Of a stretch of DNA of 64,000 nt, positions 1-64,000 are shown piece by piece. How positions within the stretch are numbered: position 1 is the stretch's first letter; every line of letters starts with the position of its first letter. Position numbers and translations under genes: made by a program. Source of the stretch: Warburgia ugandensis (Eukaryota > Streptophyta > Magnoliopsida > Canellales > Canellaceae); NCBI GenBank assembly GCA_035236585.1, contig CP141132.1, positions 65,461,880 to 65,525,879 of the forward strand. Direction: 5' to 3'. Under the pieces are notes generated by a model. It was given only the letters and a program-made list of their open reading frames with translations, was not told where the DNA came from and did no database searches.

Positions 1-1
1 G

Positions 2-1125
2 TACAAAGGAACACTCTTATGTGCTATAGGGTTAGATGGGAACAATGGGCTATTTCCATTTGCCATATTAGTTGTGGAAGCTGAGAATAAAGAGAGTTGG
101 ATTTGGTTCCTTCAGCACATGTATGTTATACTTGGGGATTACTCCAATGAAGTCACTTTTATCTTAGATAGGTAGAAAGGATTAGTCGATGCTATAAATT
201 ATGTTTTCCCCAATTCTGCACATCATTTTTATGCTAGACATTTATATGTAAACTTCAAGAAGCTTCATCCTGGCATACACTTCAAACAATTATTTTGGCA
301 AGCAGCATAAGCATATAGAAGGGAAGAATTTTATGAGGTAATGAGACAAGTAGCAGAAGCATCTAATGAGGCATATGAGTGGCTATCTTGAGTCCCTCCA
401 AGTTATTGGTTGAGATCACATTTTGAGGTTGACTCAAAATGTGACATTTTAATGAACAACTTAGCAGAATCTTCTAATGCCTTAATTGCTCGTGCAAGGG
501 AGAAGCTAGTGGTGGAGTTGTTAGAATATATCCGGTAGAAAATAATGGTTTTCTTTAGAAAGAGAGTGCAAGATGCAAATGAAATGCAAGATGGTATAGT
601 GCCATATGTATTGAAAAAAATACAAGGTTTGTTAACAAAAGAGAGAAATTGCACACCCTTGAGATGTTCATATTTTCAATGGGAAGTTACAGAGCATAAT
701 TCATGGATGACATCTAGACTTGTAGTAGATCTTAACCAATTTAAGTATACTTGTCGTCGATGGGATATATCTGGTATTCCTTGTATGCATGCCCTTATTT
801 GCATAAGGAATATGAGATTGCGTGTTGTTGACTATTGTAGTCCTTACTTCCACATTGACATGCTGAGAAAAGCCTATCGTACACCTGTAGGAGGGATTCC
901 AGACCTTTCAATGTGGCCTATTGTTGATCTATCTCAGCCACTACCCCCTCATTCACGAAGACCACCTGGTCGGCCGAAAAAGAACATAACTCAAGGTGAA
1001 GATGAAGCCAATGGAAGTAGCCAAGCAAATACAGGAACTAAACAATGTCAAAGATGTGGTCAATAAGGGCACAATTGAAGATTGCGCAAGGCTCCTTTGC
1101 AAGGTATAATACATAATCAATAAAC
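2..1125 (+). pseudogene. MULE (Mutator-like) transposase, C-terminal two thirds, broken
   Basis: Reading the plus strand from base 2 gives one long frame that looks like a plant MURA-type DDE transposase. It opens inside the catalytic MULE domain (GLDGNNGLFPFAILVVEAEN) and continues through a helical region to a SWIM-type zinc finger near 750-795 (TCRRWDISGIPCMHA). A GRPKK AT-hook follows near 970, then a zinc knuckle starting CQRCGQ at about 1046. The frame is interrupted by stops near 172, 308, 389 and 537, and again inside the knuckle near 1063, so no working protein is possible. The first Cys of the usual SWIM CxC pair is Tyr here. The N-terminus lies outside the window. The open part at 545-1066 is only the longest stop-free stretch, not a gene of its own. 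I could not identify the element's terminal inverted repeats. Confidence 0.85.
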
Positions 1126-1280
1126 CATATGCATAGTTATAATTTACTATTATGTTCTAATAGTTTATGACAACGTATGTAGGTGGATATGACAATGCAC
1201 AACCACTTAGGAGTAAAGGATGTATCATCCGTAGAGGAGGAGCTAAGAGAATTCCTTCACATTGATGGTAAATATATTTG

Positions 1281-1359
1281 TTGCCTAATTGTAGTTTTTA
1301 TTAGTTTCCTTATAAGCTAGATTATATAGAACTTGCCTAATTGTAGTTTTTATTAGTTC
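1281..1359. repeat. Direct repeat, 26 bp, spaced 52 bp
   Basis: TTGCCTAATTGTAGTTTTTA followed by TTAGTT occurs at 1281 and again at 1333. The two copies look like a local duplication in non-coding AT-rich DNA just downstream of the MULE pseudogene. Confidence 0.8.
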
Positions 1360-1624
1360 ACGCTTATCTTTTGAACTTTTCATTTCAAGTAAACCAATTT
1401 CAAACCCTGTCATTCAAAAGACAAGTATGGTGTTCGATCTAGTGATTTTGCATTTAACCTTGATGGAGTTCTTAAAAGTACTGATTGATGCTGCTGCAGA
1501 CAGGAAAGAAAAATGGAAGTCTACAAAGAACTTTTTGGTGTTTGGGCAATGGTGGTGGCTCTATTGTTGTTTCACCTTAAATGTTAAGCTAGTTGATTGG
1601 GAAATAGGCATGGGCATATTGTAA

Positions 1625-3285
1625 TGATCCTATAAATTTTTAGACCTTTGTACATGGAACGTAATTCATGAGATTAATCTATATTTCCTTTTAAGAGTTG
1701 TTTCACAAAAGACTCTGCTCTCTCGGACATGGCAGACCTCTTCAGAGTTTAGAAACACCAACTTATCTTCATGTAGCGATCATCCAAAATTGTCAGCACA
1801 ACCAAATGGAAAAGGAAAAAGAAAGAAGAAAAACCATGGAAGGCAAGAAATCTCTACATGCATGCAGTAGGACCAACCAAACTATCATCAAACAACAATC
1901 TCAAGTAGAAAAATCTGAGTACTAATTGGGACACCATTTGGAAACCCTTTTATGTTATTCATCTTGCTTTATACATGTGCTTACAATGCTATAAACATAC
2001 AAGCAACCACAAGACTTTGTCATCCAAGAAATTTCAATAGAGGTCTCTAGACAATGAATCCTCAGCATTTTGATACTACCACGCACAAACTTACTAAGAC
2101 TAATCACTAAAATATGACATCTTCATGAAAGCTTGAATAACTTTATTAATCCAAAAGCACAGCTTGTTGTATCTTCCATATATGAAGATAACTCCTTTAT
2201 AGAAATCCTTGGCTACACAGTTCTCCAAGTTCAAGAGTCAATCTTTGCTAGCCCTTTTAAACTCCACCACACCAACAAAATTTCTTACTATAGCTTCTCT
2301 GCACAAGGACCTCTTTTCCTATCCAAAACTCCACAACCATTTCCCTGAGATGTATCATCCAAGATTCTCATATAGACCCAGGTTCATTAATTTAGGAGAC
2401 CACCTTCAGCAACATGATAATTTTGCTATCCTCGTCATTCCATAAAAATTCCCTTTAGCACAATTAAGTCAGTTAAAAATGTTAATAAGACAATTTAAAC
2501 GACATAAAGGTTAGAAGACATAGACTTCAATGGGGCAGTGCTGCCATTGGAAGACATGCCTCTCTTTCGACTCAAAAGCTTTGGTCCAACCTTTCATCCA
2601 TTGGGTTTGAAAACCTACTTAGCTAGCATTTTTAGTATAAATGAAGCCCGAAGACCAAGTTATGAGCAATCAAGCTTGAACTAGCATAACAATGCTCACC
2701 AACAATGTCCCTCATCAATTGGCACATTGAGCACCTAACTTAACAGGTCTAAATGTTCCAACTCGTAAGGAAAGAAGTAATGCTATCTTTATCAACTAGA
2801 TCCAACTCAAACACCAGCAACTGACAAGCTAATGAAGTTGACTGCATCTAAAGGATATAAGAACCATATTAAGATTTCAAGCCTGAGAAACAGATGTTGC
2901 ATGCAACAAAATTACCTCCCGCACGAGAGAAATTTCCTTAAAAAAAAACCAAAACAAAACCACCTTCATGCAGTCCTTAAAATAACAAAAGCTCTCCACA
3001 AAAACATAAACAAATCCACTATGACTATCATCAATTTCCTTGCAATATCTACATCATAACTAAGATTTCCATTACAACAAATTTCCACAAAAAAGCATAT
3101 GCAAGCACACTGTAGCTAATTGGGCAGTGATGATCAAACCTCTGAACACAATTGTTGTAGATTTAGCAATTGGAAGAACGGGGTGGACAATAAAGCCAAC
3201 ATGTATCACAGTATTTGAAAGATCTGAAATAGTTTAGAAAGATATTCATTGTTAGAAAATAAAAGAACTCATAAAATTCATTAGT
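1625..3285. other. No recognisable gene
   Basis: AT-rich non-coding sequence. Short open frames are present but have no recognisable motifs, splice structure or family resemblance. I see no repeat structure of note. Confidence 0.5.
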
Positions 3286-3289
3286 AAAT

Positions 3290-3365
3290 GGATCTTGGTG
3301 GATTTGAACCACCATCCTTGGGAGGTGAATTTCCAAGCACTCTACCACATTTGAGCTAAAGACCC
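3290..3365 (-). tRNA. tRNA-like sequence, probably a tRNA pseudogene
   Basis: The minus strand folds as most of a tRNA. The acceptor stem GGGTCTT pairs with AAGATCC (one G-T). The D stem GCTC pairs with GAGT. The T arm GGTGG-TTCAAAT-CCACC is a perfect 5-bp stem with a 7-nt loop and contains the internal B box. The anticodon arm is wrong: CTTGG pairs with CCAAG around an 11-nt loop instead of 7 nt, so I cannot assign an anticodon. The D loop is also long. This is most likely a degenerate or organelle-derived tRNA copy. No CCA is encoded. Confidence 0.5.
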
Positions 3366-4513
3366 AAACACACCCACACTTAAGGTGTGTGCATTGACTT
3401 CATTACAGAACATGTTCACTACATATCAAAATCCCGTTACAACATATAAAAAACATTCATTTAAATGCAAAGGAAATAAAAAGCGAACCTATTATGACAA
3501 CAAGTGGAATCTTTATCAAGTGATGACCAGCCTTCAGCAATTATAGATCAGGATCCCACTTTGAATGATAATGATCCCACACTTGATAATGATGATCCCG
3601 CTCCTGATGATAATAGTCCCGCTTGATGGTACGTGTTGGTGAAGATATCGAGTTCTACTCTTCAAACCAAGCAAAGTAGTCACACCTCTTTGCCGGACAA
3701 TGGTAGTAATACCTGCAAGGATTTGTTTCTAATTTTGATTTCCCAACTACAGGTTCCAATCCACAAGAACATCGTTGCATGTTGGAAGAACTGCCTATAG
3801 AGTGCATCTAAACGTTAATCAAGTCTCATGGTTTATATAACATGCTTAAATACATAGAGTTCATTAATTAGAACTCCAAAAAATATGCTATTATAATATT
3901 CAAGTAAGTAATTGCATAATAGTCAAGTAATTTTGTGAGAGTACAAACATGGGTTTGGTTATTTCTTTGTTCAAGGAAAGATTAGTAACAAGCACATATT
4001 TATTGTCCTAGGATCAGGTTGTTGATATTGTAGTGGGACACTTGGATCAAATCAGTTTCGCGTAATTGCTTCCTTTTGGTAGGGTTGTCATCTAAAGCAT
4101 GAAAGAAATACCCTTCTCTGATGCCCTCTATTTCTGTGCTTACAAAGAAATATTGAAATTTGTCACGAAGAATTAGAGACAGTATGCATTATGTGCATTA
4201 AGTTCTTCCAACTTAGTAAATTCTGGATATTGCAATCATCTAGACTGCTCAGGTTGACGTTCTTCAGGCACCGACTGTGTAATAGATGTCTTCTTTATGC
4301 ACCTAACCCTCCTACAATGTCTTAAGAAGGAGAAATCGATAGAGGCATTACTGGTATTTAAAAAAAGCAAACGGTGAAAGGAGAAGGAAACCTAACATAA
4401 TGACATTCTTGCAAAGTTTTTCAAAACTTAATGGCATTCCTGCAAAAATTGAAAATGGTTGGATTTTCTTGCAAAAATGCCATAAATTAATGGCATTCCT
4501 ACAAAAATTCCAT

Positions 4514-4516
<3 letters not shown>
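3366..4516. other. No recognisable gene
   Basis: Non-coding AT-rich sequence. At 4400-4510 the phrase ATGGCATTCCTGCAAAAATT recurs with changes, and an 8-bp inverted pair (AATGCCAT / ATGGCATT) sits close to the TA microsatellite. No gene signal seen. Confidence 0.5.

Positions 4517-4562
<46 letters not shown>
4517..4562. repeat. (TA)n microsatellite, about 23 units
   Basis: Uninterrupted TA dinucleotide run. The open frame across it (IYIYIY) is an artefact of the repeat. Confidence 0.98.
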
Positions 4563-4566
<4 letters not shown>

Positions 4567-5589
4567 AAACACACCCTGTAAAGACTCTCGACAAATTTAC
4601 CAAGTAGGGTGTTTGCTTTATATATAATATATGAATAATAATATAATAATTTTTTTATTTTTTATTTTATAGAAAAGAAACATGTGGAAAGGTATTTTGA
4701 AAATAGAGGAACAACATTTTGCAAATCGGAACAAGGATATTTGGAAAGTAGTTACTTGTATATAGGAAATAGACTTTAATTTGTTGAAGAATACCATCCA
4801 TACAAGTAAAAATATTTTTACATTGCTGGTAAATATATTTTTGTCAAACAAGTGCATGTGCACGCTTTTGTGACCAGGCTCCTAAAATTTGCTAGTGGCT
4901 TTTATAGAAGTACATCAATATTTTAGTGTACTAAACCGTTCATTTGCTTGCACCTTTCCTAGATAGAGCGGTGAAAATCCATCCACTAGATGATCTTTTA
5001 TTGTTGATAAACTTTACCCTCCACTCTGATAAACCAAAAAAGCAAGGGACAACATCATCCCGATTACAAAACATATTTCTGGGGCAAGCTATGTAGGCCA
5101 GGGTACAGAAGACCTTCCAACGATGTACCCTCACGTGTAAGTAAAGCCCCAAACACGCTACTGTTTGTTGCACCAAATGTCTTGTTATTCTTGTTGCTAT
5201 TTTAGAATCCTCTTTCACTTCAAGTAAAAAGAGGATGAATTGTTATTTGTGTTCTTATTTTTTCAATTGGATTGAAATGATGTACTATGATGGTGATAAT
5301 GTTGTTGCAACCAGTCAATAACCAGAATTGTAAACGTTAATATGATTTGAAATGTAAATTCTCATTCAGCACGTAAAAAGATGAAAGTGATCCTTGTTTT
5401 TTCTTCCATTTGAGCTACCATTTTTATCCTTTTACCATAATATGGGGCTGCTTGCATGTTGTAGTAAATAAGAAAGATAGTAGCCATTTGTCGGCCATAT
5501 CTTCTTTCCCCATATGAAGTTATCATGAACATGAAAAGATGAGTAATGCACCTTGTGAATTAGTTTTAAGGTTAGACTAAGTTTACAAT
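4563..5589. other. No recognisable gene
   Basis: AT-rich non-coding sequence. A 92-codon minus-strand frame at 4940-5218 shows no family motif and is not called. Confidence 0.5.
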
Positions 5590-6730
5590 GTATAACCAAA
5601 ATATTATGTTAATTTTGCTCCATATCCACACAAACATTCTTTCTTGGCTTTCCCCCAACAAAGTTCCTAACAAGGCATAGTTTGACATACTTCTAACTAT
5701 GTCCAACAAGGTCCTATTTCTCCTTTCAACAACTCCATTTTAGTGCGAAGTATAAGGTAAATTAAGCTGGTGTATGATACCCTAGTTTTTATAAAACTAC
5801 TCAAATACTTCACATGTATTCACTACTTATATTAGACCTTAAAACTTTAATGATCTACAAAGTTGGTTTTCTACCTTAGCTTTAAATTCTTTAAATTTAT
5901 TTGGCACTTTGAATTTCTTACTTCAATGATACACATATAGACCTTAGAATAATCATCAATGAGAGTAATGAAGTAGATACTCCTCTGTGGTTTTAACATT
6001 CAATGGACTATAGACATAAAAAAGAATAACTTTTAGTGGCTTAATGGCTCTTTTCCTTATGTCAAAGAGAGTCCTAGACATTTACAAGAAAAACAATGTT
6101 CATATACTTTAGTTTTTTTGTAACCTTCGTATTAAACTATACATAGTCATCCTTTCTAACTTATCTTTATTTATATGGTTTCACTTAAGATGTCATTATA
6201 AATAGTTGAAGAAAGTAAACAATCATAAGCAAAAGGATTAATCTAATTCATATTTGTGGCAAACATACTAGCCGCATCGAGTTTATACATAGCATGACAC
6301 AAAAATGCCAGAAAATAGAATAGTTTTTTCTCTACAACAGTAGCCTCATTCTTGTGGAAGCTGACTTCAAGTCTTTTAGCAACAAGTCTAGGAATAGATA
6401 TCAAATTATGCTTGATTTCTGGTGCAAAGAAAATCTCTATCAAAAGTAGTGTCTCCCACTAGGAAATGTCGTTCCATATAGTCTGCATGCTCTTTGAAGC
6501 TCATTTGCTTTGGAGTCCATGAAGAACTCTCTGGTCTTAGCATTATGATAGATAGAAACATGGTCTAGCAAGCAAGAGTTTTCATCAAATCGCACTAATA
6601 GTGACTTAATAATCATATAGATAATATCTCTTTCTTTAGCCCTACCATCGTTGTTTGGTCCGTTCCCCCATCCTTGCTTTTCTTAGGGCAAATAGACTTG
6701 ACATTTTCAAACTAACAACAAACCTAGTAA
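5590..6730 (-). mobile_element. Ty1/copia retrotransposon fragment: GAG-pre-integrase and integrase
   Basis: Read on the minus strand, this region shows copia pol landmarks in the right order but in shifting frames. A GAG-pre-integrase piece lies at 6443-6243 (PEIKHNLISIPRLV). Next comes integrase core text resembling FITLIDDYSR near 5960, followed near 5730 by the NGVVERRNRTLL-type motif of copia integrases with a stop just before it. Upstream pieces near 6700-6450 fit the zinc-knuckle and protease end but are poorly kept. No LTRs, reverse transcriptase or RNase H were found, so this is an internal fragment with frameshifts and stops. Confidence 0.8.
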
Positions 6731-7460
6731 GCTCCATTCTTCTTTTCCTTTCTTTTAGAACACTGGTTTTCAAGTAAGGGTAAAGTTATCATTCTTATAT
6801 TTTGAATGACTCAATAAAACTAGTTAAGATTTTTAGTTTTTTGGGTTCTTTTTTATGCATTAAATTTAAAGTTATTAAACGGTTTTCAATGGCTTATTAG
6901 TCCATGAAATCTAAAATAGGGGTTTTTTTTATAGCAAAAAATACTTTCAAATATGATCTATCTTAATTTTCATGTGTATGTGTGTGTAATCAATCTTTGA
7001 TTTGATTAAAAATTTAAGGCAATTAGATATATGTGGACTCCACATTCACTATCTTCGTGCAATCATTTACATGCATAACACCTGCAAGAACTTGTCTTCA
7101 GAAACTGCAATAATAGTCATTTACTTGGTAAAGTTTTTAACCATTATTTTCTCTAACTTTTTTTTTCAGCCAATCAAATATCACCTGCACCTGCATGAAA
7201 GAACTGAAATTAACCAGAAACATGCATATAATTGAGTTTAAAAACTCTCACATACGTACGCATTTAACGGAGACATGATAAGACGACTCGCAAACAGAAA
7301 CAAAAGAAGTTACAGACTTCCATTGGGTTCCTTCATTTCTCATCCATGTGATGCAAAAACAAGTTAAAAATAATAATATGGAAAACCAGACGGAAGCACG
7401 AACCGGCAAGAACAAACAACGTTAGCAAGAAAATGTGAAACAAACATCACCAGCATCATG
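6731..7460. other. No recognisable gene
   Basis: AT-rich non-coding DNA, possibly the 3' flank of the minus-strand reading frame at 7616-7972. Nothing else can be supported. Confidence 0.4.
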
Positions 7461-7615
7461 ATCTCATCTCAAGTTCACCGAAATTCCAGGGGTTCTGCTG
7501 CTTCTTGTGGGTTGGTAGAAACGGATGGTATCACTGGAGAAGAGGCAGAACATATGGTAGTCTTCTTGATATTCTTGGGCAAGAGACTGCGTCTTGAATT
7601 CTTTATACTCCTGGC

Positions 7616-7971
7616 TCAGGGATTGGATTGTTGGGACTTTGGGGACGATTTGTTGATGTTGGGGAAGAAGACGGGTCTTAAGAAGAAATGATGGGTGACA
7701 ACAGCCCAATAAAAGAAGAAAAGAGCGATCCCAGCTGCTGCTAAGTAGGCCTTCCATTCGGTGAATGTAAGCGTAGAGATGAACAAGAATAAGCAGCCGA
7801 AGAAAGAGGCCAATTTTGCAGTGAAGAACCATCCGTTTGAATGGAGTCTGAAGAGAAGACCAACTGTTGGAATGATGGCGACGAGCACACCAGCAGATCC
7901 AAGGTAGATGCTCCAGGTCTTGCTGGGTCTTGACTTGTAAATCAGCAACACTGGGAAGCCCAAGAAGCACA

Positions 7972-7972
<1 letters not shown>
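7616..7972 (-). CDS. Possible small membrane protein, about 118 residues
   Basis: I do not recognise the family. From the ATG at 7972 the minus strand encodes about 118 residues (starting MCFLGFPVLLIYKSRPSKTW) with three hydrophobic stretches. These are near residues 1-13, 22-38 (GSAGVLVAIIPTVGLLF) and 48-85 (ASFFGCLFLFISTLTF, then AAGIALFFFYWAVV), so it could be a small multi-pass membrane protein. The ATG follows a (CT)n run that I treat as 5' untranslated leader. A TATA box lies about 130 bp upstream. A frame that starts upstream and reads through the CT run is possible but would add only Leu-Ser repeats. A second frame is also open across the region, so the coding call is tentative. No intron is obvious. 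Confidence 0.4.

Positions 7973-7974
<2 letters not shown>

Positions 7975-8017
<43 letters not shown>
7975..8017. repeat. (GA)n microsatellite in the presumed leader of the 7616-7972 frame
   Basis: About 21 GA units on the plus strand, CT on the coding strand, directly before the ATG at 7972. CT-rich 5' leaders are common in plant genes. Confidence 0.95.
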
Positions 8018-8019
<2 letters not shown>

Positions 8020-8102
8020 CCATCTATAGGATAATGACAACAAAACTGACGGCTGAGCTTCATCCATGGATTTTCTTTCCTCACATAAACTATGTGGGTC
8101 CT

Positions 8103-8113
8103 GGCTTATATAT
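8103..8113 (-). promoter_or_regulatory. TATA box upstream of the 7616-7972 frame
   Basis: Minus strand reads CCATATATAAGCC. Expected transcription start is about 30 bp downstream, near 8075, which would leave a roughly 100-nt leader containing the CT run. Two ATGs in other frames (near 8084 and 8071) would come before the called start, which lowers confidence in the gene. Confidence 0.5.
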
Positions 8114-8129
8114 GGAGAAAGCCGCACAA

Positions 8130-9730
8130 GAGGGCTTGGTCCTTACAAGTCACAAATTCATCCATCTGAACCATACAGGCAGCAGTTATTGGAAATATTT
8201 GTTATGGAAATATAATTGGGGCCTGCAATTTCAACGATCAAAAACATCCAGTGCTAAATTGCTAATGATGAGCCACGCCAAAATCTGGACCGTCTCACAG
8301 TGCAAGGCACTTGGTTTGGCCTTTAACCGGATTGTTAAAAAATGAAACCTCAACGTTCATCAATAGTTTAGAATCATCTACCGGGGAAAACTTTGTGTGA
8401 CCATCTACAAAATACTGCTGAAAATTTTAATGGTTTGAATCACTAACAGAGTGGATCCTACTTGTACTTTGGGTGCTTATATTTTCCCAGTGAAATAGTC
8501 CCTGCAATTGTGTGAAGCACCTGTTTATTTGAAAATTTCCCAAATTTTAATCTTTTAAAGCTAGTTTTCATAGAATTTTAGATTTCTCAGGTTGGATGCC
8601 TAGGCCTTTTCCTCCCCGCAATTTTATTATTCAATACAACTTTGCAAGTATAGTTCTAAAAGCAAATCCAGCACTAAGATTATTCGTCTGCTAGGCACCA
8701 ATCTTGAGTTGCCCATCCACAAGAAATCCAAACGAAAGTGCGGAATTTGGGGGTATGGCCTCTCTGAGATCCAGAAGATGAATCGCATAACAAAATATAG
8801 GAACCATAAGTATTCTCGGCATATATAAATCCAAACCTAGCTAAATTTTCCTTGGGGCTGTTTGGGTTTGGCATAATTCAATTTCAAGGTGTAAAACACT
8901 GTCCGCAGAAAAAAGCTTTTCTGTGTAAGTCCATTTCCAACTGTTTCCTGTGTACCAACCCAAAAGGCCCTAGTTAAGGAAGTGAGGAGTATTGATATCA
9001 CTTCCTAATGGGCAGTAGACGTGCTGGAACCACTTAAGGGGGCCATTGCCTAGGCAGGTTTACCCATCACTTAAGGAGCCATTGTTCCATCACAAAGCAC
9101 CTGGTAGGTGTCTTTGGCGAACCATCCCTACCATTTGGCAAGGCCGGTAGGCCAACCCTCTAGAAGAGTAGGGGGTTGGTCCCTCCCCGGGTCGATTTCC
9201 CCCTTACAGGGCAGGCGGAAGCCTCCTCCATCACTGATCGAACCCCCAAAATCTGCCTTGACTTCTAAGAGACTTCTCTTAAGTAGTCCTGCTTGCAAAA
9301 TCGGGTGCTCAGGCTTATGGTGATTGTTAATGCTGTAAAAGAGTAGCCCAATTTGGATCCTTATCAGATCACACCAAACCTGTTCTCATTTGATTTCTGC
9401 TTTTATGGCCTACAAGAAGAAATATAAGAAGCAATTCTCATTTCTCTAAAATTTGGAGTGATATACAGGAATGATTCTCTTCAGAATATAGAAACAAAGA
9501 ATTATTAAATGTGTTTCGGGTGTTCAGAAACAAAAATGAGGGAAATACCAAGAACAGGGTTCCCAAACATACACTAAATTGATTCCTCAATTAAAGCCAT
9601 TTCTCACACTGCGCTATATCATCCACAAGTCATAAAATTACAACCCGCAATTCTAATGTTTTACAACAGAAAACAACAATATTTATGCACACAGTACTGC
9701 AATTTTCTGCTAATACATCTTTTAGAGTAA
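8130..9730. other. No recognisable gene; possible SINE-like stretch at 9110-9260
   Basis: Mostly non-coding. Near 9125-9190 a stretch with tRNA-like control boxes (TGGCAAGGCCGG resembling box A and GGGTCGATTTC resembling box B) suggests another tRNA-derived SINE, but its ends are not defined. Confidence 0.35.
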
Positions 9731-9958
9731 AACAAATTCCATGAGACACTAACTTCATACTGTTGGATTGGCCTAAGTTCTGCTGCCACAAAATTCATGG
9801 AAGTTAGTTGCGCAAGGAGTTACAAATGTTTTTTGCAATGCAGCAACAAATTCCATGAGACACTAACTTCATACTGTTGGATTGGCCTAAGTTCTGCTGC
9901 CACAAAATTCGTGGAAGTTAGTTGCACAAGGAGTTACAAATGTTTTTTGCAATGCAGC
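9731..9958. repeat. Tandem duplication, 2 x 114 bp
   Basis: The unit at 9731-9844 is repeated at 9845-9958 with two substitutions (TCATGG/TCGTGG and GCGCAAGG/GCACAAGG). It is non-coding. The low divergence indicates a recent duplication. Confidence 0.97.
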
Positions 9959-10780
9959 AAAGGCTCTGGAGCTTAAACCACCTCCATACTGTTCATATTT
10001 TCTTTCACAACCTTCACTTTGCACTAAATGTAAGTAGCTCATGTAGGTGATGCCATTCTTTTCCATGCCTTTCAGGGTGCTTCGTACTGAACAACTGTAT
10101 CAATGGGGAAATGGTGATGTAAATTGAAAAATGGATCAGCAAAAGCAATGTCAGAGATTTTTTGATCAGTAGGCCTATGCAACCAACTAAGCTAGCAAAT
10201 ATAAAAGCTGCTAAACTACTCTCAGTCATCAAATTAACTAATAAATGCGCATCCTGTAAGCTCCTAATTGCATGGGTACAAGTTAAGTCTATTTTCCACA
10301 TAACCAGACTAAGAAAGTTTTTCAGGTCTCTAATAACATATGCACAACTTTTCTCCATGCTTCTTTCATCATTCTCAACGAGTAAACCATGTTATAGGCA
10401 ATAGGGAAGTCAATTTACTTGGATATTCATTCAAATTACAACATTACTCATTAAGATGATGTCCATGTGCTATATACGTTATAAAAATTGACATATTGTG
10501 CACTTGAATCTTTTGCAGATCTAATTTGTTCTCTCCAAGTGTTTTCTTTTCGAGCCAAACTTGAAATTGGACAATGACAATGTAATTAGATCAATACTGT
10601 CCATGAAGCTAAGGAGTTATCTAGGATGTGCACAGACTGATATATCACAGCAAAATGTCCTCGTACCATTCTTATTATAAACCCTTAAGCTTTTCCTGCT
10701 GCAAATATTGTCAAACAATTCAACCTAAATATAGCTGATTCAGCAGGGTCTGTTTTTTCACTTGTACAAGATGAATCTCT
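9959..10780. other. No recognisable gene
   Basis: Non-coding sequence; open frames on both strands overlap but none has recognisable content. Confidence 0.5.
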
Positions 10781-10991
10781 ATCGTGAAGATCCTAAAGGG
10801 GGCAGCCCCAGCGCACGAAGCTCCTGCCTATGCGGGGTGCGGGGAAGGGGCGGACCACAAGGGCCTATAGTAGGCAGCCTTACCTTGCATTTTGCAAGAG
10901 GCTGATTCCACGCCTTCAACCCGTGACCTCAAGGTCACATGACGATAACTTTTACTGTTGCGCCAAGGCTCCCCTTCATCATGAAGATCCT
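10781..10991 (-). mobile_element. Au-type SINE, complete, with 14-bp target-site duplication
   Basis: On the minus strand the element (about 10795-10977) begins GGGGAGCCTTGGCGCAACAG, containing the tRNA-like A box. It continues to a B box in GGTCACGGGTTGAAGGC and ends in the conserved Au tail (GTGGTCCGCCCCTTCCCCGC, then GGAGCTTCGTGCGC). The flanks carry a target-site duplication: ATCGTGAAGATCCT at 10781-10794 and ATCATGAAGATCCT at 10978-10991, one mismatch. Au SINEs are transcribed by RNA polymerase III and mobilised by LINE enzymes in trans. The clear duplication means the copy arrived by retroposition. Confidence 0.9.
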
Positions 10992-12322
10992 GATCACATA
11001 AATTTTCAACTGTGCAGTCGTGCCCAAACACATGATCTATTGAGGCTCAAATCTTATACTGTACTTATTTTATCCAGTTTGCATTCAAAATATATCTAGC
11101 TTACATGGCATAGAGTAGACCAAACTCATTATAGGACAGGGACAAATACTTTTCAAGCCAAATGAAAATTAAAGATCCAATTAGTTCTAGTTACAATCTA
11201 AACTATGCCCCCCAAGTACAAAGGCCTTTCCTGTGGAAAGATCATGCTAGTACAAAAACTAGTGTGGCATAGACTATGCCACCCAGCATTCAAGCCAAAA
11301 GGAACACTAGCTACAATGAAATCAAATCCAATCAAATTTTACATGCTTTTCAAACTCCAGATACCGACCATTAGGCCTTGCTTCTTCCTGCTTTTCCAAA
11401 GATCATCAGAGCTATAAGAGATAACCTTTGGCTCCAAATCTCATTTACAATGGGAACTCCATAAGTGGAGCCTCCATATCTAAGAAGACCATCTGTTATT
11501 TGGCATGTCCTCCCAAAATTTATAGCCCGATTCAACCCAGTGCCAACTGATAACCAGATAGACTTCAAGCACAGATTCTTGAATCTTTTTGGCTCATGAA
11601 GGAGACAGCTACAGAATAGAAGACTGACTGCTTTCCACGAGGGTAAGTTTTTTTGTTTTTCTCTCCCTAACCAAACTGAAAAGTCCTACAACTACATTCC
11701 AACCCTATATTTGATCAGTAGTACCATCTAACTGCTCTCCATGTCCAGTTTGCTAGATCATGTTTAATACTGAATACCTTAAGGACCTTCTCTATCCATG
11801 CCTATAGTTGCAAGAGAGTCAGATGACCAATTGCTTATCTCAATTACAAGAATATCAAAATTTCAACAATATCAAAATTTCAACAATATCATAAACATGA
11901 AAACATTTCCCAAACTCGAACTTGCAAGCACTGTAATGCTCCCATCACTGCTCTATCTACAATTCAGACTTCTTGCTTAGCCATAAGAAAAGTCACAAAG
12001 GTTTCACTTCTTCTGTAGATTTCATCCAAGTTCATAGTCCAGTTCTCACTTCTTATTGTAACAAAAACCCAAATTCAAGCAATCAGCTCAACCACTACAA
12101 ACAATCAGAAGCTCCTGATTCCAGAATGAATAAGCTCGATATACACATTAATATATTAGCAGCTTAGCAGTACAGGAATACCAACTTTTTGTTACAAAAT
12201 GAATCAAATAATTCAAGCATCCTTCTATCCTCCAAAGTTATACTAGTTTCTTACTCAATGCGGATAAAACACAGGAAAAATGTAAAAGCCACAGAAGAGT
12301 AAACAATGGAAAAATGATTAAT
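10992..12322. other. No recognisable gene
   Basis: Non-coding, possibly including the 3' flank of the RPB12-like pseudogene. A short local duplication (CAATATCAAAATTTCAA) occurs near 11865. No exon with family similarity was found. Confidence 0.45.
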
Positions 12323-12607
12323 TTACTCATTTCTGCGAGTGCGCTTCTTATTGAGACCTACGGTATCCGCAATCCCTGCATTGAATCACATCTTCCGGCA
12401 TCAATGTGTTCTCTGGCTCCGCAAATCTAAACTTCAAAGTATAGAGAAATAAAAGGAGAAACAAAACAAATTCATGAACAACAGCAACTAAACGCAGTGA
12501 CTAAAACAAATGAACTAAATAGGAAAATTAAATGTTAGAATTAAGTGCAGAAAATCTCAAAATCACCTCCAACAGATGTGGGTCACAGGTTCAGGTTGAG
12601 CATCCAT
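12323..12607 (-). pseudogene. RPB12: Broken copy of RNA polymerase subunit RPB12 (RPABC4), intron retained
   Basis: RPB12 is the small zinc-ribbon subunit shared by nuclear RNA polymerases (about 51 residues in plants). Exon 1 (12607-12567) encodes MDAQPEPVTHICW, close to the plant start MDPAPEPVTYVCGDCG. It ends at a GT donor. After a 140-bp intron ending TTTAG, exon 2 (12426-12323) encodes ENTLMPEDVIQCRDCGYR, matching the second half of the ribbon. A frameshift then gives a stop at 12350, while the next frame still reads KKRTRR, the family's basic tail. In the first half the second zinc Cys is lost (CWRF instead of CGDC) through small insertions that cancel out. The retained intron shows this is a DNA-level duplicate, not a processed copy. 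The last residues of the family (VVQYEAR) were not found. Confidence 0.75.
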
Positions 12608-14270
12608 CAACTGCAAACAACAAATTGAAATCACGGGAAAGACTAAAAACCCAAAAAAAGATTGAAATCGATGAATCTAGAACCCCAAAAAAGGAAAGAT
12701 TCCTAAGACCTCAAAAAAGAGAAACAAAGCAAAAGGAAAGCCGTGGAAAAGCTTAAAAGAATTGAAAATAAAACAAAATGAAGATTGGAAACAGATTGGA
12801 TGAAGAGGGGTTTCAGAACACAAGAGAATCAAATATTTGAGTTTAGATTTAGACCCTGTTTTGCGAAATATAAAACATGAACGCATGAAAGTCTCAGTGC
12901 AGTGATGAAAATAGGCACTGAAATCAAATAGCAAGAAATAACAAATACTAAAATGAAGAATACACGAAGAGGAAACAGAATTTGCAGGTTGCAGGCAGGA
13001 AGAGTATAAAATTGCTGGGTGGGGAATCCTAATCCTGTACTTGGAGAAGGGTTAGAGTGTTTGAGGTAGAGGGAAAAAGAAAGACAAGGCTTTGATTCTT
13101 AAGAAGCAAGACTTAGTGTAGACAGCCGTTTCGTTGACTCTTTCCATCCGGCTTGCTTGCAAGAAAATGGGGAGTCGAGGCTGCTCGAATTCGACTACTG
13201 TTTCTCACGATCAAATTTATTGTTTTGCATGTCTTTCGTCAGCAAAAATAGGTAACTCCGTATAAATCAGTACAAATCTAGCTACTTCTTTTGTATCTTT
13301 AGAAAATTAACAAAAATAGATGATCTTTGTTTTTTATCATAAAAATATGGGCTTAAAACATCTAATGAGTATAAATTTTAATCTCTATCCTATTTAGACC
13401 AGTCCAAATATGATTAATGGTTTAGATTTAAAGAACAAAGCTCCACCACCCTTGAACAAAAGGTGTAGACTTCTTTCTCTGAAAAGTATGTATGCCTACT
13501 AGGACTCTTTCTTTAGTAGATCAAAAGGCATTAAATTGGATTTGATCCTTTGCTTTTTTAATGTTTGTTTCTTTGTTTTTCTCCCTTGTTTTTAGACAAA
13601 AACATGCGTAGTGTTTGGGGTTTGATACTCCTCGTGCCATTGCACTAGAAGGCTTCGATGCTTGTTCCTTCGAAGTTTCTAACTCGATTGTTTCCAAGTA
13701 AAATTTTTAGAGGTCAGAGTCAAATTTAATTCACATGCCTTTTGACCTATATCCATAGATGAAAGCAATCAAATGAGCCAGTCCAATCATGCAAACATTT
13801 GGTCCATCAAAAATGGTCAATTGGGACACTCCTACGTGAACTATCTATATAGCGTTCTGGGACTTTGTGTTGTGTTTCCTTCTTTATCTTTAGATTACAA
13901 ATGGATCATAGGTACGAGGCATGGACTATTTACCTGCTGGTTCACATTGTTGATAGACTATAGCCTTATTACTCAAGCTATTATAGCCATCTTTACACTA
14001 ACCCTGATATGTATAACATTGCTTATGTCTCAACCCTAATTGACCTTGGGTCAAAGATTTTTGGTCCCCAAACCAATTTCGATAAAAAGATTTCTACCCA
14101 CCCCTTAGCCAATAGGGTTGTTTCAGGTCACATTCTTCGAAAAGCATGAGCCATATATGAAAATCTCTTTACTTATTGGTTTTTGGGAAAGGTTGCACAT
14201 AAAGCTTACCAAAAGAAAAGAAAATGATGCATGTCAAAGGTTTATAAATTTTCATCATTATTGAATGTCA
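12608..14270. other. No recognisable gene
   Basis: Upstream flank of the RPB12-like copy. It may include an old leader and promoter around 13000-13150, where base composition is higher in GC, but no TATA box or exon can be supported. The rest is AT-rich. Confidence 0.4.
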
Positions 14271-14272
14271 TG

Positions 14273-14340
14273 TAGGGATGGCAACTAGTTCGGTTAGGGA
14301 AATTTTAGCTGCCCCTACCCCTGCCCCTACCCTAATCGAC
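14273..14340 (+). mobile_element. hAT-like transposon terminus
   Basis: TAGGGATGGCAAC resembles hAT terminal repeats and is followed by C-rich subterminal repeats (CCCCTACCCCTGCCCCTACC). The matching opposite end was not found, so this is a terminus or solo fragment. Confidence 0.35.
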
Positions 14341-15229
14341 ATCAAGTCAAAGATTTTCTACCTAAGTCCTAGTCGACATTAGGTCATTAGAGGTTCACTA
14401 GTCTGCTTCCTTATTACACTTATTAAACTTTGGTCTTAAAATTAATAGAAACTCTCATATCTTTCCCCCTTCCCTCTTATTTCAATTGCATATATAGTTA
14501 CAAAGTTCGAAGGTCAAAAAAGTATTCAATAAAAAAAGCCAAAAAATTCAAAAAGTTTGGAGAAAAATATGGCAAATGGTTAGAAGTACAAGGAGCACTC
14601 AACTTGCATTGATCCATACATTCATCTCCTGAGAATTATTTAGGTAGTTTGTCTCAATTTATTATAAGAATAAGTGCATAAGAGGTGATTTTAGCCATTT
14701 GCATCAAGATTAAACTTCTTCTATCATTATAATAGATATCGATTCACTAACAACATGCTCAATTAAAAGGGTAATTTTGTCCCACTGGGGATCCTACAGT
14801 ATCCTTTGTGAACTTAACATCCACAAACCCAATTGCTAGAAAACTATGCTTGTATGAACAATCTCAATTGGAATACTTTAGCTACAATTTTGAAAAGAAG
14901 GATTTCTATTTGTGAATTCCAAGAAGTGAAAAAGAAAATAGAAAAGAAGAAAATAAATTTTTTTAGATGATTTTTGCCTTATACCATGTGGCTTAAAAGA
15001 TTGATTAGAAGTCCAAAAAGCTCACTTTTTGTTGACCTTGCTTATTAGACTAGAAGGAGATTAATTTTCATATTAAAAGAAATTTTGCATGGAAAGTGTC
15101 TCATACCTTGAAATTGAATCAAACCAAATTGAATCAAACATGCCTAATTTAACAATAAAAGCTCTAAACATAAATAAGTACTAGCTTCATCTTGTAAGTG
15201 AATGCAGCTATAGAGGTTTAAGATGTGCC
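14341..15229. other. No recognisable gene
   Basis: AT-rich non-coding sequence upstream (in plus-strand terms) of the CCoAOMT relic. Confidence 0.5.
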
Positions 15230-15719
15230 AAAAAGAAAAGCTTAGTAGAAGCAGCCACATATGGTAGCTCCATTACCAAGTGGAAGATGACATATCTCAA
15301 TGTGAGTATCTACCAAGAAGGATTTATTAACCTCCCTCATGTGAAACTTGAAGGGCTTTTGCTTCTTTGGAACTAAGATTCAGGCATGGGTGTCCAATGT
15401 GTGTTCTAATAGAGAATGAGGCCATTGATTGTCACCAGTTTTATGAATTTCTCATTATAAGTCAAATAGTTTTCCTTGTTTGCATTCATTTATACATAGT
15501 CGAAAGAGCTTTCATTCTTCATCTGCAATCAAAACCAAAACCAATAAAAACCAAATCATGAGGAGAAATTACGTTAAAGAACATAGATAAGAAAGGTAAG
15601 AGAGGTTAACTTACATCAGCCAATAATTCAAAAGGGTCAATTTTGTGATCAACACAAGCCTTTTTAATTATTAGTAACCCAAGCTCATAGCTCTTATGAT
15701 TTATAGCTATGGTTATGAC
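15230..15719 (-). pseudogene. CCoAOMT relic, exons 4 and 5 (3' part of a split gene)
   Basis: Exon 4 (15719-15615) and exon 5 (15522 to about 15240) align base by base with exons 4 and 5 of the intact O-methyltransferase at 41492-42850 on the same strand. Splice signals are still visible (TGTAG acceptor and GTAAG donor on exon 4, TTGCAG acceptor on exon 5). Exon 4 has lost 27 bases. Exon 5 is riddled with substitutions that destroy the VDADKDNY metal-binding text. Exons 1-3 of the same gene lie 20.8 kb away at 36580-37075, because a copia element and its nested passengers occupy intron 3. Confidence 0.85.
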
Positions 15720-15786
15720 CTACATTGTGTTGTTGGATTATAAACAATCTATATGGTTAATATAGGTAACATAGATGGTGAAAAAT

Positions 15787-15938
15787 CTTGATAAGGGTGA
15801 AGATGTTCTCATTTCTTATCAATGAATTGGAGGAATTATAACATAAGTATCATAGGTGGTGAAAAACCTTGATAAGTATATATTATTAATTTCTCTGATT
15901 GATTGATAAGAAATGAGAACATCTTCGCCCTTATCAAT
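15787..15938. repeat. Inverted repeat, 36-bp arms, inside the 3' LTR
   Basis: The left arm begins TTGATAAGGGTGAAGATG (about 15788) and the right arm ends CATCTTCGCCCTTATCAA (about 15938). The arms match with one mismatch across about 36 bp and a 78-bp spacer. Each arm is itself bounded by TTGATAAG and CTTATCAA. The copia 5' LTR at 36291 has only one such segment. Confidence 0.85.
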
Positions 15939-15947
15939 TACAATTAA

Positions 15948-15948
<1 letters not shown>

Positions 15949-16025
<77 letters not shown>
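15949..16025. repeat. (AC)n microsatellite, about 38 units
   Basis: Pure AC run inside the 3' LTR. The partner LTR has only a short ACACAAACACACA at the same place, so the run expanded within this copy. Confidence 0.98.
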
Positions 16026-16026
<1 letters not shown>

Positions 16027-16178
16027 GGAAACATATATAAAAATGGGTGCATTTAACACATACAACTATAAAACTATGACATCACATGCATCATATCCTA
16101 ACATATAACATTACATGCTCTACTCTCAACATGCATCCAAATCCTGACAGCATCACACTTTCCAATATCTTTCTAACA

Positions 16179-16489
16179 CTTCCCATCAAGGTGGAGAGTG
16201 AAGGTCATGAACTCCCCACTTGCACATCAAATAATGGAGTTGATCCTTGTTCAAAAGTTTAGTGAGAACATCAACAATCTGATGTCTAGATGGGATAGGA
16301 AATAGATAAAACTCCACTTTGGATCTTCTCAACAATAAAATGAGAATCAAGCTTTACATGTTTTGTTCTTTCTTGAAATATTGGGTTTGCATTTATGTGA
16401 AGTGTTTCATGGCTGTTATGAAATAATAGGACATGTTTAGGGTATTCTACCTTAGGTGTTTAAGAAAATATGTTAACCAAGTGACTTCA
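16179..16489 (-). mobile_element. copia RNase H, C-terminal end
   Basis: Minus-strand reading gives the end of copia pol with breaks: EVTWLTYFLKHL near 16485-16450, then NPIFQERTKHVKLDSHFIVE near 16385-16330, then the terminal piece before the polypurine tract. These match the RNase H tail seen in plant copia elements. The domain stops abruptly at 16490, where another LTR begins. The missing upstream part resumes at about 32.9 kb. Confidence 0.8.
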
Positions 16490-18090
16490 TGTGACGACCA
16501 AGGTTTTCATATGCATTTTTACCTGCAAAACTAATTCCTAATGCGGGATCAAATCTCTATTTGAAAACAATTTTATAAATCAATGTAGCAGAAGAATTAT
16601 TTTTCTTTTAAAGTCATTTTAAAAAACCCTAAGTGTCATTTGCCTTTAATAAAGTAAAATAGCTATAATTTTTTTATTAAAATAGAAATACATGCATCCC
16701 AGATCTAGCTAGTCACAGCTCACAGTCCAACTGGAGTAATTACATATATATGTCCAGAAAAGATAAGTCATATACATACATTATTTATACAGTCTGTTGA
16801 ACCTTTGTCTTCATCCAAAATTTGTAACCACTTTGAATTGCTCTTCCTCAAGTCAAATTCTTCATGGTCTTGAGATATTGTAAACAAAGTTACAATATCT
16901 TAGCAAGCTTAAACTTGTGTAGGTAGTTTAACAAATGTTATACCAATTCTTGAAATCCAATTTTAAACAATATTTTAAATAATTTTTCATGCAGTTCTAA
17001 AGAATACAATGTTCAATTCAAAGACAAGATATAATTTGAAATCATATATTAAATTAGGATTGCAATTCCATGCTAAAATATTTCAGAAAATATCAACATA
17101 AAACATGCACAATTTTGAATGTATGTTTTTCAAACCATCAAATCCACATGGTAATCTCATATAAATTGTATATAATAAATCACAAAATCCCATATGTGCA
17201 TAACTTTTAAATTTTGTAAAAAATCCACAATCTAACTCGATAAATAAATTGGCATAAGATCTTAAAAATATTAAAGTAGTAATCGATTAAACCACGAACG
17301 TTGACAATCTCAAACCTATAATATCATCATGTGCACATACGCACCCCGGTGAACATATGAGCCCGTTGGTTATGAGTATTCATCTAAAGACCGTCAACAT
17401 TTTGATCATATACAGTATCATAAAATAGAAATCTCATGGGTCATTATATCACAACCAGCTCACTAAAATCATTTCTTTGGTATCTAAAGACTAGCCATCG
17501 CAACCTTCACGGTGACTATAGATACGCCTCAAAAAGGGTGTTGTCAACACTTCCAGTGATCATTTTCCTATCACAACACTTAAGAAGAATAGGTGCCTCT
17601 TTGGGCATGGATGCCTTCTATCTTTGGTGGTTAAAGGTCAGGAGGCCAAACCTGTATAACTTCTTAGCATAGTGTCCACATGAGATTGTTGTATTTTACA
17701 AATCATTCCTTTCTCATGAGTTACAAATAGGATGCACAATTGTATGTAACATAATGAACAACACTATCCATCTTTCAAGATTAAAAGTATGCATTATGAG
17801 ATTAAAACCATGCATCAACTTTCATGCCTCATTTACAAGTAAATGCATAATTTAAAAAAGAAAGAAAGAAATATAACATGGCAATATATCAATTTTATGA
17901 GGTCATGTAATTCAAATTGAATGCATAATAATCAAATAATCAGTTTGGTTCAATTATTTAAAAATCAATTATTTTAATAAGACTACTGAAATGCTCAAAA
18001 TCCAAAAGGCAAATAGATGTTAAAACTACCTACCTCTTACGGTGATTTCCACAAACTTCTCAAGCTTTTCCCTTGGCCCTTACCATGATC
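16490..18090. mobile_element. LTR-type sequence (probably gypsy class), starting TGTGACGACC
   Basis: Starts exactly where copia RNase H is cut (after GACTTCA). TGTGACGACC resembles the ends of the solo LTR at 51474-54132 (TGTAATGACC) and of the block at 28609 (TGTGACACCC). No protein coding is visible. Long non-coding LTRs of this kind belong to gypsy-type elements. The other terminus and the expected CTTCA duplication were not located, so the extent is approximate. Confidence 0.45.
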
Positions 18091-19500
18091 TAATGATAAG
18101 TAAAGCCAATTGTGCGTTGATCTCTATAGTGCATAAATTTTTTATTTTTAATATACTTACACACACTTAGATATTTAACTTTAATTATGATTTAACGGTC
18201 CAGATCATTGAACTATTAAATTTTATTATATTTTCCTAAATACATCTTTAGATCTCACTATCTTAGTCATCCTAAGCTTATATTAAAGGTCTGGGGGTTG
18301 GATTAGTTTAGAAAACTATATTCTAATGTGCATCAAGTAGATCTACCAAAAATAGATCAAAATCAAAGGTGGGTTTTTTTAGGTCCTACCTTGTTGGTGT
18401 AATTCCTTGCTTAAATTGTCATAAGTGATGATAGATTGTAGATGGATTGCAGCGCTAAAGTTTAATCTTGGTCATGCATCCTTGCCTTCTACAGATCTCC
18501 AACTAGACTCAACCAATCGTTGAATAATTGGAGGGGTTATATGGATGATTTAGATCAAATATTTTGAGCAACCAATCATGGAAATGGGGTGCCTGATCTC
18601 ATAATTTAAGCATATAACCACTAACCAACAGTTAGATCATGAAAAATGATCATATATTTTGATTCTAGGGTTTTTGGTGATGGATCTATCATTAGATTAT
18701 GGCGATGACTTAGATTGATCATAAATTCAGGTGTTTGATTACTAATCTACTGTTAGATCAATGTGTGAGGTCAGATCAAGTACAAATTAGATGGTTTGGT
18801 GTTAAATCTATGGCGACATTTGATTAGCATCTCAAATTGATTATAGATCTAGGTGCTAAGCAGCTGAGCAAAGGTTAGAGAGTCTTAAAGGGACATATCG
18901 GTGGCAGATCTAGCAACTAATGCCAAAATGATTGGATCATGATAAAAAAATTAAGTTAGACATAGATCTTATTTCAGGTGTATGATTAATGATTGAATCA
19001 TGTGGGAGTTTGCGGATTTGATCATGGATCTAAAAATTTGTGATAAATCAAGGGCTAGATGGTGATGGACAATCGAATCAATCCTTCTAGGTCAGATTGT
19101 TGATTAGTGTGCTTCCAAGCTAGATATAATTAAGATCAAATATTTAATGGTTAAATTTCCATTACTTACCTTCAAATCATCATGATCTTGCAAATGAAAA
19201 GTCAGATCTTATAGATCACACGTTGTGGATCTCATATCATTACTGCATCCAATTTGGATGGTCAGATGATCCTTGATCAAGGATCTGACCTTTCCATTGT
19301 GAAGATTTGGCTGAAAAACCCTAGAATTGTGTTTTTCAGCTTAAAATTCAATGTTGTTAATGATGACGGGCCGTTGTCGAAGAAGGTGACCATGCAGTCA
19401 TCACATGTGATTTTTTTTACATCAGATTAAAATTTTTCATAAAGAGTTTGAAGGTCGGGCACTCATCTATATTTTCATTAAGTTTGAACTGTTTGATGGT
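18091..19500. repeat. GATC-rich degenerate repeats, non-coding
   Basis: From about 18440 to 19280, phrases such as TTAGATCATG, GATCATAGATCTAGGTG and TGATTACTAATC recur in altered form roughly every 100-130 bp. It looks like a decayed internal repeat of an LTR or large non-autonomous element. No gene. Confidence 0.45.
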
Positions 19501-19526
19501 CGTTTGATGTAAAAAAAAGAAGAAGA

Positions 19527-19530
<4 letters not shown>

Positions 19531-19599
<69 letters not shown>
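19531..19599. repeat. (GA)n microsatellite
   Basis: About 34 uninterrupted GA units preceded by GAA triplets. Confidence 0.98.
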
Positions 19600-19601
<2 letters not shown>

Positions 19602-19882
19602 GATTTTCTAGTTGAACTATTGTTGCAAATCCCAGTGTCATTGAAGTTGGAATCTCCATCCGATCGGAGGTGAAATCTACTCCAATTAAGTAATGTTTAA
19701 CTGGATTTTGATCCTGTCTTTATGAGGAATCCAATGGTGATGTCAAATATCTGATCCACTAGCATTTGGTCATCATGCATTGAAAATCAACGATAACCAA
19801 AGGTTACCATGGCCAACAATAGTGGCGCATGGGAGAGGGGAGTGCAGGAGGAGAAGAGAAAAAGAAGAAAAGGAAGGAAAAG

Positions 19883-19884
<2 letters not shown>

Positions 19885-19963
<79 letters not shown>
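19885..19963. repeat. (GA)n microsatellite
   Basis: About 39 GA units preceded by an impure purine tract (AAGAAGAAAAGGAAGG). Confidence 0.98.
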
Positions 19964-19966
<3 letters not shown>

Positions 19967-20102
19967 GACAACTACCAGTAGAGTGAAGTAGCCAGTTATT
20001 GATATGCTAGATTTAGGACAACTAGGAGCTAGTGTGCTTGGTGAGTGAAGAATAATCAATTAATGATTGAGTCTCTATTGCATCATTAAGTACTTGTTAT
20101 TT

Positions 20103-20936
20103 TCTACAAGTGCATGGGCTATTATAGTATAGGTTGTGCAAGTACGAGTCGATCTCACAGGGACTCGACTTGATAAGTGATAGTTTAAATAAAATTTAAA
20201 CTACTAAGATTAATTTAAAAATAAATAAATTAATTAACAATTCATAAAAAATCAAGTTTATTAATTGATTGAAAAGTAGACACTTATGAATATAAATGAA
20301 AAGGAATTAAACAAAATAACAAATAAATTCAACATTCCTAGCTTGATTGTAGCAAAATTCTCTAGATTTGATCAATTTCAAGTCGATTAACCCTCACCAA
20401 TCAGTCATAGAAGTCCTTGGTGACTGATTCAATGATCAAATTATGAAAATTTCTCAAAATTTTAATGCTCTGGACCACTAGATGAACTTGAAATTTGGAC
20501 TAGGTTGATTGTTTGAATTCTAGATGTAAGATAAGAACACATGGATCAACTAAGAATTGTACTTAGATTAAGACCTATAATTTGATTTGAAATCTAAAAA
20601 GAAAATAAATAAGAATTAAGAGGAACCTTTTAATTAAAACTGAATAATTCGTTTAGGACTTAATTAAATAGAAATAGCAAAGTCCAAGGACTTTGTGAGA
20701 AAAGGACAAACAAGAAAAAAGACGAAACATGGACACAACTGAAATTAAAACAGGGAGGTAAAGGGCAAAATTGGAATTTGTCCTAAAAGTTCCTATTTTT
20801 ACCCTTGATTAAAGAGGAAGACGACGCATGAAAAAAATGAAGGGAGAGAGGGGTGATTTGGGAGAAACCCGAAATGGGATTTCCTTAAATAATGGAAATT
20901 TGGGAAATTATCATGGTGGATTAAGAAGATGAAAAC

Positions 20937-20940
<4 letters not shown>
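20103..20940 (+). mobile_element. Non-coding LTR-type element, same family as 38810-40898
   Basis: The start at about 20103-20172 (TGTTATTTTCTACAAGTGCA, then GGTTGTGCAAGTACGAGTCG and ACAGGGACTCGACTTGA) matches the reverse complement of 40891-40822. Internal text (GGCAAAATTGGAATTTG near 20766) also resembles the second copy read on its minus strand near 40190-40140. No coding capacity is seen. This end runs into the GA tract at 20941. Its 3' end is not defined. Confidence 0.55.

Positions 20941-21024
<84 letters not shown>
20941..21024. repeat. (GA)n microsatellite, left half of an interrupted tract
   Basis: About 42 GA units ending directly at the TGTTAGAA terminus of the LTR element. The tract resumes at 23351 on the other side. 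Confidence 0.95.
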
Positions 21025-21026
<2 letters not shown>

Positions 21027-23346
21027 TTAGAATCTGATGTAATCACATGATTATAGCTGAGAATATCGGCAGTAATCTCCTTAAAAATAAACAAAAGAGC
21101 ATAATCTCAAATCAAAGAAGACTTTCTTAGTAGACGGAAGTCGATCCAAGATCGTCAAAATCTTCTCCAATGAACCAAACTTGATTGCAATTTGACTAAT
21201 AACAAATTTGTCATAATGGGCATCATATCCTAGTGCACTAATGGCAAAATTGTGAGACGATTGAAGCAATTCAAGGAAGTTCAAATGATCAATGAAAATT
21301 GAAAGCCAAATCCGTCCAAAGATGTCGGATTGAAGGCATATCAAATGAGATTATCTCTTGATAAGGAAATCAGATGACACAGCTCCCATATGAGTTGCGA
21401 AACATCCACATCAGTAATTTGTCCGACAAAGCGTTTAAGAGTGTTGGGAGCGCATCAATCTTCAGATAAAACAACATGGATAGATCATCATTTGAAGACG
21501 AAATAATTGATTGGGGGCAAGGTAGATCGCAGAAAATCTGTGGTGGTGCAACTATTCACTAGACTCGCACTATAGCTACTCAGACTATTACGACTCGGTA
21601 TTGATGCAAATAGTATTAGTGAAAGACTATTCACTAACATACTGTTCACTGAGACAACTTTTTGGTGATTTTTTTTAATAAAAAAACATGAAGATAAGGG
21701 AGAATTACTGGATTGTGGACGACGATTGTTCAAGAAGCAAGAAGATGATATTCCAATATGTAGTAGATGAGAATGGCAACGATAAATCCAAAGAAAAATG
21801 ACGAAGTCTCCGTGAATTGAAGAACAACCTCCATGATCAATGAGCAAAAGATAAAGTTAGAAGCACCAACAATGGATGCTTTACTACCATGAGAAAGGTA
21901 ATGAAAGTAAAAGCTGTAATACCAATAGCAATTTGGCATCTCAGAGGAAATGCATAGAGAAAATGTGTGAAAGGTACACTGTTTTAGGCCGAGAATTGGA
22001 GAGCTCTCAGGTGAAAGCCTATAGATTACGAAGAAGGATGATGTGTTCTCTACATCTAATAAGGATGTGGCAACACTTTCCTTGATTTAATGAAGAGGAT
22101 GCTCGTAGAATGTGGTCTTAACTGCAGTTGCTCTGGTAAAAGAACCGATTACCCGATAATCGGCTATAGAAAGTGGCGATTGCTCAAGGTTGATGGTAAA
22201 TGGAAATCCAAGTTGAACTTCAGTTTCTTTTGAGACCACGGGGATGAAGATCCGAAATAGAGGACCTTCGAGGAAGCAGAGACAAATCTGTTGCTAGAAT
22301 TTAATATTTTTGATCTGTTGATAGCCTCCTTTGGTCAAATTGTTGACACCACCTCAAACGATCATACAAGTCTTTTTCACCTTTCTCTTTTCACCCTTCA
22401 TAATCATTGCATTCCTTTGATGATTATGTTTCCTTTTTCACCATTCTCTCTTCATTAACGCAGTGATGTCAAGCCAATGCATTTTCTTACAAGCAAGTTG
22501 TTCACCAGGGCAACATTGAGCTCTGAATTGGGTCTTTCCCTAGCCACAAGAATGATTCCACTTCTACAATTGATCACCAGATAGAAACAAGCGAAGGTAG
22601 TTTTGCTCTAGATTAGGTAGCCTATGTTCCTCCAGATTGCCCACAAAGTTCTTGAGAAAGGCAGCAGCAGCCATCAAGGACAAACACAACATGTATCTCT
22701 TTAGAATCGAAAATAGAAAGGAGTCAAGGAAAGTGTAGAGAAAGAGTCCCTCGCTCTTATCATAATCAGTCATGACGAGCGTATCTACGTCAAGCTTCAT
22801 GTTGACCGATAACTAAAAGCAAAAGCAGCGGTTGATACAAAATGGCTTAACGACATAGATTCCTTTGGCTAGAGGCTGTTGTGCAGCAATCATCAGACTG
22901 GATATGCAATGTTTGAGGCAGTCTTCTCACACAGCAAATGAAGGTTAGAGGAGACTGGAGGGAATGATTGAATTGTACACCTTTGGAGTTGCAGAGAAAA
23001 ACCGAGTAAAAGAAGATGAAGAAGAGGAAGACAATTAAGGAGAAGAAAGTGGTGAACAAGGAGAAGAAGCAAAAACATCTCAAATTTGATTGGGAATGAC
23101 GGGGGGAGACAGATCTGTTTCGAAGATTGATAGATCTTCACCCCGGCTCTGATACCATGTTAGAAGCTACATTGTAACTGTATTCATTGATTAGAAGAGG
23201 ATTACAAGTACACACACACACACACATATGTACAATAAGTTGACTAACCACTGAATTATACTGTGATCACAGCAGTGAATGGCTGCTGTAATCACATGAT
23301 TACAGTAGGGAATATTTGCAGTAATCAATGGATTACATCATATTCT

Positions 23347-23350
<4 letters not shown>
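21025..23350 (-). mobile_element. Copia-type LTR element inserted in a GA microsatellite, 2326 bp, non-autonomous
   Basis: Starts TGTTAGAATCTG and ends ATTCTAACA, with GA repeats on both sides. The right LTR (23158-23350, 193 bp) is followed on the minus strand by a perfect tRNA-Met-type primer binding site, TGGTATCAGAGCC (23157-23145). The left LTR is reduced: about 49 bp from 21025 match two separate parts of the right LTR in the same orientation. The roughly 2.1-kb interior has open frames but no gag, protease, integrase or reverse transcriptase motif that I recognise. It looks like a non-autonomous or heavily decayed member of the copia class. The target-site duplication cannot be seen because it would be GAGAG or AGAGA within the repeat. 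Confidence 0.75.
23145..23157 (-). promoter_or_regulatory. Primer binding site (initiator tRNA-Met type)
   Basis: TGGTATCAGAGCC on the minus strand, directly adjoining the LTR end. This is the standard copia primer site and fixes the element's orientation. Confidence 0.85.

Positions 23351-23440
<90 letters not shown>
23351..23440. repeat. (GA)n microsatellite, right half of the interrupted tract
   Basis: About 45 AG units beginning immediately after the LTR terminus TTCTAACA. Confidence 0.95.
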
Positions 23441-23441
<1 letters not shown>

Positions 23442-24088
23442 AGGAAATGATGTAAAATAGGGAACGATGATGAAAGGCTACGAATGAGGGATTGAGAACA
23501 ATGAATGGTTGGGAACCACATGAAATTAGGAGTGAACAAGGGAGAGATAGATAGGGAATGGTGAAAAGAGATGGAGCGATTGACGGCTAAGGATCTTCGT
23601 CAGAGCTCCTTGTTACAGTCCTATGGTAGAGAGATTTGCTTTAGTCACCTCTTTATAGTGAAGAAGTCCCACCAGTGGAGCTCTACTAGCTCCCCTCCTT
23701 ACAGAACTATACTGGTCTCTCTTTCTTTCTTTTTTAAAGCCTACTTTATAATCCCAATATTAACGATGCACCCTTGTCTTTTCTATCTTCACCTTCTCAG
23801 ATTCTACGATGATGCATCTTCCACTACTTAGTCTTAGGGTGTAATACCCCAGGGTTCCAATAGTCACAATATTGTCCACTTTGGGGTGCCCATACACCTC
23901 TCACGGTTTTGCTCTTCCCTAGTTTCCTAGAAAAAACGTGATGTGACTATTACAGTTCCTCGAACTCTTATAAATAGCCCAGTTTCCTCTCTTCAGGCAA
24001 TGTGGGACTAACTCTCTGTCCTTCACCCTAGCCTAGAAGCCTGCCAGCCTTCTCTTGGCCTGCCCTCATCAGCCCAGTGCTTCACATA
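23441..24088. other. No gene; repeat-like segment at 23835-24010
   Basis: The stretch containing GGGTGTAATACCCCAGGG and later CTTATAAATAGCCC then CAATGTGGGACTAAC has the look of a retroelement LTR or promoter repeat (TATAAATA near 23970), but no ends were identified. Confidence 0.35.
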
Positions 24089-24310
24089 GGGGTGGCAAAA
24101 TATGACACAACACGATAACACAACTTGAACCTGACATGGATTTAGTGGGTTAGGGTTGAGCCTTCTCATGTTCGTGTCATGTTTGGGTTGACCCAAAAAT
24201 GACAAGTCATAAATTGTGTCGTGTTCATGTCAATCAATGTTGACCTGTCATGTTGACCCATGTGACATGCGACGTGGTAAAACTTTAAGTTGAACTAAAT
24301 GACACGTGAT
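24087..24310 (+). mobile_element. hAT-like left terminus with subterminal repeats
   Basis: TAGGGGTGGCAAAATATGAC followed by multiple copies of GTGTCGTGTT / GACACAACACGA-like motifs, which is typical of plant hAT subterminal regions. The opposite end at 32612 reads inward as TTGGGATGGCAGATCGTG. The two termini match at T-GGG-TGGCA. No 8-bp target-site duplication could be matched on the two sides. Confidence 0.65.
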
Positions 24311-24326
24311 GTTAGCAAACATTAAA

Positions 24327-24715
24327 TAGGATGGTTTCTGAGTAACAGTCCAATATTTGAACTGATAAACGATTGGACAATACGTTATATAAGACGGTTA
24401 GTAAGTAACCATCCTATATAATAAAAGGTTATACTGTCGAACATTTATAAATTATATAGGTTCCTAGAGGCTATAGGACGGCTTAGACAAAACCGTCCTA
24501 TATTTTATATGTTCTATAAGATGGTTGATAAGTAAGCGTCTTATATTTATATGCTATATAGGATGGTTATTAAATAACCGTCCTATATATTAAGGTTTAT
24601 AGGATGGTTATTAATTAACCATCCTATATTTTAAGATTCTATAGGACGGTTATTTTTTAACTGTCCTATTTTTAATAAGTGATATAAGACGGTTACCAAA
24701 TACCCATCCTATATT
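24327..24715. repeat. Array of about 8 imperfect ~32-bp palindromes (left array)
   Basis: Each unit has the form TATAGGACGGTTA - short spacer - TAACCGTCCTATA, with A/G and C/T variants (for example near 24393, 24470, 24516, 24552 and 24600). Units recur about every 45-50 bp. The same array lies in the facing position at 32105-32345. CACTA elements often carry such subterminal palindromes, although no CACTA terminal sequence was found here. Confidence 0.85.
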
Positions 24716-25529
24716 AGTAAAAAGAATTTGTAATATTTTGATCAATCTAACTAATCTAGAGGCTTTAAAATTCTATTGTGATCATTGATCTTGAGGTTTT
24801 GATATGCCTTGGATCCATCCATCTGATCAGATTTCTATTTTAAGGTCATCTTGATTATGATCCATTACCTGCATTACTGTCCAAGTGTCCAGTGTGTGAC
24901 TCCACACACAATTCTCTCTTTCCATTAGGCATTAGTCCATCCATTAAACACAACTTCACTCCTTAGTCCTCACATATCAAAACCTTGTCTTGACTCTTGA
25001 AGGCTTGAAGCCCTGAACACACCAACCTCCCATCATTAAAAATTTGAAATAAAGCAAGCACACTGTACACACAATCACATTGACACATACATACTTGAAT
25101 CAAAACAAAAAATGGAATACAACCATAGTAATGGATTGATGTGTCAAAATAACACATTCACATTCAACCTGCTATATTTAAAATCATTGTACAAATTCAC
25201 TTCTGCTCCATACAGTTCACATTGAATTGAACAAATAAAAGCACACCCAATCACCCATACTGTACTATACATGATACAACCCATTTGCTAATCTAAGCCA
25301 TCATTGAAAATTGATGATCAACCCATCTGCTGATCAAGACACCAGCTTCCCAATCACATCATTGAAATTTGGAAGTTTGAAACAAAGAAAGCATGTACAT
25401 TGAAACAGTGTACTTCAATCAAAAGAAAAATAGAACACATCCATAGTAATGAACTAATCTTTGTATTATATTTGAGTAAAATGTATATGCATGAATGATG
25501 ATACTGATACATTTATTTACATCATTGAA
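24716..25529. other. No recognisable gene
   Basis: Non-coding; 3' flank of the minus-strand Ulp1-type gene. Confidence 0.5.
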
Positions 25530-28525
25530 CTACAAATTAAAATTCATAATATGATCTGTCCATTCCATTCTAATATCGTCTAAATCCAACTGGTAGTAAC
25601 TCTTGCTTCCCAAATCCACCTGCAAGAAACATATAATAACTTAGTTCAGACATGTAATCTTGGATTCGGTCAGGAAATATACAAATCAAAAGTGTAACAT
25701 TGGTCAGTAAGTCTTACCTTTCTCAATTGTGAGATTGTAACTCCATTGCGAATGAGGGTTCTCATGTATCTGAGAACATAATACCCACACTCTCAATCTG
25801 ATTTTTGTTTAGGGCATTGCAGAGCAATGTCACCAAAGACAACAGAAAAGGTTCAAAATATCATGTCAAAAGTCAAATAAGTTTAGGTTTAAAATTATAT
25901 CAAAGAGTCTAAAGAGCAGTAATTAGTGAACTGTACCTTGGCCTTCTTCCAGTTGAGTTTTGGTGGGTGGTCAATGCCTTCCCGTTTAGCCCATTTATAC
26001 CATGCTCTACACACATATAATAGAAAAGCATTAGATTATGAATCGTATGATAGTTGCCAGGTGAGTAGTTATATTATAATGAAAGGAATAATAAAGACTT
26101 ACTTGTTTATAATTTCCATCAGGTGTTCCCGAATGTGTGCTCCACACAAATCGAAAAAAATTGCATGGCCACCATGCACATCTAGAGCTAGTAGCATCCA
26201 ATGGGACTTATAAAAATAATAATTCAATTGTATATTCTTTAATCTTAACTGATATAGATATTTATGTGTATGAATTATGAAATTGAAATGGCATAATTAA
26301 GAAACATATGTTATAACGTACTCGCTATTGTAGGAAATCAGTAAGGCTTGCCCCTTTGCACAACCCATGAGCCTAAGAATGATATCTTCACTTTGTTAGT
26401 TCGCGGGCAAATAGTCCAATCGAAAGACAAGAGAAGGGTCAAGGAACTTGTAAATGTCCTTGACCTCTAATCTTTGCAAGCTATCGTGCAAATACCTGCA
26501 TTGGGAATTTGGGTAAATGTCAAATAATTATCAAGTGTTATTAAAAAAGTAAGTAATGTTACTTTGATCTGTAATAGTTTAACTCTAATAGAGCAATTAC
26601 ACGACAACATACCCTACATAGACTACGATGTGCATGTATTCCAATTGAGCCATATTACATATGGCTAAGAGGTCTTCCTTGAAGAGTGGAACCTCAACCA
26701 CATCATTTGAATGCACACTTGTCTCTATCCTTACGGGATTCATTGCGTTATCTTCATTGGCCAGTCTGTATAGTATCCTTAGGAATGGAGGCGTGTTAGG
26801 TGGAACCTCCACCTGATCCCTACACTGTAGATGTAACATTTTAGAAATTAGTAATGAATATATACAACATATATTGGTATACTAGCATATATAAAAGAAG
26901 AGAGACAGTGAGATAAAATTATAATATTTTATCATATATTGGGATAAGGTCTTGATGACCATGATGATGAAAGTGAAAAGAAGCGCATGAATTCCATAAA
27001 ACACCTCTAACCATTACTTTAAGTAAGATTAAAGTTCTAAACCTAAGATAAGATAATAAAACTTTTTGATCTCTAATTACTTCAAGTAAGAATCTAAGAT
27101 CACAAATTTTAACCTAGGAAAAAACAACAAAACTTTTTGAGCTTGTGGGCATCTAACAAATGTTTACAATGAGCTTGTGACTTGTGAGCACCTAACAAGT
27201 GCTTTGAACTTATTAGTTGTTGCATCGTTCAAGTCCACACGTAACATGATACAACTATGCAAATATATAGAACTAGTACTACTTAGGAAGGCTGGGATGG
27301 GGCTACACTTGCCACTACGCCAAAAGTTGCTGGCAGGGAGGTTGGCTTCAATTGCCCCTTGTGCTGCTTCTGGTGATCCGACATGTTGCAGACAATATTA
27401 ATCAATTAACAATTTAGGATGACTTAAAAAAGGTAGGAGAAAATGATGCCATGACTACAGTTAGAATATATGTAGCTTGGAATTGGATATTGTTGGTTTG
27501 ATATGTTTCTCTGGCCAAAACACATGATATCCAATTGCATCCCCAACTGCTTCAACATCATCCCCTTGGATTGGAAATGGAAGAGGAGCATCTGATTGAA
27601 TGGCAACAGTGATGCACACGCACTTAGTGTGTGGAGGCATCAACTTGCCATGTAAGGTAGTGGAAGTCATGGGCTGAACCTCCTACAGTGTTGCCACAGC
27701 CACATAGTTCTCAGATGTATGTAGCTGCAATATGCACTGACCCACCTGCAATTGAGAAATGACATATATATATATATAATGATTAGTGATGTAAACTAAA
27801 AAGGTTATTAAATAATTAAACATTGTAAAACTAAACATGTTAATATACATACCTCACTGATCGGGACATCACCTTCAAGTACTTGCTCTGCCACCTCTTT
27901 GTCTGATGGAGGACTAGCAGTGTAGCTATTGTCAGATTGGGGTGGTTGAACTTGAACTTGAGGTTGAGCTTGAGGGCCAACATCCTCACATGAGGTTCTT
28001 TCGCCACCTTGGAGTTCCTTCAGCAATTGATCTTTGACCTTGCTATATATCTCCACAACGGTTTACTTCTTCCATTCTTCCAATTCTTGTAGCATATGAG
28101 CCTTTTGTTTAGGGAAGAACTTGGAAGGAACAACACCACGACCTTGGCCCCTTACCCTGCCAGGGTGCTCTTCCTTGTTGCCCATTGCCCTATACAGGAT
28201 ATTCCCCTTTGCAGCAGTGCTGCTAAGAGTCCTTGTAGTTGCACTTTCTTGGGTCAACTCTGCCTGCAAATGTAAAGATCATAACATGATCAAATCCCTA
28301 TTATATATGTAATATTTATATAATGCAAGAGTATAAAAATATAAAACTAGTTAACTAGGCACATAAAATAAAAGTATAAAACTTAAAGTCTTAAACCACT
28401 TACAAATCTTGATGCAATTGCTGCAGTTGTCTTGTTAGCAAAGGTGTGGAAGTTACACCATTTTGAATGTGCCATTTTCCATAGAAGAGCACCGTCGATG
28501 GGCTTTGTTGTCCTAGCCTTCTATT
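25530..28525 (-). pseudogene. CACTA (En/Spm)-type transposon protein ending in a Ulp1-like cysteine peptidase domain
   Basis: A multi-exon minus-strand gene, read from about 28525 down to the stop at 25530. Exons I can place: ~28525-28404 (ALLWKMAHSKWCNFHTFANK), 28263-27853 (GRVRGQGRGVVPSKFF, then a polar Gln/Pro-rich stretch), 27744 to ~27460 (DAPLPFPIQGDDVEAVGDAI), 26824-26613 (VPLFKEDLLAICNMAQLEYM), 26495-26322 (YLHDSLQRLEVKDIYKFLDP), 26206-26103 (SHWMLLALDVHGGHAIFFDL), 26006-25937, 25791-25718 (ECGYYVLRYM) and 25619-25530. Several show clean GT/AG borders. The last four form a C48 (Ulp1/SENP) fold with the His (SHW), Asp (FFDL) and Cys (ECGYY) of the triad all present. In-frame stops near 28064 (WKK-stop-TVVEIY) and 26375 (LPAN-stop-QSED), and an unclear junction before the Cys exon, suggest it is broken. 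Such proteins are known from plant CACTA ORFs. Confidence 0.7.
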
Positions 28526-28608
28526 GCTGCTAAGAGAGATACTAAGTCAAAGTTAATAAAATAATAATCTACTATGATTAGACAAATAAAATGTCACATG
28601 ATATACTT

Positions 28609-30169
28609 TGTGACACCCTGAGTTTTTATTTCAAACCTTTTCCCTATAATAGTGAAAATAATAATATGTTTTAAGAAAAATAAACGGGGTCCCTGAAAAT
28701 GAAAATTTAAAGTATAAATTTTTTAGCGTAGCTTTAAAAGAATTGACTGAAAGCAAAAATTGCGGGGTAACCACATTCAAAAACTGTAATAATAAATAAC
28801 ATTAAAAACTTTGATACTCTGAGCATGCTCGATTTAAAACCATAAGAAATATACAGGCTAATTAAAGATAATAATAAATTAAGTCAAAAGTCACCAGGTT
28901 CCATCCATGACCACCACAATATTTACATTTAAGATTTAAGAATTCTCCATATCATAATATGGGTTCAATCTATCCAAATATATCAACATCTAAGTAAAAT
29001 CTCAAAAGTCTAGTCTAAGAGATACACTAATCTATCTTTGAATAGGTAAAGCGATAGTCTTCAAAAATCTCCTCTCAAATCGATGCTACTCCTCTTGCTT
29101 TCCTTTCTGACTATCGTGGTCCAAATATGAGGCATTGCAAAATAAAGCAATGCCTCAGCAAGCTATGCTTGTGTAGGTGATTACACTCAAATAAAGTTTA
29201 ACAAAATTTACAATATGTCTCTCATGAAGGAAACATATATAAGACATGTCAAATAATCAAACGCTCATAATTATAAACCTTCACAAAACAGGTATCAAGT
29301 TAAATCAGGATGGCATACAAGGCATGATCAAAATACAAAGGTACGTACATCAAAACAATACGAGTCTATGTCCACAGGATAGTATGCATGCAATCATGAT
29401 AAACAAGACACTATATCAAAACAATACCAAAAATGTCCCAAGATACTCAATCATTGGTGATGTGTACCCATACTAACTCTGGGTCCCTCCTGTGCAGCCC
29501 GCATCAGCCCTCGGAGTACCTCATGGCTTAGGCTCGGCTTGCCCTGGTTCACCCCACATATAAATCCATATGAACATGCAGAATAACTATATGGGCTACT
29601 ATGCTGCAGTGCCAACCCCATCAGGATCTGAACCACTGCCACACCCTGTCGACACCCAAACGGGAGACTTTCTTCGTCCTCATGGGAAGGAACGAACCCG
29701 TATGGGGGACTACCCATGATACCACCACCTATGTACCTAGCCCTGTATCACTTAAGGGTGGTGTCTAATCATCAACCTCACAAAGTCAGAGGGCGGGTGG
29801 CCAACCCTACAACCCTCATAGCATAATACTCACTAGGTGGAAGCACCTGTCATAAATCATCAACAAGATATAAATCATGTAAAGGCTCTATAAATAATCC
29901 CAATAAATACAATCAAAGCCCATGATAAGATAGTGCATCACATGTAAACATAGTTATTAACAAAATGAAATATCATGCTACGACATGAAAGTAGGGATCT
30001 ATTTATGTGCCATGAGAAGACATAAAACACATGCCTCAAAAACTTTAGAGATCCAGTCATGGTTACTAAAATCAGGAAGCAATTGAATGAAATTACCTAC
30101 CTCGATAATTGCAGTACTCTAATCAGGTGCGTGGAAGTGTCACATCGTGCTCTCTGACATACCTGTCAC
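28609..30169 (-). mobile_element. Probable gypsy-class solo LTR
   Basis: Bounded by TGTGACACCCTGAG and CCTGTCACA. Interior text (CCTCATAGCATAATACTCACTAG near 29813 and a GC-richer block at 29460-29840) has the same layout as the solo LTR at 51474-54132, which has TGAGTATAGTATATACTCACT. No coding. The 5-bp target duplication was not found, so the right boundary is uncertain. Confidence 0.5.
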
Positions 30170-30746
30170 ATTATAAATCCTCTATCACTTAGTAATTCAA
30201 CGATGTCTATCCTTCTAATCCCCTATATCATCTCACATTCTATATATACCATCAAGGTCTAAGGCCTGATCATCCATTGGTGAGCCTGATTTAGATTATC
30301 TAATGATATTTAATGGCTTAACCCTTAAAAATAAATTTATATTTAGATTATCAAGTAAAATCTAGGTCCGCATAGTCGATACGATCGCAACGCCTCTTTC
30401 GAATTGCGATTTAGACCTCTATAGCTCTTAAAAATCAAATTTTTGTAAATGGACGAGTCAGAGAACCCCAAAAATCCAGAAAAAATCGCATCGCAGGTGC
30501 CTCTCGTGCGTGTATCTCTCTCTTCAATGAATATATGGTTAAGAGTTCTCCTATTCCTTCCTAATCTTCCCTAGTGGCTAGAGGTATTGGTGATAGACAA
30601 AACTTGTCATATAGTCAAGAGGTTTTAGATATCATGAAGGTAATTATATTTATAATTGTATCTTTCATTATATGTCCCTTAGTATATTAAAATTTACTAC
30701 GAATTGTCTTACAGTAAGTTGAATAATATAATTGCATTTGCATTAG

Positions 30747-31342
30747 GAATTTGATTCATATGAAAGTGAAGGAGGTTCTTTGGCTATGCAAAAATCATAA
30801 TTGGAGCTTTATTTGGATGAACCAAGATTGCAAGAGTCAAAGCTGGACATTCTTGCATTCTGGAAAGGCAATCAATACAGGTTGGTTGACTAATAATCTC
30901 TTGTCTCATGAAAACACTATTTCTTGTAATCTTATTTACATTTATATTTGATTCAGATGTTGATTTTAGGTATCCTGAACTTGCTACCATGGCTCGTGAT
31001 GTCTTGAGCATTCCCATATCTACAATTGCATCAGAGTCTGCTTTTAGTATTGGTGGTTGAGTTCTTGACCAATATAGATATGCTTTAAAGCCAGATACAG
31101 TGCAAGCATTGATTTGTGTACGAGATTGGCTATATGGATTGAAAGGTAATAATTTATGATTCTATATTTAAATTATATTTTATATGAGCTTAGTAATGAC
31201 TAATGCATGTTTATTCTATATAATTGTAGACTATACCATTATAGTTGCTATGGATGAGCTAGCTGAGGACATTGTAAGCATAAGTAGCAGTGCAGGATCA
31301 CCTCAACCAACTGAAGACTCTAGAACAATTCATTTTGATTAA
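30747..31342 (+). pseudogene. hAT transposase, C-terminal exons with dimerisation domain
   Basis: Three exons with proper splice signals: 30747-30880 (EFDSYESEGGSLA, then LELYLDEPRL and LDILAFWKGNQY), 30970-31145 and 31230-31342 (ends TIHFD-stop). Joined in phase, the middle exon encodes the hAT C-terminal dimerisation region (RYPELATMARDVLSIPIS, then ASESAFSIGG, then DTVQALICVRDWLYG). Two in-frame stops are present, one after QKS in the first exon and one replacing the Arg of GGRVLD in the second. The N-terminal BED finger and catalytic part were not found upstream, where solo-LTR sequence and the minus-strand Ulp1-type gene lie. This is therefore a truncated, inactive remnant. Confidence 0.85.
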
Positions 31343-32104
31343 TTTGTATAATTTTCATAACTTATATTAATTTGTTGTGTTTGATACATTGATGGAAGTA
31401 GATTTCCCTCATGTGCTACTTAATCCCCAGTTATTTACTACTATTGTGATTATTTGATTCATGTGAATCTCTTTTAGACCTCATGTGATGTGAATAGTGT
31501 AAAGTACTGTGTTACTTCTAAATAAAATATTACACAAACTTTATTGGTAATTTAGTATGGTTCAAGGTTTACCAATATTAGTTGGTAATGCTTTTCTATG
31601 TTTGTCTGTGTAATTGTCATGTGGACGAAGCAATGACCAATGACAATGAGCGTGAAAGGAGTTGGGTTGGGGAAATGAATTCCATCCTATCAATTCATGT
31701 GGAGGTTGAAAGTTCTAGTCATAACTGAAAGACCCATGCCATCTATTCTTCTTCTATTCTTTCCATTCATTTGCTACAACAATTCCATTCATTGGTCGTG
31801 TGCTAGCATCTTTTGTTGGCTAAGGCTCTTCATCCTACACAAGAAAGCTTGAATATGAAGTTCTTATTCTTGAACGAGGACATCTTACAGCTTACTCAAG
31901 TTAAGCATTTAGATTTAAGTGTCATGTCATGTGCTATTGTGATAAACCCAAGCACTGAAAGTTTGAAACAAGTAGATGCAATTTTTTATTTCTGCTATAG
32001 AACCTCATTGCATCAAGGTATCATCTCCTTTAGAAGATCAGAAGTAGGGGCCAACTTTTTAGAATCAGAAGATTACAGATAGCCATGCTGGTACCTGGTA
32101 TAGG
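31343..32104. other. No recognisable gene
   Basis: 3' flank of the hAT remnant. The 89-codon plus frame at 31813-32082 has no recognisable family. Confidence 0.45.
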
Positions 32105-32345
32105 TTAGATATATATAGGACGGTTAATAAGTAACTGTCCTATTAAAGGTTTTAAGTTGTATTATATTTAGGCTATAGGAAGGTTAATACATAACCGTCC
32201 TATATTTTTATGCGTTCTATAAGATGGTTAATAATAGGCATCTTATATTTGATGTTATATAGGATGGTTACTAAATAACCGTCCTATATTTTTATGGTCT
32301 TATATGTTTTATAGGACGGTTTTAAAATAACTATCCTATATTTTA
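32105..32345. repeat. Array of about 5 imperfect ~32-bp palindromes (right array)
   Basis: Same unit as the left array at 24327-24715 (TATAGGACGGTTA ... TAACCGTCCTATA with variants), at about 32109, 32164, 32218, 32258 and 32306. Confidence 0.85.
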
Positions 32346-32394
32346 GGATTAGACCATTAACGGTAGTTTTTAACTAACTCATGTTAAGGAATCG

Positions 32395-32612
32395 AGTCTT
32401 TTCATGTCGTGTCGTGTCATCCAACACGACTCAGTCACTTAATTGTGTTACATGGGTCGTGTTGTGTCAATTTTTTAAGAACTAGGTCGTGTATGAGTCA
32501 TAGGTTTTGGACACGACTATTAATCATGTCATGTTCGTGTCGATCCATAACTCTAATCGTGTCGTGTTCGTGTCGACACAAACACGATCTGCCATCCCAA
32601 ATTGCCAGGCCT
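32395..32612 (-). mobile_element. hAT-like right terminus with subterminal repeats
   Basis: Many TGTCGTGTCGTGTC-like motifs, ending CACGATCTGCCATCCCAA. Its reverse complement begins TTGGGATGGCAGATCGTG and pairs with the left terminus at 24087. Together they bracket an 8.5-kb composite. Confidence 0.65.
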
Positions 32613-32929
32613 ACTTAGTCTTGCCTTTTTCCTCTATGGGTTTCCTTTTTCAATTATTGCTAACTCCCCCTTTAGGTTACTCCTTTCAATTAGAAATAGT
32701 CCCAGTATATATCCCTTTGCCATCTCCATATTGCTTTGTAGGGTGAGGACAATATGGTGGAAATCAGCTCAATTCGAGTCATCAAATTCCTAATCTGGTT
32801 GATTTGTAGTACATATAACCCAATTAGAGTCATCCTAATCATAATTTATTCATCTAATCAACTTCGATGATCATCTAGCCATTAGAATTCAGCAATCAAT
32901 GATTAGATGATTAATTGGGACTAAAAGAC
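32613..32929. other. No recognisable gene
   Basis: Short unassigned stretch between the hAT-like terminus and the resumption of copia reverse transcriptase. Confidence 0.4.
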
Positions 32930-35900
32930 ACATTTAATCTAATTATGCAAAATTAAATAGTTAGATGATCTATCCACATGCTAGATTAAGATAACTAATA
33001 CTTAAATACTTAATAGTATTGAAGACAATTTCACAAATCATTGAAGTGAAGTTGGTTTGTAGCCGTAAATGACTACTTAGATTTGTAAATTCGTGTCTCC
33101 CCTTTACTGGCAAAATTCTGGTGGGATCCACATGTATACCTCTTCATTAAGGTCACCATATAGAAAAACATTATGACGATCAAGTTGGTGAATAGTCCAA
33201 TTATGCATAGATGTGATAACTAGAAGGTGATGCATCATTACTTATTTAGCCACTAGAGTGAATTTCTTAGGTTTATTGAGGACTCCTTGTTGGTTGTATC
33301 ATTTGGCAAAAGACGAGCCTTATAGAGGTCCACATAGCCATCAGGATTATATTTGACCTTATAAAACCATTTACGACCTATATGCTTCATGTTTGGTGGT
33401 AAGGATGTTATTGTCCAAGTGCTTGAATTTCAATAGCCATTGTTTCTTGCCATTTTGGGTCCTAGATAGTCTGGTTAAACAAAGTAAGTTTTGAAATGGA
33501 GGAGATATCTTGGACAAATGAATTGTGAGAGTTCAAGAGATCAATATAAGAAAGGAAATTAAAGAGATAGAATTTAGTACCATTCAACGACCATTCCTCA
33601 TAAGAAGACAATATAGAGCTAGGTGGAAGGGGGTCGTCAAGGTGTTGGAGATAACCATTTTGTATTCGGAGGCAAAAGTGATTCACAAGAATAATCAAGG
33701 GAAACTGGTGCAGGAAATGAAATTAATTGATTATCTATATGTACGAAAGGTGGATTTGTAATGGCTGGTTTTTTATTGATGGTTCAAAATTAGCAAATGG
33801 TAATGGTATTACAGAATTAGATATGATGGATATTGGGTTAGACTCTTTATGAGGAAATATGTGTTCATGAAAAATGGCATCTCTAGAGGTATAGATTGAT
33901 CTAGATTGAAGATCATAAACACGATATCCTTTATGTGCAAAAGGATATTATGCAATATACCTTGCAAGCCCAATGATCAAACTTGGAGTGATTATGAGAA
34001 AGAGTGGAAGCATAATAAAGACAACCAAACACTTGCATGAGTGAATAAGAGTTTTTGTTGAACATAATTTCATAATGTGTCTTGTTAGAAAGCAATGAGT
34101 ACGCATGGGTTGATACGATATGTGATTATGAGAATGCATTCGCCCTAAAAGGAAATAGGCAACTTTTTCTTTTCTTTTCTTTTCTTTTTTCAAAAGTGTA
34201 AGGAACGAGCAATCTCAAGCACATGACGGTGGTTTCATTCCCCAAGACCATTTTGTTAAAAAAGTAGCAATGCAATATTGTTGGTGGATAATCTAAGGAT
34301 TTTCAAAGGAGGAGATCATATCCTTAGAAAAAAAATAAAATTCAATATCAGCATTAGTGCAATTTTTTATTCAATAGTAAAATTAAGTTTGCACTAGAGA
34401 GAAAAATGATTTAAGGTTAGAATTAGTCTCCCACATAAGATACATCCATGTACATCTTAAAAATCATCCAAAATAGTCAATAAATAACAGGCATCTGAAT
34501 TGTAAGGTGTAGAATATCCTCACCAAATATCACAATGGATTAAATGAAATGGTGCGATGGTAAAAATAGAACTAGTACCAAATGTAATTGAGTCTGTTTT
34601 GCAAGTGGGCAAATATCATGTTAACAATTATTGGAAATGTATATGAAATAGACTTTGGCAAAACTTGCATTCTTGGAAATGAAATGTGCCATATTCATTG
34701 ATGTCAAAAATCGGCATGAAGGACTAAAGAATGGGAATAAATTCTAGGTACCTCTAACTTGAAAAATAGTAAAGACCACCATGTTCCCTAGCCACTTCAA
34801 TCGTCTTTGTGAGGAAAGGTCTTGAGAAACACATGAATTTGTGTAAAAAAATTACACAACAACTTAATGCACAAGTAACCTAGCTGATGAAAATGAAATT
34901 TAAGCAAAAAGAATGAACACATAGAATATTGTCAAGTTTGATAGTGGAAGTACGATCATGGAACCTACATGAGACACTGGTGCAGTATTACCATTTGGAA
35001 GTTTTACAGGAAAGGATTTAAATGAATTGGTGAGATCATGTTAGAGAATAGGATCACAAGCTATGTGATCACTTGCTCCAGTCTCGACAATTCAAGACTT
35101 TGAAGTAAAGGAAGAAGATAAGCAAAGAGAATTACTTGCCAGGTTCACTTTTGGCTGTGCAGTACCTTTTTTAACCAATGATAGCAATTGATTATATTGT
35201 TCAAGTGTTAAGGTCGGGGCAGGCATAACAGTACCAACAGTAATAGATTTCTTCTTATCAGTGTCACTAATATGCACCTTACTGCACCTTTGGCTGGAGG
35301 TTTGTCCCAGTATGTAAAGATGATGACCATGTGGATACTCATTAATAAGATGACAATCCTTCTTCTCATGCCCAACTAGTTTTCAATGATCACATTCTAG
35401 GGGAAACTTGTGCTGTTAGATTTTGTCAGATAATAATAACAGGAAGATTTGGTGGTGAGCACCACGGAATCCATAGATTTAGGCAGGTAATACGCGAGCT
35501 TCATTGTTTCTCCTCTTGAAGGATTAGTCAATAAGCCTTGTTGATGGTGGGAAGAGGATTCATAAGTAAAATTTGGGCTCAAACATGACTATAGGACTCA
35601 TGAAGCCACATAAGGAATTGCTAAAGGTGATATTGGTGCTCATATTCTTAAAGGACTCTCAAGGCTCCACATGAACAATTAGAACAACAATCATAAGTTG
35701 AAAATCCATTCCGTAAATTCTTTAATTTTGAGATATAAACAACAATTGAAATAGCTCTTTGGATTTAACAATTTTTTGTAGCACTAGTCTTTGAAAGTCG
35801 TTCTTCAAGATCTACCAAACAACACGAGCAGTGGTAGAATAGATCACATTAGCAGATAAATAACTTGGCAGTGAGTTCAACCAAGATAGAACCATATCAT

Positions 35901-36290
35901 TACATCTATCCAAAGCAAAAAATCAATGGAAGCAACTGACAAACCATCAACAAATCTGAACTTGTTTTCAGCTGATAAAGCCATACAAATAACGCGCCTC
36001 CAGGTTGGGTAATTATCTCCTAGAAAGCATTGGGATACTCGGGATATACAAAGATTGTTGGAATGATGAAAGAAAATAAACTAGTAAAAGCTAATCCAGA
36101 GTGGCAAAACAATTGCCCAAAACCAACGTATGGAGATTTATTATTGTCATGATTATCCATTCTTGATAATAAGATGGAAATGAGTCTAAACAAGAACAAA
36201 TCAGCAGCAATGAATGAACAAATGAAGAAGCTTCCAAGATAGTGAACCACAGTACGTAGACTTTTCAATGGAGTTCAGGCTTTGATTTTA
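32930..36290 (-). mobile_element. copia gag, protease, integrase and 5' part of reverse transcriptase
   Basis: Minus-strand reading from 36290 down gives the copia order in drifting frames. Gag: DNHDNNKSPYVGFGQ near 36155, YEHQYHL near 35640 and ILLMNPLPTINKAY near 35550. Protease: SWIVETGASDHIA near 35095-35055, with the GAS active-site text. Then GAG-pre-integrase and integrase (CPLAKQTQ near 34610, then LIHCDIW near 34535). Then RT, starting KWFYKVKYNPDGYVDLYKAR near 33380 and continuing through FASKGETR near 33110 to about 32930. Stops and frameshifts are frequent, so the element is dead. The rest of RT is missing, and RNase H resumes at 16489. Confidence 0.85.
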
Positions 36291-36543
36291 TGAAAAACCC
36301 TTGATAAGGATGAAGATGTTATCATTTCTTATCAATCAATTGGAGGAACTACATACACAAACACACATAAATGGAAACAAATATAAAATGGGCGCCTTTA
36401 ACACATACAACTATAAAACTATGATATCACATGCATCCGATTTTGACATATAACATTATTCATCTAGATAATGTTACACACTCCAACACTCCCAACAGGT
36501 ATCCAATCCTGACAACAGCACACATTCCTGTATCATTCCAACA
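36291..36543 (-). mobile_element. 5' LTR of the split copia element
   Basis: 253 bp, minus strand from TGTTGGAATGATACAGG (36543) to TTTTTCA (36291). It is followed by a degenerate primer site, TAAAATCAAAGCC (36290-36278), matching TGGTATCAGAGCC at 9 of 13. Pairs with the 3' LTR at 15779-16178. The considerable divergence between the two LTRs points to an old insertion. Confidence 0.75.
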
Positions 36544-36579
36544 AAGAGTAAACAAAAAGTGCTACAGTAGGAAAGAGAC

Positions 36580-37075
36580 TTTGCCATCGTCATATAAAGA
36601 AAGAGCTGAGAGTGGGATGGAGGAACCCATATAAACTCCAATCCCATTTGCCTTCTTCAAATTGATGAACTTTAAGGGCGTAGCTATTAAGGGTCCTTTA
36701 TTAGGTTGCGGTACACATTAATCTCCTAAAGACATACAAATTAAATAGCATGTTATTGACCAACCTCCCTTATCATGCTTGACAAAATTTCTACAATTAC
36801 ATGGATAGCAAGTTTGATAGTAAAGTACTATAAATGGTGGTGAGATCAATTACCATGGATCATTAACAATAACATCTCTTAATTCCTTGAAAAGCTTTGG
36901 CTCTCTTGGGGACACACTTGTCTCCCAGATGTGCTTCACAATAGATTCAAAATCAAGAGTAACATAAGGAGATGAATAATTCTCAAACATGGAAATGGGA
37001 CATAAAGCATGATAAGTGACTCAACAAGGAGAGTGGGTGCCTCATACAAACCAGTGCTCTACAACAAGTAAGAGA
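36580..37075 (-). pseudogene. CCoAOMT relic, exons 1-3 (5' part of the split gene)
   Basis: Exon 3 (36725-36580), exon 2 (36933-36854) and the end of exon 1 (to 37041) align with the same exons of the intact gene at 41492-42850. Exon 2 still reads ETSVSPREPKLFKELRD. Exon 3 is 146 instead of 145 bases and heavily changed. Exon 1 keeps LLQSTGLYE with a stop in the LLQ region (TTGTTGTAG), and its donor is GC as in the other copies. Upstream of about 37076 the similarity ends. Intron 3 is where the copia nest was inserted; exons 4-5 are at 15230-15719. Confidence 0.85.
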
Positions 37076-37136
37076 GATATTATCCGAAATGGGGGTTTGA
37101 CAAATGTAATGGCCCCCTCTAAAAACTGCAATCACT

Positions 37137-37360
37137 AAGTATAGAAAAAACTAGGAATGACAGAAAGATATTATCCTCCAAATTGCATAGAGGGTCATCT
37201 TCAATGCTAAATATTGTGGAGTTTGAGGTTTTATGGGGTAAATTAAGTATATAAAAAACTAGGAGTAACGTAAAGATATTACCCCCCAAATTGCATAGTG
37301 TCATTACTATAATTTTAGGATGCTAAATATTGAGGAGCTTGAAGTTTCATGGAGTAAATA
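37137..37360. repeat. Tandem duplication, about 108 bp, diverged
   Basis: 37137-37244 and 37245 to about 37360 share AAGTATA-AAAAAACTAGGA and AAATTGCATAG, then GCTAAATATTG-GGAG, with many substitutions and a small insertion. Older than the 114-bp duplication at 9731. Confidence 0.8.
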
Positions 37361-38709
37361 GATAGGATAGTGATATGATATCCGTGCCCTCTTGTTTTTT
37401 CCTTAGAGCTCTTTATTAAATGGTAAGCATGGTTACATATATCCTTGGAAGCCTAGATAATTGAAGATCCAAATTGCTCACAGTGTTCCCCTTGACTTAG
37501 ATGGGCCATGTTTGATAGTACTCATTCATTAGATGATCCTACCAGCTCTTTCTTTTCATTGTAAAATGAACTAAAAACTGTTTGCCTATCCATTTTATGA
37601 CTCGAGAAAATAGTAGCTAGGATCATTCAGTGAATAAGAATCTTGGAACATGGACCATCTGAGTCAAGAGTAACATTGTGAATGGTTTGGATTTAAAAAA
37701 TCTCGGTACACCATGACTTATGGCCATTCTTACCATTTAGTGAGGGGCTCATGAGAAAAAACAAAGGCTCATATATCACTTCCTAATGGATAATCCTTAT
37801 GAACAAAAACAATATGCAGTTAAACCTTGATAAATTAGTAGTTTCGAGGACCCTCGGGTTCTTATTAATTTAATGACGTATTATTTTATAGAAACCCCTA
37901 ATAAATCAATTATTTTTAGGATGTCCAACTTTGACACCCCATCTTTATCTTTATGTTAATTTTTCATATTTTTTCCACTACCTAAATATTAATTCTTTAA
38001 TTATTAGGCCTTCTAAGAAACATTAAAAATGCAATATTTCATAACTTTAGTGAGGGCATTAATTTATCACAGCACCTCACATTGGGATCCTTTATGTTTG
38101 TATTAATTTGATGAGAATATTAGTTTAGGAGTTTTAACTTAAGATCTTTAGTTCTGGTACATCAAAAGGACTTGCAAGCATTGATGTAATGAAGTGGAAA
38201 TCATAACTCAAAACCACTTTTTGGATCCTTTTGTTGTGCTGTTAGAATGCCAGAAATCAGAGGTTTAGAATTGTGCACTAGGAAGGGATATACCACCTTA
38301 CAATTTTACCTACTCAACATCCATAGAAACAACTAAAGAATTATATACATTTGGAGTGATCATATGACACACATGATGGGTGAAATACAATTAAGCAGGT
38401 GGCACCTATTCAATCATACAGACCTCTCAGGTGGTGATGAGGTATTAACAAAAACTAAAGCCTCTTATTTTAAGCCTATGATTTCTTGGTTTCAGTGGAA
38501 GGCTAGAAAATGCAAAATCAATAGTTTGCATTTATCATCAAACCTCAAGCAAATCAAAGACTTTGGGGTAGGACCAGAAGCATAGCCTAGTAAGTAAATG
38601 GTTTGATCATAAAGTAAATGACTCTACTTGTATTTACTGCCGGCCACTCCTAACTCCTTCAAGTACATGTGGCTCATTGATTTGCATGTTAAGTCATCCT
38701 ATAGAGAAA
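37361..38709. other. No recognisable gene
   Basis: AT-rich non-coding sequence; no motif or repeat of note. Confidence 0.5.
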
Positions 38710-39544
38710 TGCTAGCAGGACTAATTTGTCGGCTCAACCTAGCTAGACCCACTTTTAGATGATCTGACCCACCCTAGATTGATTAGAGACCAAAATTTAT
38801 TATGGTTAGTGTTAAGTGTTCAATTTTGGTAAAAATACCCCTAATTTAGCATTCAATTAGATCATCTAACCATTCAAATTTGCAAAACTTAGCTTGATTT
38901 TGAATTTAACTCCAATTGACCATCCAAACCTTAATTTGTCAAAATCAACGGTCAGATGATCATTAGAGCTCATTAGATAATTAATATACAGTTTAGATGA
39001 TTCTGATTTAGTCTTTTCTTTTGCAGATTAACCAAAAGAGGCGTTGATGGATACTATTAAAAGTTGATGGTGCAAATCATCTTAAAGTACATTGGATGGA
39101 CCAGATTACCCATAAAGATAGATGAGATAGTTTTCTAGAAGCCAATGGAGCTTAATTGAGAATCATGGACAAAAAAAGAAAACATGGAAGAAGGCAACTA
39201 GCATTTGTGGAGGAGTTTCCAAGGAGGGGACCCAAATTAGCATTTTCCTCCTTATTTTTCTCCATTTTCCTTTTCCACTCTCTCTCTCTTTCCTTCCTTT
39301 TCTCTTTCCCTCCTTATTTTTCTTCTTTATTTCTTCTTTCCATCCTCTCTCACGTTCCCAATTTTCTTTCTCTCTTAACTTTCTCTTTTCTCCCCTTCCT
39401 TCTCAACGTACCCACCTCTCTTCTCCCTAACATCTTTCTCCCCCTCTTGCCTCGTCTCCTCCATTCTCCATTCTCCCTTCTCAACCCTTTTTCCTAGACC
39501 GTAGAGGCAAACACCACCCTTCACCTTCTCTCCCACTCTCATCT

Positions 39545-39548
<4 letters not shown>

Positions 39549-39609
<61 letters not shown>
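39549..39609. repeat. (CT)n microsatellite
   Basis: About 30 CT units within the 38810-40898 element, in a long polypyrimidine region (39260-39610). Confidence 0.97.
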
Positions 39610-39612
<3 letters not shown>

Positions 39613-39860
39613 AAATGTCGTCTCCCTCAGCCAGTCGACGCCCCATGAAAACTAGATCACACCTGACACAGGGAAACTCCCGCACCGGCTTTTCCCCGAG
39701 TCTTCACCTGCTGGATCCCATTCCCAGCTTCCTCTACGCCTCCGGTCGGCCCAGAGGAGAAAACCCAGATCAGGTTTTCTCCATTGGCTTCCCTTCCCTC
39801 CTCTTCTTCTCTTTCCCTCACTTCCCCTTTCCTCTTCATACTCCTTCTCTCCCATAGTTT

Positions 39861-39862
<2 letters not shown>

Positions 39863-39934
<72 letters not shown>
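39863..39934. repeat. (CT)n microsatellite
   Basis: About 36 CT units within the same element. Confidence 0.98.
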
Positions 39935-39938
<4 letters not shown>

Positions 39939-41491
39939 CCATATCATCTTTCTCCTCACCACCTGCATCTCTAGGGGTTTTCTCTTCACCGGACGTCCCG
40001 GAGATGGAAACACGAAGTGGGTTTTCCCCACTTTTCCTCCTTTCTTCTTCCCTCTCCTCCTTCCTCTTTCCCTCTTCTCCCTTCTCCTCCTCCCACATCT
40101 ATCTTCTCCATCGGGTTTCCTGGTTTTTCCTAAAAAACCAGATTTTTCATGAAATTCCAGTTTTACCCTCGCTCTTTAAAAGAAATTACAATTTTGTCCT
40201 TTTCCGTTATTTCCATCTGTGTCCCCAGTTTATTTCCATCTGTGTCCCATTTTATTTCGGTTTTATTTTATCTGCATTTTTCTTATCCAGGAACTGCCTC
40301 ATCTCTACCAGATCAATTAAGGCCTAACCCATCAACGATTTAGCCTTAATAAAAAAAAAATCCTCCAATTTCTCATTTGATTTTGAATTAATTTTACAAG
40401 ATCATTATCAGGACATCCCTATACATAATTAATGCTTCTGATCTTAGATTTGAAATTCAAAAATCAATCTGAACCGTCCAAAATCTTGAAATTACAATTT
40501 AGCCCATATCTTTTTTATTTTGAAGAATCTGTTAAATCCAACTGGTGGATTACTAATCAAGAATGTGTTGAAGATATCCGTAAAGACGGATAAGTTTTTA
40601 GAAGACCATAAGTGAAGATTTTGATAAAGATTGATTTAGGGAAGTAGTTTTTTCTCATTATTTGATTTGATTTGTTTTATTTCGGAACTGAAAATTCTGT
40701 ACTTTTGAGAAGTTGATTAGAACTGAACATTGATTCTCATTTCAATAATTCCAGTAATTTTGAGTGATTTCTTTTGAATTTTACATAATTAAATTTTATT
40801 AAAATTTCTACTTTTTAAATCAAGTCCTCGTGGGATCGACCCATACTTGCATAAGCTACACTACAATAACCCGTGCACTTACAGTTAAACAATCAATAGT
40901 TAGATGATTTGAGCTATGCCATTTTGGGCTTTAAATAATTAAATCATGCTATGGGACCTTTTAACTGAAAAAGCACGTAACTAAAAGCATCCAATAGGCG
41001 TTTTCAGGTAGCCTAAATAGGAGATGCCGAACAAGATGAATATGTCAGATCAAATGCTTGGCATAGGTAAATCGAGCCTGAAAAGAGTCTCAAAATGAGT
41101 CCCACCATCATTTCTTTATCCTATAAATTGGATACTTCATAGAAGTAATGGTTCACATGACACATGTCCATCATCTATAATCCTTAGAAATCTTAGTTTC
41201 TAGGATGAAAATGGAAGGTTCAGGAATGTAAAAAAAAAGAGAAAAAAAAAAGAGAGAGGCCATTTTTTGGTTGATAAATAAAAGGCTTAGAATCGTCCAT
41301 CTAACATAACCTATGGAATTCCGGGTACTTACAGATAGTTAATCTTATCCAATGATTAAAAGTCATCCATCTAAAGAGATGCTTATCAAGCAGACATTTA
41401 TAAGTCTGAAAATCTACTTCCCTAGTCCAGAGTTATAACAACGTAGAAATACTACAAGTGTGGAGGTTTAAAACCAGCCAAGAGGACAAGG

Positions 41492-42850
<1,359 letters not shown>

Positions 42851-42853
42851 TGG

Positions 42854-44380
42854 TAATCAGTTGCACAATCTGTTGTCATTTGATTTTCAAAATACTTTTG
42901 ATAGAGATCGATCTCGCATCATAATCGTCTTTTGCATTTAAAAAGCATTATAAAAACTGGGGTTGTTACAGCTACAAATCCCATAGACCTTTCACTAGTC
43001 TTCAACTCCACTGCTTTGAGTTCACATCTCTTAGTGGGTATAAGTATTCATATGATTTCTGCATGAATATCATGTTTGAGGTTCACCACTTAGCCATCAG
43101 TCAACCATTTTCCACATTACTCAATTGCTTGTTAAGCATGGCAAAGCCACCATGGATTGTGTGCCAAAGTCTGTACTAAACTTCCAAGAGTTCTAAGGTC
43201 CATGTTACTACCCTTTTATCATAAGAATTTTTATTTTATTATATGTTATGTTATTTGACTTAGCCAATCAATATGGAAGTTACTATTCATATATATTGAT
43301 AAGCTTAGCTTATACTACTGTTTTCCCTTATATTATACTAGATGTTATTACATACATGTTAATGAAGTTTAAGGATTTTCAACCATGGGGAATTTCATTC
43401 AACTAGCCACCCAAGCATGGACTAATTGGTTCCACAAACAGATACCTCCCTGTTGGAAATTCTTGCTTGGACATTCCACCATGTCCGCCCAAAACGAGGT
43501 TAGAAGTCTACCTAATCCAATCATTTCATTCCTGAAACCTCAACCAACTGATAGATTATTAGTCAGTTACAAATTTCCTAAGAACTCCCATTCATTTGCC
43601 AATCAACCGAAGGCCAAAAGGCCATCAACATAAGGCATGCCCATGCTAGTTTTTTACAAGGGGTGTCCCATTCACCCATGTTGTTCCATACTAAACACCA
43701 TCATTTCAAAGTCAAAGTGCTAGGACAAAATCATCATTCATAAGGGTATGAAATATGCATATTATTTCCCTAAAAGCATTTAATGCATTACTGTCCATGG
43801 GTACTCCATGGATTCTACTTCTTTTTAAGTCAAATTAAGTACCAACAAGAAGGCATTTAGTTATCCCTATGATAATAGTAAAAATGCTTCACTAAAAGAT
43901 GAAAATTAATAGTGTTTTGCTAACAAATTTACACAAGTTTATACCCATATGGAAGTCCACTTCAAGTAATTCAAAACTCATTTAAAACATGATTCTATCA
44001 AGTAGAGCAAGAGTTGTTGTCCATGATAAGAAACATTTAGGTTGATAACCTAATCTGAAAGAACATTTGGGTTGAAAAACACAGAAAAATATATCAACCA
44101 AAGTAGCCTTAATAAGAAACAAAAGAAAAGTGAAAGCAATCAAGCACCTGTAAGCTTGCACTTGTTAGCTTTGATTCTCTTAATGAATATCTCCAACACT
44201 AGGGTTTACACATGAATCACTTGATTCCACCCTCTTTCCTTGCTTACATACCCCCTCCTCCCCCTGCTCCTCCCCACTGCTCGTATCACCCTCCCTAGAA
44301 TCTAGTTTCCCCCTACCCACCCCGGGTACCCAATTTGCTGCACCCCTCCCCCCACTGCTCCCCAGAACCTAGTAATTACA
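42854..44380. other. Block unique to segment copy 1, directly upstream of the O-methyltransferase
   Basis: In copy 2 the sequence passes straight from the exon 1 region (58037) to GCCATGTAATTAATATGG (about 58078); in copy 1 about 1.5 kb lies between. No gene recognised (the 82-codon frame at 43385 has no family). The right part (44205-44350) is C-rich. It is either an insertion in copy 1 or a deletion in copy 2. It would supply the promoter of the intact gene; I see only a weak minus-strand TATA-like TTTATAATG near 42950. Confidence 0.6.
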
Positions 44381-45740
44381 TGTATGCCATGTAATTAATA
44401 TGGATGTAAGACTTGAGAGATATTTACATGTATGCTTCAACCATACTCACTGCCCACATTTTCCATAAAGGGGGATCATTACATGAATTTATGTAAATAT
44501 TATCACATTCAGTGGCGTTGGGCTCATTTTGAGTTTCACGTGGCAACATATGAAAAAGGTACTTTCTTATAATCTAATTTATGTGTATAATGTTAGAAAT
44601 TTGAGGAAAGAATGTGGAAGTAGAGTACAAGAAATGATGTAAGGCTTATGGCGCATATAATCCAGTGTTCCTTATTGGCTCCCACTAGGGTTGCTTATAG
44701 GATTAATTTGGCAAACCAATCCTAAGACACTATAAGCCTTATTTGGGTTATGTAAGCAGCCAACATAAAATCTACCTATGAACTCTAATTAGGTAGGATC
44801 TAATCTATCAGAATAATACTAAAAGAAAATTCAAGAGTATTTGAAAAACTTGTTTTATGTTCTTGAAAATATTGGAAATGATTCCTTTTATAGAATTTTT
44901 GGGTAGTTATTTTCTCACCAAATGATTCTTTAGTAAGCAACTCTTTCAACTAAATATTTCTCTTCATTTTAAATTTGAGACACAACTCTTAGTTTTGAAA
45001 ATTCAAACTCAATACAACTAATTTTATAAATAAATATATTTAATTAACAATAAAAGTATCCAACGAATAAACTATGGTTAAACCATATGGCACTACCAGT
45101 GCAACACAAATAGTTGACAAGCATGATAAGAACTATATGTGGGGGCCAATGTTTGAAGATCCAACATTCATTTGGCAAAACTTGTCTTACATGGGCTGTA
45201 TAAAAATTACCATCATTAGTTAATTTGAACTTCCTTAGCTATCCATTATACGTCCTAAAGCAGGGCTTTGGATCATCTAGTGAAGAAGAATTTTGGGGTA
45301 GGGTTCACTTTAGATGGTTGAGTAGAGGAATGGTCTCAATAGTAAAATAGCTGTGAATGACATATTGTTCTATTTATGCTTTCAAGTTCTTGGGCTTCAT
45401 GTATACATATACCATAGCAAAGCTCTATAAACTCGATGACTGGGAGACATGGCCATGTCATATTACCGAACATTTTGGTTAGGGATTTTGGGTCATTTAG
45501 ACCCAAATGGTGGGCTACTATATATACATTCTTTTATGTACTTGAACGAAAGGAGTTACCTTATTTTGTTTCTCATCCCTTTCTCTTTCTCTTTCCTCTA
45601 GACATCATTAGAGATGTAAGATATTTCGCTTGTTACTGAAGCAAAATGGGAGAAGATCCATGCATCACATCTTTCTTCTAAACAAGGTACTTCTCATTTT
45701 CTTTTCTTCCCATCTCCCTCTCTATTCCAACACTTTGACC
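44381..45740. other. Duplicated non-coding sequence
   Basis: Matches about 58078-59490 in segment copy 2. AT-rich; no exon or element signature until the LINE domain. Confidence 0.5.
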
Positions 45741-45744
45741 TTCT

Positions 45745-46150
45745 TTAAACTTGTTGAAAATGGATCCTTCCACTGGAATATATGCCTTAGAAGATCTTCA
45801 AGAAGCTTGGAGAATGAGTAGCTTGCATATTTACTGGAAAGACTGAATAATGTGTTCATTGGTCTAAGGAAGAAAGACACATCATATGGATGTCTTCTAC
45901 TAGAGGATATAGATTCATAGTAAAGTAAGCTTATCATGGACCCACACCAAGAGGAGTCCTGACAGCTAGATAACTTGGTCTACAATACTATAGCTCCTCC
46001 AAGGGTAGTAGTCTTCTGGTGTTATTTGTGTCACAATAGTGCTAAAACTAGGGACCACTTGATGCTTCAGTGCCCCTGTAGCTGACAAAGTTTGGCTGCA
46101 CATATTAAACAAGTTCAATCTGAAATGGAGTCTACCTCACTCAATGCCAA
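45745..46150 (+). mobile_element. LINE 3' fragment (end of RT and zf-RVT domain), copy 1
   Basis: Plus-strand text GSFHWNICLRRSSRSLENE, then FIGLRKKDT, then the zinc-binding motif CYLCHNSAKTRDHLMLQCPC (near 46020-46080), matches the region after reverse transcriptase in plant L1-type LINEs. Stops, frameshifts and a deletion relative to copy 2 (which keeps VFSWTTASNKIITFNKIRSK) show decay. Confidence 0.75.
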
Positions 46151-46944
46151 AATTATGTGCTCAACGGACTAGTTTGTTTCAATGTCAAGGCCATAGATTT
46201 GTGGTACCTGCAGCAATTTGGGTTCTTTTGGCTTGAAAGGAATGCTTATCTTTTCAAGCCAAGAGTAAGCCACAACTTTTCCTCAATGAGACAGTTATAA
46301 GATACGCCACAACATGGCATCTTGCTCTAAGCTTATCTCATAGTCTACTAAGTCCCACATCATAAACTGAAAATCTATTACTCAAGATATGAAGAAGAAA
46401 ATTAAATATCTTGCAAAGTGGCACCCTCCTTTGAATATGTTCAAGCTTAACTAGGTGGGACTTGTTATGGAAATCAAGGAGCGAGTGGAGCTAGAGTGTT
46501 TCTCACTAATCATTAATTAAGTTCTGTTGAAGCATGAAAGAAGGCATGACTTTGATTTGCCAATATCCCCTCTCTTCCTTTGGATATATTATGCAACATT
46601 TGTAGGTTGCATGTAGTAGCAAGAAAGGTGAGAATTGGGCTCACTTTTTTGACACATCTTCAATGATCCAAGCCATTCATAGATTCACCCTCCCTCAAGA
46701 GTGGAGGTGTCAAACTTGGCCGATGACCTGCTACCTGCACGTGTATAACCTGGGTCACTGGTTAATCAACCGTCAAAATGGCATGTAATCGGGCTCACCC
46801 ATTTATTTTGAGGGCAGCTTGGCCTGTACCCACGGTATTTTATTGAACAGTTGCCAATTTTGAAAGGATGATTTTAAGTTAACATTGTGTAGGCTGAGAG
46901 AAGAATATTTAAGGTACAACGGGACCTCCTAATCTTGGAGAGAA

Positions 46945-47345
46945 CCAATTATGTGTTGATGGATTTGCTCTAGGAAATCCAAGTGCAGCAGGAGCAAGTG
47001 GCATTCTAAGAGATAGCTGGAGAAGATGCATTGCTACTTACAACACTTTCTTTGGCAGAAAAACTAATAATGAGAGGCTGAGTGGGTGTCACTTTGTCAG
47101 GGAATTAAAATGGGTATTGATATGGGTTTTACATGCCTACATATTTGTGGAGACTCTACATTGATGGTGAATGCTATGAGACGAGGATCAAAGACAATAT
47201 AGACAGCCATGTAACTACTGGAAGATTGCCAAAGAACCCTTCAAAGCATAACCAGCAAAATAATTCACATATATAGGAAAGCAAATGAGGTAGCAAATTC
47301 ATGGCAAAAAGGACATCAACATCAGAGACATAAAAAATACGGAAT
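46945..47345 (+). pseudogene. Plant RNase H-like domain (RVT_3 type), broken
   Basis: Frames read VDGFALGNPSAAGASGILRD, then TFFGRKTNNE, then GDSTLMVNAMRRGS, then IIHIYRKANEVANSWQK. This is the order of conserved motifs in the RNase H domain found in plant LINE-type polyproteins and stand-alone RNase H-like proteins. At least one frameshift and two stops. It lies just past the end of the duplicated segment and may be the tail of the same LINE whose zf-RVT piece is at 46020. Confidence 0.75.
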
Positions 47346-47717
47346 AGCTTAGCTGCCCACCTCTTAGGATTACCTTATGGAATGATCTAAGAGGAATTTT
47401 ATATGAAAGGAAATTCAAATTTTAATAATAGATGTACTATAGTTGTTTGTGTTGAATGAATCTTCGTAAAAAAAATAAAAATAAAAATGAAGACACATTT
47501 TTTGAGCACATGAACCCACCGTCATAAACAGGTTGGGTACGAAATGCTCATTTTATCCCTTGTTTATTAAATGGATAATTGTACTCAAAACCATTTGACA
47601 CTTAACCAGTGACTACACCAACCATTAGTAATTGTAGGAAAAAAGATAAGCGAGGTGCAGGTCCAATATATAATTTTTTTCTTAGTTTTTCTAAGATCCA
47701 AATCATTGACATGAGTC

Positions 47718-47890
47718 AGCCCGAGGTAGATGGCCTGGCTACCAAAAATCAAATCTAATAGATGCATATAAGGATGGCATAATTTAGACGTGATTTTAGA
47801 CCGTCCATTTTACCATAGCAAATGGCCCAAGAAAAAAGGCCTTAAATGCATGTATCAGATCTGATCTTTGGCAGCCAAGCCATCTGCTCC
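47718..47890. repeat. Inverted repeat, about 50-bp arms
   Basis: The reverse complement of 47718-47770 matches 47838-47890 at roughly 85 percent (shared ATGCAT-TAT-AGATTTGAT and GGCCATCT). Spacer about 65 bp. Both arms therefore encode the same short phrase (DLIFGSQAI) on opposite strands, which is not a gene. Could be a foldback or MITE-like sequence. Confidence 0.7.
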
Positions 47891-48680
47891 ATGCCGACCG
47901 ACAAACCTCCAATAAGTACAAAAAGTGTGTCCCGCCTCCTTTTTCATTCCCTCTGCCTGTGGCTCCGCCATGCCTTCAGACTATCATATAACTTCTCCTC
48001 TCAGTCTCTCTCTTCTCCGACTTTGGAACTTCTCCTTCTCAGGCCTTCTCAACTCGTCTGAAATTCCACCCAAAGGCAAAGGCCGTGGACAAGCCAAGTT
48101 TGATCCCAACTCGACACGTACTATAAATAAAATAGGTAGAAATTTGTTTATCATGGAAGGAAACTAAACCAGAAAAGCCGATAAATCAAGAAAAAACACC
48201 AAATTATAGAACTCTCTCAAAGCGGAAATGATCCAATGCAGTTCAGCACATAGAAATCACCATCAGAAGCAGCGCAGAGCGCAAACAATCGGAAAAAGCC
48301 GAAACAGACGAAAGATCAAACCATCAAGGAGAAGCCAATTTCTGAGTTCATCGCAAGTCAATCCATAACACAATATCGAATCCGGCAATTCCAGAAACAA
48401 AGACTCCAGCAATAGCTAGAATTCATGCCAGCAAGCGAATTTCAATCACGGAAACTGATTCAATGAATTCGGGATCGGAAATTACTTTACCAGGTTCTTT
48501 GCGTTTTCCCCACGAGCGCAAACCTTCGCGGGAATTTTTGACGTCGGAAAATGAGAAGTAGCATGATCATGGGGTCGAATTTATACGGGGCAAAGGTGGG
48601 CCCCACATTGTCCTCGGTTGCGTTCGGCATATAATATTCAATTTCATTTTTCTTTTTCTTTTTTGGGTTAAAAAACAGGT
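47891..48680. other. No gene can be supported
   Basis: Composition is closer to genic DNA than the flanks (for example 47930-48110 and 48480-48650), and short frames exist, but no family motif or convincing exon structure was found. Confidence 0.35.
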
Positions 48681-48920
48681 ATCGTGTGTGACGGAGCAAA
48701 CACGCAGCAAATGGGTGAAATTAATGCCATTCGCTGGTTGACTCGTAGTAGGAGGTAAGCAGAGGAAGATCTAGACCGTCCGTCATGTTCGCATACAGCA
48801 AGGATCGTGTGTGACGTAGCAAACACTCAGCAAATGGGTGCAATTAATGCCATTCGCTAGTTGACTCCCAGTAGGAGATAGGCAGCTCTAGACCGTCCGT
48901 CATGTTTGCATACAGCAAGT
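48681..48920. repeat. Tandem duplication, 123-bp unit
   Basis: 48681-48803 and 48804 to about 48920 both run from ATCGTGTGTGACG to CATACAGCAAG. The second copy lacks a few bases (AGGAAG region) and has several substitutions. Non-coding. Confidence 0.95.
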
Positions 48921-49278
48921 AGATCTGCGTTCTAGAAAACACTGCATTCAAATGATTCTAGCCATCCAAGCATGACCAACGGTCTAGATCTTTCATAAAA
49001 GGTCGTTAAGAATCAATGGTCGTAGTTCTGAACTTTGAGGAATTTAGGTTAAGAGCATCATCCCATGGTAATGGAATATGGTACCTAGCATATGTAAGCC
49101 ATTCCATACATGATAAATAGCACAGGCTTACAAATAACTACCGCGGCGTGTACGATGATCATAACCGTTCTCTCATTGGGTTATATATTTGTGGGGCCAT
49201 TTCCTAAAACATGCATTTAACATTGCTAACAGTCTTGAGAGAAAATTGAGTACTAAGAAAAAACGGTTGTATAGAATT
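48921..49278. other. No recognisable gene
   Basis: Non-coding sequence between the tandem duplication and the SINE fragment. Confidence 0.5.
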
Positions 49279-49402
49279 AAAGGAGAGCTTTTGGTACAAC
49301 AATAGAGTTGTCATTGTGTGACTATAAGTTACGAGTTCAAGACATAAAAATAATCTCTTGCAAAAATATAAAATAAGGTTGCGTACTACAAATTCTTTGT
49401 GG
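49279..49402 (+). mobile_element. Au-type SINE, diverged, 3' truncated
   Basis: GGAGAGCTTTTGGTACAACA resembles the Au head with A box; GTTACGAGTTCAAGAC is the decayed B box; CTCTTGCAAAAATATAAAAT and GGTTGCGTACTAC follow as in Au elements. The GC-rich tail after CTTTGTGG is missing. Confidence 0.65.
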
Positions 49403-49576
49403 TTCACATATATGAAATATTTGTAACTGGGCTACCCTCGCGGCAGGAACTCGAGTCATTGAACATGCATGTTGCTACATAATCCCACCATGGAAATACA
49501 TTCATATTTGCTTGGGAAACAGTTCTTCTACAGATTGTCGTACATCAAACCATTGATCTGTTTCCGGTCCTTCACT

Positions 49577-49580
<4 letters not shown>

Positions 49581-49621
<41 letters not shown>
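49581..49621. repeat. (CT)n microsatellite
   Basis: About 20 CT units. Confidence 0.97.
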
Positions 49622-49623
<2 letters not shown>

Positions 49624-49684
49624 GGAAGCTTGACTTTTCCATCCATAACAATTGCCACAGCAGCAAGCTAGCAATTAGCCGACA

Positions 49685-49775
49685 GTTTACAGGCTGCCTA
49701 CTATAGGCTCTTGTGGTCCGCCCCTTCCCCGGATCCCACATAGGGGGGAGCTTCATGCGCTGGGGATGCCCTTTT
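49685..49775 (+). mobile_element. Au-type SINE, 5' truncated
   Basis: CAGGCTGCCTACTATAGGCT followed by TTGTGGTCCGCCCCTTCCCC, GGAGCTTCATGCGCTGGG and a T-rich end matches the 3' half of the complete SINE at 10795-10977 read on its own strand. The head is absent, as in a truncated LINE-driven insertion. Confidence 0.8.
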
Positions 49776-50087
49776 TGTTATCGATCCCTGCCTAAGCAAT
49801 ATCACAATAATAATCCAAATCAAATTGGGTATTTAAATTCAAAACATAGTGATTGATAAAGAGCATAAACACGACCATCATCATGTGTGAGTAGATGCAA
49901 GACGATTGAGAGTGTCACTCTGGGTGGATAAGCTAATATGATATTGGCAATGGCTATGTTCTTCAGTAGTCCCAGACTCTCTCTCTCTCTGAGTTTTATT
50001 TTTTTGTGGCCATTCCCTACAAAATACATGCAAACATTACTACAACAGTTTTCTTATCTTCATTCTACTAAAATCAGCTCATTGCGT

Positions 50088-50530
50088 ACTGTTGGATTAC
50101 AAATTATCCTAAAAGCTTAAACTAATAGGGGTGAGCCAACAATACTTATATCTCTAACACATTCTTTCACGTGGAAGCTTGCATGTGCATTTGATAAATA
50201 AGGGGTTTAGGATTTGAACTCATGCCTTTCAGGCAAAAAAGACTCTGATACCTAAAAGCTTAAGCTGATAGAAAGTGGGCTAATAATATTTATATATCTA
50301 ACATACTCCTTCACGTGTAAGATTTTTTTTCTTTTCTTTTTCTTTTTTTTGCTATTGCACATAGACCCAAACATAGGCTCATCTTCCTTGAGTTCGAAAG
50401 TTAACAGTGGGGGCCTCTGGATTCTAAATCATGACCTCTCGATCAATAATATGATATTGGATTACTATTTATCCGAAAAGTTTGAATGGATAGAAAGTGG
50501 GTAAATAATAGTTATATCTCTAACTTATAC
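50088..50530. repeat. Three partial copies of a dispersed repeat
   Basis: The phrase GGATTACAAATTATCC...AAAGCTTAAACTAATAG...ATATCTCTAACA recurs in changed form at about 50088-50185, 50235-50315 and 50448-50525. Two copies are followed by CTTTCACGTGG or CCTTCACGTGT. Non-coding repeat of unknown class. Confidence 0.7.
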
Positions 50531-51344
50531 AATGCAAAGCGGTGCCTAAATTATTGTTTCAAAAGAAAAAAAGAGAGAGTGGCAAGTACCCTACAGTCTT
50601 ATTAGAAATTTTAGCTGCCGCTCCCTTCTTGAGTAATATCACATTAATCATCTAAATCAAATCAGGTATTTACATTAAAAACGTAGTGGTTACAAAGAGC
50701 ATACCGATATCATCTTCATTGGGCACTGGCAGAAACGAGACTATTATCATGATCGACTGGAGCAACCATGGCGGATGGAGTATGGATGAGAGTGCCACTT
50801 TATGTGGACTAACTCAAGCTATGTCATCAATGGCTGTTTTTTATTAATCCCAGTGGTTCTCCCTTTCGAAAGAGAGGTCATCAACGGCCTCTAAATCTCT
50901 TACTACAATAGCTCCAACTGTCATTCTTGCAATGTTTACCCGTGAATCGTATTCAAAGTATCGAGATAGTTTCCTACAGATCAGTCTTTTCTACTGCCGA
51001 TCAAAGCTTCTCTGTAAAAGTTTATATACCAACGTTCTGAAAGTGTATGAGAGAAGATGGAGTAGTACAAGTTTGGGGAAAATGAGAATATAGCAGCTTG
51101 AAGGTTAATCTTCCCCGCTTTCCATCAACAGGCAAGGACTACGAACAGGCATTCAGCGACAGTCTCATCATATATGGACGTGCATGCATGGCCGTGAGGG
51201 AAAATAGCTCTTCTATAAATTGCCATTATAACAGATCCCTTATCTGTCATTGGTCCGTCAGCTTTCTGACTCTCTCTCACACCTAAGCAATATAACTATT
51301 CCCTCAGTCAGTGCCAGTTCATCACTTTTTCTTATGTTTATTCC
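50531..51344. other. No recognisable gene
   Basis: Non-coding; no repeat or exon recognised. Confidence 0.5.
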
Positions 51345-51473
51345 ACTATAATCTGCTATGGTAAAAGTTGTCATCGCATGATTTTTAGGTGACTGATTCA
51401 GGACGTGGAAATAACCTCTCGTAAAAATACAAGGTAAAGTCATGTACTATAGGCCTTGTGTTCCATCCCTTTC
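51345..51473 (+). mobile_element. Au-type SINE, 5' part, interrupted by an LTR element
   Basis: GCTATGGTAAAAGTTGTCAT, then ATAACCTCTCGTAAAAATAC and TGTACTATAGGCCTTGTG follow the Au SINE order. The SINE breaks at CCCTTTC and continues at 54138 with CTAGATCCGGCATAGGCAGG. Joining the two sides gives a continuous Au sequence across its GC-rich tail. Confidence 0.75.
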
Positions 51474-54132
51474 TGTAATGACCCCAATTTTTGTAATATT
51501 AAAATCCCATAAAAAGTTCAGTTTTGAAGATAAGGGCATTTTGGTCATTTTACTATTTGCCTTGACTGAATCTAGAAACTTGGTCCTGAAAATGGTACCA
51601 TTAGATGCGTCTCAGAAAAAGGAATCCAACAAGACCAAAATCACCCAAAACGGAGTTAAAATGAGCAAGTTATGGCCCTTTGAAGTTCAGGGGCAAAACT
51701 GTAATTTTAACAAAAACGGATTTAGCTGCAAAACACAGGGACCCGTTTTGATATAGGCACCCTTCATCTTCCACCTCCTAGAGGGTTCTAGAACGGCGGT
51801 GATTGGGGGTGAAATCACCGCAATTCTGGAGGTTTATCCACCACCATTCAAAGGCGGTGAGAGCCCCCTCCAGAACCCTCTCATAGCTCTATAAATAGAG
51901 CTCTTGGGAGCCTCTAATGGCAGCCCAAAAGGTTGAAGAAAAATCGTTGTGGAGGAGTGACCTAAAGGGGAAACAAGGAGAAAAACCTAGCAACGAGCCA
52001 GGTATGCCTAAGATCCCTTAAAACCCATCTTCACAGTAATCCTAGGATCAATTTTCCTAGGTTTTTGCATGGAAAACCATGCAAAATGGAGCCCTGGAGA
52101 CTCACCAAGGACCCAGGGACGTTGCCTGGGCCACATTGGTTCAACAGGGTCGAACCAGGGTGTCCTGAGGATGCCCTGGTCCCCCAGACGACGGAACGTT
52201 CCAGATGGAACGTAACACGTCGTTCCCATTTGAAAAACCAAACGGGCGCATCCGGGGACGTGCCAACAAAAGAGAGAGTCAGGCGGGAAAACCTGACGCG
52301 TCTGCAGACGCGCCCGCTAAGGCGCACGCCACAAACGGGCAGCGTGCTAGCGCTACGGGATCCTTTGTTTCTTAAGGAAGCCGGGGCGCATGACGCAGAC
52401 GCGCAGCGCCCTAGCATTCCGTCTTTTCATTCTTGAGACCCTTATGTACATGCGACACTAAAACGCTTATAACTTGAGATCTAGAGCTCCGATTGAGGTG
52501 CCGCAAAAGGCGTTGTGTCCGTGTCGATGACGCGGACACACCCAAACTATAAAATCCCTGATCAAGGCTCAATCAAAGGTGGGCATGAACCTTAGAATAG
52601 GATGGTGACGCGTGGCCACTAGACCTTTGGAAAAACTGAGGATACTAAGGCCCAATTAGGACCTTAGGACACCCATAGGCATAGGGATGAACCCCTAATG
52701 CCTAAGTAATAAGACCAACTACTCTAAAACCCATAAAAGATAGGCCAAACTAACCTTAGTCCCCAAACCATGTTCAGGAGCGTACGAGGACAAAGGGGTT
52801 AGCGTGACCTAGTCAGGTAGGTGCTCTATCGCTACTAGATTCTTTTAAAAGAACTATTATTGTTTTGAGAACACATGTCTTAAGTATATGACTTGTTTAG
52901 CATGACTTAATTCAGCATGCATGTGATAAATGCTTTATGCATAGACATGTTTTGTAAATAATTGCATATGCATTATGCATAGATATGTTTTGCAAACTAT
53001 TGCATAAATTGCATGATTTGTGAGCATTAAGTTCTTGCAAAAATTGCACGTCCTTGAGGGTTGCTAAAAGACGCTGGAGTGCCGAGGGCCAGGCAGTTGT
53101 GAGGAACCCAAAGAGGACAGGTTTCGAAAAAGAGATTTTTTCGCTTGTTTGATCTTCTGTGATTTGGGCTAGTAAGCTCGTGGGTGTTATGCCGAGGGGT
53201 TTGGGTTGGCTACTCAGCCTCTACCACTATTAGGTGGATGGGTACCACGCTCGAAAAGAGGCAACGTCCCTACGTCGACTGCATGTGGTACAGGGGGCTA
53301 CCACTGGTGTCATGGCATTGGGTCGACATGTCATAGGCCCCGTGGAGGCTATGACCGAGTGTCCTCAGGTACCCGGGGACCACACGGCAAGGAAGTCGTG
53401 GGCATAGTTGGACCCTATGATTTATAAACTTATTTGCATTGCACATGGCATGATATGAGGTTGGTCGACCATACCATACTAGAGATCCATGAGTTGGATT
53501 CAATGAAGCATCTTATGCATATCACAATATTATGATATATATGTATATGATACTTTCGATTTTTGGATTATGTGATCCTTTAAGTCGTTAGTATGTCAGT
53601 TTGACAATGGATTTTGATATCGATATTGAACTTGAGTATTCAGACATGCGCATGTTTTGAAAGAGCATATGATTTTAAAACATCTCATGCATTATAAAAC
53701 TAGTAGTGATAGGCTCCTACTGAGTATAGTATATACTCACTCTATCCTTAACATTTTTCAGGATAGTTCCACTTACAAATAGAAGATGCCTCAGGAGATA
53801 TTAGTGTTACAAGCAAGCGAATAAACAAAAGAGACAACTATACATGTGAGTAAACTTTCTATCCTTTGGACATGTATTTATTTACAGTTGGGCTGTGTGT
53901 TGTGACTGGATAGACATGGGGAAAAACATTTATGATTTTTAAAGTTTTCAAAAACTACCTTAGTTGTTGTGAAAGCAAATGACACTTGGGGTTTTCAAAA
54001 TGAGTTTAAAACAAAAAGGTTTTCCACTGTATTGCATGGTTTTTATAAAATGGTTTTCAAATAGGGATGCATCCCGCCTTAGGAAATTAGATATTGCATT
54101 TAAAAATGCATGGGAAAACCTGGGTCGTTACA
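51474..54132 (+). mobile_element. Solo LTR or non-autonomous LTR element, 2659 bp, CTTTC target duplication
   Basis: Begins TGTAATGACCCC and ends GGGTCGTTACA, so the ends are inverted repeats with one mismatch. CTTTC occurs at 51469-51473 and again at 54133-54137, the 5-bp duplication expected from LTR-element integrase. Inside are a TATA box (CTATAAATAG near 51889), a CpG-rich block at 52190-52420, and TGAGTATAGTATATACTCACT near 53720. No gag-pol coding is seen. Length and layout fit a gypsy-class LTR left after recombination between two LTRs. Its many intact CpG sites suggest it is younger than the surrounding repeats. Confidence 0.85.
51885..51902 (+). promoter_or_regulatory. Palindromic TATA box of the LTR
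   Basis: AGCTCTAT-AA-ATAGAGCT: an 8-bp inverted repeat centred on the TATAAATA core. Probably the LTR's own RNA polymerase II promoter. Confidence 0.55.
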
Positions 54133-54137
54133 CTTTC

Positions 54138-54190
54138 CTAGATCCGGCATAGGCAGGAGCTTCGTGGACTGTGGCTGGCCTTTTTTTAAT
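54138..54190 (+). mobile_element. Au-type SINE, 3' part
   Basis: CTAGATCCGGCATAGGCAGG followed by AGCTTCGTGGACTGTG and a short T run is the tail of the SINE split at 51473. Confidence 0.75.
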
Positions 54191-56069
54191 CCGCTAGTAG
54201 TGAAAAGACCAAAGTAGGCACCGAAATTATCATTGCTGGAAAAGAAAGTGGTCAGTTGTAATTTCACAAGATGTAGCCACCTGGGGCTCTTATCTTTCAT
54301 CCAAATCAAATCAGAGAAAGAAAAGAGAATTTTTATCATGCAAAGCTTGATTTAAATTGAAAAATATGCATGCTGGACTCACTTTTTTTTCTTGGGGGGG
54401 GGGGGGGTTGATCCAAGCTATTTATTGAATTCTACTTGATTCAAATGACCTAGGTTTATGCAAGTAAAACTTGTCCTTTATAGTTTCTTAAGAGATAGTA
54501 TAATACAAAAACAACTCAGAAATTATCTAATTATATAGAATCACAAGAGGTACAAGTAAAAAGTCTTCAAAGTCTCACTCTACTTGCCTTATTATTGGTG
54601 TCCATGTCAATCTTCGTCACCAACCAAAAATTCAAGTACAGCACCCAACCGAAATAGAAATCTCTTTCTAAAGTCTGGCTTTAAACTCATATGCCCTTCT
54701 ATCTACTGAATCCTTTTCTTCTCCTCTAAATTTGTTCAATTAGGCTACTTGGATATATTCAATGGGAACACAATTCTTTCATTTCTTTCTCTTTTCTCAG
54801 CTATGTTGTTGCCTGAATAACGTCAAATTTCTAGAAAACTGATATTCTTTAGTGAAAGCTTTAAACACTTTCAACTATTGTTGTTGTGGAAGTTGATGAC
54901 TTCTATTGATTAGTGTGCTTAGTTTGTGGATTGGGATTGAAAGGGAAATGGGATCTAAGCTTACTTGGAGATTGGAGGCCTTCTAGTTATTTAAGAAATT
55001 TTGAGTTAAGCCAATTCTTCTGGGGTTTAGATAGCACCAATGCCTAAAAAGTATAACGAGGCCCGCTTTTTAGATAGTCCAGCTGTTCATCTTCTGAGCC
55101 AACTCAAGTGTTCCCTAAAAGTTCATCTATTCAGTTATTCTATTTTACATTTTCCAATCAAAAGTTAATGGTAAATAAAAAATGTCAAAGGATGGAATCA
55201 TCAGGTGGATATGATTTTGAGAGATGCCTATCTGAGAGCATGCCCAGAGGATAAATGGTTTGGATTGTCTAAAGCACGAGGTATGTTGGTACCCTTTAGT
55301 TGGTGCCAACAAATTCTAGTGAGAGAGAGAGGATTTCTCAATTTGCCCTTGAACATTCTTGCCATCTATAAACGGGATAAGATATTGATAATATCTACTT
55401 TCAAAAATTATTATATTTTAGCTCTTGAAATGAATAATAGAGTTAAATAATTCATTGGAAATCCATTTTGATTGAACTAGTCAAGAAGATGGCGAGTGTT
55501 TGCTTGGAGGGTTGTTTCTTCCATTAACATGTATGCAAGGAATCTGAACAAGCATGTAGCTACTGATGGGTCTATACCATATGTGGATTTTGTACCTAAT
55601 TTTTACCTCACTGATCACTGCTGAAATTTTCAAGACTGCAAGATTTCCAGGCACCAGATTTGGAGATTGGATATCCAAGAATATTTTAAGACTTGGATTT
55701 TGGATATCTCGAAAAAATCAAGATCAAATTTTGAGCCTGATTTTTCAATGGGAATCCAGTCAATCAACATCCTCTAAACTCCTATAAATAGAAACCAAAG
55801 AAACTAGTATTGATCATCCATCCCAACATAAAGTCTCGTGCAAAGATTTCTCCTTCTTCCCATGGATGTAGATCAAGATTGATCTAACCACATAATGCGG
55901 TGTGCATCTATGGGAATGTGTGATTCTTAGACTTTTCTGTATGGTTTGATCGAAGCCGCTGTGCACACTCCCTGGTATAAGATCTTAGGCTCGTGCTGCA
56001 TCGTCCGAAGTACATCCACGCAACAAGGATCCGGCATGGCATGCGTCATTGCAAAACAGTGGGGTTCTT
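54191..56069. other. No recognisable gene; G14 run at 54394
   Basis: Non-coding. A pure run of 14 G lies at 54394-54407 next to a T-rich stretch. Open frames at 55205-55450 and 55566-55787 have no recognisable family. Confidence 0.5.
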
Positions 56070-56612
56070 TGCTAGAGGAACTCATTTGGAGACTTAACCT
56101 AGATAGACCTGCTTTCAATGGCTGACCCACCTTAGATTGGTTAGACACCAAAATTCATGATCGTTGGATGATTTGAACTATGTCGTTTTAGATTTTAAAT
56201 TATTAAAACATGCCATTGGAGTTTTAAACTGAAAATTCTAGTAACTAGAAGCATCCAATGGGCATTTGCAAGTAGCTTAAATAGGAGAAGCCCAACAAGA
56301 TGACCAATAGGTCAGATCATCCAAAGGCCCCAAAATGAATCTCAAAATAAGTCCCGCCTGCATTTTTTTTTTTTTTATCCTATAAATTGGGTGCTTCATA
56401 AAAATAGCCAATCCGGTTGATAAAGAAAGGCTTAGAATCATCTATCTGACATAACCTATGGAATTAAGGGTACTTACAGATAGTTAATCTCATCTAATGA
56501 CTAAAAGTCGTCCATCTAGAGCGATGCTTGTCAAGTAGACATTTACAAGTCTGAAAATCTACTTCCCTTATCTAGAGCTACAGCAACGTAGAAATATTGC
56601 AAGTGTGGAGGT

Positions 56613-58037
56613 CTAAAACCAGCCAAAAGGACAAGGTGAAGAGAGGCACCTGCAGACAGTAACTCCGTCACCTAATGGAATCTGGCAAAACTCAATGTGA
56701 GGATTTGCTACCAAGGATTTGTTAAACTCGATTATGTGGAACCTAGAGAATTTCTTACTCTCTGGAACCAAAGAGTCCGGCATGGCTATTGTTCCAAACC
56801 AGAGTGTGTTATAAGTGAGAATTAGCCCAGCAATTCTCACCAGCTTCAACTACTTCTCATGCTAATTTTGGTAGTTATCCTTGTCCGCATCAGCGTATGC
56901 ATAGTCGAAAGAGTCTTTATTCTCTTTCTGAAACCAAAACCAATACCAACATATATAGTTCAAGACATGATAATGGAAGTAAAGAAGACATGAAGCATGA
57001 AAAGTAGTAAACAGAAACATATTAAGAGTTGCACATGTAAGTTACACTGATGGTCATGAAGTCTTAATATATACAAAGTGCTGGATAGATTAGCTTACAT
57101 CAGCCAATAGTTTATCAAGGATTGGAAGTGCAGCAGACTCAATGAAGTCGATTTTATGCTCGACACCATCCTTTTTAATAATTGGTAATCCAACCTTGTA
57201 CGAGTCACGGTTCATATCTATGGCTATGATCTGCATTGAGTCAGTGATTAATTAGATCATTATATTGATAAAGGCATAAAATAGGAAGAGATATGAGTAG
57301 GAGAAAGACTTTGCCATCCTCAGCTATAGATAGAGCTGTGAGTAGCAGAAAGTATCCTATGAAAACTCCGATCTCCATTGTCTTCTTTGTATGATGAGCT
57401 TCGAGAACAAGGCCATTAAGGGCCCTTGATCAGGTGCAGTAGCAATTATACTCCTAGGGAAATAAACAAGATTTTGAAGCCTGTCATGATTGTTAGTGAT
57501 TTCAGAACATTAATAAAGTTCAAAAAACAAATATTGACTGATAAGTAGGATGTAGCGTGTCTGTGTGTCTATATATATATATGTATATGTATTCCAATGT
57601 TAATATCCATGCGATAATATCATTGTAAAGTTTATTTAGGATGGCATCTTATCTACGTAGCTAAATCAGGCAAGATATAGAAAAAAAGTCATTCCTAACT
57701 GTAAAACCGTGTGCCAGGAATGGTGATGAGGTCAATTACCATGGATAGCTGGCAGTAGCATCTCTTAACTCCTTTAGGCGCTCTGCTTCTCTTGGGTATA
57801 CACTGGTCTCCAAGATATACTACAGAAAGAAAAAAAATTAAGACTAGTTTAGCTAATAATCCCAACAAATGAGACAAAAGAAGCATAAGAAAAATAGCAT
57901 GGTAAAGCTGTAATAGGAATTGCCTGATACAACTAGTTGCTCTGTAATAGTCCCTTGTTAGGTCTTGAAACTTGTTTGGTAGAGGATTTAGAAGCCTCTC
58001 CCATTGCTCTTGACAATATTCTTGAAGAATATACCAT
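56613..58037 (-). pseudogene. Caffeoyl-CoA O-methyltransferase-like gene, broken second copy
   Basis: All five exons align with the intact gene: 58037-57924, 57819-57740, 57453-57310, 57230-57099 and 56927 to about 56640. Damage: a stop in exon 1 (LLQSN-stop), exon 3 one base short (144 instead of 145), and two stops in exon 5 (after DNYQN and after HEK). VDADKD has become ADADKD, the YDN metal ligand text has become TYN, and the normal stop has mutated so the frame runs on eight residues to 56613. Splice sites remain, including the GC donor of intron 1 (CAG|GCAATTCC). The gene cannot make the enzyme. Confidence 0.9.
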
Positions 58038-58733
58038 TGATACAATCTATTTAGTTAGAAAATTTGTTGAGTTTAAGCCATGTAATTAATATGGATGTAA
58101 GACTTAAGAGATATTACATGTATGCTTCAACCATACTTACTGCCCAAATTTTTCATAATTGGGATCATTACATGAATTTCTGTAAATATTATCACATTCA
58201 GTGGCATTGGACCATTTTGAGTTTCACATGGTAACTTATGGAAAAGGAACTTTGTCATAATCTAATTTATGTGTATCATGTTAGAAATTTGGGGAAAGAG
58301 TGTGGAAATGGAGTAGAAGAAATGACGTATGGCTTATGGCACGTATAATCCAGCGGTCCTTATTGACTCCCACTAGGATTGCTTATAGGATTAATTTGGC
58401 AAACCAATCCTAGGATACTACAATCCTTATGTGGGTTATGTAAGCACCCAACACAAAATTTACCTATGAAGTCTAATTAGGCAGGATCTAATCTATCAGA
58501 AAAAATACAAAATGAAAACTCATGACTATTTGAAAAACTTGTTTTATGTTCTTGAAAATGAGGGAAATGATTCTTTTATAGAATTTTTGGGTAGTTATTT
58601 TCTCACCGAATTATTTTTCACTAAGTGACTCTTTCGACTAATTATGGCTCTTCATTTTAAATTTGAGATACAACTCTTAGTTACAAAAATTCAAACTTGA
58701 TACAACAAATTTTATAATTAAATATATTTAATT

Positions 58734-58893
58734 AACACTAAAAATATCCAATAAATAAACTATGGTTAAACCATATGCCACTTCTAGTGCAACACACAAA
58801 GTTCTTAGGCATGAACACTAAAAATATCCAATAACTAAACTATGGTTAAACCATATGCCACTTCTAGTGCAACACACAAAGTTCGTAGGCATG
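58734..58893. repeat. Tandem duplication, 2 x 80 bp
   Basis: Units 58734-58813 and 58814-58893 run AACACTAAAAATATCCAATA to GTAGGCATG with about two differences. Segment copy 1 has a single unit near 45045-45125, so the doubling followed the segmental duplication. Confidence 0.95.
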
Positions 58894-59489
58894 ATAAGAA
58901 CTATATGTGGGGACCAATGTTTGAAGAACTAACATTCATTTGGCAAAACCTGTCTATCATGGGCTGTTCTAAAATTACCAATATCAGTTAATCTGAACTT
59001 CCTAAGCTATCCATTGCACGACCTAAAGTAGGGCTTTGGATAATCTAGTGCGGAAGAATTTTGGGGCATGGCTCATTTAAGATATGACTAGGTAGAAGAA
59101 TGGTCTCAATCATATTTGTGCGTGTAAGTTCTTGGGTTTTATGCATACATATACCATAGCCAAGCTCTGTAAACTAGATGATTGGAGAGATGGCCATGTC
59201 ATATTACCTAATATTCTGGTTGGAGATTTTCTAGTCATTTAGACCCAAATGGTGGGCTATTCTATGTACACTTTTTGATGTATCTGAACCGAAGGAATTA
59301 ACTTAATTTTTTTTTGCATCCCTTTCTTTTTCTCTTTCCTCTTGACATCCTTAGACGTAAGATATTACACATGTTACTAAAGCAAGATGCGGGAAGATAT
59401 ATGCATCACATCTCTCTTCTAAACAAGCTACTTCTCATTTTCTTTTCTTCCCATCTCCGTCTCTACTGCAACACTTTTACCTTCTTTAA

Positions 59490-60010
59490 ACTTGTTGAAA
59501 ATGGATCCTTCCACTGGAATATATGCTTTAGAGGACTTTCAAGAAGGTTGGAGAATGAGCAGCTTGCATATTTACCGGAAATACTAAATAATGTGTTCAT
59601 TGGTCCAAGGAAGAAAGACATAATCATATGGATGTCTTCTACCAGAGGTAGATAGATTCATAGTAAAGTCAGCTTATCATGCACCCACACCAAGAGAGTA
59701 GTCTTAACAACTAGCTAACTTGGTCTAGAATACTATAGCTCCTCCAAGGTTGACAGTCTTCTCTTGGACCACGGCTTCAAACAAAATAATTACCTTCAAC
59801 AAAATAAGATCCAAAGGCAACGATGGACCATTCTTGTGTTATTTGTGTCACAACAACAGTTCTGAAACTGGGAACCATTTGATGCTTTAGTGCCCTATAG
59901 CTTACAAATTTTGGCTGCATATGCTAAAAAAGTTCAATCTCAAATGGAGTTACCTCACTCGGTGCCATAATTTTGTGCTCAATGGAAATGAAGTCTACCT
60001 CACTCTGTGC
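59490..60010 (+). mobile_element. LINE 3' fragment (end of RT and zf-RVT domain), copy 2
   Basis: Text reads GSFHWNICFRGLSRRLENEQ, then FIGPRKKDIIIWMSSTRGR, then after a break TVFSWTTASNKIITFNKIRS, then the zinc motif CYLCHNNSSETGNHLML and CPIAYKFWLHMLKKF. This is better preserved than copy 1 but has a stop after HLML and frameshifts. It matches the C-terminal part of plant L1-type LINE polyproteins. Confidence 0.8.
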
Positions 60011-60685
60011 CAGAATTACATGCACAATGGATCGGTATTCATTTCAATGTCAAGGCCTGAGATCTGTGGTACCTGTGTTGCAAGGCAGCACTCTAGGTTC
60101 TTTTGGCTTGAGAGGCATGCTAGCTCTTTTCTAGCGAAGAGTAAGCCACAACATCTCCTCAATGAGGTAGTTATGCCACAACATGGGCATCTTGCTCTAA
60201 GCTTATCTCATGCTTTATTGAATCCCTCATTATAAATTGGAAATCTATCACTCAAAATATGATAACCATCTCCCTAAGTAGCACCCTCCTCCTCTGAGCA
60301 TTTTCAAGCTTAACTTGGTGGGACTTGTTATGGAAATTCGGGGGCAAGTGGAGCTAGTGTGTTTCTTTCCAATCATGAAGGAAGTTCTATCAGAAGCATG
60401 AAAAAAGGCATGACTTCAATTTGCCAATATCTTTTCTCCTCCTCAGGATATATTTTGCAATGTTTGTAGGTTGCATGTGGGTAGCAAAATAAGTTAGAAT
60501 TGGGACCACTTTTTGAAAGTTTTTCAATGATCCTAGCCATTCATAGATTCACCCTCCCTGAAGAGTAGAGGCGTCAAACTTGACCCATGACTTGCACCTT
60601 GCACTTAGGTCACTAGTAAATAATCTATCAAAATAGCCTATAGCTGGCCACCCATTTATTTTGCAAGCAGCTTGTGTTGTACCTA

Positions 60686-62895
60686 CAATTTTTCAAATGG
60701 AATGTCCTTCAACCAAGGATTTAGGAAAAGTTGAGGTGGCCCATGGTTGTCCTGGAAATCAAAATAATCAACTAGATCACTCAAAAGTCATTTGGACCAC
60801 AAATGAAACTTGAGATTATATCTTGGCCATAGTTGCTAGGTGCACTCATCTACCAAAGAAGACAATCTAAGTTAATTATTCAATGGGCCTACAAAAGTCA
60901 CATCAACAGAGTGACCTACCATATGATTGAACCATTAAGTAGATGTATATAGTCTACTTAGAAACAAATTTCTGCACAGTGCGGCATGAAGGTCACAAGT
61001 CTATAAATACATGGGATCACATTACATTTAATATTTGTAGAGAAATAAGACATTGTACTATGCAATCCAATCTTGCAGCCATTGAAAAATTACACTGATC
61101 CAATTCATTCCCCAGTAATATCATCATTATGAATTTTTATAAGAAAACTCCAAAGAGTAAATGAAAGATCACGGGTAGAAAATTATTCATTTGAACAGGT
61201 CACATTTATCCCCAAAAACCAAAACTTGAATCCCATTAAATCCACATTTAAAGCACTTAGATAAGAGGAATGGGATATGCCAAGCTATTGTATATTGTTT
61301 TAACATTCACATGATGGGTCTCATTTTTTCGATTCAGCTATTCATCAAATCTTACCAACATTGGAATTCTACCAGTCCAATAATAATATGGATTGGATGA
61401 TTCTACCATCTAAAAAAATCTACTTTTGAAGTCGAAATAGTCATCAAGTTCAACTTTTTAAGTAAATTGGTGAGGCAAATATTTGAAAAGTTTAGAAAAG
61501 GCATTTTTCATATATGAGTATAAGCTTTTATTTGAATTGTTAACTATGTTTACAAATAATATTTGAGAATTTGACAAATTATTGGTAAATTTTGAGTTTT
61601 ATTAGCTAAATTCATGTTAGTTTCTTGAAATCTCCTTGAATGTGACAAAAACAATTGTAAAATTGGCGAAAAAAGTTGGGGACTTCTTCAAAGATCAACA
61701 AAAGGAAGGACCTATAAATAAACATATTGAAAATATATACTTGTGATAATGGGAATGGTCATTTAAAAATATTATAGAAAAAGTCATTCTACATTCTAAA
61801 ATCCTCCAATGAGTGTGAGCTTCACACTATTTGGCATCCAAAGCTATTGAGATCATATAAGGGTATAATCGCACTGCTTAAAAGCTTATTTGGAATTGCT
61901 AGCTTGGTGTGCTTTGATGGTTTCAACAAATCAAAGGACTCCCTAGATTGGTGTTTCTATTTTTTCTCTGGCTTTCTTTACTTAGTTCAGAACAAGATGC
62001 AATGTTTTTGCCCGAGATATCAGTTCCTATTTCCCTTCTGCTTCTTAAGTGCAGTTCCATTACTTTTGAAATTGGATATCATGGGATACAGAAAAATTAT
62101 TGCTGCACAGTATGGGCCTTTGGGCAGGTAGTAAGTAGAATTATTTGTTCCTTCCTCTTTCATTATTGTGGCTCAAATGAATTAATTGTTGTTTCTGTTT
62201 GTATTTGTCAATATAGATACAAAGAATGTAAAAGAAAATAAAGGAAAAACATATTTGTTTAGGTGAAGTTACGTTCATGTTTTATGATGCTGGCATATCG
62301 AGATTCAATAATTTCATGAGTATAGAAATACTATTTCTTCTTCTTTTATCTCTTTATCATGTAGTGTACAAAAGAATTAGTCTATGAAATGTTCTATTGT
62401 AAAAAAAGGTCCATACAAGCTCAGATTGACACTTGTTGCTTGTAGAAATCCTTTCCTCAACTTCTTTTGAGTTCATGGCATTAAATGGTTTTGATTCATT
62501 CCTCTGGCTTCTGGGATTTGTATGCTGTCACAGAGTGACTCATCTTCATTTGCTAAAGTTAATGCAGTTATATTAGTTTTCCAAGGCTTCTCACCACCTC
62601 ATTCTTGCAAAATTGCTCTCCAGGTGTGCTTTGATGAGTTTCAAAAAGGCTATATAATGATGTTGAATTTGATAGACATAGATATAAATTCTTATTTTGT
62701 TTTATATTTTTGTTACGTAGGTATTGAATCCTATGATATTTATATTTTGAATGTATCATTTTTCATTTCCCTTTTGCTTCTCAAGTAATGCTCAATGTTT
62801 TTGAGATATGAAGCACACCGAGGTTTGATTTATCAAAATAAACTTCAGCATGCATGAATGAAAAAGAGGAAAAAAGACAAAGATGTAGAAGATTA
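60686..62895. other. No recognisable gene
   Basis: AT-rich. Short plus frames at 61847-62241 and 62522-62788 share phrases (GGTGTGCTTTGATG, TTTCCCTT-TGCTTCT), which suggests an old local duplication rather than a gene. Confidence 0.45.
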
Positions 62896-63030
62896 CTTCT
62901 TTCTTCTAGGAGACCTACAGTCATATCTACTGCTTTCTTCTACGAGAACCTGCAGTCCTATTTACTGCTTTCTTCTAGTAGAAACTAAATTCCTATTTAC
63001 TGCTTTCTTCTAGGAGAACCTACAGTTCTA
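62896..63030. repeat. 35-bp minisatellite, about 4 copies
   Basis: CTTTCTTCTAGGAGAACCTA-type units start near 62899, 62933, 62968 and 63003 (spacing 34-35 bp), each ending TATTTACTG or similar. Confidence 0.85.
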
Positions 63031-63241
63031 AGTTTTCAATTGGGAACGCAAGGTTCAATAATTTTGCAAGTACAAGTACTATACCTTCTTCTTTTACATT
63101 TTTGTAGTGGGGATCATCAAATGGGATTTTGTTGCTGCTTTTAGCACTGCATGCGGAAACAAATCCAGCAATATAGTGTAATAGACAGCTGTAAGATTGA
63201 GATTGAAACTTGTAAGTGATTTACACTTCTCTAAGCTGCAG

Positions 63242-63370
63242 GTTATGAGAGATTCCATGCTAGTGATCCGGGCTGTTCAAGGAGAATTGGAGGACATCTT
63301 GTGGGCACTCCACGACAGCTTGATGGGAGTGCCTACACAGTTGAGAGTGGCATCCTCATATTTTAGATAC
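63242..63370 (+). other. Possible exon of an unidentified gene
   Basis: After an acceptor-like CTGCAG the sequence is open in two frames (VMRDSMLVIRAVQGELEDI and GYERFHASDPGCSRRIGGHL) and its composition is more gene-like than its surroundings. I do not recognise either protein. The right edge may hold the beginning or end of a real gene that continues outside the window. Confidence 0.3.
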
Positions 63371-63823
63371 CTTAATGCCGAGAATGTAATGAGGTTGCTA
63401 AGATATAAGCAATGTTGGCTGCCAAGGAATAAATGCTGCAGACTGTGGTTTAATGATTCACCCAGTTGTTAGGCACAATGTTTACTAGAACTCCAATTTT
63501 AGTGCTTAGACTTAGTGTTTAACCAAAAGTAAAAAGAAAGAGCATGGACAAGCTGCTGCACTAAAAAAGAAAAAAAAGAAGATTCTTCTCAAGTTCTTTC
63601 AGGCCCTGACATTGAGTGATCTTGATTCAATACTCCGACTTTTGAAACTGTATGTCATTGCAAGCTGGTTTGCTTTTGTCTTTAGAGTTTCTATTGTTAT
63701 AACATTACTTGGTTTCTCACTAACTTATGCTGAATTGTCATCTAAGGTTACCTCATGTTAACATCTTTGTGTAGAGTATCTTCTTGCTTACAACGTTGTT
63801 TAACTCATATCTCTCACTTGCAG

Positions 63824-63919
63824 GTGGATGGGGTTCTCTTTCCCATCCCATTTGATAGGCTTCATCCCGTCCTTGTGCTAAAAAATGAGGACTTGAAGGT
63901 TCGCAAACTGCATGCCCAA
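63824..63919 (+). other. Possible exon of an unidentified gene
   Basis: TTGCAG acceptor, then VDGVLFPIPFDRLHPVLVLK followed by NEDLKVRKLHAQ, with a candidate donor AAG|GTGCTT. Could belong with the candidate exon at 63242. Family unknown. Confidence 0.35.
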
Positions 63920-64000
63920 GGTGCTTCTTAATGCAATCAATTTGTCTATGATAATCACATAAGAAAATCCATTATGTGCTGGTCCATATTTCTTTCATGA

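Follow-up and report, generated by a model that had tools for sequence, protein, structure and literature searches.

Organization of the element in the window

The window analysed here, a 64-kb stretch of DNA, contains a decayed copy of a hAT-family transposon that carries a module of CACTA type (Table 1). Its left end begins at 24087 with the TIR TAGGGGTGGCAA; the right end, whose minus-strand sequence is TAGGCCTGGCAA, has 32613 as its last base. An earlier sequence-only reading had set the span at 24087..32612; its start stands, and the right terminus extends one base further. The hAT-like ends and the GTGTCGTG subterminal repeats that it had described were seen on both flanks, as were the hAT C-terminal exons on the plus strand and the multi-exon Ulp1-like gene on the minus strand. 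Two corrections apply: the 8.5-kb element is not the full unit, and the two facing palindrome arrays are not the full set. The centre of this copy is lost and a foreign piece lies inside it, most of whose length matches C8:48299489 and C11:48807851. Missing are the upstream exons of the Ulp1-like gene, which other copies keep, two more palindrome arrays and most of the hAT transposase gene, amounting to about 4.5 kb as measured in copy C3a.

Table 1. Features of the hAT-family copy in the window
Feature	Position	Strand	Basis
Decayed hAT-family copy carrying CACTA module	24087-32613		
hAT left terminus, with the TIR TAGGGGTGGCAA followed by subterminal repeats of GTGTCGTG type	24087..24320	+	similar ends elsewhere in genome
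Left array, eight ~31-bp palindromes of TATAGGACGGTT-N7-AACCGTCCTATA type	24322..24716	.	
Decayed Transposase_24-Ulp1 gene, exons A-J	25530..28526	-	hand-set model on 19-row alignment, and domains
Exons A-E	28526-28404, 28263-27853, 27745-27476, 27369-27283, 26824-26613	-	hand-set on alignment
Exons F-J	26495-26322, 26207-26103, 26006-25937, 25816-25718, 25619-25530	-	hand-set on alignment
Foreign 1.9-kb piece replacing the element's centre	28609..30514	.	
Last hAT transposase exons, stops inside	30515..31342	+	edges by eye
Individual transposase exons	~30515-30639, 30747-30880, 30970-31145, 31230-31342	+	by eye
Right array, five palindromes of the same type	32111..32343	.	
hAT right terminus, with GTGTCGTG subterminal repeats and the TIR (minus-strand sequence TAGGCCTGGCAA)	32390..32613	-	

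No target duplication surrounds the window copy, whose flanks are GCTTCACA and CTTAGTCT. A search with the joined flanks showed that the left flank belongs to another repeat, and that the sequence of the right flank does not follow in the other copy of this repeat. Together with the missing duplication, this suggests a rearranged copy. The window copy itself is dead.

The Ulp1-like gene was modelled with ten exons on an alignment of 19 rows, comprising the window and 18 of 20 fetched copies (L027 and L028 were left out for coverage); under this model the window copy has six in-frame stops. When the window exons are joined, with X at the stops, they match Peptidase_C48 above the cut-off (5.1e-7); the single exons submitted separately gave no Pfam match. 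The gene of copy L021 matches both Transposase_24 (1.2e-11) and Peptidase_C48 (9e-6), each exceeding the cut-off. An active Ulp1 (C48) SUMO protease has a His-Asp-Gln-Cys catalytic set. Candidates for all four residues occur in exons G and I of the window copy, interrupted by a stop, whereas L021 has other residues in place of the H and D. A genome search with PF03004 returned no match at E 0.001, probably because introns split the domain; the control genomes gave none either. The corresponding search with PF02902 (Peptidase_C48) returned nine matches and likewise missed the split exons of this hAT family: by eye, none of the nine lies in the window or at the places matching the left, Ulp1-gene part of the element, and none is near listed CACTA termini or TNP2 matches.

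On the plus strand, the C-terminal exons of the transposase match Dimer_Tnp_hAT (1.4e-10), and the gene furthermore has zf-BED (5.6e-5) and hAT RNase-H (3.4e-21) matches, the domain matches coming from different copies. This BED, RNase-H and dimerisation architecture, together with a short TIR and 8-bp duplications, places the family in the hAT superfamily.

Palindrome arrays

A recount by eye agrees with the eight left and five right palindromes reported earlier. The half-site ATAGGACGGTT occurs 19 times (at most one mismatch) in the 64-kb window, always within the two arrays, against a chance expectation of 0.61 in 64 kb; none of 100 shuffles reached 19. Each of the three fully mapped copies contains four arrays, two terminal and two central, with 27, 30 and 39 half-sites versus 0.25, 0.1 and 0.1 in single-base shuffles. 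The central arrays stand between the two genes, away from the element ends, and in all three copies the terminal arrays enclose hAT exons. Along the first 19.6 Mb of C1 there are 36 palindrome clusters, 21 of them without a listed exact hAT end; three of these 21 were read, and a hAT end was present in each.

A multi-copy family that moves as one hAT unit

The element is a member of a large, multi-copy hAT transposon family with the CACTA module, in what seems to be a plant genome. Genome searches located at least 29 places besides the window that match its left, Ulp1-gene part, and at least 39 that match its right part. The longer copies measure about 11-13 kb and combine hAT ends with four palindrome arrays and two divergent genes, Transposase_24-Ulp1 on the minus strand and the hAT transposase on the plus. 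Most younger copies have the TIR TAGGGGTGGCAA / TAGGGGCGGCAA, which we take to be of hAT type, with small changes in two.

The sequence-only reading had raised the possibility of a single mobile unit. Its own check, whether further full copies show this order of ends and are flanked by 8-bp duplications, came out in favour of that possibility. Exact 8-bp target duplications flank all eight younger copies with both ends read (one read throughout, seven at the ends only). Among 13 older copies the duplication is exact in four, agrees at 7/8 bp in two and at 6/8 bp in two more, as judged by eye. These counts exclude C13a, C1:812221 and L054, each with one end read only, and nine further left ends lacking right ends. 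Both genes lie inside an exact duplication in C1:1001370, which was read throughout, and in C8:61347425, by left- and right-part matches; both also lie inside a 7/8 duplication in C12:61921838-61933289, read throughout, and in C12:16889772, by left- and right-part matches. No intact two-gene copy emerged among those read. Because 8-bp target duplications bracket the entire structure, the whole package of hAT ends and CACTA module is shown to transpose as one hAT element.

Parts of the module in a CACTA family of this genome

The same genome harbours a CACTA family with 711 termini. We fetched 18 ends out of the 34 listed exact plus-strand termini; every one contains the palindrome half-site, with 128 half-sites in total (at most two mismatches) against 1.0 expected. 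The half-site consensus is WATATAAGAYGGTT in CACTA and WATATAGGACGGTT in hAT, a difference of one base; the palindrome arms are spaced by 17-18 bp in CACTA and 18 in hAT, and the palindrome period agrees too. By eye, TNP2 (PF02992) lies on the same strand 1.2-1.7 kb inside at least seven listed CACTA termini; for an eighth the distance is 6.5 kb. Within one CACTA element the interior codes for a protein homologous to residues 60-493 of the hAT element's second protein (tblastn 2e-57); the DNA is 66.9% identical over 1892 bp, with introns at matching places. This is one copy read, in which the homology covers the Transposase_24 part and the stretch stops before the Ulp1 part.

Set against the features that define CACTA elements, the hAT element has the TnpA-like/Transposase_24 gene and the palindromic subterminal repeats; it does not have CACTA termini with a 3-bp duplication, its duplications being of 8 bp. 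No CACTA terminus was found within 24087-32613 (CACTAC with at most nine mismatches to the 24-base terminus of the family). TNP2 is absent among the Pfam results for the selected exons submitted, and none of the best 150 TNP2 matches in the genome is in the window. The earlier guess that a hAT element had captured a CACTA gene gains support from this CACTA family, which has near-identical palindromes and, in the one copy read inside, a homologous gene. As for the ends that were supposed to have come with the gene, what is present is repeats of subterminal type; CACTA termini themselves were not found there.

Codon constraint

In the Ulp1-like gene, a younger copy differs from the majority of old copies at 39/539, 26/540 and 52/542 sites in codon positions 1, 2 and 3, and at 145/1121 intron sites. 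The corresponding values for the hAT transposase are 24/370, 13/371 and 36/370 (positions 1+2 versus 3, p 0.004). This single comparison, with one younger copy that is itself decayed, suggests that both genes have been under constraint; old copies compared with one another show no excess of differences at third positions.

Origin and possible function of the module

We think it quite probable that a hAT lineage took up and kept an accessory module of CACTA (En/Spm-type) elements, made up of the TnpA-like Transposase_24-Ulp1 gene and palindromic subterminal repeats that are putative binding sites, and we extend this estimate to the following mechanism. The hAT transposase would cut at the TIRs, and the Transposase_24-Ulp1 protein would bind the palindrome arrays, both at the two ends and centrally between the genes. 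Once bound, it might help to join the ends, remove silencing (SUMO-linked or DNA-methylation marks), or both. Models for such action would be the CACTA protein TNPA for Spm and VANC for VANDAL elements; short non-autonomous copies with arrays could be served in trans. By analogy with these two proteins, the protein probably binds the arrays and aids transposition or counters silencing. More tentatively, and with slightly more doubt than belief, we envisage a portable cassette for anti-silencing or transposition licensing, made up of protein and target arrays, that passed between unrelated superfamilies with a one-base adjustment of its target and enabled a 13-kb hAT family to spread.

In hAT elements it is usual for the transposase to have subterminal sites. 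On this ground the palindromes might be sites of the hAT transposase, the Ulp1-like gene a passive, functionless passenger acquired by transduplication, and the likeness to CACTA convergence or chance; the old copies, which show no constraint between them, would be consistent with this. Passengers are frequent in plant TIR transposons, and in MULEs and CACTA elements Ulp1 is one of them (PMC2528002). We nevertheless regard this explanation as improbable, given that half-site, arm spacing and period all match the CACTA repeats, that one CACTA copy has a homologous gene, that codon constraint appears between lineages in one comparison, and that arrays also occur centrally, away from the ends. 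Purely hAT-own palindromes were dropped as an idea once the CACTA ends were found to share the half-site.

Still less probable is a transfer from hAT to CACTA, or acquisition by both from a third element, for which there is room in that the comparison covers two families. According to published reports, Transposase_24 followed by C48 occurs in CACTA elements of several angiosperms, e.g. Chenopodium (PMC8978399), and the CACTA class has subterminal repeats that are bound by TNPA or a TNPA-like protein (PMC2613891); from such accounts we infer the direction CACTA to hAT. Finally, the abundance of both classes in the genome and the missing duplication of the window copy could be accommodated by a chance insertion of one class into the other, CACTA into hAT or hAT into CACTA, with joint decay. 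We reject this as scarcely credible, in agreement with the earlier view that simple nesting is inadequate, since other copies share the order and have hAT duplications around the whole, in two copies exact and enclosing both genes; the terminal arrays enclose hAT exons in three fully mapped copies; and the search of the window element for a CACTA terminus found none.

Comparison with known systems

In the literature searched, we found no hAT-Ulp1 element. Ulp1 accessory genes recur in MULE and CACTA elements, and a third superfamily taking up the gene along with its presumed DNA targets would say that gene and targets work as a pair. The capture reading also offers a natural test within one genome, which would hold a pair of related proteins and a pair of targets distinguished by a single base.

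Four known systems bear comparison with the element: 1) CACTA (En/Spm) elements that encode both Transposase_24 and Peptidase_C48, among which are the Ulp1-bearing Cactavine families (PMC2528002), share its domain order and palindromic subterminal arrays, whereas the hAT TIRs, 8-bp duplications and hAT transposase set it apart. 2) Plant Ac-like hATs share the BED, RNase-H and dimerisation domains of the transposase, the TIR and the 8-bp duplications; unlike them, it has an extra divergent Transposase_24-Ulp1 gene, four palindrome arrays and a length of 11-13 kb. 3) VANDAL/KAONASHI (KIU) MULEs with an Ulp1-bearing VANC likewise combine an Ulp1 accessory gene with tandem short non-coding motifs, and VANC, which binds motifs arranged in tandem, reduces methylation (PMC5735166); their transposase, however, is that of MULEs, and the likeness to VANC is one of arrangement only, array binding being putative here. 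4) Hatvine-6, a grapevine hAT with transduplicated sequence, also contains foreign sequence inside a hAT, but its inserts are often unique or common to few copies (PMC2528002), whereas here one transposon-derived module is common to many copies.

Structure of the element and its copies

The element at window positions 24087-32613 carries hAT-type ends with GTGTCGTG-type subterminal repeats, a pair of arrays of ~31-bp palindromes (8 and 5), the last exons of a hAT transposase on the plus strand and a multi-exon Ulp1-like gene on the minus strand. These parts, all claimed in a sequence-only reading of the window, were confirmed in the sequence and by domain matches. The half-site ATAGGACGGTT, one arm of the palindrome, occurs 19 times in the 64 kb at ≤1 mismatch (expected 0.61), every time within the arrays. 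The centre of the element is lost in this copy, window 28608 and 30515 corresponding to positions 4826 and 9312 of the complete copy C3a, and a foreign piece replaces it (see table). This piece begins TGTGACACCC-like and its start looks LTR-like by eye; no clear partner end was seen for it. The left flank (window 23839-24086) is part of another repeat, present twice inside the Ulp1 gene of the copy L024; as seen there, it does not run on into the sequence that flanks the window element on the right.

With the element as query, 32 candidates were scored in the genome (1.12 Gb, 14 contigs), and they gave at least 106 pieces that match. The Ulp1-gene part was matched at at least 29 places besides the window, and two listed places match the foreign insert alone. 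The right part returned at least 57 pieces from 40 scored candidates, at least 39 of them outside the window. The right-type terminus (≤2 mismatches) has 812 genomic matches and the exact palindrome 1416 forward and 1375 reverse, some places being counted on both strands; both controls gave 0.

Of twenty fetched copies, three were extended as far as their right ends; C12b and C3a are complete, and C13a is without its left end. Their order is: left hAT end, palindromes, Transposase_24-Ulp1 gene (minus strand), a central region of palindromes and ~95-106 bp repeats (the repeats being suggested by shifts between BLAST matches), hAT transposase gene (plus strand), palindromes and right hAT end. 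The central repeats lie between the two divergent genes at about 5646-6451 of C12b and 5983-7424 of C13a, and their number apparently varies by copy. In the copy L028, an open frame at 4082-4483, by eye presumably a piece of LINE reverse transcriptase, lies where C12b loses Ulp1 exons.

At ≤1 mismatch, each of the three fully mapped copies has four clusters of half-sites, and the window has two. The half-sites total 27 in C12b, 30 in C3a and 39 in the younger copy C1:1001370 (single-base shuffles: 0.25, 0.1 and 0.1). Because C>T or G>A changes at CpG account for 8/12 one-mismatch sites in the window, 12/20 in C12b, 9/27 in C3a and 1/19 in the younger copy, we read the old arrays as having decayed by methylation.

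Mobility as a single unit

Ends were read in 13 older copies, window included, with duplications judged by eye, and in eight younger ones, six of them added in a second reading. The 8-bp duplications that the sequence-only reading named as a mark of hAT movement are exact in 4/13 and 8/8, respectively. Both genes were seen between the duplications in four copies, two exact and two at 7/8.

Copies of the hAT family read at both ends, and the foreign piece in the window copy
Location	Feature	Observation
C9:24036596	older copy	exact 8-bp duplication
C7:30056547	older copy	exact 8-bp duplication
C8:61347425	older copy	exact 8-bp duplication; both genes between
C14:24231818	older copy	exact 8-bp duplication
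C12:61921838	older copy	7/8; both genes between
C12:16889772	older copy	7/8; both genes between
C4:65386346	older copy	6/8
C1:92283764	older copy	6/8
window copy, C3a, C1:23717894	older copies	unclear or absent
C2:14832106, C8:31094337	older copies	damaged left end; unclear or absent
C1:1001370-1014279	younger copy	exact 8-bp duplication; both genes between; sole younger copy read throughout
C1:7118717-7131991	younger copy	exact 8-bp duplication
C1:9154976-9168112	younger copy	exact 8-bp duplication
C1:11862076-11875306	younger copy	exact 8-bp duplication
C1:12089030-12102411	younger copy	exact 8-bp duplication
C1:16826222-16852163	younger copy	exact 8-bp duplication
C1:9510511-9514689	younger copy, short (~4.2-4.3 kb)	exact 8-bp duplication
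C1:5986043-5990351	younger copy, short (~4.2-4.3 kb)	exact 8-bp duplication
window 28609-30514	foreign 1.9-kb piece	replaces centre; further copies on C8 and C11

Elsewhere on C1, all three exact-palindrome clusters read (five stretches) sit in elements of the same kind. Across its first 19.6 Mb, 41 of 86 listed palindrome places lie ≤13 kb inside an exact right-type end (random-end control: mean 1.06, maximum 11 in 1000 trials). By cluster, 15/36 have such an end and 21/36 do not, exact ends only being listed; the three of these 21 that were read (C1 63099, 11862466 and 16826443) all have a hAT end. The family moves as one unit and has two divergent genes and, in the three copies mapped in full, four arrays.

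Domains and constraint in the two genes

L021, the best among the aligned copies, has one stop in exons A-J, with one exon edge placed by hand. Its minus-strand protein contains Transposase_24 (1.2e-11) followed by Peptidase_C48 (9e-6), both over the cut-off; Transposase_24 falls under it when upstream exons are omitted. Among solved structures, the top match of the Ulp1-gene protein is a sentrin-specific protease (1.1e-5). The plus-strand gene encodes zf-BED, hAT RNase-H and hAT dimerisation domains, found in different copies. In the younger copy C1:1001370 the Ulp1 gene has stops and frame breaks, and none of the copies read showed either gene intact.

Among old copies neither gene has a third-position excess: diversity at codon positions 1-3 is.121,.101 and.108 in the Ulp1 gene (introns.076) and.099,.103 and.086 in the transposase. 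The single younger copy set against the old majority gives.072,.048 and.096 for the Ulp1 gene (introns.129; positions 1+2 vs 3, p 0.012; exons vs introns, p 8e-7), and.065,.035 and.097 for the transposase (1+2 vs 3, p 0.004), whose majority comes from three old copies and whose phase track excludes 109 conflicting columns of 1475. Because this comparison shows a third-position excess, we take the source copies of both genes to have been under constraint.

A CACTA family with nearly the same palindrome and a homologue of the Transposase_24 gene part

The pattern CACTAC near a half-site has 8 matches (control 2). Four were fetched: one is a CACTA terminus whose palindromes have decayed (L070), two are hAT-family ends (L071, L073), and L072 is a short stretch resembling L071. 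L070 supplied the terminus sequence CACTACTAAAATTTGGGCTTTATA, which has 711 genomic matches at ≤3 mismatches (control 1). We sampled 18 of 34 listed exact plus-strand places, at least one per contig, and half-sites stand in rows at 18/18, with 32 at ≤1 mismatch (0.1 expected) and 128 at ≤2 (1.0 expected; single-base shuffles). The CACTA consensus WATATAAGAYGGTT (165 sites, arm spacing 17 or 18) is one base apart from the hAT consensus WATATAGGACGGTT (76 sites, spacing 18), CpG being C/T mixed in CACTA. Four same-strand termini at C2:35894103, 35895446, 35896792 and 35898153 lie ~1.35 kb apart, as if tandem.

TNP2 (PF02992) has at least 150 genomic matches; compared by eye with 100 listed termini, a match lies 1.2-1.7 kb inside seven of them and 6.5 kb inside one more, on the same strand. 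The sole CACTA interior read, a 2.8-kb stretch downstream of the TNP2 match C1:45239526 (terminus C1:45241671), has coding sequence homologous to residues 60-493 of the hAT Transposase_24-Ulp1 protein (tblastn 2e-57; pieces 39-63% identity); it ends before the C48 part, and no Ulp1 domain was seen in it. The DNA is 66.9% identical over 1892 bp. Intron places agree in 5/5, with both edges alike in four; at the fifth (B|C) the CACTA copy has a changed acceptor AG, and the donor is seen in translation only. The hAT element and a CACTA family have the palindrome, but for one base in the half-site, and the Transposase_24 gene part in common. In the CACTA copy, L092, part of the Transposase_24 gene's first exon is present twice, ~490 bp apart.

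Discussion

By the defining features tested, the element is a hAT, and it presumably works partly like a CACTA element. The suggestion in the sequence-only reading of a chimera moving as a whole holds as one mobile hAT unit with a CACTA-like gene and palindromes, and the same order of hAT ends, palindromes and both genes recurs in the extended copies; but its 8.5-kb copy is without the centre and has 1.9 kb of foreign sequence inside, full copies having four arrays. The Transposase_24-Ulp1 protein would bind these arrays, likely aiding synapsis of the ends and lifting silencing from both promoters; this would account for arrays in both terminal and central positions. As the most tentative step, the Ulp1 part may strip silencing factors of SUMO where the protein is bound.

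Among the literature matches listed, drawn from outside subscription papers and repeat databases, none describes a hAT with Ulp1 or C48, which is weak evidence of absence; the available portions of one report on grapevine describe foreign sequence in hATs with no mention there of Ulp1, and MULE as well as CACTA families that carry Ulp1 domains (PMC2528002). Transposase_24 followed by Peptidase_C48 is reported in CACTA elements (PMC8978399), whose subterminal repeats are bound by TNPA-like proteins and can form palindromes (PMC2613891). Vandal MULEs have VANC genes bearing Ulp1 (PMC13317346), and VANC binds tandem motifs (PMC5735166, PMC10398659).
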